Source: Gordius sp. MW1
Taxonomy: Eukaryota; Nematomorpha; Gordioida; Gordea; Gordiidae
Direction: 5' to 3'
Length of the DNA stretch: 64,000 nucleotides
NCBI GenBank assembly: GCA_964036665.1
Contig: OZ038531.1
Location: forward strand, 15,872,168-15,936,167
A program made the translations under genes and the position numbers. Positions 1-64,000 of the stretch are shown here, one piece after another. The number at the start of each line of letters is the position of its first letter. The first letter of the stretch is position 1. The notes below the pieces were generated by a model. That model worked only from the letters and a program-made list of their open reading frames with translations, ran no database searches and was not told the origin of the DNA.

Positions 1-457
1 TAATAATGTAATTTTAATATGTAAATATCATTTACAATTAAATTATTTATAAAATCCTCATAAATATGCTGATCAATTTAAAAATTCAAATATTTCTATA
101 ACAAATATAGCTCTTTAAATAATTGTTACAAATAATAAATTATACATTAAACCTATAACCTTAATTAATTGTAGTTCATTTTTTATAACAAAATCGTATA
201 TATAATTATTAATGCTTATATTTAATGACAATTTTTACCTAATTATTGCTAGAAAAAGTATTATCTAGTAAAAGAGTTTATAATAAGAAACCAAAAAGAT
301 TATATATTTATATAAAAATAGGTCTAATAAATTATTCCGGCTAAAAATTAAGCCAGGAATAATTCAATATTACATATACAAAAAAATTATTTACTTTTAC
401 AATTTGTGTCAATAAAATAATGATAATACTTTTGTTTTAATAGTTATTACATCATAC
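1..457. other. AT-rich non-coding stretch, probably mRpS2 intron 1
   Basis: Lies directly downstream (minus strand) of the GT donor that closes the mRpS2 exon. It has no open reading frame resembling the rest of S2 and no repeat I recognise, so it is best read as intron. Confidence 0.5.
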
Positions 458-833
458 CTTTTTGGTAGGCAATATGTGCTATAATATTTAAAGCATCATG
501 AAGAAGAGTCAAAGTTAGATCCAAATCTATAATTAAGTGACCCAAACGATTTCCATATATGTAGGGCTTCATTTTTTCATTCAATGTTCCAATTTTATGT
601 CCAAAATGGACCCTGTTATCAAACAAATCCTTAAGCTTAACAATATTTTTGACATCAAAATAATCATCGTGTTCAAGAGGATTTAATTTTAAACGACTTT
701 CATTGTAGCCAAGATTGAGGTTTGGAAGAGAAGATAGTCTTTTGTAGTGTGATTTTAAGTTAAAACATAATATTTTAGAAAAGGGTGTTTGAATAAACAT
801 GTGAGCGAATGAATGAAATAATGTTTTGCCCAT
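458..833 (-). CDS. mRpS2: Mitochondrial ribosomal protein uS2m (mRpS2), first coding exon, partial
   Basis: Encodes the N-terminal 125 residues of the small-subunit mitochondrial ribosomal protein S2. After an N-terminal stretch consistent with a mitochondrial presequence, residues about 53-125 match the uS2m family: PLEHDDYF, then LFDNRVHFGHKIGT, PYIYGNRLGH, IIDLDLTLTLLHDALN and AHIAYQK. The family continues with a Gly-rich strand and about 150 more residues. The exon ends G|GTATGATG in phase 1 (the next codon begins with G, as expected for the conserved KG). I see no further S2 coding in 1-457, so later exons must lie left of the window. The ATG at 833 is the first in frame after the upstream stop-rich sequence. 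Product: a structural protein of the mitoribosome small subunit. Family assignment is firm; the exact start is less so. Confidence 0.86.
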
Positions 834-840
834 AACTTTT

Positions 841-1639
841 CATTAACTTTTCTAGCATATACTATTTTCAAATTAAGTTACTACTTGGTCGTCTGACTCT
901 TAGTTGTTATAGTGCATATACTTACTTATATTACAGAGCTTAATTCTTTTTGTTAGTATAGGAATAGAATAGGCGCGTAGACAGGAGTGCCCAAAGGGGG
1001 GGGGGGGGGGGGTTCAAAATTTTTTTAATAAAAGATACTATGAAACAAATATTTATTAAGATTATATACACTAGTTGCAAAGGCAGGACTACCCAAGGGG
1101 GGGGGGCTAAATTTTGTGTCAAAAAATTTTGATTAAGCATTAAATAATTATAAATAATCTACGATAGGTTTTTGGTAAAGAATGTATTGATAATATCTTT
1201 AGGGACAGAAATTGCAAAGCGCCCCTACCAATTTTTCTGTTTAGGCTAATTAGGGGCATTGTTCTAACTATAGATATAGGGCCTCTTAGGCTTAATTTGC
1301 CCATCAGTACCAAAAATTTTCCCACCCTGTGATTGTCAAAATGAAATAAAAAGCCTGAGTACGCCCAGCAAAATTTTTCAAAGCACAAGGCCAGCCTACA
1401 CACTTTCCAAAAAAAGCTTATATATTCTGCGGATTTTTAAACATTTTTTAATACTATATCAATCATTTATATATACGTTGAAAATGTATAATATTAATCA
1501 TGTTAAAAAATCATCTCATACAGGCTTTTGTTTCTTCCAACAAGCAACGCGCTGTTGAATTATCTTTAGTAGCACTTGAAGCTGCATAAAACCATTTATG
1601 ATAATTGAAACTCAATGCAAAGTTAATTTTATACAATTA
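841..1639. other. Non-coding stretch with two G-homopolymer remnants
   Basis: Contains G runs near 997-1012 and 1097-1107, each followed by a similar T-rich stretch. These look like decayed ends of a dispersed DNA element. No gene seen. Confidence 0.4.
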
Positions 1640-1724
1640 CTAGCTGTACCCGGCCAAACGTTGCTTAGACTTAATCCCCAATTAGCTAAATAACAACGTA
1701 GAAACAATTTTTAGCGTTTATAAT

Positions 1725-2100
1725 ACGATGATGGTAGAATAATAGAGTTATCACATTAGGCTGTGTCGGCGTTGTTCGCAATAGCATCTCGTAAGTGAAT
1801 GTATTCTTCCGCACGCAGTTCCTGTTGATTGTGCTCAAACGATGTAAAGTTATTATCTGGGATGAATGTACTATGGCACACAAACATTTCTTGAGGCATT
1901 AGACATGACAGCTAGCAAAGCTCCGACATCGTAGTATGACCTTGTCTTGACCGCGTCTAATGATCAAACGATATGCATAAAAATCCTTCGAGCTAACCTT
2001 CTTGTTTGTTTCGGACCTGTAATAATGTGTATTCCAATTAATTGAAAATTAGTAATCGTGCTTTTATTAATAAAGTGCCTGTTAGAAGATCTCGTTTTTC
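1725..2100. repeat. Rearranged duplicate of Helitron Rep segment with an inverted helicase patch
   Basis: 1725-1820 and 1910-2100 match 7910-8010 and 8060-8255 of the Rep region in the same orientation. The intervening 1825-1895 instead matches the reverse complement of about 4245-4310 (the helicase MAHKH region). The mosaic lies just inside the Helitron 3' end. Confidence 0.7.
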
Positions 2101-2139
2101 ATCATCAATCTCTAAGTGCGATGGAGTATACAATATTTT

Positions 2140-4780
2140 TGGCTAGTCCATCTTTAGCCAACACAAACAAACGGGATGGTTTGCCCACGCGAGAACATGC
2201 CACGTAGAGCTGTCCGTGGGAAAAGTATGATGTGCCCAAATCTAAGCCACAAATAGACATCGTTTGACCTTGAGCCTAATTAATTGTCATTGCGAATGCC
2301 AATTTAATTGGAAATTGAATACGTTTGAATTCAAACGGCACATCTGTGGGAATTACGCCTCTGGATTTCGAAACGAATCGAATATTTTTGGTATACGATT
2401 TGGATTCGAATTTTTTTTTTAAAAAAATATTCCACTTCTGTGCAAATGGTAATATGTGCATTTCGTAATTCAGGCAAGAATTGCTTATGCGCATGCGTAG
2501 TTATAACCCTCCGCATTTGGTAAGTTTTCTAATATTATTATCTTCTATTTTGTAAATATTATTATCGTTTATTTTGTAAATTTCATGTAATCTAGGCAAA
2601 ATGTAATATAGGCAAGGGTTAGGGTTAGATTTAGTGATTTATTTGATAATATGTATTACTTATTACGAAATGCACATATTACGAAATGCACCAGACAAAT
2701 ATTCGATTCGAGATTCGTCGAATATTAAAATGAAGATTCGAATTCGATTCGAAAAATAATTAAGGATTCGAAATCGATTCGAATATATATTAATTTTTTT
2801 TACTAATAAAAAACACATTAAAAAGGCTAGAATTTTTAATTTGCAGCATTTGAAAAATTTATTTAAAAGACATTTAAAAAATACATTCAAAATAAAAATA
2901 TTAAAGGCTAACAAAAAACTATGGCGATATGTGTAGGACAATCAAGATTACACTAAACGATTGGTTGTGTTTTTATAAATGTAACCTTTTCTCCCATTCA
3001 ATGTTGGATATAATTCCTCCTAAGAGGAATTTAAAGGGCAAATCCAATGCCTGCTTTACTAAAATAGCCTATTCTATCATTATATAGGTGCTGTTCCACC
3101 TGACTACCATGTCAAGTATTGCCTATATGTAATCAATTGGTGGGTCAAATTCTTTACAAATAGCCTTTAATCGTGAATTATTTTTGGGCTGTCTTGCAAT
3201 TTATATCAAAGTCCATAATTTAATTTAATTGTGATCCTAGTTCTCCATAACTTATGTAAGTTTGAAAAATTTTAAATTAGCAGGAAAAATAACTAAAATG
3301 CGGTAAGATAAAAATAGCTAAATATTTGCGTCTCGTCTATTTAAATTAGACTTTTAGAAAAAATTAGATTTTTTTAGGTTTCGATTTGGATTTTCGAATC
3401 TTAGCAGCGTAAATATTCGATTCGAAACTTACACATATGGATTCGAATTGGGAATCGATTCGAAAATTCGAATCCGAATCGAATCTCGAATATTTCCCAG
3501 AGGCTAGTGGGAATCAAAGGGATTCGTGGCAGCAATACACTTTCACCTCGGTACTTGCCATTCAAAATGGTGACTTCGAGAACATTCTTAATACATTTTT
3601 TAATGACTAATCGTGTGCCATTGCACAGCCGTGGTGGGTTTAAATTACAAAACTAATTTACCGGAGATCCAACCTTCAATTGTAAAAGGTGCGGTGGCAT
3701 GCCTGGCAAATCCAATGAATTAAAAAACTCAATTACAGCTTCGTTAACATCGCAAACTGTATAGACAGATTTGTATGAACCGTTATATCTTGGGATTTAA
3801 ATTATTGACATTTACATTCTTTGCTGACAATATTGCTCTTTTGGACATCCAGGCAAGATTTTTGTACTGTGTATATAGATCTGAAAATATATGGTCGATG
3901 AGAGCATTTTGCAAGTCGACGATTGTGCAAAAATCCGACGGTAATTTTATCCATCCAGGATTTTCATACAAAGCAACTTTTCCATCACCAATTCCTAGCA
4001 GTTGTTTTGAGAATGTTTCAGCGGATGGATCTTTAAGCATATGAACGCGCATTTTTAATTACAGTTCTAACTTTTCAACATTACGCCACAATGACGATGA
4101 TTTTAAGCAAGTGTTGATCTCATCAGCGTTCGTTGAACGTGGAATGACGAGAATTGTTTGTCTGAAATCACCTAAAAGGTGTAACAGAGTGCCGCCAAAT
4201 AGTTTGTCATTGTTTTTTATATCCTTCAATGTCCTGTCCAATCCCTCAAGGGAATGTTTGTGTGCCATAGTACATTTATTTCAGATGATAACTTTACCCC
4301 GTTTGAGTACTGTGGCCATGGACGATTGTTTTTTTTTATGTTGCACACTGCCTCTGGGTTACTTTGGATATTTAGTGGCAGCTTAAATGCAAAATGAGCT
4401 GTTCTGCTTCCATCTAATAAAGTTGCTGCAATGCCAGATGACGCAACGGCCAATGCGATGCCATTTTTTGATCGTATCTCGGCAAGAATTATCGAAATGA
4501 GAAATGTTTTGCCAGTTCCACCTGGTGCATCCAAAAAAAGATACCACCTTGTCCTGCCGAAACTGCAGCATAACTCGGTCGTAAATGGTTTTTTGTTCAT
4601 CAGTTAGTAGTGGGACATTGCGAGTAACAATCGCTGTCATTTCTACAGTATTGTATTGCAGTTCAAGACTCATATTAGTGTCGAGTAAATCAGATGCACT
4701 TCGATTCGGTGAACTCATATCAAAATGACTAATTTTTAAATTGGCAATGACAATGCAAAGCTTCTCAATAGCTATCAATG
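2140..4780 (-). pseudogene. Helitron Pif1-like helicase domain, fragmented
   Basis: Superfamily 1 DNA helicase of the RepHel protein. Around 4520 the Walker A motif reads FLDAPGGTGKTFLISIIL, followed by ALAVASSGIAATLLDGSRTAH. At 4268-4059 come MAHKHSLEGLDRTLKD and LGDFRQTILVIPRSTNADEI. At 4052-3783 comes a middle segment (ENPGWIKLPSDFC). The C-terminal part (PFEFKRIQFPIKLAFAMTIN) is split by the MITE at 2354-3506 and continues to about 2140, ending in the SRVG-type block. Several frameshifts and stops make it non-functional. Confidence 0.85.
2354..3506. mobile_element. MITE, hAT-type, inserted in Helitron 1 helicase
   Basis: Flanked by a perfect 8-bp target duplication GTGGGAAT (2346-2353 and 3507-3514). 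Terminal inverted repeats begin TACGCCTCTGG on the left and TAGCCTCTGG on the reverse of the right end. They continue into long subterminal stretches of GATTCGAATCGAATATT-type sequence. Removing the insert and one duplication restores the helicase frame across PTDVPFEFKRIQFP. No transposase inside. A second copy of the family is at 16757-18212. Confidence 0.82.
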
Positions 4781-4976
4781 CTCCATTTTACATTGCGTCG
4801 CTGAATAATATCGATAGATCGTTGCACCTTGAACGAATCGATGTAATATATCATTAGCCATTGAATCTTTGTGCTTATCCCACAACGTTTGTGCTCGGGC
4901 CGGGAAACAAGTAGTCATCACTATAGCGAATAGTAGACATTTGTTTTGCTGTACAGTTTAATGCTGCTTCAGTAAG

Positions 4977-5286
4977 TGTTCAAGATGGCCATTATTGTTA
5001 TTGTACTTATAATCTACTAATAATATTAAACTAAATAAGAATGATAATAAAACTGGAATAATGATACTAAACTAAGAATGGATCCATTTATTAATCAAAA
5101 CAAAAAATCAACATCTCCGTGTTATGCAAATTATCACATCTGATTATCTTGCCAACTCGGCTTTTGGCTTACAATATTCAATCCTATAATTATATCAATC
5201 ATATAATCTGATATACAACACATATATAACATCATATATAACCTCACACGTATATAACACATATAAAACATAATAATAACATAACA
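4977..5286 (-). repeat. LTR (downstream copy in element orientation)
   Basis: 310 bp, TG...CA. Its minus strand contains an AATAAA-type signal (reverse of 'tttatt' at 5088-5093). Identical to 6249-6558 on reading. Confidence 0.9.
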
Positions 5287-6248
5287 CCTTTCCCCTTAAG
5301 GTATGAAGGCTCCCTTTGGTTTTGTTCTTCGACTATGTCTCCCATGTGTAACATTCCATAACCTTTGCAGTGGGCTAGCTGTAAGGATGAGATGGGATGG
5401 AAATTGTCAGTGGGGAAATATGGAGGGTTTTAGTGTATGGACTCGGCAACGTGGACTCTGGACTTGACCCTTCCCATCATCCGCTGTAGACTTCCTGACC
5501 AACTTCAGGGACCGGACTGCACCACCACCCATAAGATTACAGGTGTCGGTAGAAGATGTCGGCCGATCCTGCGACTCCCCCTTTACTACCGATAGTCCGT
5601 CCATTTCGACTCCGAGAGGTAGACTTCAGGGCCCCAAGCCATACATGGCATCATTAAGGGATTTCTCTACCTATTACCACCCTGAAATTGGTCTAGTCTC
5701 AGCGGACGTGGATCTGGAAAAGTGGGTTTTGGGGAAGGTTGGGGCACATTCCTATCTTCCCATATCCATAGAATCATGAATTAACCTCCTGATATGATCT
5801 CCTTCGAATAATGAATTTAATCCTGAATTCATATTCTCCTAGCTGTAAGGGTGTGGATTTGGAAAAGTGTCAGTGTTAAATTCATATGTAGATTTCTATT
5901 TGGGGCACATTCCTATCTTCCCATATCCATAGAATAATGAATTTAACATCCTGAAATGATCTCCCTTCTCCCTAGAATAATTAATTAATAACCTGAATTT
6001 TTATTATTCCTGGAATTCTCCTCCCATCCACCTCATGAGATTTTACTAAAATGATCTCCTCCTGAATTCATATAATCCTCTCATAAGTCTTATCATTTCC
6101 ATAGAATAATGTTTCACTTTTTATTGCATCATTTGGAATTCCTCTTTATGTTCAATACCCAAAGCCATTTGTTTGCACATATATTTTTGTTGTTCTTCAA
6201 CTGTTTTCTTTTCATGTTTCCCAAAGTTTGTTTACTTCTGACACCATT

Positions 6249-6558
6249 TGTTCAAGATGGCCATTATTGTTATTGTACTTATAATCTACTAATAATATTA
6301 AACTAAATAAGAATGATAATAAAACTGGAATAATGATACTAAACTAAGAATGGATCCATTTATTAATCAAAACAAAAAATCAACATCTCCGTGTTATGCA
6401 AATTATCACATCTGATTATCTTGCCAACTCGGCTTTTGGCTTACAATATTCAATCCTATAATTATATCAATCATATAATCTGATATACAACACATATATA
6501 ACATCATATATAACCTCACACGTATATAACACATATAAAACATAATAATAACATAACA
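6249..6558 (-). repeat. LTR (upstream copy in element orientation)
   Basis: 310 bp, TG...CA, adjacent to the tRNA-Leu primer-binding site. Identical on reading to 4977-5286, implying recent insertion. Confidence 0.9.
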
Positions 6559-6564
6559 GTAAGC

Positions 6565-8967
6565 ATACTGTCCCAATGGTTGTCATCTTCTAGCAAGCCT
6601 AGTGCAAGGCATGCATTTTTATACGTTGGATACTGATCATTTACTTTACGTATATCGTGAAATGACATTGGGCCGGTGACATTTACCAACAACAATCGCA
6701 GATAAAAGCACACAGTCTGCCTAGGATTTACTGTATATACACGACCCAAAATGTTTGATTTGAATAAACCAGGGCATGTATTAACTGGTGTGCCTTGCTT
6801 GCGGGGCATCCATTTTTTCGATTGAGTTCGCGTAAATAGTGGAGTACTTCCTAATAGAGTAATGTTTGCACGAAGGCATCAAAACGGCACGATTACACAT
6901 TTCAAAAAAATCGGTGAGTGTAGTTTTTGGTGGATTAATAGCACGATCAAGCGCGGTCTCGTTCGTGAAAAATACACGCTGGCCGTTTTCAAGATGGACA
7001 GCTAAATGGATAACTGCTCGATCCCGTTCATGTATTAGGAAACCAAAGATCCGCCAAACAGCTTCATTGGAGCTTAAGTACCGGCCAATTTGGTAGTTAG
7101 TTATTTCATCATTGTTGTTCAATGGAAAAGCATTCACATTGGTATTATCAATTCTAAATACAGCCATATCACTTCCTGTATTCACATACTTGCATATATA
7201 TTTAATGCTCTTCACCGAACTGCAAAACTCAACATTAATATGAGCATTGAATGTTTTGCACAACAAAGGTAATATGGTACAACCCAACGATTGTCAATGT
7301 CAATGGCTACGTTACTGATAGTTTTAGTAAATATTTGTCCGCCATTAGCGGTACTTCTTTGACGATATATAATAGGATATCCGTCGACATGTGTGACCGT
7401 ATCATTGATGAAATCATTAGGAAAACACTTTGTACACTTTCCATCCAACATGCAAGGCGATGAACGATTCAAATATCCACATGGGCCATGAATCATGTTT
7501 GTAGTAACAATCTCAAACAATAATTGATCAGAAGACGGATTTGGAATTTATGCAGAAATTAAACTATCGATGTCTTCTGGGGGTATTTTGTCGACGAACC
7601 AAATCAAAATGTGAGCATGAGGTAATCCTCGCTTTTTCCACTCAACCGAATAAATCCAGCAGCGTGCAGGGCCAAATATATGTAATTTTGTAATGAAATT
7701 AATGATAGACTTTAATTTTTGTTTAAACACCCGTGCCGTAATGTCATGACGATGCATTGCATTTTGTCCTGGTAATAGCAACGATGTAATCTCCTGCCAT
7801 TTTGTATTACATGTAAACGTAATAAAAAAAACGGTCGTTTGTATTCGCGTACGTAAGCCAGAGCATCCTGTATGTATTCTTGCATGTGACGTGGACTACC
7901 TACGTAGATGGTAGAATAATAGAGTTACCAATTTCAGCAGTGTCGGCGTTATTCGCGATAGCGTCTCGTAAGTGAATGTATTCTTCCGCACGCAGTTTCT
8001 GTTGGTTATATCATAAGTATCGTAGACGTTCGCTCTCTATCTTCACATACATGTCGCATTAATTGTTGGCAAAGCTCACGACATCGTAGTATGACGTTGT
8101 CTTGACCGCTCTAATATCAAACGATATGCATAAAAATCCTTCGAGCTAACCTTCTTGTTTCGACTCCTGTAATAATGTGTATTCCAATTAATTGAAAATG
8201 AGTATCATTTTTATAATAAAAAATAAAGTACCGGTTAGGGGATCTCGTTGTTTAATGTTTATGCAATATCGATCTTGTCCTTTCCAAAAAATTATCGGAT
8301 ATTGGAGAGCGTCATATGAACGGTGGGTGTCAGCAATGAACTAAAGATTGTTATCTCTTCTTCGAATCACGATATGGCGCGAAGCCGTACGGTCCCCAAC
8401 CATGATTCCGGCGACGTCGTCAACTACAGGTGCATAGAATCTACGAATGTGCTCTCCAACTGGTGTTTTATCAGAATCGATGACAATAGCGTAATTGTCA
8501 TTTAGTAATTTGGGCATGAGCGATTTAAATAATTTTAATAAATCATTGTGCTCATTCAACGGAACGTCCAGTTCGCTGACGATGCGCCTGGCAAAAGATG
8601 AATCGAGGTTGTTGTAGCCGCAATGTGCATCCACGCGATTAGCGAGTGCGCCTTCGGAGTCGTCACGACCCATAAAGTAAATTTGTAAAAATTTATAAGA
8701 TTCGTTTGGCATCGGCAGCAATGAACCCACTTTGTGAAAAACCTGGCCTTTTATTTTAAACGTTGAATTAAATTGTTGACCGTTTGCAGCACAATTTTGA
8801 ACTATTTCTGTTGCTCCGAACGATGTCATTTGGAAGCATGAATTGAATGTCCGAATTGACCTCAGGAACAGGTTAGAATCAGGATCCGTACCGATAAGTA
8901 AACCGTGCAATGGTTGAGGTGGTGTTTCAATCTCCGTTAGTCGAACTTTTCCTGATGCGCAACACAT
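6565..8967 (-). pseudogene. Helitron Rep (Helitron-like N domain plus HUH/Y2 endonuclease), fragmented
   Basis: Rolling-circle initiator part of the RepHel protein. The segment 8967-8341 carries the Helitron_like_N domain (HGLLIGTDP, AHCGYNNLDSSFARRIV, PVVDDVAGIMVGD). Segment 7781-7548 holds the metal-binding HUH motif in GLPHAHILIWF. Segment 7520-7212 contains NMIHGPCGYLN and a Cys-rich CTKCFP knuckle. Segment 7287-6781 carries the catalytic tyrosine region IKYICKYVNTGSD and a second conserved block around QIGRYLSSNEAVWRIFGF. The segments are in different frames with several stops, so it cannot encode a single protein; 7790-8340 is especially damaged. The LTR insertion separates this part from the helicase. 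Confidence 0.85.
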
Positions 8968-9694
8968 CCCGGCCGACTGAAGCCGATTTTAATGCTCGAT
9001 GTACTTGTAGGCGGTGTAGGTCTTTTTTTCTACGTGTGTTGATTACAATTCTGCGAGCTTTAATCGTCTTTGTTGATTTCGTTCATCTCGTGCCTCTTGC
9101 AATTGTGATTCGCGTATTTGGACCATTCTCACACCCTTATCTGCATTGTTTTGTAGGATTTGTTCGTCTGTTCTATGTGCTCTTATTTTTTTCAAGACTG
9201 CATTTTGTTTCATTTGACGACCCAAATTGTTCCTTTTGCGTTTAGCTGGTATTGTTACCTATAAATATAACATATTATGTATATCAAATTGAATTACTTA
9301 AAGGTGAAAAACATTAAACTATCGAATTCTAATGCAAGCTACGCCGTGCTATATGGTGTTTTTATAAGTAGAATACTTCAGCATTTTTATATATTAGATT
9401 ATTTACATTGTCGCATTTTACAGTATACATTTATGACGTAAATTGTTGCACTTTACAGTACCCCTGTATGACGTAATATGACGTCATGAGGTTGCTTTTG
9501 ATTGACGTTTTATTAAACGTCAAAACATATAAAACTAAATAACTTGACCGTCTTATTACTAGAGATTTCAAATATAGTTTAAAACATAGGCTCAAACCTA
9601 CCAAATATTCACAGAAACTTTCATAAAAATCGGTCCAGCCATTTCGGAGGAGTTTAACTACGCACACCGTTTCACGAGAATTTTATATATTAGA

Positions 9695-11029
9695 AATATA
9701 CTATTTTTGTTAATTTTTTACGATCCCCCTATTATAAACTAAAAACTCTTGGAATCTAGTATTTAAAAATTAAAAGTTCTAGGAATAAATAACGAGCAAA
9801 AATTAATATTGATTAAATTTTATTGTAAAGTTAAATATTAATAAAATTTGATAAATATCAATAAAATACACCATTTTTTATATATTAAAATACAAAAATA
9901 AAAAGGTTATTGAAATAATCTTAGTGGCCGAAGCCACTCCCACTTATAGCTAGGCCCGTCCCAAGTCCATTTTATTACCATAACGCACGTCCAAGCCCAA
10001 CCCGCAATTTTTAACAAAGCCCATCCATCCTCGGCTTTGGCGGTGCCAGCTGTATTTGCTTTTATAAGGTAGCTATATCTAATCATTAAAAAGTAAACTT
10101 TTAAAAATCAATTTACTAACAATGAGGAATATTCATTTTTAGTTGAATATTTACATCAATTTCTACTCTAGAATTAGCACACACAATTTCTAAAAAAAGA
10201 GATTTTAAAGTATGTTTAAAAATGAAGCATGCATGAATAAAATTTGCAAAAGGCTTTGTAAAATTAGAATTTATTATTCGTATTTTATTATTATATTATA
10301 CTCTTCTCTATTAGTATAATACCCGCAATTTCTATAAACAAGGAATTTAATGTGAGTTTAAATAATTATATTAAATACTTAAAACCATAAATTGCATAGC
10401 AATTAATACAATTATAAATTTCCTTTGCAACTAAAATTTGGCATGTATGAGCATCTTCCTCGTTTTTTTTCGAGATTGAGATAGTTTTTTAGAGAAATAA
10501 ATAAGAATTAAATTCATCTTATTAAAAAACAAGCCAGTGGTACAGAAATTTTTTGTATAAATAGTGTTAGTTTTAATAGATTTTATCTAAAATTAAATCT
10601 CAAATTAATTAAGAAAATTTATGATTTTCATATGCGCAACATTAACAAGTCTACAATTAATGTCATTGTTTAATATAGATATCATTGAGTGGTTCCATAT
10701 AATTTGAAAAAATGGCAATGGGGGGGGGGGGGGGGGGGGAGGGGGTTTAACCAGAAACTTCTACATTCAACCCGAATCCGACCCGACCCGAGACCGTTTA
10801 GATTTTTCAACCAAAACCTGACCCGACCCGAAAGCGTTTTAAATTTTCCTGAACCCGACCCGACCCGAAAGCAAAAAAAAGTTATTGGTGTAAAATTGAT
10901 TTTGATTTTAAATGGCAAAAAAATGTTATCTTTTAAAAACAACAGATTTTACAACATTTTAAAACATGTTTGCCAGAAGAATAAGCATTAGAAAAAAAGT
11001 AGATTTTAATTACAAAAAAAATCAAAAAA
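9695..11029. other. AT-rich stretch with a G-run and ACCCG repeat tract
   Basis: No gene seen. 10719-10745 is an almost pure G run followed by 10765-10870, rich in ACCCG/GACCC repeats. A similar CCCGG-rich tract occurs at 23320-23650. An AATTGCATAGCAATT palindrome at about 10389 marks the end of another repeat copy (see 23783-25542). Confidence 0.4.
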
Positions 11030-11411
11030 ATCTGCCCTCTCCGGGATTCGAACCCACATCAGTAGAGGCATAAGCCTTTGTGGGGGGGGGGGCACAGGGA
11101 CCTATATCAGAAGAGGCATAGGCCCTTGTAAGGGGGGCATAGGTAATTATCAATGTTAACCCAATATAGCAATTCAAAAACGAAAAAAATTTCGATTCAC
11201 AATTTGGCCAGTGGTCATTTTTTCCGTCAGTAGCCAGCGGACGGTCAAAAAGTCATATTATCAATGGTATTAACAAGAACAATATATTAATTAAATTAAA
11301 AAAAAATTTTGCCCTCTCCGGGTATCGAACTAGCAATTAAGAACGTTGGACGGACGGACAACGGACGAACGGACAACAAAAAGCGAGCCCATAAATTGCA
11401 TAGCAATTAAA
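11030..11411 (+). repeat. Composite repeat family, 3'-end copy
   Basis: Contains a tRNA B-box-like sequence on the minus strand (GGGTTCGAATCCCGGAGAGG, about 11060-11041) and a second at about 11330. It also has the GACGGAC-rich tract (11347-11375) and the palindromic end AATTGCATAGCAATT at about 11395-11409 shared with 25542 and 28361. Confidence 0.6.
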
Positions 11412-12492
11412 ATTATATATACTTTTTCAAGTCTCGTCCTCAGTGCAATATATCTAAGAATAGTTCAAAAATATTCCCAACCAAACTGATTAATTTAACA
11501 TTTAAAATTAAACTAAAAACACTTTCAAATTCTTCCTGTAAACAACAATTAAGATCTATTATTTTAAATTATTATTTTAATGTGGCATTAATGTTATCAA
11601 CTAGTGAGGAAACGTAGCGGAAAATGGAAAAGATTTGAACAGGACCGAACTAATTCGATATAGTTACCTTGCCTAAAATACATTAATTGAAATTTTGACA
11701 TTTAAATCTCATTGTGTATATCAAGTTTAATCAATTTTTGTAATTTAAGAATAAATATTTAATAAATGGTTGCATGGCATTTGCATGTAATTTGGTTTGT
11801 TCAAGAGAGTACTAATTTTTATAATTTTTTATTATAACTAGATCTTGATTGTACATATGAAAGAAGTAGTGGGTTTTATATTAAACTTTGTATACATTTT
11901 AAAATAATAGCATTCTCATAGTCGCAAACAGAATTTCTTTCAAGGGTGGTGTGAGAGGTGGGGAATAAAAATACCTCCTGAATTTAAAAATAATTTCCCT
12001 CCCCCGATAATAACTAAAAAAACAACCTGAATCATACACATAGTCTTATATTGTAAAGCTCCCCCGCCTGAACCAAAATATCTCAAGGTCGTCATATAAG
12101 TTTAAGTTCCATATAAAATTAATTAAAACTAATAATACATCAGCTTTTTTTTAATAAATAACAGAAAGCAATATTACTTTCTTGTTATATTTTGAGGTTA
12201 ATAGATCCTAATATAAAAATTTATATTGATTTTATTAAGTTGTGAAATTATTAAAAAATGCACGTACACCCTATCAAACAATGAAAAAAATCTTGAACAA
12301 AAAACTTATTATATCATTTATTAGTGATAAATTTACAAGGTGTTATGTTTATCAAGTCATTCCTTACAAAAGCATACCTAATGTTCATTATTTGACTAAA
12401 AGTTTTAAGGTATAAGGAAAAATAATTATTGATTGTCAGTTCACTAATTTTAAAACGTTTTCAAGAATAAATTCCAAAAATTTTAGATCGGG
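11412..12492. other. AT-rich upstream region of the secreted gene pair
   Basis: No coding exon or recognisable element seen. It probably contains the promoter of paralog 1, but no single motif can be defended. Confidence 0.35.
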
Positions 12493-13529
12493 ATGTTTTT
12501 AATATTGACTTTTTATTTCATGATACCTAGTTCGAATGCCTTAATAATACCGGGTAAGATATTAAATATAGTTTAAAATTTAAATGCCATTATAGCAACA
12601 AGGCAGGCTAATCTTTCTTCATTCTCCACAAATTTTACCTTTAACAATTGGAGCTGCCTTAATTATACCTTTAACTGGACATTACCCTCGCAAACGAATT
12701 ATTCCAAATTAATCGTATTGCACAAAGTTTCCAACGCGACATTTCAACAAGTTCTAACACAAAATGTAAAAAATAATATAATTTAAAATGAAAATTTTTG
12801 TTATCAACGTTTGAATTAACAAAATACTAAAACAAAAATATAATTATTTAGTTCAATAACACCATTCAATCCAATTACACTACGGCATTCAATAGTACAA
12901 TCTATAAGACTTCATACAATACCACCTTCAATCGTTCTGGTTTTTACTATGCAATCTTGGTACCCCAAGGGTTGATTGGTCAAGTCTTGAATTTCACCAT
13001 AGGTTAAATTATACCCATAACTAAATTTATCCTATAATTTTATGCGCTAATTTAAAATGTGAATTACCGTTAGGAATAAAATTTAAGATAAAGCACATTG
13101 ATTATATTTAACTTTCCATGTTTTAAACATTCCTAAGTGATTATATTTTAATTTCCATGTTTTTAAATATTCCAAAGTTATTCTTTATAAACATAAAGGA
13201 ATTTTTTATTGTTTATTATATAAGGATGTGGGATATGTTTGACAACAAATTCCTCCACATACGACAACACTTCAAACTGTCCTTTAATGGAAAATGCTAA
13301 TGGAGAATGCGTCATTAACATGACCAGCAGTGGACCGATAAAATTAACACCGCGAGATGAGAATAACAAATTGAAAATGACGACCGAAATTAATGGGAGA
13401 TGGATAAACACACTTGGAAGGGGAAATTATTCGACATTTAAATATAAAAAAATTAGAAATTTAGTAAAATACAGATTAATTAGAGCAAAAGACTTGATAT
13501 CAAACATTATGTCATTGCTAAATTTATGA
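12493..13529 (+). CDS. Secreted sequon-rich protein, paralog 1 (novel family)
   Basis: Four exons: 12493-12553, 12596-12765, 12852-13002, 13225-13529, all with GT-AG introns (42, 86, 222 nt) in phases 1, 0, 1, giving 228 aa. Residues 1-20 are a signal peptide (MFLILTFYFMIPSSNALIIP). Exon 2 encodes NFTFNNWSCLNYTFNWT and LIVLHKVSNATFQ. Exon 3 encodes a Thr/Asn-rich stretch ending GFYYAILVPQGLIGQ and VLNFTI. Exon 4 has a Cys cluster (GCGICLTTNSS, SNCPLMENANGECV) and a basic tail. More than 15 N-X-S/T sequons indicate an extracellular glycoprotein. AATAAA lies at 13607. Exons 1 and 2 have the same lengths (61 and 170 nt) as in the gene at 14170. I do not recognise the family; no function is assigned. 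Confidence 0.8.
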
Positions 13530-14169
13530 ATTATCAGTGGAATCGATAACTAGCGTATACTGTATAATAATTATAATTATATGTTTAGATTTATATGTTG
13601 CAACAAAATAAAAGTTTATAAATGTTCATAACAAGTTCATTCACAAATTTTAAGCTTAAATATTTCTTTTATAATATTTTAAATTATTTGGAATTGAAAA
13701 TCTATCGGCTAAAATCACAAAATTAATACAATCATAATTGTTTTTAGTGTTAAGGACATTTTATTTAGTTGGCTACCACAAATCATTATTTTTCAATTAT
13801 CAATAATAAATATTAGTTAAAATGCATTTTTATTAACCTATATGAATAATAACCTAATATTTGACTTTCAGCTAGGTGCTTGCTATAATCTATTATTAGC
13901 TAAACGAAAAAGTATAACTCTAAGAATGATTCATTAATATTTTATAATTTTTGTCAATAAAAAATATGATCAAATTAGGTCAAATTACTCCAGAATCGCT
14001 CATTCATAATTGTAAATAAAAAATTGAATAGGTGCTTGTAAAACTTGAAATAAAAATTCTTCAATTCATTCCTGAGCCTTTGTTGGCTTAAAAATGAATC
14101 ATTGAGGAAACAATGACCAGATATATTTTAGTTTATAAGAGATTCGAAAAAGGCAGTTTTATTGATAAA

Positions 14170-15224
14170 ATGTTATTTTTAACTACCATAATTTGCTTAG
14201 TTTTAAGCACACGCGCCACACCTTTAGCCGGTAATCAAAATTTGAATATTATTTAATTTTGTAACTCTTACCAGACGCCATACCTAGAGATTCAAGTGAA
14301 GAGAACATTAATTTTACGGTCACCAAACGTAGTTGTTTGAACCACACCTTCAATTGGACTCGTCCCGCATCAGTGAAGTCTTATGATTTTTTGGTTTTGC
14401 AAAAGGCTGCAAACACTACTTTCCACCATATTTATGAAAAGAAGGTTAAGATTTAAAAATTCTATCACAATATAAATATCTCACCACTTTTTTAAATTGA
14501 ATGTGATTTTATGTTCGATGATATAAAAATCTATTCGTTTACCAAATTATATTTGAAAATGTTCTTTCGTTATATAGTTTCATAAAAACAATACTAAGCC
14601 CCTTAATGCTCATTTCACAAATGCTGGAAGTTACCTTGTGATCCTGGCCCCTAAAGGACTACCTGGGCAGCATTTGAACATAACGATCGGTAAGTTATTT
14701 AATCTTAATAAACATAGGGTGATGTTTATTCTAATATCAATTATTTAAATTAATTAACAGGATATTAATAAACAATATGAAGAAATTAATAAAAAAGGGA
14801 AATCGGTGTGTTTTTTCATTAATATAGTAGAGAATTGCTAATATTAAACAACATTGTTTTATTAAGTTTCGTTTAAAACGACATTTTAAATAATATTATA
14901 GGCGAAGGTGTATGCGGCGTTAATGAGACTAATACCGGAGAATATAATAACTGCCTACTGACCGAAACTGACAAGGGTGAATGTGTACCAGTTGATCATA
15001 GTCCTGAAAAATCGCAAGAAAATAATGGAGAGCCAAGGGACGAAGCAAATGAAAATGGTGAGGAAGACTATCATGACGATAAGAACGTTAGCCATGAATA
15101 TGATTCTGAATTTTCAACCGAAATTACTACAAGTCCAACAAATAGCATTCCTCTTAATGCTACTACCCAATCTAGCACTTTGAGCGAGGAGTCTAGCGAA
15201 AATCAGGCTACAACCACAATATAA
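14170..15224 (+). CDS. Secreted sequon-rich protein, paralog 2 (novel family)
   Basis: Four exons: 14170-14230, 14275-14444, 14578-14689, 14902-15224, with introns of 44, 133 and 212 nt in phases 1, 0, 1, giving 221 aa. Signal peptide MLFLTTIICLVLSTRATPLA. Exon 2: KRSCLNHTFNWTRP and YDFLVLQKAANTTFHHIYE. Exon 3: NAHFTNAGSYLVILAPKGLP then GQHLNITI. Exon 4: GVCGVNETNTGEYNNC and KGECVPV, followed by a long acidic, Ser/Thr-rich tail. Four cysteines (SC, VC, NC, EC) are shared with paralog 1 and could form two disulfides. AATAAA at 15317 is a likely polyadenylation signal. The C-terminal tails differ completely between the paralogs (acidic here, basic in paralog 1), so the conserved unit is the exon 2-3 domain plus the Cys cluster. 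Confidence 0.82.
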
Positions 15225-16756
15225 TTCAAATTATTTCTAAATTCTAGTTTATTAGACTTGTTTTAAGTTCTTAGCTTTAAAAAAAGTATGTAAAATTATT
15301 AAAAATTGTTGAATTTAATAAACATTTTAGCCTGCGTTTATGATTATAACGATGTATAATAATAATTCACTCTATTTTTACTTTAATTTAACAACTTAAA
15401 AACTGATTAATTTAATTTTAATAATAAAATATAAGGGTTAGGCTTAAATTATTTGCGCCAAATTATTATTGGAAAGTCCAATTAAACGATAAATGAACCT
15501 ATGTTTTTTATAGCCATCTACATGGCTTACCAGATAGTCCTGATTCTTTGTTGTTTTGCTTTTACCTCTATGAAATTGATATTAATTTTAAATATTTGTA
15601 AAATAATAATGCATCAGCTATAAACCAATTAGTAATTTTCCCGAAATTAGTAGCATGCTTTTTAATTACACGACGTATTAAGACTACCATCAAGTATACG
15701 CTAAACAAAATGGGTAATAGGCTTTTTTAAGTTGAATATAAAGATGAAAAAGTAAATATTAGTGGATTAATTACTAAACAAATCCCTTTAAACTTATTTG
15801 CCATATTTTTCCATCTGTTGATTCACAACTTCCCTAACCTATTATTAAGTAACGCACACTTCAATACTACTCGTTAATAATTTTGAATTTGAATTCGGGT
15901 TTAGCAGAAGGGATTACGGATGAAAGTATGAATTAGGCGTGGAATAGGATGTTTAAATTATTATTTAAGCATAGATCTACAGGGATTATAAAGTATATAT
16001 TTGAATCTACTTGGTTGAGCAATATCTGATTGACTGTCCACATTTACTATATATTTCGAAAAAGAGTTGTTTTACTTGGCTAGACTCCGCCATATTTTAC
16101 AGCTGTTGTTGTAGATTTTTTAGAAATCGAACCACCTAAAAGTTTTTAAATCCTCATAGCCGATTAGAATATAAATTTTACCTAAACCCTTCATGTCTAA
16201 ATCACATATTATATAATTTTATCTCTAAAATAAATCACACCCAGTAGAATTGCCAAAAAAGTTTTGTTTGACTTTCTTTTCCTAAAGATTTATATTCAAA
16301 ATAAGACTCGACCTTTACTTTTGTTATATCATAACCCAAACCTTACTTTTGATTTTTTTTCAATTTATACTTAAAATCAATAAAAAATAATTTTTGACTC
16401 GGACTTTATCCGATCAAAATGTATTTTTAAACAAGAACGATCCTAAGTCGGTAGCCCGTGCAGGACTTTGGTTACACCTTCTTTTTGTGTATATTAGAAA
16501 TTATAAATGTCGGTGTTTCAATAGGATAATGTTAAAGACAATAAATACCTTGCTCTTGTAATTAGTTGAAAAGTCGGGACTCTAAGTTTCTAAAAAGTTA
16601 AAATCACCTTCCAAATGATATATTTTTTCTTTTGGGAGATCCTTTTCAAAAAGTAGAACTAAGTTTTACTTGAAAATTGTTAATAAAAGCCTAAAAGCAA
16701 AGTAATTTTATGCAAAAATCATTAAAATTTAGAAAGCGCTTTAATATATTTATAAC
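15225..16756. other. AT-rich intergenic stretch
   Basis: Starts with the paralog 2 3' UTR; otherwise nothing coding seen. A short fragment around 16450 (GCCCGTGCAG) is shared with about 19633, suggesting decayed repeat sequence. Confidence 0.35.
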
Positions 16757-18212
16757 TAGGCTTGTGGATTTCGAATCGAATATTCTTTTTGATGATTCGA
16801 ATTCGAAATTTTTTTTGAAAAAATATTCGATTCGATATTGTCAAATAATAAACTGAAGATTCGGATTCGATTCGAAAGAAATTTAAATATTCGAATTTGA
16901 TTCGAACATGTTTTTTAAATTTTTTAGAAGACATTACAAATACATTTCAAGATAATTATTTAAAAACTAAGCAAAAATCAAATATTGACATTAGCATTGG
17001 ACCGTATTATTTATTTGTGTCAAAATAAAATTTAAATAAGTGTGTTTATATTACGAAGTTAGAAAAATGATAGCGGGAAATATAACTACATTGCGGTAAG
17101 ATAAAAGTAGGGGAGACCGGGGCCTAAATAGCCATAAAAAATTAAACCACTTTAAAAAAAACTAATTAAGATTTTTATAATTTTTTTTATTGGAATACAT
17201 TTTTATAGTCTATTTCTATTATAGAAAAGAAAATTGAGAAAAAAAAGCTTATAGATTTTTTATAAATTGAGTTTAAAAAAATCAAAAATCCTAGAAATTT
17301 CAAAAGTGCCCGGGGTTAGTTATAGCTAGGGATAGATTAACCCTGACGTTTTGACTTCTTAATAGTGTGTGCTAACTCAAATCCATAAAAATATTGTTAC
17401 ATTATTAAAAACATAGAAAATTTAAATGTAATATTATTGTATTTTATATGATAAAAATAAAATAAGGGTCAAGATGACAATCTGACTCAAGTATACTTAA
17501 AAGACAGATTCTGCAATGTAAAAAAAACTTTTAGTAGTTTTTTAAAGTATAATTAGTGTCTATTTCTATTCTAAATTACACTAAGTTGAATTATAAACAA
17601 GATTTTTCTTTTTTAAATTTTGTCATTTGTAAGGCCCAATGAAAAATGGTTATAACTAGCCCCTCTCCGACTAGCCCCGACCCCTATTTTTATGAACAAT
17701 TAATAATTCAACATGTTATATTACGAATAAAAATTTAATCATTAGGCGGGTTTTATATAAAAAATATCCCCTTATAAGATAAAACTTAAATTAGTCTAAA
17801 ATATAAAGCCAAAAAAACTTTATGTGCAAAATAGAAAATTTTGTCAAGGCTACTAATAGCCCCGAAAAATCGTTTTTCTTCTATAAAAATGTTAAATTCT
17901 ATTTTTTCCAAACAAAATTTTTTTTACTTATACCTTATGAAAACATACACATATGGTTTAAATTTTAATCATATATCATTATTATTTTTAAAAATAATTA
18001 CAAAGATAATAGTAACCCCGGGCTACGACTAGCCCCAGTCTCCCCTAGCTGTATTTCATGCGTTTCGTCTATTTAAAATAAATTGAAAGTTGAATGAATT
18101 TTAGAATCTTTTTTTTTTAAAAATCGATTCGAATTTTGGAATCTCAGCAAGTTAAGATTCGTTAAAAATTTTAACATAAGGATTCGAATCTCGAATATTT
18201 CCCATAGGCGTA
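16757..18212. mobile_element. MITE, hAT-type, second copy of the 2354-3506 family
   Basis: Ends TAGGCTTGTGG (left) and, reversed, TACGCCTATGGGAAATATTC (right), matching the copy at 2354-3506 including the GATTCGAAT subterminal stretches. Flanking octamers TTTATAAC and ATCATAAC agree at 6 of 8 positions, consistent with an older insertion. Interrupted by the nested element 17110-18045. Confidence 0.7.
17110..18045. mobile_element. MITE nested in MITE, TA target site, GGGGAGACC termini
   Basis: Inverted ends GGGGAGACCGGGGCCTA and (reversed) GGGGAGACTGGGGCTA, flanked by TA on both sides (17108-17109, 18046-18047). The homologous position in the other MITE copy (about 3309-3325, ATAAAAATAGCTAAATATT) shows the uninterrupted site with a single TA, which confirms the insertion and the TA duplication. 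Interior is AT-rich with scattered AGCCCC motifs and no transposase. The TA duplication fits the Tc1/mariner group. Confidence 0.82.
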
Positions 18213-18772
18213 ATCATAACTAATATGGCGAATCGTGACTGTCTAACTTATTAAATAAAACAATGTTTTTGAATAATAACGATGTATGAGATATGTAGGA
18301 CCGAGGTACCTTTATGCGAGGTTGTTGGTATAAGCTTATTATGATTATTAAGAGATGTATTTAACTACCTTTCGCAAAGCGTCGGCATTTAGATATGCGA
18401 TTAAACCCTAATAGCAGGTCTTCAAACACTCAAAAATTTTATATAAAGAGTTTTAGACGAAATCTTTTAATTGCTATGCAATTTATAGTTTCATGATGTA
18501 ACTTAAAATTTTAATCATATTGCTCCATACCAAGGTAAATTCAAAATAAAACAGTAAATATGCACAATCATTTTAAAGGGGACTGATATCCAGTGTTTTC
18601 TATCAAAAACTAAAATTGAGATAGTGGCTTTTCTAATTTTAATAACCTTTAATTAAAATTGTTTAATGTTTGAACTAATAAATAGTTTTCAGAAAAATAT
18701 TTAAATTGACAATACCTGTTGCTATTGAAACTTTTCTTACCTTAAAATTTTCGTATATTATGAGTTGTATTA

Positions 18773-19052
18773 GGGCTTGTCTTAATATCGGATTCAGATT
18801 CAAATGGCGCGAATTTATCTTTATCAAATATCCGATTCAATTTCATGTGTCAAATTCGGTTGTAATTATTAATATTTTGTTTTTTGATAGCTAAACACGT
18901 TTTTTTGTTTATTTCAACTCTTGAGATTAATTGCTGTTATGTTATGCGTCTGAAATGTAAATCTGCCGTGAACTCGAAGTTAAGACACGGCTATTATATA
19001 ACCCGTATAACGATTTTTGCTGCGCAGCAAAATCCGATATTAAGACAAGCCC
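18773..19052. mobile_element. Tourist-like (PIF/Harbinger) MITE
   Basis: 280 bp with inverted ends GGGCTTGTCTTAATATCGGA; the right end is its reverse complement. Flanked by TTA on the left and TGA on the right (a 3-bp target site with one change). The ends resemble GGGCCCGTCTTAATATACGC of the Harbinger copies at 29783-36651, so it may be mobilised by that family. Not coding. Confidence 0.72.
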
Positions 19053-20430
19053 TGAGGTATTTTTTCTTAATGCACTAAATTTATTTTCCATCCCCTTCCC
19101 CTTGGTTATTTGTTAAATGGGAGTCTGGCGCATTTTAAATAATAAAAATTAATTAAACTAGAACTGCAAAATGAAATTTTCAGTTCGAGCCAAGCCCAAG
19201 CTCAAACTTTAAATCCTTACACTCGGCCCATCCCGAGAGCGGTCGTACATTATTTCAAATTTTATTTTAGGCAAATTTTAATATATAAATATATTTAGTA
19301 AATTGGCTTGCTATAAAATTTTAATTTATAGCAATGATTATAAAATCAACTAAACCTAAGGAAAAATTAAACTTTAAATAAAAAAGTGAGTAAGAGGTTT
19401 AAATAAACAACTTTATAAATTTTTTACTTTTTTTTAATATATCTAATATTACATTATTTTTGAGCGAAAAATGATTAAAAACTTGGGCAATGAGAAGAGC
19501 TGGAGTTCAATTTCAATAGCTATGTTATGTATGCTGTACGAAGATAAATGTTTTATATAGATTTGACTTAATTCAAAAACATTTTTTTTTGATAGTTGAC
19601 TTGCCCAAAATTTCCTCACGGACCGAGGCCGGTGGCCCGTGCAGAACTTTAATTATATGTCCTTCGAATAAATCTGTCATATAGCATATATAAAATATAG
19701 ATTTAATTTTTAAATTAAGAACATCTCAAAATGTGTGCACCCTTGTATAAAAGGAGGGGGTAGGGCCTAAAATTTTTAAAATGATAAAATTTAGTATTAT
19801 AAAAGGCACGACGGCAAATTTCGTACACCCCATATACGGACAACAACATACATGATGCTTTTAAAAGTTAAAGCAATATTTGCGATTGAAAGTTACCAAA
19901 CTTTATTAATCTACTTTTCGATAAGAGCAAGCTTTTTAAACGATTGGAGCGGAACCATATGGCTTTTCAAATTATTTTGCAGCACGAGCACACATTAATC
20001 CATCCATCCATACACAACTTTGCAAAGTTGTCAAACACCTCCTTGATGTTAATTGTATGGTTGAAATTTGAAACTAGCGAATTATGATTGCAAAACTACA
20101 ACCTATAAATCTATTTCCATTAACATTTTTAAAATCCTACTTTAATCTCACTCACTCACTATCTAAGGATTAATTGGTTGGGGAAGGGGGGAGATGATTA
20201 ATAAAATTAAAGTTTATTTTCTTCTTTTAAAATAAGCATAAATTTCACATATTGAAAGTAAAAGTATCAACTAACTTATCATTTCCGGATAAAGAGTTAG
20301 TTCTAGCATTAAGCGTGTCCGTCATGTCACCCATTCAAATGGTAAACACGTGTGTCAATACTTAGAATTAGTAGCTTAGTTAAATAATCATCTTTCAATT
20401 GTGATTTATTAAACACATTCTTAAAACCTA
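19053..20430. other. AT-rich region upstream of the homeobox gene
   Basis: No gene or complete element recognised. A GGCCCGTGCAG fragment at about 19633 repeats that at about 16453. The homeobox promoter must lie in its right part but cannot be pinpointed. Confidence 0.35.
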
Positions 20431-21734
20431 ATGGCGAGTGGTGCAATTAAAAAGAAAAAAGATTTTTCCATCGATAATATATTAAATTTTAAAGAACGAA
20501 AGATAAACGCTACTTTAGAAAAATATTCTGGACCAATCCATAATTCAAACCACGACAGCGCCAAACATATATACGGTAAGAAACTTCATTCATTATTCAC
20601 ATTGCATTTTAGAGTGGAAATCATTTTAAACAAAATAGACACGTTTTATAATAATTTGAATAAAAAACAAACTATGAAAAATATTGTAAATTTTAACTTA
20701 TTTTTTTAAAATAAAATATAAAATTTAATTTTTACTAGATTTTAATATACATTTGGGGCAAAATACACATCCCGACCTCACTTACAACAGCATCCATTCA
20801 AAATTAGCTTATTTTAATGGCGGGAATTTCTTGTCTAATAATCAATTTTCAACAAAAACTTCGGACCCCTTTATGGTTAGTAACGTCGATTATTCAGGAT
20901 TACTCATGAAGAGGCGTCAAAGAATTTTGTTTACACAAGGACAAATCAAGGAATTAGAAAAGAATTTTATGAAAAAAAATTACCTTACATCCCACGAACG
21001 CGAAAAGCTGGCCAAATCAGTTAAATTAACCACCACCCAAGTGAAAATATGGTAAGTTTGGATTTACTGATTTAATTGTATAAAATATTTTTAATAATTT
21101 CTGCTCACATAAATAAATTATTAATAAAAAATAATAAAATTGTAACTAAAAGACAAATGGAAAAAATTAGAAAATATAGTTATAGTCTTTTTTTGAATAT
21201 AATTTATTTGATAGTTTTACAACATGAAAATGATTAAATAGGTTCCAAAACAGAAGGTACAAGTGCAAAAAGTCCCAGAATCCAATTCCTGAACCAACGG
21301 CGATAGAGTATAATTTAAAGGCAGAGGATGGTAAAAGCAAAGAAAACGTAAACCAAAAAACAGACCGAGATCCTGAAAAAATGGACGTGACAGATTTGCG
21401 CAACTTTAACTACCAAAACCATGAAAAACAAGGTGTACTCAAAAAAAATTTCAGAGATTATATGCATTCAAAAGATCGCAAAATTGGTAGAGAATTCAAA
21501 TTATGCAAAAAGCTTAGATACTCAAAGATAAATCCAAGCTCTAGTAAACAGGAACAAGATTTAAATAGAACCAATTTTAATTGGTTAACATCGTACAAAA
21601 GATTAATTAATATGACTGCAAATCCTGAGGTCATGAAAAATCTACCCTTCAATCCATCCATTTATTACCCCCAATATCCAATTTCCATGTTATCTCCTTG
21701 GGCTTTTCACCATCTTAACACTAAAACAATTTAA
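20431..21734 (+). CDS. NK-class homeobox transcription factor (NK2/NK4, tinman/Nkx2-5-like)
   Basis: Three exons: 20431-20575, 20739-21051, 21242-21734 (introns 163 and 190 nt), 316 aa. Residues 11-19 (DFSIDNILN) resemble the TN repressor motif of NK proteins. The homeodomain spans residues 106-165: KRRQRILFTQGQIKELEKN, then YLTSHEREKLAKSVKL, then TTTQVKIWFQNRRYKCKK. Tyr54 is the NK-2 class hallmark that specifies an unusual DNA core, and QNRRYKC is typical of the Nkx2-3/2-5/tinman group. The second intron splits the codon of Trp48 (TG|G). No NK2-specific domain is visible after the homeodomain; the tail is Lys/Asn-rich and ends in a Pro/Tyr/Trp-containing stretch. AATAAA at 21789. The homeodomain is unusually diverged for this otherwise conserved class. 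Expected nuclear, sequence-specific regulator; mesodermal role is inference from family only. Confidence 0.88.
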
Positions 21735-21794
21735 TTACAACAAAAAATATAGTGTTAATAACCAACTGCAATATAATTTCAATGGTGCAATAAA

Positions 21795-23782
21795 TTCCAT
21801 ATAATGACAAATTCCTACTCCTACTTCGGCTACGCATAAAAAACGAAGATGTATATTTAAGAAACTTATATACCACATATCAACCATGCACTAATTATAC
21901 TTTTACAAAAAAACAAATTTCCAGTTATTTTGCAGACCTTTTTATTCATTAATTTTTAAAAACATTTACACCTAGCAAATTTAAGAATAGAAAAGCTATT
22001 TTCCATGAAATTAAAAAAAAGTTGAATAACGTTTTACAGAGAAGTCGCAGGTTAAAAAATTTTACAGGTTTCATACCCTGTTATTTTTAAAACGTAATAA
22101 AACACCCTCACATAATTGTAATATTACAATATGCCGCAATCATTTAAATAGTCATCCATATGTACTGAAGATAATGATATCATCACTAAAGCAAAAATTC
22201 TACTTTAAGTGATAATCGATAAAAGATGTGATAATTAATGATTAAATTAGACTGAATATTATTATAGGATGCTAGGCTAATTAATATAGAGTCGGTATGG
22301 GGTATATATTCTTGTGGCCGTAAGAATATAATGAGCACGGCTATTACAACAACACAGAGTAAGCAAACATTTTTTATTTCCATACAATACAATATTTACA
22401 TAATCAAGTATGAAACTCATACTTTATTATTAAAATAGCCTTATGTGGTCATGAAGTATTATCGCCAATGTTGGTTGCCCAGGGAATATTTTTCCAATGC
22501 ATTTCGTTTTTTTCTAATCAAAATAAAAAACATACTTAAATTAAATTTTTCTATATAATGTGGATATGGGTTTATGTTTAACCACCATTTGAATGGTGAT
22601 CATTAATTTAAATACTTTTCAAAAAAGTATACTTTTACTTGCATGTATAAGTAAATGCTAACAAATTTCTATGCGAAATATCAATTTCTTCTATCATATT
22701 TATAATTAATATTCCGATTGCTTTTAAAAGATTAACATAAATCATTTAACAAAATCAATTTTGTAAAGCTTTATAAAAAGTCTCTCGTTGATTGGCACCC
22801 AAATTATTAATATTGCTTGCAATTGCAAGTGCCTAATATAAATAACTTCTACCAAAATTTCTCACGCCAACTTAGAACATGTTTGAACGATTGGTATAGA
22901 AACTTAAATAAAAGTTTTTAGAAAAATTGTGATTTATTAAATATATTTTAGGAACTTTGATTTTCAGATAAAAACAAGTGCTATAAGAGTATAAAGTTTT
23001 GAATTTAACTTAATTATAATATATTTTTTAAGAGTAAATATTTGTTAAGACATTTTGTAAAAATAATTATAGCAATAGATACTCAACTCATTCTTTAAAA
23101 AATGAGAATCCGAATAAATTAGCGGGCTTAAAACTTACCTTGAAGACCCAAAATTTACATTAAATCTATTTGTCCTTAATTGTATGAAATAACAATAAAA
23201 TATGATCAAATATTTTTTTCATATTGTGAATGTTTAAATGATGTTCATTGAAATATTTTAAACTGATATTTATGACTAAGGAAACGCATATTATTTACAG
23301 GGTTTATATCAGAGACTAGAAAAACCCGGCCCGGTGCCCAAACCTGACTGAAAATTTGATTTTTGGGCGGACCCGGGCGTGCACCATAACAAGATTTGAG
23401 CAAATCGGGCTCAAGGATATATGTAAATAATTTAAAATTTTGTTTTCGAGTATTATTTTGCCACCTTTTAATTTGATTGTATCATAATTGTTATTCCTAA
23501 TGCTTATCCAAAAAAATCGTAAAACAAATTTTTTTACAAAGTATAACGATATTATTTCAAGCAAATTAAAAAACATCGTTTCGGGCAGGGCAGCTCTAAT
23601 AATTCGGGCATGGCTAGGCTGGAATTTAAAAGGGTACGGGCGGGCATATTAGTTATATAATCGGACAGGGCCAGGTTCAGGCAGAATAATATTTAACAAA
23701 TCATTTGGTTTATTATATTATGACATAAACTCTAAAACATAAATGCTAATTCTTAATGGCAATTCCAATTACTTAATAAAAA
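21795..23782. other. AT-rich stretch with a CCCGG-rich tract
   Basis: No firm gene. 22381-22186 (-) opens with a hydrophobic start (MEIKNVCLLCVVVIAVLIIF) that could be a signal-peptide exon, but it is unsupported. 23320-23650 holds GGCCCGG/CGGGC-rich sequence like that at 10765-10870, probably repeat debris. Confidence 0.35.
22186..22381 (-). CDS. Possible small secreted/membrane protein exon
   Basis: Open reading frame whose first 20 residues form a strong hydrophobic segment after a short charged start, as in a signal anchor or signal peptide, followed by RPQEYIPHTDSILISLAS. No homolog recognised and no clear splice partner found. It may be chance in AT-rich DNA. Confidence 0.2.
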
Positions 23783-25542
23783 ACTCGGGCCTTCGGCCCT
23801 CGTGGGAAGGGGGAGAAGGGAATAGGAAGAGGGGAAGGGAAGGGGGGACGACTCATCTGTACTTCGTATAAATGTATCATATTTGCTATGCAATTTAAGG
23901 GCGAGAAAGGTGGGAAGGGGCGAGAATGCTTATAGGGGGGTATTAAATGCCTAATGATTAATTAATTATTTATACAAATTTTCCATTATAGGCAAAATGT
24001 AATATAGGCAAGGGTTAGGGTTAAATTTAGTGTTTGCATCTAGTTGCGTATAACATTAGTTTTTATGGCCTTTAGTGATTATGGGTCTAACAAACATTAT
24101 ATTATAAAACAACACAATGAATTTGCAGAATTGTTGGGAGAAATTTTTTGTTGAATTTGAACAATTTTTAATTAAAAAAATCAAAAATTTGGCCAATGGT
24201 CACTTTTTCTCTATTGGACAGTACCAGCAGATACTCTATAAGTCAATGATAGCCAAAAAAACGGAAAAAAAAATTTTGATGCTCACTTTGGCCAATGGTC
24301 CTTTTTTTCCATTGGTCAGCAGCCAGCACACGGTAAAAATGGATATAAATTCATAAGAGTAAAAAAAACGAAAAAAAAATTTTCGAATCACATTTTGGCC
24401 AATGGTCATTTTTTTCCATTGGTCAGCAGCCAGGACACGGTAAAAGTGGATATAAATTCATAATAGTCAAAAAAAAAAAACGAAAAAATGTTTTCGAATC
24501 ACATTTTGGCCAATGGTCATTTTATTCCATTGGTCAGCAGCCAGCGGACGGCCAAAAAGTCATAATAGCAATGGTAGGAACAGGAACAATCATAATAGTC
24601 AAAAAAAAACGAAAAAATAATTTCGATTCACATTTTGGCCAATGGTCATTTTTTCCATCGGTCAGGAGCCAGCGGACGGCCAAAAAGTCATAATAGCAAT
24701 GGTAGTAACAGGAACAATCATAATAGTCAAAAAAAAAACGAAAAAATAAACTCGGATTCACATTTTGGCCAATGGTCATTTTTTTCATTGGTCAGCAGCC
24801 AACGGACGGCCAAAAAGTCTTATTATCAATGATAGTAACAAGAACAATCATAAGAGTCAAAAAAACTCCGGGATTCTAACCCAAAAACTAGTTAAATTGC
24901 ATAGCAATTAAAAGTAAACAACTTTTATTTATGTTTATTATATAACATTGGTCAGCAGCCAGCGGACGGCCAAAAAGTCATAATAGCAATGGTAGAAACA
25001 GGAACAATCATAATAGTCAAAAAAAACGAAAAAAATAATTTCGATTCACATTTTGGCCAATGGTCATTTTTTTCATTGGTCAGCAGCCAGCGGACGGCCA
25101 AAAATTCTTATTATCAATGATAGTAACAAGAACAATCATAAGAGTCAAAAAAAACTCCGGGATTCTAACCCCAAAACTAGTTAAATTGCATAGCAATTAA
25201 AAAGTAAACAACTTTTATTTATGTTTATTATATAACTAGTTAAATTGCATAGCATTAAGAGTAAACAACTTTTATCTATGTTTATTATATAATAGATAAT
25301 TTAACAAATCTTATATATAACACACCGAGGGAGATAGAGATGAGGGGTGGGGCACCTCTTATGCATTAATTTAAAAAATAACACAGCGAGGGAGATAGAG
25401 ATGAGGGGTGGGGCACCTCTTTCTCATGCATTAATTTAAAAAAGCGATAACCTAATATACCCAATGCAAATAGATAGGGAGGGTAACGGACGACGGACGG
25501 ACGGACACCAAAAAACGCGCCCATAAATTGCATAGCAATTAA
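23783..25542 (+). repeat. Composite dispersed element, long copy (HINE/DINE-like candidate)
   Basis: Starts ACTCGGGCCTTCGGCCCTCG (a perfect short hairpin, GGGCC-TTC-GGCCC). It continues with a G/A-rich tract and ATATTTGCTATGCAATTTA. Then come tandem ~130-bp units (24180-24870, 24945-25170) and GGGAGATAGAGATGAGGGG repeats. It ends with a GACGGAC tract and the near-palindrome AATTGCATAGCAATT. The tandem units contain the inverted motif CCAATGG...CCATTGG and GCCAGCGGACGGCCAAAAAG. A 5' hairpin, internal tandem repeats and 3' hairpin without terminal inverted repeats resemble Helentron-associated non-autonomous elements. That class assignment is inference. Confidence 0.6.
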
Positions 25543-25647
25543 TTATGGCGAAGACGCATGCAAATTATCGGTTGTTATGATTTTGCCATTGGGAACTTAA
25601 TAAAGTTGTCAATGTCGTAATTATCTAAACTAATGATAAATTAAAAA

Positions 25648-28361
25648 CTCGGGCCTTCGGCCCTCGTGGGAAGGGGGAGAAGGGAAGGGGAGTAGGGGAA
25701 GGGAAGAGGGGAAGGGGGAACTCTTCTATACTCCGTATAAACGTAGCATATTTGCTATGCAATTTATGGGCGAGAAAGGTGGGAAGGGGCGAGAATGCCT
25801 ATAGGGGGTATTAGATGCAAAATAATTAGTTAATTAGTTATAGGCCCTTGTAGGGGAGGACATAGGGTAATTATCAATGTTAACCAATTCAAAAACGAAA
25901 AAAAATTTCGATTTATTTGGCCAAGGGTCATTTTTTTATTGGTCAGTAGCCAGCGGACGGTCAAAAATTCATATTATCATTGGTACTAACATGAACAAAT
26001 ATTAATTTAATTTAAAAAAATTAAAAAAAAAATTTGTCCCCTCCCTGACTTGAACCCCACACCTCCAGTTCACAAGCCGGCGCTATAACCACTATACCAT
26101 GCTGGCTTTAAAATAGTAGAAGTTATTATGTTATTTATATAGATGATGAAATAATAAAGTTGTGTTTTATGTTTAGAAAATCAATATATTTCGTCGGTCA
26201 GTAGCCAGCGGACGGTCAAAAAGTCATATTATCAGGTATTAACAAAAACAAAATATTAATTTAATGTAAAAAAAAAATTAAAAAAAAAGTTTTTTTTTAG
26301 TTTTAAAAAAGGGCTAAATTCTTAAACTACTAGCCCGATTCGCTCGAAACTTTACCCGTAGGTGCCCAGGGCGGCCGGGGGTAAAATAACCTTTTCAGAT
26401 TCCTAAAATACCTTTTCATTTTAAAAATATCGGACATTTCCCTGCCACACGTGCGGTGTAATATCTATGACACGTAGAAAAATTTTACTAATTATATAAA
26501 CTTACGCGCGCCATCTAATAAAGTACAATTCGTGTTTGAGTTTAATAGTAGATTCAATTTAATTAGAAATAACGGGCTATGCTTATACCTTTGAAGGAGG
26601 TTTCGAATTTTGCGTTAGTTTCTATCGATATATTTTATCGTAAATTAGAATCTAATACCTATATTATTTTTTTAAATATTACTTTTTAGGTTTTCTATGA
26701 AATCACAATCTAATTAAATGAAATATATTAACCCAATAAAAAAATATATATGCATTTATAAGGTTAAAAATATATATTACATAGTTGGCTGTCTGTTAGA
26801 CCATCTATAATAAATTTTTAGGTTATATATAAAATTTGGCCAATGGTCATTTTTTTTCATTGGTAAGCAGCCAGGACACGGTAAAAGTGGATATAAATTC
26901 ATGAGTCAAAAAAAAACGAAAAAAAAAATTTTCGAATCACATTTTGGCCAATGGTCATTTTTTCCATCGGTCAGGAGCCAGCGGACGGCCAAAAAGTCAT
27001 AATAGCAATGGTAGTAACAGGAACAATCATAATAGTCAAAAAAAAACGAAAAAATAAACTCGGATTCACATTTTGGCCAATGGTCATTTTTTTCCATTGG
27101 TCAGCAGCCAGCACACGGTAAAAGTGGATATAAATTCACAAGAGTAAAAAAAACGGAAAAAAAAATTTTCGAATCACATTTTGGCCAATGGTCATTTTTT
27201 TCCATTGGTCAGCAGCCAGGACACAATAAAAGTGGATATAAATTCATAATAGTCAAAAAAAAACGAAAAAAAAGTTTTCGAATCACATTTGGGCCAATGG
27301 TCATTTTATTCCATTGGTCAGCAGCCAGCGGACGGCCAAAAAGTCATAATAGCAATGGTAGGAACAGGAACAATCATAATAGTCAAAAAAAACGAAAAAA
27401 ATAATTTCGATTCACATTTTGGCCAATGGTCATTTTTTTCCATCGGTCAGGAGCCAGCGGACGGCCAAAAAGTCATAATAGCAATGGTAGTAACAGGAAC
27501 AATCATAATAGTCAAAAAAAACGAAAAAATAAACTCGGATTCACATTTTGGCCAATGGTCATTTTTTTCATTGGTCAGCAGCCAACGGACGGCCAAAAAG
27601 TCTTATTATCAATGATAGTAACAAGAACAATCATAAAAGTCAAAAAAAACTCCGGGATTCTAACCCAAAAACTAGTTAAATTGCATAGCAATTAAAAGTA
27701 AACAACTTTTATTTATGTTTATTATATAACATTGGTCAGCAGCCAGCGGACGGCCAAAAAGTCATAATAGCAATGGTAGAAACAGGAACAATCATAATGG
27801 TCAAAAAAAACGAAAAAAATAATTTCGATTCACATTTTGGCCAATGGTCATTTTTTTCATTGGTCAGCAGCCAGCGGACGGCCAAAAATTCTTATTATCA
27901 ATGATAGTAACAAGAACAATCATAAGAGTCAAAAAAAACTCCGGGATTCCAACCCCAAAACTAGTTAAATTGCATAGCAATTAAAAAGTAAACAACTTTT
28001 ATTTATGTTTATTTATAACTAGTTAAATTGCATAGCATTATAACAAAAACTAGTTAAATTGCATAGCAATTAAAAGTAAACAACTTTTATTTATGTTTAT
28101 TATATAATAGATAATTTAACAAATCTTATATTATAACACACCGAGGGAGATAGAGATGAGGGGTGGGGCACCTCTTATGCATTAATTTAAAAAATAACAC
28201 AGCGAGGGAGATAGAGATGAGGGGTGGGGCAACTCTTTCTCATGCATTAATTTAAAAAAGCGATAACCTAATATACCCAATGCAAATAGATAGGGAGGGT
28301 AACGGACGACGGACGGACGACGGACACCAAAAAACGAGCCCATAAATTGCATAGCAATTAA
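25648..28361 (+). repeat. Composite dispersed element, second long copy in tandem
   Basis: Same 5' hairpin (25648) and same 3' end (28361) as 23783-25542. Contains more ~130-bp tandem units (26830-27690, 27730-28000), a tRNA-like segment (26041-26107), and about 500 bp of unrelated AT-rich sequence (26300-26830). The block 24520-25310 is nearly repeated at 27290-28135, so the pair probably arose by segmental duplication. Confidence 0.6.
26036..26107 (-). repeat. tRNA-derived (His-like) SINE head
   Basis: Minus strand reads GCCAGCATGGTATAGTGGTT (A box), an anticodon-like loop TTGTGAA flanked by CCGGC/CTGG, and GGGTTCAAGTC (B box). This is followed by the same T-rich body and GACCGTCCGCTGGCTACTGACC seen in the tandem units. 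The T-arm does not pair properly, so it is a SINE head, not a working tRNA. Confidence 0.6.
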
Positions 28362-29016
28362 TATTGTTAACTTAATGTTCATACTTTAATAGGCAAGTTT
28401 TGTTATTATATTTTTTTTCATTTTAAGATACGATATAAGGAGGGTGCTAAAACAATGGATATATAAATGTAGCTTATCGTTTAGTGAAATAATCGATTAG
28501 ATAATGTGTTTGAAAAATCAAATCTTTTTTATTACATTACAAAACAGTAATTATGTGGGTTTCCTTACCGCAATAAAAGTGAACTCATTCTAATTTGACA
28601 TTATATATACCTATCTCGATTAGTATGTGATTAGAAAATTAATTATGATTTACTGATGAGCTCCAATAAGATTGAAAACGTTAAATTTTCGAGTCACGTG
28701 TCAAAAGAGAGATAAATTTAACCAAATTAGTATCTAATTTAAAATGGGCACTAGATTGCATATATAATTTAGAGTTATTATTATTGGATTCGCGGTCGTC
28801 GTAAATCGGGCACTTTCTTAATAATACAAACCGGAAACGTTTTAAACCTTTATATCAACATTACATTAAAAACCATCTATTATAAGTTTATAGATAAAAG
28901 TAGGTATACTTTCGAAATCATTAATTTTATTATTTAATATTAATAAGGAAAGGGGGTCTTGCTTAAGCCACTGTTTTAGATAAATGTAACAAGAGCCAAC
29001 AACACGTACTCTCAGG
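28362..29016. other. AT-rich stretch, nothing recognised
   Basis: No open frame, repeat or element end is evident between the composite repeat and the hAT MITE. Confidence 0.35.
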
Positions 29017-29326
29017 CATGAGCGTAGCCAGGTTTTGAATTAGGGGGGGGCAGATTAAAAAAAATATTCCTGAGAGCAAAAAAAAAGGTCTCGCCTATCC
29101 AAAAATTTTCCTGAAAGCAAAAAAAAAGGTCTCGAGTATCCAAAAATTTTCCGGCGACCAAAAAAAAGCAACTCTTCTAATTAAGCAGTGGGGGCAAGGC
29201 CGGCTGCCCCCTCTGGCTAATTAGGGGGGGGGGCAAAACATATATTTTTTTTTAATTTCTAAGGGTTTTTGTATTAAAAAATTTGTTTTCTTTCGCCCCC
29301 CCCCGCCCTCCCTGGCTACGCCCATG
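29017..29326. mobile_element. hAT-type MITE with 8-bp TSD
   Basis: Inverted ends CATGAGCGTAGCCAGG and (reversed) CATGGGCGTAGCCAGG, each followed by a G-rich run. A perfect 8-bp duplication CTCTCAGG sits at 29009-29016 and 29327-29334. Internal repeats of AAAAAAAGGTCTCG; no coding. Fragments of the right end (GCTAGGCCCAT, GCTACGCCCATG) occur alone at about 53700-53766 and 57745-57812. Confidence 0.88.
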
Positions 29327-29782
29327 CTCTCAGGGCTTGACTTCTACCATTTGAGGCTGAAATAGAAATCCATGCAGTTTGACAAGTGAGTGATTGCATT
29401 AACATGTTGGTAAAATAAATAAGCCTTTTACCAATCGCTTTTAAAAATGGTTTAATGTCTAACTTTATTACCATAAGCTCTCTAGTTCTATCAACAATCT
29501 ACAACAACATAGGAAACGGCAACTGCATGTATGTCTCTTAGATAAATCTCATAAAATGTTAATTATTTTTTTAGATATAATGCATTCATTTAAAGACATA
29601 ACGACAAATTTATCTGGTGAGATTCACTTTTAAACTCTCGGTAGAAAAATATTAATTTCTTTTATAGCATTTGATAAATTTTCAACCTTTATAATGATAT
29701 ATGTCACGCTAATTTAATGGTGGTGCGCATAAAGTACGATTCAATTTTAGTCAGTAATTTTGCTGACAAAATTTTCTTCTTA
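29327..29782. other. AT-rich spacer before the Harbinger cluster
   Basis: No gene or repeat recognised; ends at the TTA target site of Harbinger copy A. Confidence 0.35.
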
Positions 29783-29850
29783 GGTCTTAATATACGCTTT
29801 AACTTCATGCGCGCCATAATATTTTGTGTCTAAATATGCGATTTAACTAA

Positions 29851-31067
29851 ATGGATGCAATATCAATATTAATTCTTTTACTAACTGAGTATGCATCAAA
29901 AAAATCTACTAGAAGAAAGAAAAATATATTATATAAACAAAGACATCTTTTTGGGGAGTTTTCTAATGTGATTAAAAATATTTTAAAAAATGATGAGTTA
30001 TTTTATGATTATACAAGGATGCAACAAAGCCCATTTTACTATATCTTGTCTCATATTGAAGAAGATATAAATCATTCTAATGATAAAGTTGAATGGATAA
30101 GTCCAGCTGAAAGGTTGATGGTTACTTTAAGGTATATTATAAGAATAGATTATATTTAATTTTCAATTTAGATATTTAATATTGGGGGAGTGTTTCAGGC
30201 AATTAGCCTTTTCTTTTAGGATAAGTAGAAGTGCAATAGCCTATATAGTGGATGAAGTTACTGGAGCTATTGTAAAAAACTTGATGAAGATTCACATACC
30301 AATACCCAATCAAGAAAATTGGAAAAAAGTAGGCATTATTTAATATGAAATAAATTATTCTTTAGATAGCAAAAGATTATGAGGAGATATGGAACTTTTC
30401 AAATTGTTTGGGAGCAGTTGATGGAAAGCATATAAGGATTATCAAACCAGCAAAAGCAGGAAGCCGTTTCTATAACTACAAAGGATATCATTCCATTGTA
30501 TTGATGGCTGTCTCAGATGCCAAATATAAATTTACTTATATTGATGTAGGAGCCCTAGGCCGTCAAAGTGACCGAGGGGTTTGGAAACACTGTTCCCTAT
30601 ATAAAAAGATACAGGAAAATAGAAAATTTTACCACCTGATACCTATTTAACTAATACTCCTGTAAAAGTCCCATATGTATTCATAGCTGATGAAGCTTTC
30701 CGAGTTTGTCATGAAACCTTATCCAAGCTCTTCACTCAACGAAGAAAAAAGTATGTTCAACAAAAGACTAGCAAGGGCCAGGAATACTGTTGAGTGTACC
30801 TTTGGAATTATGGCTAAAAAGTTTGGAATCCTCGATAGTCCTATAAAGACTCAGCCAAAAAAGGCAGAAAAAATAATCTAGTCCATTTGTATACTACATA
30901 ATATACTTATAGATAAAGACTTGCCTCCTCATGATTATGATTTGAATGATCACCAAATTCAGACTACACAATTATTACCAGAGAACAACCCATCATCTCA
31001 AAGTGCTCGAGACATTAGAGAATTATTCTGCCATTATTTCAATTTATACCCATTACCATGGCATTAA
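29851..31067 (+). pseudogene. Harbinger DDE transposase, copy A (frameshifted)
   Basis: Exons 29851-30131, 30172-30328 and from 30366, with introns of only 40 and 37 nt. Exon 1: helical N-terminus (MDAISILILLLTEYASKKST, WISPAERLMVTLR). Exon 3 carries the catalytic core: GAVDGKHIRI (first Asp), TYIDVGALGRQSD (second Asp), VECTFGIMAKKFGIL (Glu) and a tail LPPHDYDLND...LYPLPWH. Lesions: a deletion near 30637, loss of about 8 nt after DEAF at about 30700 relative to copy B, and TAG at about 30880 after AEKII. Inactive. The last two lesions are shared with copy C. Confidence 0.85.
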
Positions 31068-31462
31068 TTACATTTTTTTGACTTGTTTATTGTCTACAAT
31101 ATCAACTTTGTTATTAATTTTTAGGATTGTGAATAGTAACTAAATATACATTTTATTGTCTTCAACTTGACAAAATTTTATTGGTAATATACATTAACAT
31201 ATCAATTCATTTTCAAATTATTCAAATATTGGAGTATATTAATTTTAAATAATAATTTATTAGGATCACTTAGAGACCTAAAGTCAGGTAACAAGGAATC
31301 CAAAAAAGCCTTCTCTGGATCCATAGTTACCTTTAATTTTTCTTCCTCTATAGTAATTAACCTAATAAATTAATTAATAAATTAGTCTATAAAATAAGCT
31401 ACCTGTTTATTTGATCAGTAAGAATAGAACTCTTTCTTTTATGACAGTTTTCTTTATTACTG

Positions 31463-31830
31463 CTATCTTCCATTGACATATACATTATCTAAGGAACTGC
31501 AAGTTGGTGTTTGCTCAAACACCTTTTCTAGAAATATCAAATCTTTGTAGTAGTGCCATTTTGGTGGTAGGGCACCAGATCCTGACCTAGCATGTTTAAT
31601 CTTATTCTTCTCTCTTCTAAAACTATCCCTCAAAGTTTTCCATTTTGATTTGCATTGATCCACTATTAAAATTATAATATTTATTGTTATTAATTACCTG
31701 ATAAGTAGCAATCATTGGCCACTACTTGCCAGGCTTTTGCTACTTCTATTTTATTCATGTGAAGTTCTTGGGCATCATCCCAAATTATTATTTGACTTTC
31801 AACGCTTCTAATAAACTTTTTGGTTTGTTC
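31463..31830 (-). pseudogene. Harbinger accessory MADF/SANT-like protein, copy A
   Basis: Two exons on the minus strand: one ending VAKAWQVVANDCYLS (about 31830-31700) and one reading DQCKSKWKTLRDSFRREKNK, then ARSGSGALPPKWHYYKDLIF (31663-31463). This is a MADF-type DNA-binding domain that in Harbinger elements helps the transposase enter the nucleus and bind ends. Ends after SSLDN by a changed frame. Confidence 0.7.
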
Positions 31831-32096
31831 TTGTCTAAATATGTATACATATTAGGTCACAGTAATAGCTTACTCAATTGCTTGCATCTGGTGTATCGCA
31901 ATTGAAATCAAACAGCCAAGATACAAATATGAAGTGAGGCGTATATTAAGACGAGGCTATGTTTTAACGTGTATTCGTTTTTTTTTGCATCTATGCAAAA
32001 TCTTATTTTAAGACGCACCCTTAGGGCCCGTCTTAATATACGCTTCAACTTCAAGCCCGTCATAATTTTTTGTGTCTAATTATACGATTCAACTAA

Positions 32097-33557
32097 ATGG
32101 ATGCAATATCAATATTAATTCTTTTACTAACTGAGTATGCATCAAAAAAATCTACTAAAAGAAAAAAAAATATATTATATAAACAAAGACATGAATTTGG
32201 AGAATTTAAAAATATTATGAACAATATTTTAAAAGATGACAAACTCTTCTGGGAATACACAAGGATGAGACAAAGCACATTTTACTATATCTTGTCTCAT
32301 ATTGAAGAAGATATAAATCATTCTAATGATAAAGTTGATTGGAAAAGTCCAGCTGAAAGGTTGATGGTTACTTTAAGGTATATTATAAGAATAGATTATA
32401 TTTACTTTTCAATTTAGATATTTAATATTGGGGGAGTGTTTCAGGCAATTAGCCTTTTGTTTTAGGATAAGTAGAAGTGCAATAGCCTATATAGTGGATG
32501 AAATTACTGAAGCTATTGTAAAAAACTTGATGAAGATTCACATACCAATACCCAATCATGAAAGTTGGAAAAAAGTATGAAATTATTCTTTAGATAGCAA
32601 AAGATTATGAGGAGATATGGAACTTTCCAAATTGTTTGGGAGCAGTTGATGGAAAGCATATAAGGATTAACAAACCAGCAAAAGCAGGAAGCCGTTTCTA
32701 TAACTACAAAGGATATCATTCCATTGTATTGATGGCTGTCTCAGATGCCAAATATAAATTTACTTATATTGATGTAGGAGCCCTAGGGCGTCAAAGTGAC
32801 GGAGGGGTTTGGAAACACTGTTCCCTGTATAAAAAGATCCAGGAAAATAGAAATTTTTTACCACCTGATACTTATTTAACTAATACTCCTGATTCAGTTG
32901 CAATTGACCAAAGAGCAAATAACAAATAAATGTCTACGAAAATGCATTTGTCAATTAAAATGTGTGCATCTAATCCTAACCCAAACCTAAAACCCCGACC
33001 TAAAACACTAACCTTAACGTTTTCGTCTCTGTAAACCCCTCTCAAGGAGCATTTTCGTTAAATATTCATAGACATTCGTAGACATTCATAGATATTTTAT
33101 CAGTTAAACTTTGGTCGAATGCACCGATACGAATACTCCTGTAAAAGTCCCATATGTTCTGATAGCTGATGAAGCTTTTCAGCTATCAGAGTTTCTTATG
33201 AAACCATATCCAAGCTCTTCATTAAATGATGACAAAGTTATGTACAACAGAAGATTGTCAAGAGCCAGGAATTCAGTGGAATGTTCATTTGGTATATTGG
33301 CTAAAAAATTTGGGATTCTTGATACACCAATAAAAACTAAGCCTAAAAAGGCTGAAAAAATAATTCAAACAATTTGTATTTTGCATAATATTTTATTAGA
33401 TAAGGAATTGCCTTCTTATGATTATAATTTACACAATGCCCAAATTGAAAATACCCAACAGTTATTGCCTGAGAACAACCCATCTTCTCACCGTGCTCAG
33501 AATATTAGAGAATTATTTTGTCAATATTTTACATGTAATTCTTTACCTTGGGATTAA
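32097..33557 (+). pseudogene. Harbinger transposase, copy B (interrupted by MITE)
   Basis: Same exon plan as copy A. Intron 2 is reduced to 19 nt (GTATGA...CTTTAG) and is probably not spliceable. The core keeps GAVDGKHIRI, TYIDVGALGRQSDGG and, after the 241-bp insertion at 32891-33131, VLIADEAFQLSEFLMKPYPS, VECSFGILAKKFGIL and ICILHNILLDKELPSYDY. Outside the insertion and intron 2 the C-terminal 140 residues are open and best preserve the family sequence. Confidence 0.82.
32891..33131. mobile_element. 241-bp MITE with 9-bp TSD (MULE-type)
   Basis: Flanked by a perfect 9-bp duplication AATACTCCT (32882-32890, 33132-33140), present once at the homologous site of copies A and C. Imperfect inverted ends of about 23 bp both run into GACCAAAG. 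A 9-bp duplication is typical of Mutator-like elements. No coding. Confidence 0.82.
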
Positions 33558-33881
33558 AACCATTATAATTTTGTTTTATTGTTTAATGAATACTCTTAAT
33601 AAATTGTTATTTCTTTTAAGGGTTGTCACTTAGAGTTGTAATAATAAACACAAAATTTTATTGATATAATATAAAATAACATATCAATTCATTTTCAAAT
33701 TATTCAAATATTGAAGTACATTAATTTTAAAAAGTAATTTATTAGGATCACTTAGAGACCTAAAGTCAGGTAACAAGGAATCCAGAAAAGCCTTCTCTGA
33801 ATCCATAGTTAACTTTAATTTTTCTTCCTCTACAGTAATTAACCTAATAAATTAATTAATAAATTAAGTCTATAAAATAAG

Positions 33882-34320
33882 CTACCTGTTTATTTGATCT
33901 GTAAGAATAGAATTCTTTCTTTTATGACAGTTTTCTTTATTGCTGCTATCTTCCATTGACATGGATAGATTATCTAAGGAACTGGAAGTTGGTGTTTCCT
34001 CAAACACCTTTTCTAAATATAACATCTTTGTATTGTAGTAGTGCCATTTTGGTGTTAGGGCACCAGATCCTGACCTAGCATGTTTAATCTTATTCTTCTC
34101 TCTTCTAAAACTATCCCTCAAGGTTTTCCATTTGGATTTGCATTGATCCACTATTAAAACTATAATATTTATTGTTATCAATTACCTGACAAGCTGCAAT
34201 CATTGGCCACTACTTGCCAGGCTTTTGCTACTTCTATTTTATTCATGTGATGTTCTTGGGCATCATCCCAAATTATTATTTGCGTTTCAACGCTTCTAAT
34301 AATCTTTTTTGTTTGTTCTT
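33882..34320 (-). pseudogene. Harbinger accessory MADF/SANT-like protein, copy B
   Basis: Minus-strand exons read VAKAWQVVANDCSLS-type sequence (about 34320-34187), then VDQCKSKWKTLRDSFRREK and SGSGALTPKWHYYNTKMLYL, continuing to SSLDNLSMSMEDSSNKEN and RKNSILTDQINR. This copy keeps a longer acidic/basic C-terminus than A or C. Confidence 0.7.
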
Positions 34321-34623
34321 GCCTAATTTAAGCATTTATTATGCATTTAATAATTATTTTATTAGCTTACTCTATATCTTGCATCCTGCAAATAGCGAAT
34401 GAAATGAAATTACAAAGAAGCAAAAATGAAATGAAGCGTATATTAAGACGCGGCTATGTTTTAACTTGTATTCGCTTTTTTTGCATCTATGCAGTGCTTC
34501 TTAATATACGCCTCACTTCATATTTGTATCTTGGCTGTTTGATTTCAATTGCGATACACCAGATGCAAGCTATTGAGTAAGCTATTACTGTGACCTACTG
34601 TGACCTAATATGTATACATATTT

Positions 34624-34997
34624 AGACAAGAACAAACCAAAAAGTTTATTAGAAGCGTTGAAAGACAAATAATAATTTGGGATGATGCCCAAGAACTTCA
34701 CATGAATAAAATAGAAGTAGCAAAAGCCTGGCAAGTAGTGGCCAATGATTGCTACTTATCAGGTAATTAATAACAATAAATATTATAATTTTAATAGTGG
34801 ATCAATGCAAATCAAAATGGAAAACTTTGAGGGATAGTTTTAGAAGAGAGAAGAATAAGATTAAACATGCTAGGTCAGGATCTGGTGCCCTACCACCAAA
34901 ATGGCACTACTACAAAGATTTGATATTTCTAGAAAAGGTGTTTGAGCAAACACCAACTTGCAGTTCCTTAGATAATGTATATGTCAATGGAAGATAG
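34624..34997 (+). pseudogene. Harbinger accessory MADF/SANT-like protein, copy C
   Basis: Exon 34624-34760 encodes RQEQTKKFIRSVE, DDAQELHMNKIEVAKAWQVV and NDCYLS|. Exon 34796-34997 encodes DQCKSKWKTLRDSFRREK, PPKWHYYKDLIFLEKVFEQT. The intron between them is about 36 nt. Same early end as copy A. Confidence 0.7.
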
Positions 34998-35392
34998 CAG
35001 TAATAAAGAAAACTGTCATAAAAGAAAGAGTTCTATTCTTACTGATCAAATAAACAGGTAACTTATTTTATAGACTAATTTATTAATTAATTTATTAGGT
35101 TAATTACTATAGAGGAAGAAAAATTAAAGGTAACTATGGATCCAGAGAAGGCTTTTTTGGATTCCTTGTTACCTGACTTTAGGTCTCTAAGTGATCCTAA
35201 TAAATTATTATTTAAAATTAATATACTCCAATATTTGAATAATTTGAAAATGAATTGATATGTTAATGTATATTACCAATAAAATTTTGTCAAGTTGAAG
35301 ACAATAAAATGTATATTTAGTTACTATTCACAATCCTAAAAATTAATAACAAAGTTGATATTGTAGACAATAAACAAGTCAAAAAAATGTAA

Positions 35393-36578
35393 TTAATGCC
35401 ATGGTAATGGGTATAAATTGAAATAATGGCAGAATAATTCTCTAATGTCTCGAGCACTTTGAGATGATGGGTTGTTCTCTGGTAATAATTGTGTAGTCTG
35501 AATTTGGTGATCATTCAAATCATAATCATGAGGAGGCAAGTCTTTATCTATAAGTATATTATGTAGTATACAAATGGACTAGATTATTTTTTCTGCCTTT
35601 TTTGGCTGAGTCTTTATAGGACTATCGAGGATCCCAAACTTTTTAGCCATAATTCCAAAGGTACACTCAACAGTATTCCTGGCCCTTGCTAGTCTTTTGT
35701 TGAACATACTTTTTTCTTCGTTGAGTGAAGAGCTTGGATAAGGTTTCATGACAAACTCGGAAAGCTTCATCAGCTATGAATACATATGGGACTTTTACAG
35801 GAGTATTAGTTAAATAGGTATCAGGTGGTAAAAATTTTCTATTTTCCTGTATCTTTTTATATAGGGAACAGTGTTTCCAAACCCCTCGGTCACTTTGACG
35901 GCCTAGGGCTCCTACATCAATATAAGTAAATTTATATTTGGCATCTGAGACAGCCATCAATACAATGGAATGATATCCTTTGTAGTTATAGAAACGGCTT
36001 CCTGCTTTTGCTGGTTTGATAATCCTTATATGCTTTCCATCAACTGCTCCCAAACAATTTGGAAAGTTCCATATCTCCTCATAATCTTTTGCTATCTATA
36101 ATTTATTTCATATTAAATAATGCCTACTTTTTTCCAATTTTATTGATTGGGTGTTGGTATGTGAATCTTCATCAAGTTTTTTACAATAGCTCCAGTAACT
36201 TCATCCACTATATAGGCTATTGCACTTCTACTTATCCTAAAAGAAAAGGCTAATTGCCTGAAACACTCCCCCAATATTAAATATCTAAATTGAAAATTAA
36301 ATATAATCTATTCTTATAATATACCTTAAAGTAACCAACAACCTTTCAGCTGGACTTATCCATTCAACTTTATCATTAGAATGATTTATATCTTCTTCAA
36401 TATGAGACAATATAGTAAAATGTGCTTTGTTGCATCCTTGTATAATCATAAAATAACTCATCATTTTTTAAAATATTTTTAATCACATTAGGAAACTCCC
36501 CAAAATTTTCTTTCTTCTAGTAGATTTTTTTGATGCATACTCAGTTAGTAAAAGAATTAATATTGATATTGCATCCAT
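35393..36578 (-). pseudogene. Harbinger transposase, copy C
   Basis: Same three-exon plan as copy A, with GAVDGKHIRI, TYIDVGALGRQSD and VECTFGIMAKKFG. It keeps the frame through RKFLPPDTYLTNTP that is broken in copy A. It shares the deletion after DEAF and the TAG after AEKII, so A and C derive from one already dead copy. Confidence 0.85.
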
Positions 36579-36904
36579 TTAGTTAAATCGCATATTTAGA
36601 CACAAAAAATTATGGCGCGCTTGAAGTTGAAGCGTATATTAAGACGGGCCCTAAGGTGTCTTCCGCCATCTCAATCTTCTTGCACCAATTTGTATGGGAA
36701 CCACATCTCAATTAATCTCTAATTTTTTAAATAGTTTCTCGTTTATTTCCCAGATCCATCTTAACATTATCATCTCAATTGCAGCCAAACATTGCTCCTA
36801 TTTGCCTTGTCCATGTCTATGCTTCACGTGGGCATAACGGTGTTATATAGCCGTCATTTCAATCTGATTGCCATGTGTTTGTCAAATATAACACAACAAA
36901 TTAT

Positions 36905-37315
36905 TTGCCAAGTATTTTATTCAAATTGCTAAGTATTTTATTCATTTGCTAAGTATTTAATTCGTTTTCTAAGTATTTAAATTAATGCTAAGTATTAAAT
37001 TCAAATGCTAAGTATATTATTCATTTGCTAAGTATTTAAATAAACTTTGCTAAGTATTTTATTTGTTTGCTAAGTATTTAAATATATTATGCTAAGTATT
37101 TAAATTATTGCTAAGTATTTAAATATATTATGCTAAGTATTTAAATTATTGCTAAGTATTTAAATATATTATGCTAAGTATTTAAATTATTGTTAAGTAT
37201 TTAAATATATTATGCTAAGTATTTAAATTATTGCTAAGTATTTAAATAAATTGTGCCAAGTATTTAAATTATTTGCTAAGTATTTAAATATATTATGCTA
37301 AGTATTCAAAAGATT
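36905..37315 (+). repeat. Subterminal tandem array, GCTAAGTATTTAAAT units
   Basis: More than fifteen degenerate units of about 15-17 bp, the later ones alternating ATATATTAT and AAATTATT spacers. Mirrored by the array at the right end of the MULE; probably transposase-binding sites. Confidence 0.75.
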
Positions 37316-37451
37316 TTATAAATTTTAAAACAAATTAAGTTGTCTGTTTTTTATATAACATTTAAATGACATTGTGATCGAACAATAACTGGCGTTCTTT
37401 GGCGCCAAGATCACACACCAATTTGACATACATTCATTTAATTGCTTAATT

Positions 37452-39190
37452 ATGGAAGTCCAACAAATCTCGCCTTATTTATCAGACGAAGAGGAGGAAG
37501 CAGGAACCTCAGGAGTTAAAATTCATAGCAGGCAGTTGTACAGATCGATTGAATGGGTAAAAAAGGCCACCTATGATAATGAGTGTGAGGCAAAAAGAGC
37601 TCTTAAAGCCGAAAATATATGAGGCTTTTGGTACAGAAATAAACCTGAGGAAGGCATAAAAGTGTATTACAGGTTGTACTATATTTGAATATTGTAACTT
37701 TTTTTAAATGTAATGAAGTAAAGTTTCGTGGAGTGCAATGCGAAGCACGATGTTTTTTGCGTTATGAATCAACATCAGAAAGAGTTATTGTGTATAATGC
37801 TAATTCTTTGCAAACCCATCAATCTACTCCCTAACTTGAGTAAAATTGATGATTCTGTTAAAACTGAAGTCCATCATATGTTTGAATTGGGTCTAAAACC
37901 GAAATCCATATTAGACAACATCAATAAGATAAATCTGCCATCACCATCAATGCCTCAATTGAGAAATTTTTTGACAACACTCAAGAAAAGAAAGTACGGT
38001 GCCTCAAATTTAAGCGAAGGGGAACTAGAATTATGGCTAAGTGAAAATTCGTCAATTCCTTTGGAAGAGGACACTCCCTACATAGTTGCCTATGAAGCAT
38101 CTTACGAAGATAGAAGATTCAAATTTTTTATTTCAACCAAAAGGTAAAAAAAATAGTAACTGTTTGTTTTATATATTTTTTAGGTTGCTATTAAACTCCC
38201 ACCTTTCAGAAGTATTGCATGCTGATGCTACTTATAAAATTATGTGGCAAGGTTTTCCACTTCTAGTTGTGGGTCTCTGAGATCTCAAAAAATTTCATCC
38301 GTTAGGGGTTTGCGTGGCTTCTCATGAAACCCAAGAAGACTTCAAGTTTAGTTTCAAAGTTTGACTAATGAGGTCATGAAATTAAGTAATAAAAATCCAG
38401 TTTTTGAAGTTCTTGTCACTGATGCAGCCAGTGCAATTCATAATGCTTTTAAAGCTGTCTTTGGGGATAAAATCATTGTGGTATGCTGGGCTCTTGTCAG
38501 AAGAAACATAGCAAAAAAAGTACTTAACTCAAAATTTATAATTATATTATTCTGGAATAGGTGATGTTAGTTGACAAGCACTATCAAGATGAATTAATTG
38601 AAGACATTGACAAGCTACAACTTTGTCAAAATGAAAATGTTTTTCTGAAAGCAACAAAATTGTTCCTTCTAAAATGGGACTTCAAAATACCTACATTTAT
38701 TGATTATTTTAAGAAGGAATGGATCAATAAGAACAATACATGGTACACTGGTTATCGCCTTTATACTCCATCCACAAACAACTGTTTGGAATCAACAAAT
38801 AGAACCATAAAAGATCGTTATACATTAAGGGAACGAATCCCTCTTGCTCGATTTAAAATTGTTGCAATGGATATGGTAAAAAATTGGTCTGTATATTACC
38901 AATTACAAGTTACAATCTCATCTTCTCCGACATTTTCAACAAAGCTTTGGACACAAAGCTACCAATGGGCAAAGCTCAACAAAAAATCCATAATGTACAA
39001 AAAAAATAACAAAAAGGTTTATGTTGTACCAGCCAAAATAAGTCAATCAATAAATCAGGATAAAAGAATCAGAATAGATGACTGGGCCTCCTATGAGGAT
39101 TTCAAAAAGCAAAATTGTCAGGCCTGGTCCATAACCTTCCTTGAAGAAAGCCATATGTGGTCAATGCAGTTGCCCCTCATTTCACAATAA
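37452..39190 (+). pseudogene. MULE transposase, disabled
   Basis: Exon 1 37452-37672 (acidic start PYLSDEEEEAGTSG; GFWYRNKPEEG), exon 2 about 37708-38143 (CNEVKFRGVQCEAKHDVFCV zinc-binding part; LKPKSILDNINKI), exon 3 from 38184, last part 38555-39190. Catalytic core: VLHADATYKIMWQGFPLLVV (first Asp), VFEVLVTDAASAIHNAF (second Asp), CWALVRRNI, and STNNCLESTNRTIKDRY (Glu). Lesions: TGA at 37620 (probably from TGG), a missing AG at the exon 2 acceptor, TGA at 38278, and a one-base deletion near 38358. The C-terminal half is open. Family is clear; not functional. Confidence 0.82.
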
Positions 39191-39639
39191 TTACATCTAC
39201 AAGCATGTAATTGGTTAGCCCTAACATTAAAATTATGCAAAGCGCCTATGGAAGCCAAAAATGTGACAATAGGAGAAAAAAGAAGACGCGGAAGACCTTC
39301 TAAAGCTAAAAAAGCTTTGATAGTCCAATAAATATATATACAAGCCACCGTTATTATAATTATATATTGTAGTTGAATAAAATCTCTATCAATTATCCTA
39401 TTGGCTATTTAGATTATTTTATATATGAAGTCATTATAGAACATAAAGGGTATTTCTTCACCTACAAATAAATAATCATAATTTTTTTATTCAAATCTAA
39501 AATAAATTATTTTTCATATTATAACAATATAAAATTGAAAAATTATATTTTACAACTATAAATTTTGGTAATTCATTAAAATAATTCCCATAAAAACTTA
39601 ACTTCAAATTTCAACACTTTTTTGTGTCATAAATAAAAC

Positions 39640-39975
39640 TTTGAATTAAAAAACTTTAATAACTTAGCACTTCAAAATAGAAAACCTAGCATTTTTAAAA
39701 ATTAAACATTTTTGAAATTATTACCATTAAAACTTTGTCCTTTTTAGCTTTAAAACCTTATTTTCTTATATTTTTTTAATACTCAGCATTTTGATTAAAA
39801 CGCCTAATTTTGATTAGTATATCAAAATAAAAAACTTAGCAATTAAAAATAAAATACTTAGCATTTAGATTAAAATACTTAGCATTTAGATTAAAATACT
39901 TAGCATAAAATACTTAGCGTTTTTTAATAAAAAACTTAGCACTTTAATTAAAATACTTAATTTACTTAGCACTTA
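39640..39975 (-). repeat. Subterminal array, inverse orientation
   Basis: About ten degenerate units of AATACTTAGC, the reverse complement of the left array, densest at 39835-39970. Some units are decayed (CCTAGC, CTCAGC). Confidence 0.7.
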
Positions 39976-40086
39976 AATAACACCCATCACATAATAGACC
40001 ATTTAACTCCATGAATTTAAGCCATCCTGCATTTATTCTTGCCTTAAACTCACTTTAGGCTCCACCCATCTCATTGTACCCTAGAA

Positions 40087-40798
40087 CAGTGATTCTTAAC
40101 CTGGGGGTCGCGAGAAGTTTGCCGGGGGGCCGCCAATTTTTTTTAAAATAAAATAAAAATATTCAGAAAAGCTTTAGAAAAAATACTCACCAGGGGGTTC
40201 GAACTCGTTGCCTTAAGATTCATTATTAGAATTAATAAATGATTGTAATTTAAAATCTTTGTTTAAAACAAAAAGTTTGCCGCAATTTTGGATGCAAATT
40301 CGTGCAGAATATCCTCCATTATTTTCAGCAGCAATTCAAAATTTGCTGCCTTTCGCTAGTACATATTTGTGTGAAAAAGACTTCTCAACTATGGTGGATA
40401 TAAAAACTAAAAAACGCAATCGATTGCGACTAGATTCCTGCATGAGGATAGCATTACAATCAATTGAACCAAGAATTAACAAATTGGCTGAAGATGTTCA
40501 GCAGCAGAAATCTCATTAAATATATTTCCGCATGCATATATTTTTTATTTTAACATTGTTTTTATATTTAATTATGAAGTTTTTATGTTATTATTATTTC
40601 ATTATCTATTTAAATTTTAAATAGATAATGAAATAATAAAGTTGTGTTTTATGTTTATTATAAAATGAAAAAATAATAGAAAATCAATATATTTTAGATA
40701 ATATAACAAATATAAATTATTATGAAAAAAATGGGGGGCCGCAAACAAATTATAAAATATTTGGGGGGGGCCGCGTGTATAAAAAGGTTGAACCACTG
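40087..40798 (+). mobile_element. Internally deleted hAT element with perfect 8-bp TSD
   Basis: 712 bp, ends CAGTGATTCTTAACCTGGGG and (reversed) CAGTGGTTCAACCTTTTTAT, flanked by CCCTAGAA (40079-40086 and 40799-40806). Both subterminal regions carry GGGGGGCCGC. Contains only the last exon of a transposase (40259-40519). Confidence 0.92.
40259..40519 (+). pseudogene. hAT transposase C-terminal dimerisation domain fragment
   Basis: Encodes FWMQIRAEYPPLFSAAIQNL, PFASTYLCEKDFSTMVDIKT and RNRLRLDSCMRIALQ, the C-terminal hAT dimerisation region (ZBED5-like group). The N-terminal BED finger and catalytic residues are absent because of internal deletion. Confidence 0.85.
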
Positions 40799-40806
40799 CC
40801 CTAGAA

Positions 40807-41851
40807 CAAAGATAATTCCTTCTTAATCACATAAACACCATAAAATTGCAGATGTGATTATTTGTCATCTTTTTTGGCTATTTAGTCCGGTTGACTGTAA
40901 GGCCAAAGCTATCCGATCCATCCACGCTTTTACTTGCGTTGCCTATTTACCTTTAAAAACTGCGCACATCACTATTGATTTGCGTTTCAGGCCTTTGGTT
41001 ATTAATCCATCATTGCTCTAGCAATGGACTCAGTGTCGATCCTTGATACACACCGACAAGCTGAATTCTTTTGAACTAGATGTCGTCTATACTTAAATTT
41101 TTACGTAATAAAATTAATAAAAACTAATCTTTGACGAATCAACACCTTTGAAATATGCGTGTTGAAAACTCATATAATTAGCTAATAAAAGATAATGATT
41201 TTTTAGGCAAAAAGCCAGAATTACGCCTTTCAAATAATATGATAAAATTGAAAATATGCTAAAGATGATAGGTTAGTGGGGTGCGCCTGAGAAATGCATT
41301 TCAATTGGGGGGGGGGGGCAATATGAAAATTCTAGGGGAAAACGGGTGAGCATGAGTACAATAAATATACTAAATAATAAAATTACATAGGAATTAATAT
41401 TCTTCATAGATTTATTATCAGGAATTTTTCAGGGTGTTAGAAGCAAATTATAATTATTATAATATTTCGTCCTTATAAAGGACATTGTCAGAAATATTAA
41501 AAGAGTAAATGTAAATAAAATAGAATATATATTGAAAATTTCGCTTGAATTGAACCATATGACAAATAATTTAGCAAAACTTAATTTGAAAAATCGGCTA
41601 ATATCTTTCTTCAAAATGAAAATTAAAATGCGTTTGAAAATTATGGCGTTAAGACGGCTAAAGTTTTTGCATTATAATATTTAATCCATATTAAATATAA
41701 GCTTAAAAAATTTCTATTTAAACAACGTTTAAACTTTGATTTTAAATGTCTTATCAAACATATTTATTACCAATTTTAAGCCAACACTTGAAAAGTCTCA
41801 TTTTAAAAATATTACCTTATTTTGGACCTTACTTTAAAAATACAAATAAAT
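40807..41851. other. AT-rich intergenic stretch
   Basis: A G run at about 41310-41320 marks decayed repeat sequence. No gene recognised. Confidence 0.35.
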
Positions 41852-42609
41852 TTAATCTTTAATACTTGGAAAATCGGTTGCTGTATATATTTGATCATCG
41901 CCATTTAGCTTTATTTCCCCTTTGTGCCCTTCATCGGTGTATGGGTGTGACGAATACCAAATTTCAATTAATCTTTCGATATCGGATGATTTTCCATCTT
42001 CTGGCAATCGCTTTAAAACGCTAAATTTAACAACATTTTTAAGTAACGAAACACATTTTTTTGTACCCCAAAATCAATTACCTTAAATTGCACTATTATT
42101 TTTACAAACTCGATAGAAGAAAAATATTTCTCTTAAACAAAACACAATAGACCCATTTTTAACAAACCTTTAAAATTAAATTCATTTCAGGTTGAAATTA
42201 TTGATACATAGTAGGTTATAATAAATTATTTTTTATTACAAATGAGGAATGCATGTTTTAAGTGTTTTAATAGTAAACTATTATATGTGATAAAAGACAC
42301 GTACATACAAATAATAAAAGAATAAACTAGACAACTGCTCTAAAAACCCGGTACGCTAATAATATTTGTAATTATTTTGGAACAAAAAACATTGTAGCAT
42401 GAAAATTAAGGATGAGTTGCTTAATGGTATTGGCAGTATTAAGATGCTATACTTTGTCACATTCAATAATTAATTAAATTCTCACTGATTAAGTAATTCT
42501 TTGTATTCATCCTTCCAAACATGAGCAAAGGGATACATCAATAGTTGTTGCAAAACAATATTCCATTCAATCGGAACGACACCGACGTCAAATTTTTCAT
42601 TTTGACGTT
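41852..42609 (-). CDS. Unassigned coding exons (3' part of a gene)
   Basis: Three minus-strand stretches look coding. 42609-42486 encodes RQNEKFDVGVVPIEWNIVLQ then QLLMYPFAHVWKDEYKELLN, ending CA|GTGAGA. 42131-42082 encodes KYFSSIEFVKIIVQFK, ending AAG|GTAATT. 42010-41852 encodes RLPEDGKSSDIERLIEIWYS then SHPYTDEGHKGEIKLNGDDQ, and ends in TAA. The last two join in phase 0 with a 71-nt intron. The phases of the first and second do not match directly, so an exon between them may be missing. Composition is unlike the AT-rich noise around it. It could be the 3' end of the LAS1-like gene upstream on the same strand, or a separate gene. Family not recognised. Confidence 0.5.
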
Positions 42610-44081
42610 CTAAACATTTTTATGATGAATGAAAGTTGACCAGTTATATTTATAAAACTAGTAACACTGACTAATGATGTTTTATGATTGTAATAAAGCA
42701 AAAAGATTAAAAAACTAGTTTTTCATAAATTTACTTTAAAATTGAGAATTCTGGACTATAAACTAGCAAAGACAGAGCACGCGTGTCGCGAGATTAGAGC
42801 GAAACGCTAATTAGTTACTTTGATTAAAAAAACTATCAATTAATTTATAACAATTAAGTTTTTGAAAAGAAATACAGATTACGTTGTTTTAACACGCATA
42901 TAGTTGATCTGCACCTGCACATACCACACTTACAAATAGTAGCAATTTTTGATTTAAAATTTTGGTAAAACATAGTATTATAAAGCCTTGAAAAATTAGA
43001 CATCATGAACCAACACATTTTAATTTGCAATAATTAAATCAACTTAATTAACTTGGCTTGACACCAAAGTTGAGTGGGTAGAACTAAACATAATATGCAA
43101 AAAATTACTCCACCAGCATTTTTAAGCAATGCTATTATATGAAAACACTCAGAAGATATCAGTTTACGTAAATATAGGGCCATGCCAATTTTGTCAATTG
43201 TGTAAACAATTCATAGGTCTGCAAATCCAAAAAATTCCGCCTGACCCAGTTCAATTTTTTTAATTATGCTAGACTTGGCCTATACCCTTTGCTTATTTTT
43301 TAAGACCCACCCAAAAATCCTATTATTAAATATAATGATTGCCAATGGTAAAATCGTTACTTGTTTAAAAAAAAAGTAATAAAAATTATGTCAAGTTTAA
43401 AACATAGGGTCTATATCACTCCTGACTTAGTGTTTAAATCAGGTAGATATAAATAATGAAGTTAGGATATTAGAAAGGTAATAATTTAGAAAGACGTTGG
43501 ATTTAAAAATTTGTTGTATAGTTTACATGCATCTATAATTGAGGTTAGTTGCCCTCCCAAGTCCCCCCATAGCTGTCAATTTTTAACCTAATAAACCTAT
43601 TTTATGAGTTATATAATTTTAACAATAGATTATTTAATCTCATTTGAGCTACAAAAATTAGAAAGATGCTCAAATTTAGAATTGATAAATGTTCACAGCA
43701 CTTGAGCTTTGATCAAAAATTGGTGTAAAGCAAAGAAATGTTTGATAATAATCAGTGTAAATAATGTACCAATTGGTAGGCCATTATAACTATTAATTAC
43801 CAATGTCTGTAACCAATTCAAATATGTAAGTATAGGCTGAATATCAAAATCACCATTAAAATTTTTGCTATTTTCAGCCCACTAGATTTATAATAGCTAT
43901 TATGAATACTAAAGTAATTCATACAGAATTAGAACTTTGGATCATTAATGATAACGAGTGACAATATTGTATCATTTCGCAAGCAAGGATAGTCAATGCA
44001 TTATATTTTGTGACTATTTTTGTCAAAGATTTCCAGAATATTGATCTATAGATAGACATAACCCTATTCATATCATCTGAT
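42610..44081. other. AT-rich stretch between LAS1-like exons and the unassigned exons
   Basis: No recognisable exon or element. It is intron if the flanking exons are one gene, intergenic if not. Confidence 0.35.
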
Positions 44082-45250
44082 TTAATATCTAATTAATAAA
44101 AGTTGGTTACTAAAAACAAAAATTGTAAAATATAAACTTTGAGGAAATAAACTCGGTTCAATCTTTAAATCACTGATATTTTCAGGAATGTATTGAAGCA
44201 AAATAGTTGGTGGATAACACAATAAAGTTATAATGGAATTAATTGATACACAACTATTATCCTCTTTTATTGATATAGATGTTGGGCTCATAATGTCTTC
44301 ATATTTGACTTCAATTTTTTTGGATTGTACTATTAACTTTTTTAAATCAGCCAAATAATTATTGTCTTTCTTTAATTTTTGTTTTTTAATTTTTCTCTTT
44401 GCTTGTAAAGAATTCAGGTCGATCTGTAAAACTATATTATGAAAAATTGAATTGCTATGTAACTGCTTTAACAATAATTCCGCAAGTTAATTGAAATAAA
44501 TTAAATTGTATAGATGAGTTTGATAACATTTTTTGTTTATTGTGTTTAATTTGAGGGTCCCAAAATCTTTCCTATTTTAATTAATAATTGTACATAAATT
44601 ATATACCTTCAACCATTGCAAAGCATAATTTACACCTAGCTTCAAAGAAGAAAGAGGAGGAACTTGTCCATGAGTTGCATCATGCCTTAAATTGATAATC
44701 CATTCAGGTATATTCAAAAAATTGGCAATTTTATTAATAGGACTCGTATCTGAAGCCAAATTGTTTAGATTCATATAATAATCATGATTTTTTTGCCTTT
44801 TGTTTCTAGGTAACAGATTATTAGATTACTAGTAGTTTATACTTAAGGTTTGTAGCATGCGATATATTTTTCTTATCAATTTTCCCCCTATCATTAGATT
44901 GATTTGCTGATTCAATAATTAAATTGACAAACCTGATAAACTTCAATCTAAAAGGTTATGCAAAGTTACCTAACAATTGCCATCGAATGCAAATATAACG
45001 ATTGATTATAGTCGGTTTTGTTATTTGAAAAATTGTTATTTTCATACATTATAGGAATAAGTAAATCTGCAGTGGCTAAAATAGCTAATGGCAGTCGACT
45101 AATGTCGCTAAAATGAATTTAGTTATGACGTGGATGTCATTACTTTTCCTTCCATATAATTATGCTATTCAAGGCATCATTTTGTAGAACATAAGAGTCT
45201 GAAAATATTCCCGCATACAAATGTTCAATTGGGATTTCAAATCGATTCAT
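44082..45250 (-). CDS. LAS1-like ribosome biogenesis protein
   Basis: Five exons on minus: 45250-45144, 45098-44970, 44932-44843, 44805-44607, 44423-44082 (introns 45, 37, 37 and 183 nt), 288 aa as read. Las1 N-terminal (HEPN) features in order: IEHLYAGIFSDSYVLQNDAL, WKENRLPLAILATADLLIP, RFVNLIIESANQ, then the catalytic-type RHxxxH block LNIPEWIINLRHDATHGQVP and LSSLKLGVNYALQWLK. The last exon is Lys-rich (KRKIKKQKLKK) and may instead splice onward, since Las1 proteins are usually longer. LAS1 cleaves the ITS2 spacer of pre-rRNA in the nucleolus with the kinase Grc3/Nol9. Start chosen as the only ATG in frame in exon 1. Family call rests on the HEPN motif and order. Confidence 0.78.
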
Positions 45251-45419
45251 GCCCAAAAGAACAACCGAAAGAAGAAAAACTGAATGTATGAAACTAATGT
45301 ATGATTTGATTGAAAAAAAATTTACACATAGAATATAATGTATAAAATTTAGAAATCAAAGAATAGTTTATACCTGATTTTAATAAAATACGTATAAGTA
45401 ACTATATATAAATTAAATG

Positions 45420-46080
45420 AAGTGGTATATAAAAACACATTCAAAATTAATAAAAAGGTGGTTTATGAAGTTGAGTATTCAGGCAATCGAATGATATAAA
45501 GTTTAAGGTTATCAATTGCTATGAAATTAAATACAAAATGTGTTAGAAATTATGTTAAATAGTGTAACATAGATATATATAAATAAAAAAGTGGTTTATG
45601 AACTTAAGTTAAATTCGATGTTATAGTGTAAGTTATTATAACATAGGCATATACAAATAAAAAACGTGCTTTCCGAACTTAAGTAGACAGTGCGATATAT
45701 AATCTGATAATATGAAATCAATTGCTAATGTGAAGGATTGTATAAAATTAGATACAAAATGTGTTAACCTAATACTTAATAAAATTATGTTAAATGTTAT
45801 AGTGTAACTTACTGTTAAAAAAGTTGTATATGAACTTAAGTATACAGTAAAATTTGATGATATGAAATCAATTGCTACTGTCTAGGATTTTATCAAGTTA
45901 AATGCAAAATGCGTTAACCTAATACTTAAATTTATGTTAAATATTATAGTGTAACTTAGTGTAACATAGGTATATATAAATAAAATAAGTGGTTTATGAA
46001 CTTAAGTATACAATGCTATATATAATCTGATGATATAAAATCAACTGTTGATATGAAGGATTTTATAAGATTAAGTCTAT
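45420..46080. repeat. Degenerate tandem repeat, ~200-bp unit
   Basis: Recurring blocks GTGGTTTATGAACTTAAGT, ATAATCTGATGATATGAAATC and ATGTTAAATGTTATAGTGTAA, about three units. No coding. Confidence 0.65.
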
Positions 46081-46189
46081 TGTCAAAAAGGACCAAAAGA
46101 GAAAGAGAAATTCAGTCATCTACGCGGTTCCGCCATTTTATCCGCCATCGTCCGCGTTTAAAAAATGTTTTCGAAGGCCTGAACCTAAC

Positions 46190-46950
46190 TCATTTCTAAC
46201 AAATCGGTTTTATATTTAGTTCTAACCTTGAGCTACCTAAAAATAATAATTTTATGGAATAAAGTGGTTTTGGATATCTAAATCGCCATAATGTTAAAAA
46301 ACGAGGGAATATAAAAAAATTTCAAAAGCTAATTAAACTAAAAGTTGTGGACCAAAACTGAATATAGTTGTTTTAAAGTGTTGAAAACGTTAAGGACTAA
46401 TTTTTATACCAACTTGGTGGAATATGAATTAGTTTTGGATGTTGAAATAGCCATTTTTATCCATCTTAATGCTATAAAACCAAGGAATTTCGACTTTTAA
46501 AAGCTAATAAAATTAAAATTTCTGGACCAAAACTGAATATTTTTGTTTTAAGGTGTGGAGAACGTTAAGGACTAACTTTTATAACATTTTGGTGGAATAT
46601 TAATTAGTTTCGGATATTTAAATGGCCAATATATATAAAACCTAATGCTAAAAAAACGAGGGTATTTAAAATTTGAAAAGCTAATAAAACTAGAGTTTTT
46701 GAACCAAAACTGAATATATTCGTTTTAAAGTATTGAGAACGTTAAGGACTAATTTTTATACCAATTTAGTGGAATATGAAGTAGTTTTGGATGTTGAAAT
46801 GGCCATTTTTATCATCTTAATGCTAAAAAACCAAGGAATTTCGACTTTTAAAAGCTAATAAAATTAAAATTTATGGACCAAAACTGAAAATTTTTCTTTT
46901 AAAGTGTTGATAAAGTTAAGGACTCACTTTAACGAACTTTTGGGTCGCTA
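46190..46950. repeat. Tandem repeat, ~175-bp unit, four copies
   Basis: The marker GGACCAAAACTGAATAT recurs near 46349, 46523, 46701 and 46875 (spacing 174-178). Each is followed by GAACGTTAAGGACTAATTTT and GTGGAATATGAATTAGTTTT. Not coding; satellite-like. Confidence 0.8.
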
Positions 46951-47627
46951 AAATTTACCGGAAATAATACACTAGCGAATAAAACCGCTAAAAGTATATG
47001 TCAAAATTTAAAGTTAATTACGTTATATTAATTAGGATTACTTACATTTGTTTCGGAATCAATTTTTAAAAAGTAGTTATTTAGCATCCTTAGACCCACC
47101 CAAGTTCGTATTGAAATTTATATCATATCTTCCGCCATCTTGGATAGCTAGAAATTCTATTTCCGGTCGTCCGCCATCTTGGATTTTTTTTCCAAACCCA
47201 TTTAAAACTTGTTACAACCTAATAAATAAATGTAAATTAGTAGAATATAACCATTTTAAGTTCATTTTGTATGATTTTCACTATATATTTAAAATATTAT
47301 GTGAAAATAGTCTCGTCAACTAAGCTTAAAATAATAAATTTCTATTTTCTCGTCAACTATGCCTTTACGTCGAAATACTCCAATCACTTAAGTTCAAATT
47401 TATAATTTAAATGCTAAAATGCATATCGTCAACTGTACTTTCTCATATTTCAATTTTCTTTTATTGGATTTTATCCAATTTAATTTGCATTAATTAAAGC
47501 TCCAATATTAAATAATTTAAATATTAGCTAAATCTAGTAATCCTATTTTACATTTAAATAACACATCTTAAAAATGCTAAAAACAATTTTGCGAATTTTA
47601 TTTAAATCATATCGCAAAATTTTTTTA
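46951..47627. other. AT-rich stretch
   Basis: Two CCGCCATCTTGGAT copies (about 47131-47144, 47170-47183) and a related CCGCCATTTTATCCGCCATC at 46131 suggest repeat sequence. No gene seen. Confidence 0.35.
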
Positions 47628-50557
47628 TTACAATACGGGTGATGCGCGATGCGATTGTAACAACATATATTTTGATATTTCATCTAAATATTCAAACAAT
47701 TCGATTTCATTTACAAGGTATAAATCACGCAAGCGATTTATATTAGAATTTATACTATGGTATTTTCTATTCACAGAGAACACTTGCTTTCCCTGTGTGA
47801 TTTGTAATAAATTAATATCACATTTAGATTGAAGACTAATTAAACAATAAACGAACTCATAGATCGTTGGGTGAGCGTGGCCCACTAGGATTTTTAGGCT
47901 GTTGTGGTAGCCTTCTAAGTGATTATTAGTTCTCGGGCCGGTAGCATCAATCCTCTTCCATATTGGATAAGGGAAATTTGCGGAGGGCATGATCCAAGTT
48001 GTGTGAATATAATCGAAAAAATCCTTCATGTTATTGTTCGATAAGACTAATGGATCATTCCTAAATAGGTCAAAAATTCTCCTCATATCATGTTCCCTCA
48101 AGAATGGAAGAGCTAAGGATCTCCTCACCAACTTTCTAAAATATGTATCATGATCGTATTGGGATCGAATACCCTCGATCCCAAGTCTCCTAAAGATTGC
48201 TTGCGAATAGTGGAACAAACACTTAAGGACTGAGCCAAAGCAACGCTTGGCCGGGCACAGCTAGTATTATATAAAAGACATTTACCTTTAACATTCACAC
48301 CAGGAAAGCATTGGCGTAACGCTCGCATACTTGCCCTCTCATAATCGACTTGAACATATTCTGGGTTTAAAACCAAATTATGTTGAGAACAAATCTCTTT
48401 CAATTTGCTGAACATCATATAATAAGTCGCATAAGTCTTATTAGGTAGTAAAGCATATACCACAGGAAGCATATGATTCCGATAGTATGTGTGTATTGTA
48501 TACACCTAAAATTCGGAATAACTATTGTAATGATTAGTTTACCTGACTAAATAAGGGCGGACATACATAAAAAGTCCCATCGGAGTATAAATTGCCCGCA
48601 GAACACAAGATTTTCAACAGCGTGGGTGTCCCGAATATCAACCGGCGGTTCCTCCAGTTCCAGAGCAAAAATTGTTCACCTTTGTCAGTAACACAATGCT
48701 CTGGCTCCAAAGAAATCTCCTCATTTTTTTCGGGAGCCTTCACACGTTTAGGATGGACTCTTCTCATTGTTTTCTTGATTGACTTGAAGGTTGGGGTGGC
48801 CTTCGGATATCTATCCAAGTCCGGGACATCCCGGAGCCTTTGAGCAATAACTCTATGATAAATTTTACTCAATTGCTCCTTGGGCTCTTCAAGAACAGCC
48901 CGTTTCAAATCCCTTAGAGTAATCAGATACTCGTAATCGTCTCTTGGTTCTTCATGGTTGTGACCATAGCTTGCTTGTGGAAAAGCTGTAATTTTAGCTT
49001 TCCCGGGGCACCCTTTATCCCTGCACCGGTAATATGTAGAAGACCCTTTTCTTGTTATCTTTTGGTATAAATAACCTTCAAAGTATAATAAATAGCCATT
49101 CTTTTGCGAAGGTAGAAACTGCATAACTAGAAATAAATAGTTTTAAAATTTATATTAAATACCTGAATGGTTTTGTATATTTTGTAATGCATCAACCATT
49201 AATTGTGCATCTAGGTGACCACCTTTAAAATGTATTATATAATTAGGTTAGATGTAAATTTTACTGCCAAGGGAAGAATCGTTATTTGACATGGAATATG
49301 CATTTATTGGGGCAGCACTTTGTGTAATAATCGTTGTATGACCTATTGAAAATAAAAAGTAAAAAATTAGCAAACTTAAACATAAAATTACTTGGAAGCA
49401 TGTTTATAGTTGAAGATAATGCTCCAGCAGAGAGACTAGTTGAAATATAAGCTAAAGTAAAAAATTAAAAAACATAAACATAAATTTACTTGGTAATATA
49501 TTTGTCATTGAGGATAATGCTCTAGAAGACAGACGAGAGCTTGAAATATGAACTAAAGTAAAAAATTAAAAAACTTAAACATAAAATTACTTGGAAGCAT
49601 GTTTATAGTTGAAGATAATGCTCCAGCAGAGAGACTAGTTGAAATATAAGCTAAAGTAAAAAATTAAAAAACTTAAACATAAAATTACTGGGAAGCATGT
49701 TTATAGTTGAAGACAATGCTCCAAGTTGAAATATAAGCTAAAGTAAAAATTAAAAAACTTAAACATAAAATTACTGGGAAGCAAGTTTATAGTTGAAGAT
49801 AATGCTCCAGCAGAGAGACTAGTTGAAATATAAGCTAAAGTAAAAAATTAAAAAACTTAAACATAAAATTACTGGGAAGCATGTTTATAGTTGAAGACAA
49901 TGCTCCAGCAGAGAGACTAGTTGAAATATAAGCTAAAGTAAAAAATTATAAAACTTAAACATAAAATTACTGGGAAGCATGTTTATAGTTGAAGACAGTG
50001 CTCCAGCAGAGAGACTAGAACGTGAAATATGAGCTAAAGAAGTTCTGAAGTTCTCAAAATTAAGGACTATAAAACATTTTAAATTGATATAATTAACAAG
50101 AAAATTCACCTCAAATATTTGAAGATGATGTTACGATTGAATTTGTCACATTTACTATTATAAAGATTAAAAAAAACACATAAATTTACTTTCATTGGAA
50201 GGAATGGAAGAAGTTAAGATTGCACTTGTTACATTTACTACTAAACTTGGAATCTTAATTGCTTGTGTTAAGCCATCTATAAAATAGATATATAAAATTA
50301 AGGACTATAAAACATTATACTTTTATGTGGTATATCTAAATGTTCTTTGGTAACAAAATACGTGGTCCCAAACTTGATTGCTCTCCCTGTACAATGTGAA
50401 TTACGGCATCTAAGGTATATTTGAGAATTTTTTCCTTCATTGTATTTAACGTAAGAAAAATTTTCATAAAAAAAAAGTTCTTTCTTCCTCTGAGTCAACA
50501 TACCTATAATAAAAATATTAAAAAACATAATTTTAAATATACTTGTTTGACGAAATG
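47628..50557 (-). CDS. FLYWCH/MULE transposase-like gene with duplicated mini-exons
   Basis: Minus-strand exon chain. Possible 15-nt exon 50557-50543; FLYWCH-1 50503-50321 (FFYENFSYVKYNEGKNSQIY, RCRNSHCTGRAIKFG, HLDIPH). Then 50276-50190; 50154-50110 (contains TGA); seven mini-exons 50033-49392; 49342-49265; 49222-49163; FLYWCH-2 plus transposase start 49126-48543 (GYLLYFEGYLYQKITRKGSS, YYRCRDKGCPGKAKI, GHNHEE); 48505-48286; 48229-47628. The MULE core shows AGNLYSDGTFYVCPP (Asp), VYTIHTYYRNHMLPVVYALL, PEYVQVDYERASMRAL (Asp), CLFHYSQAIFRRLGIEG and NNHLEGYHN (Glu). Every intron before the 49126-48543 exon is phase 1 and most are 35-44 nt. Possible lesions: the TGA, and one 49-nt mini-exon. It may be a transposon gene or a domesticated one; no element ends found. 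Confidence 0.72.
48219..48285 (+). mobile_element. Short Helitron 3'-end fragment inside the MULE transposase
   Basis: 48219-48264 reads CACTTAAGGACTGAGCCAAA then GCAACGCTTGGCCGGGCACA and GCTAG, followed by T. It matches, nearly base for base, the reverse complement of the Helitron 2 3' end at 60654-60704. It lies between VNVK and CLFHYSQ of the transposase. The minus strand offers G|GTAAAT (48285) and GGCTCAG| (48230), a 56-nt intron that would restore frame. Confidence 0.75.
49392..50033 (-). repeat. Array of seven tandemly duplicated 60-nt exons
   Basis: Units of about 98 bp, each a 60- or 63-nt exon bounded by AG and GT: 50033-49971, 49932-49873, 49834-49775, 49737-49689 (49 nt, frame-breaking), 49650-49591, 49552-49490, 49451-49392. 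Introns of 37-38 nt separate them. All start and end in phase 1. The encoded repeat consensus is TYISTSLSAGALSSTINMLP; variants include HISRSSLSAGALSS and HISSSRLSSRALSSMTNILP. Confidence 0.85.
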
Positions 50558-50622
50558 CTAAATAAAACTATAATTTCAAAAAATTAGTGATGATGAATTA
50601 GTGATGAACTCGTGATATGGTG

Positions 50623-50880
50623 ATGTATGTATGTATGTATGTATGTATGTATGTATGTATGTATGTATGTATGTATGTATGTATGTATGTATGTATGTAT
50701 GTATGTATGTATGTATGTATGTATGTATGTATGTATGTATGTATGTATGTATGTATGTATGTATGTATGTATGTATGTATGTATGTATGTATGTATGTAT
50801 GTATGTATGTATGTATGTATGTATGTATGTATGTATGTATGTATGTATGTATGTATGTATGTATGTATGTATGTATGTAT
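50623..50880. repeat. (ATGT)n microsatellite
   Basis: About 64 uninterrupted ATGT units (258 bp). The long open frames across it in several frames are trivial consequences of the repeat. Confidence 0.98.
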
Positions 50881-52242
50881 GATTGCCGCGAAGACGCCCA
50901 AGAGCTTAGTAAGTGCAAATGGTTTTCCTTTTGTCCGGTAGCCTTTTGACTAAATAGCCCATGGATTCTAATAAAATTCGCTTATTGGTACTTTTAATAA
51001 ACGCAACTAACAGATTAAATTCAGCCATAGACTAATATTTGATATTTTTAGTTTTATATTATCTAATGGCTTTATTTATTAGTGCTAATTTTTAATTTAG
51101 TTTGATACATACATTTAATTGGTCTATAAAGTTTTGTATTCAGCATAATATTAAAATGATTTTGATGTATTTTAAGTCAAGTGTTGCATTAAGGTGAAGA
51201 TGTCATATGGTTAACATACGTGTACCTCTGGAGCAGAATAGCATAAAATCGGATTAAAATCATCCTAAAATGAACAATCAATATTCTAATTCTATCCCGG
51301 CATATCATGTCGTTTAAATTTTATAACGGTATAAATTTGCAACGACTGAGAATACTGAACCATGCATGTGCGTTAAATATTTTGTGATATAGACATTCAT
51401 AATGATAAACATGATACATGCATATTCGAGTGTGTATAAAATTGCAACAATAGGAACAGTAGCGTTGCTAGCCTTTTTGCCTAGGAGGAAGGGCTGAGCT
51501 GGTCAAATAGTGAGGGGACAAAAAATTTTTTTCCTACACACCCTTAAGAATAAAAAATATTTATGTTTTGCCCCCCCCCCAATCCAAAACCCAAATACGA
51601 CCATGGGTTAAATGGAATTGAAAACTTTTTCCCTCATAAACGTTGGACAAACTTTAAATTCCGCTACTACTTTGTGTATTTTTTCTATTCCCCTCATGTT
51701 TATAGGGCATAAAATAAAATTTATTCATAAATAAAACAAAGTGATGTAGTTGAAACAATATAGAAAATTTCACATGGTATAATAATTTTGTATAAATGAA
51801 TTGTAAGGGTACAAAGTGGAACGGGGAGATTGACAAGAAATCTTTGACATTTTAAAAAATAATGCAAATAGTTAAAAAAAAACTATACAACAAAGTTTTT
51901 ATAAAAATATTTTATTGCCACAACCCCAATAATTTAGGCCTTATATAAAAAATTATAAATATACATATGCAATATTGGCAGCATTTATATCAGGAAAACA
52001 ATGAGAACATTTAAAAGCCTTTTTTACATTAGATCCTCAAAGGGCGCAATTATAACATAAAATATAAAAAAAAATTAATTATGTAATTAAAATTAGTAAT
52101 CAGAAGCTATTTCCCCTTGATATTATAGATATATTTGCACAACCCCCCCCCCCCTCACCACCTAAAAATTGAAATGAACTAATAAATTTTACGGCTAAAT
52201 TAACCTTAAAAATATTCTGTCAAAATTAAATGAATCAAAATT
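50881..52242. other. AT-rich stretch with decayed repeat ends
   Basis: 51465-51610 resembles a worn MITE of the GCGTAGCCAGGGGGG type (C run at about 51570-51580). A second C run lies at 52142-52154. No gene recognised. Confidence 0.35.
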
Positions 52243-53360
52243 TTAATTGCTATGCTATTTATGGGCTTGTTTTTTGTTGTCCGTTGTCCGTCCGTTGTCC
52301 GTCCGTCCACCAAGTTATTTTCACCGGCTTTCTGACTTGCAGGTTCGAGTTCAAGCCCAGGAGAGGACAAATTTTTTTTTTAAAATTAAATTATTATTTT
52401 GTTCTTGTTAATACCATTGATAATATGACTTTTTGACCGTCCGCTGGCTCCTGACCAATGAAAAAAATGACCATTGAAATAAATCTATTTTTTTTCCGTT
52501 TTTGAATTGGTATATTAGGTTAACATTGATATTACCCTATGCCTTCCCCTACAAGGGCCTATGCCTCTACTGATATCGGTCCCTGTGCCCCTACAAAAGC
52601 CTATGCCTCTACTGATGTGGATTCGAATCTCGGAGAGGGCAAAATTTTTATTTTTTTTAAAATTAAATTAATATATTGTTCTTGTTAATACCCTTTATAA
52701 TATGACTTTTGACCGTCCGCTGGCTACTGACCAATGAAAAAAATCACTATTGGCCAAATAAATCGAATTTTTTTTCCGTTTTTGAATTGGTATATTAGGT
52801 TAACATTGATAATTACCCTATGCCCTCCCATACAAGGGCCAATGCCTCTACTGATATGGGTCCCTGTGCCCCTACAAAAGCCTATGCCTCTACTGATGTG
52901 GGTTCGAATCCCGGAGAGGCAAAATTTTTATTTTTTTTTAAATTAAATTAATATATTGTTATTGTTAATACCTTGATAATATGGCTTTTTGGCCGTCCGC
53001 TGGCTACTGACTAATGAAAAAATCACCATTGGCCAAATTGTGATTCGAATTTTTTTTCCGTTTTTTTTTCAAATTAATATATTGTCTTTGTTAATAGCAT
53101 TCATAATATGACTTTTTGGCCGCCCGTTGACTACTGACCAATGGAAAAAAAGAACATTGGCCAAAGTGTGAATCAAAATTTTTTTTCGTTTTTTTTGACT
53201 CGTATGTATTTATAGACCGTCTCTTGGTACTGACCAATGGAAAAAATGACCATTGGCCAAATTGTGATTTGAAATTTTTTTTCGTTTTTTTCTCGTCTCT
53301 TATGTATTTATATCCTTTTTGACCGTGTCCTGGCTACTGACCAATGAAAAAAATCTTTAT
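52243..53360 (-). repeat. Composite dispersed element, inverted copy
   Basis: Begins with the TTAATTGCTATGC end motif and the GTCCGTCCGTTGTCCGTCCG tract. Then come tRNA B-box-like sequences (GGTTCGAGTTC about 52343, GATTCGAATCTCGG about 52620, GGTTCGAATCCCGG about 52901). Between them lie tandem units with GACCGTCCGCTGGCTACTGA and CCAATG...CATTGG. Same family as 23783-28361 in opposite orientation; the 5' hairpin end is missing. Confidence 0.6.
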
Positions 53361-54181
53361 ATCTATTTTAATTTAATATTTATTTAAACATATTACAATA
53401 ATTTTAAAGTTATTGGCCATTAGTTATCATATTGTATTTCAACTCTGCGTGTATAAGCTTTAATATATATTTACTCAAAATTTATTCACATAAAAATGTG
53501 AATTCGTTGATTAAGGCGGCATTAATGAGTCATAAAAGAATATGAACAGGAAACTTAGTTACAAATGGTAAACATTTTTTCATTTCCTTGTCATACATAT
53601 GTCAATAAGAAATCAATTTAAATTCCATGAAAATATATTTTGTAATTTATCAACTTATAAATATACAAATTTATTAAGATTATGGCTAAAATTTTAAAAA
53701 ATAATCACTTTGCCCCTCCCTAAATTATTATTGCCCCCCTCTAATTCCAATGCTGGCTAGGCCCATAAATATACCTATACCTATGCTTAACGTTTAAAAG
53801 TGTTAATGAATGAATAATCAATTTTGTTAGTATCTGGAACCAATGTTCGAATTCTTAATCGGCAAAGGTGGTCAAGGCGATTAGGATTTATGGAATTTTG
53901 TGAAAAACTCCCAAGCTATGTATGCCATAGCATAAGTCTGCCATACTTATCTCTAAATATTGTATTTTACCCAGATGCAAAATAAGGGGAGCGTGTCAAA
54001 AACTTGCAGCATAAGGGACTATCGGTTATCCCAATCATACACGGAATTTCTTAACTTAAACAGATATCCCATATTCGCATATACCTTTTAACACCGTAAA
54101 ATGATTCAAAAATTTATTATACAATTAAAATAAAATTAAACTTACACCCTTAAAACATATGATAACTTAATGTGTAGATCT
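53361..54181. other. AT-rich stretch
   Basis: Contains an isolated hAT-MITE right-end fragment (about 53700-53766, similar to 29017-29326). No gene seen. Confidence 0.35.
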
Positions 54182-54189
54182 ATTGTGAG

Positions 54190-57060
54190 TAGTGCTGTAA
54201 ACATTGGTAAAAAAATCGAACGCGTTCGCGTTCAGCGTTCATTGACAAAAATCGAACGCGTTCACGTTCGTTAAAAAAAAGGAACGCGTTCACGAACGTT
54301 CAAAATTTTATGATAAATTTTTTTAAAATTTAATTTAATATAAATAAATGTCTTTTATTTTTTAATACAATAAATAGCCATGATAAAAAATGATAGTTTT
54401 ATTTCGACAATATTATTATAAATCAATATAATTTAATAGAGCGAATAAAAAGATTATTTATAATTTTTTTTTTATTGATTTTTAATAATAATTGTTTCTC
54501 AAAATTCTCGTCTGATAAGCAGGAACGCTTGGCAGTTAATACAGCATTAGCTATACTAAAACCCGCTCCACAGGGGCAGATGAGGGGATTGGAGTATTAT
54601 ACTTAATAAACAAATTTTTTAAAGGAGGAAATTTATTAAAAACATTTAATGTTTTGTCCCTCGCTTCAAAAAATTGCGACAAAATATCATCCTCCAATCC
54701 CCCTCTACTTCCTCGTCAAAAATAATATTTCGGAACTGACGGCTATTTCGTTATCATTTCTAGGGGTTTCAATCCCTTTTTTCAATAACACTAAAAGATT
54801 TCTTTAAAGGTTCATTTTCTCGAAGTTTAATCCAAGGCCATTGAAGCTTGAACATTAAATGTATAATGGCCGAAAGAAGATATTGATCTTCATATTTATG
54901 TTGAAATCTTTAAAAAAAAAGAAAATATATGCAATTAATTTGATAGTAATAGGTTTATTACCTTTTATTGATCCCATTTAATACAGCGTCAATCAATGGT
55001 TGACTATATTTTAGGCTAGTAATTTTTTTTTAATTTCAAAATAACTATTGTTATTGTTGGGGTCAAATAGCCCAAATGCATATTTTCCTCACTTTCTAAA
55101 ATAGTGAGAGCGGTAGCAACAGGTTCCATGATCTGTTTTAATATTTAAAATTTATTATAATATTTATCCTAAAAAATTTTATTAGGACTTACAGTACAGT
55201 ATTCTTCCAAAAATATTTTATCATTGGTTGTAAGCCTTGCTAATCCTCCTATGTCGCATACTTTGTCAAATAAATGAGGTTTTTCTTTTATTAATGAGTC
55301 TATTAATTTTAAGGAATTATAATATGAATTCCATCTTGTAACAACAGGTCTTAGATGTTTTGGGAGGTAAATAAAATTTTCCTGCCTACTTTGATATTCA
55401 AATATTTCATTTAATGGAAATGACACAATTTCATCTTCCTCATCTACAGATACTTTCTCAAATAACCTATAATTTGTTTAAAAATATAAAATGTAGACTA
55501 TTTATTTATACATACCTAAAGGCCTTTAAGAAGTTTCTTGCATTGTCAGTGACACATAATGCCACCTTGTTCTGTATCTTAAATCTTTTAAGAAGGTTTG
55601 AAATTGTTGCTGCTAAATAATCAAATGTATGTTTGCTAGTTAGCCTTTCACAAGCTAAACATGCTGATTTTCTTTCTAAAGTGACTACATCCAACCAGTG
55701 GACAGTCATGCCTAAAAATGAACTAATAATATTAAGAAATTGATTTCAAATTGTACAAATTACCGATGGTATGATGACCATGAATCTGCTGTGATACAAA
55801 GAAAGGTTTGGTAGGCTAAACAAGTAATTATTTTATCTATCATGATGTTATAATCTTTGGATATTTTTGATGTAAGCGTTGGGCGTGACATAACTTTTTT
55901 ATAAGGTTGTAAAGTGGTTATCATTTTTAAAAATGAATGTTTTTAAAAAATATTAAATGGCTGTAGATCTTCTATCACAAAATTGATTATTACATCATCT
56001 ATTTGTGATTGATTCACATATGAATCATTTTTGTTACAGTTTAGAGTCTGTTGTTTGAATTTTTCACATTTTACCTTTTTATTATTTTTATCAGAAGATT
56101 TTGAAAGAACTTCATTTATTTCTTTTAGCATATTATCATGATGGTTCTATAAAAATAAAATACTTTTTAATAAGTTATGCTATAGATGATATTATTTTAT
56201 TAAACTGCTAATAGCAAAGAAAAGACTTATAAAATAGTATATCTAAAATCAGTGTTTGGCTCTACCACAAAAACTTGTATCTAATATATTTGACTAATCA
56301 TTAAGTATTTTATTAATTATTGTTGTAATGTAACTAATCATTCTTATTATAGGTCATGTTCTTATTTGGTAAATTTTTTATAATTGGTAATGAAATGATA
56401 ATCTAAAAGTATTTTGAATTTAAGATGCTATAATTTAACAAAAAATACAAGTATCCTTTATATTTGAAAAAAAAAAGGTAAATTTGTTTCTTACAATCAG
56501 GTGTCTTTTTAGATTAGAACTTGAGCTCCTTGATGTGGAAATAATACTTTTTGGACACATTTTACATTTGGTAATGATTGAATTCGATCCTCCTTTATAT
56601 GAAACGATTTTTCATATTTTGGCCATGGCAATTTCAATTCATCTGATTCTGATGATTTTGAATATTCAGAATCTGAAGATGACGACGATATAATATTATG
56701 ATTGTCCATATTAACCTATAAATTAAACTATAATTAATAATATCAAATTAATTAACTTTAATCTTATCTTCTTTTGCACTTTATGTTTATAGTATGTTGT
56801 TAAAAGTATTTCGGAATTGGTAATAGGAAACAGGAAAAACAGCTGATTAAAAAATATAAGACTTTTTTGTTAAAAATTCGGATTAACATTAATTTTTAAA
56901 TAAATAAAAATAAAAAAGGGTTTTTAAAATTGAACGAACGTTAAATTTGAACGCGTTCATCAAAAAAAGGAACGCGTTCACGTCAAAGTTCACCAAAAAA
57001 TAAAAGAACGCCGTTCATGAACGCGTTCACAAAATTTGAACGCGTTCGTTTACAGCACTA
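54190..57060 (-). mobile_element. hAT element, near full length, decayed
   Basis: Ends TAGTGCTGTAAAC and (reversed) TTAGTGCTGTAAACGAACGC. Flanking octamers ATTGTGAG (54182-54189) and ATTCTGAG (57061-57068) differ at one position. Subterminal regions on both sides are packed with GAACGCGTTC palindromes, likely transposase-binding sites. Transposase on minus strand. Confidence 0.88.
54560..56709 (-). pseudogene. hAT transposase, fragmented
   Basis: 56709 start: Ser/Asp-rich N-terminus, then a BED-finger remnant (SFHIKEDRIQSLPNVKCVQK, and in another frame STSRSSSSNLKRHL, so one base is gained or lost and the second finger Cys is missing). 55709-55506: TVHWLDVVTLERKSACLACE and KVALCVTDNARNFLKAF (catalytic core with Asp). 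55426-55169: LRPVVTRWNSYYNSLKLID. Several exon breaks and stops between segments; the C-terminal dimerisation region near 54600-55000 is only weakly readable. Confidence 0.78.
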
Positions 57061-57068
57061 ATTCTGAG

Positions 57069-57971
57069 TATTAGGTTATTAGGTTGGGTTTAATGATTCG
57101 GCAAAGAATAAATGCGGGATAGCGATTAAGAGAATTGATGCCAACCCTTGCTTACCACCATATATTTTAATTTTATTATAGTCGTGGAGTAGTGGTGGAG
57201 TTTAGGATTGCCATGAATCAGCAATTTGCCACCCGAAATAATAAGCCATACCCTCGGTATATGCAGTATCGATTAATGTTGGGGTTTAATCTACCGCGCC
57301 TATATTATAAAGGGGAGAGAGGGAAATTATCAATTAATATTTCTATCCCAAAAATGAGTATGTCTCCTTTATTATAAATTCGTATCAATAACAATTAAAA
57401 AACTGGTACATATGTTTTGGTGAATATTTTCAAGATCGCGTAAATTTACATCCTATAAAGATTAATAAAAAAGTATAAAATGTTACTAATTTTTCTATCT
57501 AAGAAGTGAAAAAATAGTTGTTGAATTAATACTAAACATACCCAAATATATAAAATATCAATAATCATTAAATAAATTAAAAATCATAGTATTTTGACAA
57601 TGTCTTATATATTATGTTGTAAAAACGGTTGGATTTTATTTGATAGACCTTTCGTATTGTCGACTAAACTTAAACAGATTAATTGTTTTTATGGGCCTAG
57701 CTCTATCTAAATCCAATTTTTTTTTAATTTACTAAAATGTCAAAAATGATCATTTTGCCCCTCCCTAGATTATTATTCCCCCCTCTAATTCCAATGCCAG
57801 CTACGCCCATGGCTATTTTCCTTAGTCGCATAAACAGCAGCCCAAAGAGTTTTTGGTCAAACCTTTTGCCTGTTTATGTTTAACCGACCAAAACCAAAGG
57901 TCGACCAAACCAAACCCAGTCGTTTTTACAGCATAACTTATTTCATAAACTATAATTCCAAAATGCACGAG
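57069..57971. other. Unassigned stretch with MITE end fragment
   Basis: 57745-57812 repeats the GCCCCTCCCTAGATTATTAT and GCTACGCCCATG end fragment seen at 53700. Otherwise nothing recognised. Confidence 0.35.
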
Positions 57972-58361
57972 TGCTATGCAATTTATGGGCTCGCTTTTTG
58001 TTGTCCGTCCGTTGTCCGTCCGTCCATCGTTCTTAATTGCTGGTTCGATACCCGGATAGGGCAAATTTTATTTTTTTAAATTAAATTAATATATTGTTCT
58101 TGTTAATACCAATTAGCTTTTTAAATATTTGTATAAATTAATAATTAACTGAAATTTTTGAATTTTATACCCCCCCCCCTATAGGCATTCTCACCCCTTC
58201 CCAACTTTCTCGCCCTTAAATTGCAGCAAATATGCTATGTTTATACGGAGTATAGATGAGTTTCGTTCCCCCTTCCCTCCTGCACCTCCCTCCCCCCTTC
58301 CCTTCTTTTCCCCTCCTCCGCTTCCCCATTCCCCCTTCCCACGAGGGCCGAACGCCCGAGT
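57972..58361 (-). repeat. Composite dispersed element, short complete copy
   Basis: Inverted relative to 23783. Contains, in order, GCTATGCAATTTATGGGC, the GTCCGTCC tract, GGTTCGATACCCGG, one AT-rich body unit, a C-rich tract, and the 5' hairpin end GAGGGCCGAACGCCCGAG. At about 390 bp it is the minimal form of the family whose long copies carry amplified internal repeats. Confidence 0.65.
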
Positions 58362-58784
58362 ATTATTTAATAATTTTAGATTAATTAGAGATGTGAGATG
58401 CACAGAACAACTTAGTGTTTAAAGACAAACATAATGAATTTTTTTAGGATTTTTATCCCTTGAAAGTTTTGATGCGTTAACAATTGTATAAAATTCAGAT
58501 TCGTTATTAATATTAATTTATCAAACTTATGATAAGGGGAAAAAATGGTGTACAAACTATTGGAAAACTATTGGCTTTATATGTGCATGTGGTACATAAA
58601 AATATGCAATATATGTTAAACAATAAGCATGTGAGATGGACAATTAAATTGAATCCAGGATCGAATTTTTGTAAATTTAATAATAATTTAATATATTTTG
58701 AAAGTGTTAAAAAGTTTAAAACAAGTTTAAAAGCCCAAATAATTTTTCATTAAATATTAAAATTAGTCTTTTAATAGTAGTTCA
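58362..58784. other. AT-rich stretch
   Basis: No gene or element recognised. An open frame at 58529-58753 has no family resemblance. Confidence 0.3.
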
Positions 58785-59012
58785 TTAGGCCTTTGACTCG
58801 ATGTTGCAAGAATTTATAGTATCATCCGGGGGAACAACATTTATAAAGTCATGTTCTAAGCTCAATAAAGCTAAGGAAGATAGCCTATCTTGTCCAATTG
58901 TGGAATGAAAATAAGTTTTAATCCGTTTTAGCAATGAGAACGATCTTTCGCATGTACATGAAGTTATTATAATAATTAAAATTATTTTAATCAAAATAAC
59001 AAAATTTTTCAC
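58785..59012 (-). pseudogene. hAT transposase C-terminal fragment
   Basis: Encodes TSCTCERSFSLLKRIKTYFH and TIGQDRLSSLALLSLEHD, the dimerisation-domain signature (C-E-R-x-F-S) of hAT transposases of the ZMYM/TTF type. Isolated, no ends identified; 59130-59215 downstream holds GGGGCCC-rich sequence that may be an element end. Confidence 0.78.
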
Positions 59013-59439
59013 CCTTTATTGTCTTATACAGTATCTTTATTTTTATTTGTAATATTATAATTAAAACTTTTATTTAGAAACAATAATAATAATCTTTATA
59101 TTGTTTCTTAATTAAGATAAAAAAAATAGCTTAAGGGGCCCAGGAGGGGCCCACAATTTTTCGCTTGGGGGGGGGGGCCCATGGGGCCCGGTTTTTTCTC
59201 TTGGGGGGGGCCCGAATAGGAATAGTTATTGTTACTTATCTGAATATTGTATTTTAATCTTTATTCCAAACGAGACTATCGATCGTTTGCATTATATATT
59301 TACCCTTTGTTCTATTTCTCATATAGTTCTTTTGTTGTCTCGCGCTTTTATGAATACTTAATAAACTCAATTCTTATCATTTAAATCTGCGAGTAGGGTG
59401 TTGCGCTACGATCAGGGTAAAAATAATTTCTAGACATAA

Positions 59440-59787
59440 ATGTATATTGATATTGGGGCTCAGGTGTCAGTCATTTATGCATCGTTATGGGAAAAAATCG
59501 GTCGGCCATTACTTAGAGAGGCCTTACCACCATTAAGGTCGTGCCGTTCTAGGTATATTGGGGAAATCAACTGTGAAGGTTCAAGTTGGGAAGAGAACAA
59601 ATTAACGGTTCTGGTTAGCAAACGTAAAGATGTATCACTTTTTGGCTCACCCTGGAGCTTAGCTTTTAACTTATTCCCCCAATGGTTAAAGTGCATAATA
59701 TATGTGAAGGCATCTAGTTCACAGTGCAGGGATATTCTAATTTGTTCCTCTTTACAGAGCGTGAAGGATAATTCCCACAGTCCATAA
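59440..59787 (+). pseudogene. gypsy-type retropepsin remnant
   Basis: Encodes YIDIGAQVSVIYASLWEKIG, PPLRSCRSRYIGEINCEGSS and LFGSPWSLAFNLFPQ. The catalytic D-T/S-G of retropepsins reads D-I-G, so the active site is altered. No gag or reverse transcriptase adjoins it. Confidence 0.68.
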
Positions 59788-60099
59788 ATTAGGTATTTCA
59801 AGAGATCTCGTATGCCATGAACAACCTAATCCTTCAAATGAAAAAACTACATATCAATTCCCTTTGAACTAACTTCCCCAAAACCCACTTTGCTATATCT
59901 TCACCTTCAAATCCTCCATATAGTCCCAACTGACATTATCCACCTTATCTCACCTTCACAGCTAGCCTACGAAGCTGCTCCACAATGACTATATAATCAA
60001 ATTATGAAGATTGATAATTGCAATGATAATTGGATACTACACATTGTGGATGGAATACATGATAAGCACCAGATCAGATGGAATCTTCAGTTTTTTTAA

Positions 60100-60400
60100 G
60101 GGAAAAGATGTCGTATATGTGAAGTGAATACGTGAAAGAAGAATAGTTTAATTTAGTATACTTATTAATTGTATATGATTTTCTACATTATATTTTTGCT
60201 ATGATTATATGTGTTAATATTGTAAGCCAAAGCCGAGTTTGTAAAAACCAGATGTTTTCATCATATTAAATTCTTTTGTTCGTTGGATGTCCCCTCCCTG
60301 GCCCTATTAGTTAATAAAGATTAATTTTAATTATCCTTCTTCTTATTCTTTTTAATTAATTGGGTCATATTATTATTATCATCATCACACAACCTTATAT
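60100..60400 (+). repeat. Decayed LTR-like sequence
   Basis: AATATTGTAAGCCAAAGCCG followed by AGTT matches the reverse complement of a segment of the LTR at 4977-5286 (AACTCGGCTTTTGGCTTACA). Downstream come a TTAATAAAG and T-rich end. Probably a remnant LTR related to that family and to the retropepsin remnant upstream. Confidence 0.45.
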
Positions 60401-60653
60401 TTCCTTATGTATTAAAAACTTTCCAAATATTTATCTAAAACTACATAGCATATAATAAAAATACAGTGATATATTGAAGAGTATATATAAAAAATTAATT
60501 ATAAGTTTATTTTCTTTATTTGTAATATAATTATATAAAACTAGATAGGTCTTCCCCGAAAACTCCTGATTATAAATCTATTTAATTATACTTGTTTTTA
60601 AAATTATGGCCCAATTTTTTTTGAATATAAATATTCAATAATTTATAAACTAA

Positions 60654-62114
60654 CTAGCTGTGCCCGGCCAAGCTTTGCTTTGGCTCAGTCCTTAAGTGGT
60701 TAAATAAGTATAACGTATTAATAAGACTTATCTAAAATGGGGTCTAATATGAAATAATTTATAATGTGAAAGGTCCGAATGCTAATGCAAATAAATATCC
60801 ATAATATTTATTTAAGAGCGATATAAAACATTTATTAATTAATAGTTCATAAGAGTATATAAGCATATTATAAGAACGTAAGATAAAAATGTCACACGTA
60901 TGGGGCGATGTGGGATTTATATTTCCGGTCATCAGGGATGGGAAAACGAGAAGGTAAAACGTGGCCTAGGCTAGGGACGGGTTTTCCCGGACTTTTTGAG
61001 TGAAAGCTTGGTAAAAATATTTTAGTGGATTGGAGAAATTGATGGTAGTTTCCAATACGGAACTCTGGGAATATGCATTTCGATGTAGCAAAAAAAATAA
61101 CGCGAAAGGTACCTGGTGCCGCCGGGTGTGAAACGAAGGAGCGCTTCCTTGGTTCAAGTGGTAATATGGCATCAAATGCCATGGCCGGATCATTGCAAGG
61201 CCATAGGATATATAACATTTTTGGTTTTACCATCCGGCGCGAAAATAAACAGGTTGCTAGGTGTGCCTACACGGGAGCAGGCTACATATAGTTGGCCATG
61301 CGCAAAGCATGGATTTTCTAGATTTAAGCCAACAACAGTTAATGATTGTCCCTGGGCTTTATTGATTGTCATTGCGAATGCTCGGCGTACAGGAAACTGT
61401 ACGCGCTTGAATTCAAAGGGCGTAGGGATCATGGGGATGCGTGGGATCAACACGTCCTCGCCATTATACGTTCCGCTGATTATAGTAGCCGCAATGACGT
61501 TTGGACGCAGTTGTTTTACGGCAAGTCTGGTGCCATTACACAACCTCGAGGGATGTAAGTTACGCAGGTATAATAGGGCACCCAGGTTTCAAGGTTAATT
61601 TATGTGGGAGACCCGAAGGTGTTAACGAATTCAAAAATTTAGCTGGATAATTTACAGTTTGATCAGTTCCTATAACCGTATCTATAGAACTGTAAGTAAA
61701 GGGATCATTTGGAATGTGCACTTGAATACGATCACTGGTGACGGCTGCATTTGTTGGAGCTAATATTGCGCGTTCCCGGAGCCATGTGTGATCGGTGTGC
61801 GTTGCAATGTCGGGGAACACCATAGTTTCAACCGCCTCAGGCGATGGCAGTAGGTGACAAAAGGTTGTTCGAAAAGTGCTTTCTTTTGGAGACGGGGTAA
61901 ATGGAAAGGTACCGTTCCCCAAAGCTAGGAGTTGTGCAAATAAGGACGTATCCGGGAGTAAATGCAGACGCATGTTCGTAGTAAGCGTGAGGATCGTAAA
62001 CTTCCACCAAAGATGTGACGCCTTCAGGCAGGCATCCAGCTCATCAGCCGGTGTTGCTCTTGGGATAACAGGTAATGTTTGTCGAAAATCACCGGCTAGC
62101 AACAATAAGGCCCC
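60654..62114 (-). mobile_element. Helitron 2, 3' part
   Basis: The 3' end is at 60654: the minus strand ends GCTTGGCCGGGCACAGCTAG followed by T. Contains the second half of a Pif1-like helicase. The 5' part is cut off by the gypsy insertion at about 62126 and presumably continues beyond the right edge. Confidence 0.82.
61190..62114 (-). pseudogene. Helitron Pif1-like helicase, C-terminal half
   Basis: From 62114: GGALLLLAGDFRQTLPVIPR, ATPADELDACLKASHLW, LTTNMRLHL, LRERAILAPTNAAV (61560). After a frame change and stop at about 61560 it continues LCNGTRLAVKQLRPNVI, FEFKRVQFPVRRAFAMTINK, AQGQSLTVVGLNLE, and HGQLYVACSRVGTPSNLFI to a stop at 61190. All motifs after the Walker region are conserved; one lesion is visible, so this copy is younger than Helitron 1. 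Confidence 0.88.
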
Positions 62115-62332
62115 CCCCCCATAGTGTTATAGACTCCACCATGCGCTGTAGTATTCTAATTCTAATCACTATCAGGCGTATCACCCCACATAGCGCGTAT
62201 CACCCCACAATCACGCGTATCACCCCACCATCACGCGACCTTACCCTATATATACAAAATTTTTATGAGTTGCTGAGTCTGTTTCGTGTTTTTGTAATTG
62301 GAGATTCAACAATATATAATTTAAGACTCAAA

Positions 62333-63366
62333 ATGGCGCGGTCGACTTCTTCGCTAACTTTCCACCCATATTTTCCTTCCGATAATATTGACCTGTACAT
62401 TTCGCAATTTAACAATTACCATCTAGTAGTTGGTGGCAATAAGAAATCTCTTTTCCTTACGGTATGTGGGTCGGAGAATTACGAATTGCTGATTAATCTT
62501 CTTTCACCATAGATCCGTTACAAAAAACATTCGAAGAAATAGTTTCCACCTTGAAAAGTGTTTTCTCCCCCACGCTGAGTGCTATTGTCCATAGATATAA
62601 ATTCCACAAATGCCTACAATTGGAGGGGGAAAATATTGATTCATATGCTGCAAAACTGAAAGGTATTTCCATCAATTGCAATTTTGGTGCATCTCTCGAG
62701 GAGAACCTAAGGGATCGGTTTGTTGCTATTTTACAAAATAAGAAGATTGTGGAGCGACTATTAATTATAGATAACCTGACTTGGCAAGGGGCATTAGATA
62801 TTGCGAGATCAATGGAACGGGCGAGGCTCCAAAGCCATATGTTAACGCAACATTTAGAACCCATTCATACAGTGACAAACAAACACCCAGTGTCAAATAT
62901 GAAATGTTTCGCATGTGGGGGTAACCACTTTCGATCCAACTGTAAATTTCGTTTTGCAACATGTTACAAGTGTCATACCCAAGGCTATATCGGAAAGATA
63001 TGCCGTTTTAAACAGGTTTCAACATTTAACTATTTCCATTTAAGAGACTCGTTCCGGCCATGCTCTGCGTTAAAGGTAAATGACCATATCTTAAATTTTA
63101 AAATCGACACAGGTTCAGCAGTAACCTTAATTAATTCTATCAATGGGGCCCACCTGACAACTCAACCGTATTGTACCGTGCTAAAGGGTTACGATGGTTC
63201 AACTATACCGCTAAAAGGATCGGCAAAAGTCATCGTGCAAGAAGAGGGCGCAACCCACCAACTCTTGCTTTACGTCGTTGGTGGGAATGGTCAAAACATA
63301 TTGAAAAGAGATTGGTTGAGAATTTTTCCCCATATTACGGGAGCTAGCTGGAGATTGGAAGCGTAA
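62333..63366 (+). pseudogene. gypsy gag-protease, frameshifted
   Basis: Starts MARSTSSLTFHPYFPSDNID. A TAG at about 62510 and change of frame interrupt gag, which resumes DPLQKTFEEIVSTL and LEGENIDSYAAKLKGI. Two CCHC-like knuckles follow (CFACGGNHFRSNC; CYKCHTQGYIGKIC, with the His position changed). Then retropepsin KIDTGSAVTLINS and NILKRDWL. Stops at 63366. Confidence 0.85.
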
Positions 63367-64000
63367 TAAACCTTTCCAACGACACGAGATTAATCATACT
63401 GACGATGATGTTGTAACAAATAATATTATTAAAAAATATCCGGTTTTGTTTGAAAATAAATTGGGAGGGGTAATCGGTTATGAAGCAAAGCTTAAATTAA
63501 AAGATGAGTTATGTCCACGTTTTTTCCGCCCTAGACCCATCCCCTATATGTTAATACCTAAAATTGAGAATTAGATAGGTTAGTTAAAGAAGGTGTTTTA
63601 AAACCAATAAAATATGCTGAACACGCTGCACCTATTGTAACAGTGATTAAAAATAATGGCCACGTCCGTATTTGCGGCGACTTCCGTGATTTAAACAAGC
63701 ACCTTTTAATTGAAAAATATCCTTTGCCACGTATTCAAGATATATTTGCACAACTAGGCGGGTTTAAATATTTCTCCGTCTTGGACCTTAAGGACGCTAC
63801 TTTCAAATACAGCTTAGCGCAAATTCTCAAAACCTATTAGCAATTAATACACAAAGGGGCCTTTTTAAATATACTAAGCTACCTTTTGGCATAGCCTCGG
63901 CTCCAGCTATTTTTCAAAGATTTATGGATTCATTATTTAGAAATAATAAGGGAATAGTAGTTTACCTAGATGACATTATTATAGCTGGTAAGACAGTAGT
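63367..64000 (+). pseudogene. gypsy reverse transcriptase, N-terminal part, decayed
   Basis: KYPVLFENKLGGVIGYEAKL, then stops at about 63575, EGVLKPIKYAEHAAPIV, VRICGDFRDLNKHLLIEKYP, FSVLDLKDATF, stop at 63838, GLFKYTKLPFGIASAPAIFQ, and the catalytic box VVYLDDIIIAG near the window end. The metal-binding YLDD is present, but frame breaks mean it is inactive. Confidence 0.88.

Follow-up and report, generated by a model that had tools for sequence, protein, structure and literature searches.

Tandem arrays of putative symmetric mini-exons in a Phantom-type MULE transposase gene of Gordius sp. MW1

Muta1 of Aedes aegypti, a Phantom/Muta MULE, encodes a protein of 504 aa in two exons with a FLYWCH finger at residues 24–92 (PMC5225508), and Tm1-A of Meloidogyne encodes 496 aa in seven exons with the finger at 5–66 (PMC3169594). 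Target duplications of 8–10 bp are reported for such elements (PMC5225508, PMC3169594, PMC6446971). The terminal inverted repeat values given for Phantom include 'None', and a minisatellite is described after the transposase ORF in an aphid Phantom and in the C-terminus for Rehavkus (PMC6446971). The gene that we analyse here, from Gordius sp. MW1, is by its sequence one with the core of Phantom-type MULEs (FLYWCH + MULE). As in the Phantom/Muta elements, and as far as the available parts of these papers describe them, a FLYWCH finger is followed by a MULE domain in one gene and introns are predicted. An apparent 9-bp target-site duplication (CGCCAAAGA), read by eye, flanks one relative of the window copy (L016). 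In contrast to Muta1 and Tm1-A, whose finger lies near the N-terminus in the accessible descriptions, a long N-terminal extension of putative tandem symmetric exons precedes the core, and in some clades a further FLYWCH finger precedes it too. The array also differs from the aphid Phantom and Rehavkus minisatellites, as these appear in the available text, in being made of putative exons and in lying before the finger (PMC6446971).

Genes rich in small exons are known from several other settings. Schistosome micro-exon genes (MEGs) contain many short symmetric exons, some with internal duplication, with exon sizes given as 6–36 bp (PMC5825161) or as 3–81 bp with long introns (PMC10526429); their products are secreted or membrane-anchored. 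The present gene shares the many short symmetric exons; however, judged against the accessible parts of these papers, its exons (mostly 45–132 nt) and introns (mostly 28–47 nt) are of other sizes and it encodes a transposase, and we do not count it as a MEG. In aphid bicycle effector genes many small internal exons start at codon position 2 (PMC9168663), as the small internal exons do here, but bicycle genes are not transposons and near-identical exon arrays are not described in the part of that paper available to us. Dscam resembles the present gene in having tandem exon duplicates inside one gene; in the material available its arrays are mutually exclusive, and it is neither a transposase nor a dispersed family that varies in exon number. 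In EBNA-LP of Epstein-Barr virus a variable number of repeated exons is included together, but EBNA-LP is not a transposase either, nor a dispersed family varying in exon number. Among the literature matches listed, which cover few subscription papers, none was seen to describe a transposase with arrays of tandem exons. Relatives were confirmed neither in IMG/VR viral contigs (6 pattern matches) nor in GTDB genomes (116 pattern matches); as the first collection is viral and the second prokaryotic, the null result is silent on other animals.

The element copy and its seven-unit array

The window, by which we mean the whole stretch of 64 000 nucleotides analysed, is part of contig C5 of a genome of 211.8 Mb in 12 contigs. 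Contig C12 carries a mitochondrial COX1 that, as judged by eye, gives a coherent translation under the invertebrate mitochondrial code. A Phantom-type element copy occupies 45244..50957 on its minus strand, the strand of all features given below. The extent follows from breakpoints common with other copies, with the ends set by eye; homology to other copies stops near CTATTTAGTC at the 5' end and at GGGCATGAATC at the 3' end. The similarity of the two ends scores 24, and since 103/500 shuffles reach the same score we do not claim terminal inverted repeats for this element. No target-site duplication was recognised at the window copy. Subterminal tandem repeats of ∼175 bp (3.5 copies) lie at 46320..46924 (WIN 6077-6681); they carry no exon signal and served as one control in the phase-blind splice test described below. 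In total, TRF returns 47 tandem-repeat rows in the window.

The gene begins, as far as domains are concerned, with an exon at 50323..50501 that encodes a first FLYWCH finger (MLTQRKKELFFYENF...HLDIPH; Pfam PF04500, E 5.7e-05). The stretch searched (50501-50325) scores 23.6 bits, which is exactly the curated cut-off, and the donor of the exon, read from the sequence, is in phase 1. Exon A follows (50190..50276, 87 nt, phase 1-1). An inner acceptor offers an alternative of 48 nt (50237-50190), and in several relatives exons of this type occur as tandem duplicates; a second A-type exon of 45 nt (50110..50154) has an in-frame stop in the window copy. On the other side of the array lie exon B (49265..49342, 78 nt, phase 1-1), which is present too in L009-L013, L015 and L020, and exon C (49163..49222, 60 nt, phase 1-1, ..DAQLMVDALQNIQNHS). 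Exons that resemble exon C by eye (DALLLVDATNQM-like) are the last before the finger in several other families. The exon at 48542..49127 encodes the second FLYWCH finger together with the initial portion of the transposase (to ..SDGTFYVCPPLFSQ); this finger is above the cut-off (PF04500, E 1.3e-06, 28.8 bits, stretch 49142-48534). The MULE transposase domain exon is located at 48286..48505 (PF10551, E 8.2e-07; 29.8 bits versus a cut-off of 27.6, stretch 48505-48125). The C-terminal transposase exon at 47628..48221 contains NNHLEGYHNSLK, is open to the stop and has an acceptor placed by eye; it gave no Pfam match of its own. Residues in SDGTF, VDYERA and NNHLEGYH, picked by eye, are candidates for the DDE catalytic triad.

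Seven 98-bp units are found between the finger exons, at 49392-50033, each with AG directly before and GT directly after its exon. Along the gene these are a 63-nt exon (unit 1, 49971..50033), two 60-nt exons (unit 2, 49873..49932; unit 3, 49775..49834), a 49-nt unit that is out of frame (unit 4, 49689..49737), a further 60-nt exon (unit 5, 49591..49650), a diverged 63-nt exon (unit 6, 49490..49552) and a last exon of 60 nt (unit 7, 49392..49451). The introns measure 37–38 nt, and TRF reports the array with period 98, 7.0 copies and a score of 1027. Phase 1 gives an open frame in six of the seven units, and in the reference unit it alone does so, as the other two phases hit stops. Because the 98-bp unit is not a multiple of three, the unspliced array is unreadable in one frame. 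A preliminary description of this DNA had proposed the seven AG/GT-bounded units with their short introns and phase 1, the phase-1 compatibility of the flanking exons, the frame break in the 49-nt unit and the in-frame stop at 50154-50110. All of these hold, the units by their coordinates and TRF period, the flanking exons by reading of the sequence.

Unit number and unit sequence among relatives

The window copy belongs to a large population of Phantom-type (FLYWCH + MULE) transposons and shows its age in one stop and one frame-breaking unit. As a DNA query, the window array gives 28 matches in the same genome, its own included and some of them pieces of one place. The upstream finger region gives 59 matches, and the second-finger (finger-MULE) exon, as a protein query, at least 152, again with its own. 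We read 17 stretches around array matches (L009-L025). The closest stretches have the same exons in the same order and vary in the number of R units, R denoting the 60/63-nt exon type of the window array: 13 in L009, 8 in L010, 9 in L011, 6 in both L012 and L013 and 3 in L015, with 7 in the window. Pairs compared among L010, L011, L012, L013 and L015 are ∼97–99% identical in their best pieces. Unit number, which the preliminary description had singled out for comparison among related copies, thus ranges from 3 to 9 in copies that are ∼97–99% identical and changes within a few per cent of divergence.

The A-type exon (45–48 nt) is multiplied as well. L010-L012 each have it three times, plus a 45-nt neighbour that starts differently; in L016 and L022 it forms three pairs. 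The equivalent of the second A-type exon (50110..50154) is open in L009, L010-L013, L015 and L018; L016, L022 and L023 have both open and stopped copies, L024 is disturbed at the A-type exon and L013 has one A-type unit out of frame. L010, L012 and L013 have no broken R unit. Since several relatives keep the A-type exon open and these three are without a broken R unit, decay of the window copy is the simplest reading of both the stop at 50154-50110 and the 49-nt unit. On this reading the earlier suggestion that the choice of splicing decides the integrity of the protein is not supported.

The longest arrays belong to the family of L047, whose second-finger exon has 11 stop-free matches of equal score. 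Full-length matches give 8 and 8 units, and estimates by span (divided by ∼115 bp) give about 14, 15, 34 and 43 units, so that the family runs from 8 to ∼43. The copies with unit estimates match in their pieces at 98–100% DNA identity; five other copies match partly and carry no unit estimate. The ∼34- and ∼43-unit arrays form one inverted pair on C8, each making up one arm. The number 43 is an estimate, and in the 2.1 kb read from inside that array (L061) 18/18 units are 81-nt in-frame exons with introns of 34–35 nt.

Nineteen further loci (L042-L060) were hand-picked, blind to their arrays, from second-finger-exon matches that range from 67% down to 41% identity. Arrays of at least four units lie upstream of the second-finger exon in 13 of the 19, although L045 and L049 barely qualify; in four (L046, L050, L051, L052) the repeats are short or irregular, and at two (L054, L060) no array was found upstream of this exon. 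The exons measure 60 nt in L053, 63 nt in L044 and L055 (15 units in the latter), 66 nt in L042 and L043 (9 and 8 units), 69–75 nt in L049 (four units), 78 nt in L058 (18 units), 81 nt in L047 (8 units) and L056 (16 units) and 84/81 nt in L057. L048 has 78-nt exons with 105- and 132-nt versions, in 27-nt steps, L045 has 157-bp units, part of them broken, and L059 has 13 units. The unit sequence differs from family to family; across families the exons, mostly 45–132 nt long, are usually multiples of three (3n) and phase 1-1, and the introns are mostly 28–47 nt. The comparison with relatives supports what was noted at first for the window, that symmetric phase-1 mini-exons of a transposase gene have been duplicated repeatedly.

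A second-finger-exon tree (25 rows, copies of this genome only) has array-bearing loci in every larger branch. Of the loci without an array, L060 is a long lone branch and L054 is sister to the array-bearing L053. Units begin similarly (GTCAA or GTCCACAA) in L047, L056, L057 and, with its revised border, L059. Part of the arrays may therefore descend from common exons, and at least this part may represent common exons re-amplified, not wholly separate inventions. A reading in which the units of some families begin with G-Q was rejected, because the first base of the split codon comes from the preceding exon.

An upstream finger was detected by Pfam in the window, L042 and L044, by tblastn in L050-L053 and by eye in L043, L045 and L046 (L045 without a Pfam match). 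None was seen in the 0.5–1.7 kb read upstream of the array at L047, L048 (by eye), L055-L057 and L059; at L058 ∼0.1 kb upstream of the array was read. The array had been placed between two FLYWCH fingers, a position that stands for the window, L042-L046 and L050-L053 and does not extend to the loci at which no upstream finger was seen. What the predicted gene layouts have in common is therefore an array on the upstream side of the FLYWCH exon to which the MULE domain is next.

Frame, splice sites and composition of the units

Reading frame was scored in 28 arrays drawn from 37 loci (the 17 stretches of the R search, the window and the 19 further loci); L019 (a near twin of L018), L023, L024, L046, L050-L052, L054 and L060 were excluded. 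The nearest AG and GT were taken for each unit, with no demand on length, and 11 further matching pieces without AG or GT near were dropped before the 244 units were counted. A length of 3n was found for 208/244 units, and 204/244 are both 3n and open in phase 1, although such unit counts overstate the evidence, since units within an array are homogenised and not independent; unit types are the independent count. Of the 40/244 units that fail (not both 3n and open), 29 are in loci of the R type of the window. All units are in frame in L055 (15/15) and L056 (16/16), and 17/18 are in L058.

The reference exons of the distant families were picked with a frame requirement. We therefore ran a phase-blind test, in which the best splice pair is taken for each tandem-repeat consensus and frame is ignored. 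For 10/16 unit types one or more arrays yield, as the top pair, a 3n exon with phase 1 open, and for 14/16 such a pair lies within 1.5 points of the top. The reverse strands of the unit types give 0/16 at the top and 1/16 within 1.5 points, and control tandem repeats outside the linker give 0/26 strands by either measure, so that the regularity of the units exceeds chance. The top-scored splice pair is not the in-frame one in L042/L043, L056, L057, L058 and L059, and at L046 the test failed altogether. We redrew the exon borders of L057 and L059 by hand; unit and variant counts use the earlier models, which have the same phase. Among array introns of 20–80 nt, 20/194 are 3n, and 12 of those come from L059. 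In L059 the intron-like spacers are 3n and open and a frame of 893 aa runs through the array, so that splicing need not occur there.

The reference units (14 types, 342 residues) contain 0 Lys, 3 Glu, 2 Asp and 13 Arg, and 52% of their residues are Ser, Thr, Asn, Gln or Pro. Lys, Glu and Asp together make up 1.5%, versus a base-shuffle mean of 8.1% (lowest of 1000 shuffles: 3.9%); in the second-finger exon they amount to 19.8%. Lysine does occur in some units outside the reference set (L017). Within 20 arrays, variants per site are 0.119 at codon position 1, 0.106 at position 2, 0.130 at position 3 and 0.095 in introns, and there is no sign in these arrays that purifying selection acts on residues among the units of one array. 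A pN/pS of 0.49 between related subfamilies is a weak signal from 12 overlapping and short comparisons, of which 11 concern R-type units and one L042/L043. It seems that frame and composition are preserved, the exact sequence hardly, and we infer that this is the pattern that a disordered low-complexity arm would show.

Proposed growth of the arm and competing readings

We think it probable that the array is a coding part of the Phantom-type MULE transposase gene and encodes a spliced, length-variable, low-charge disordered arm that grows by symmetric-exon duplication. One unit would consist of a symmetric phase 1-1 mini-exon and a near-minimal intron. Each event would duplicate or remove a whole exon-intron unit and change the protein by a block of ∼15–40 residues; because whole units are gained or lost, no frame shift would result. 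The units would be joined into mRNA by splicing, and their number may shift via unequal exchange or template slippage, perhaps in gap repair after excision. The predicted product is a disordered, low-charge and multivalent N-terminal arm, rich in Ser, Thr, Asn, Gln and Pro, whose length and composition would count more than its exact sequence. We speculate that it sets the distance between the FLYWCH-MULE core and, where there is one, the upstream finger, or that it drives self-association. Such a design, which a large family of transposases in this genome seems to have, with one small exon present in a few to several dozen copies, would allow arm length to change in either direction with the frame intact.

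The main rival treats the arm as a tolerated passenger without function: symmetric exons tolerate tandem duplication, and minisatellite-like growth escapes selection there and not elsewhere in the gene. The absence of residue-level constraint among units would fit such growth, as would the large differences in unit number between near-identical copies, the non-coding tandem repeats that the element has as well and the sampled relatives that do without an array (L054, L060). We nevertheless find it doubtful, though possible, because Lys, Glu and Asp fall below shuffle in the reference units, arrays recur in most sampled clades, and the long arrays of L055, L056, L058 and L061 keep both frame and splice sites. 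A regulatory role of the introns is a different matter. In the P element, intron retention limits transposase. The many tiny introns of the array could likewise act as a brake on full-length transposase, and with only 20/194 array introns 3n, retention would usually break the frame; alternatively, skipping, which symmetric exons permit, could produce finger-only and long isoforms. General surveillance of short introns, however, could yield the same deficit of 3n introns, and the spacers of L059 are 3n. We regard a brake or isoform maker as unlikely. It is very improbable, finally, that the array is non-exonic, an ordinary intronic minisatellite with AG and GT by chance: the window does abound in tandem repeats (47 TRF rows), but the phase-blind test and its controls speak against this reading, as do the 3n lengths, the residue composition and the same place of arrays in many families despite different unit sequences.

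If the array does encode a spliced, growing arm, a wider proposal can be put forward tentatively, one that we would not yet back at even odds. A whole branch of a transposase superfamily may evolve by modular exon multiplication, each lineage amplifying its own symmetric mini-exon, to about forty copies, into a low-charge and multivalent arm of low complexity, with arm length re-set at nearly every move. The arms of siblings 1–3% apart would then differ in length by as much as hundreds of residues, and arm length, inherited and quick to mutate, would tune transpososome assembly, self-association or the escape from host control.

Work on exon duplication usually concerns single genes, in which such events are rare and old; here duplication appears repeated and recent, in dispersed copies of one gene family. 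The arrays also suggest that repeat maskers would hide structures of this kind as satellites. Near-identical siblings that differ in exon number would allow direct measurement of how fast and by what mechanism exons duplicate in tandem, and of the effect on fitness, and would provide a natural series of proteins with varied repeat counts and a similar catalytic core. Symmetric exon phase may be the property that makes such repeat growth tolerable.

Orientation of neighbouring FLYWCH-MULE exons

Match coordinates from a protein search of the same genome with the second-finger exon indicate that FLYWCH-MULE exons are often paired at short distance in inverted orientation, the 5' side of each turned toward the other. 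Among the matches listed (144 rows), 25 of the 33 pairs of neighbours no more than 20 kb apart are head-to-head, five are tail-to-tail and three lie on the same strand. Examples are C8:35091164 (-) with C8:35102441 (+) and C7:6435899 (-) with C7:6441735 (+). The two arms of one inverted pair differ in array length, with ∼ 43 versus ∼ 34 units as estimated by span.

Other repeats and genes

In the window copy, an ATGT microsatellite (∼ 65 units plus a short flank, 50623-50881) lies immediately within the element's 5' end; it is absent from the sister copies L009, L016 and L023. Complex tandem repeats with periods of 107-289 occupy 24255-25236, 27027-28019 and 52374-53196, and by eye resemble one another. 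The first two served as controls in the phase-blind splice-pair test, which found no exon signal in them.

A homeodomain gene (20729-21734; PF00046, E 2.3e-14), by eye of NK type, has its homeodomain interrupted by an intron of ∼ 180 bp, longer than the introns of the array. Two open stretches (13224-13529 and 14877-15224) share a similar Cys-containing motif (NCPLMENANGECV and NCLLTETDKGECV, respectively) and are perhaps duplicated exons of one host gene. Elsewhere in the genome (G000), COX1 resembling that of the mitochondrial contig C12 occurs at several nuclear places, including C8:2829490, C5:673008 and C4:356383; one nuclear copy is nearly full length.

Array variants and possible derivatives in related families

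In the L059 family (C6:18163647) the array spacers are intron-like, stop-free and a multiple of three nucleotides in length, giving a frame of 893 amino acids across exons and spacers. The need for splicing may have been lost in the L059 array. A piece of ∼ 194 bp from the L047 array (bases 735-929 of the query L047:600-1950) recurs with 86–87% identity at 13 places among the matches listed, and is possibly a non-autonomous element or a gene fragment derived from array units.
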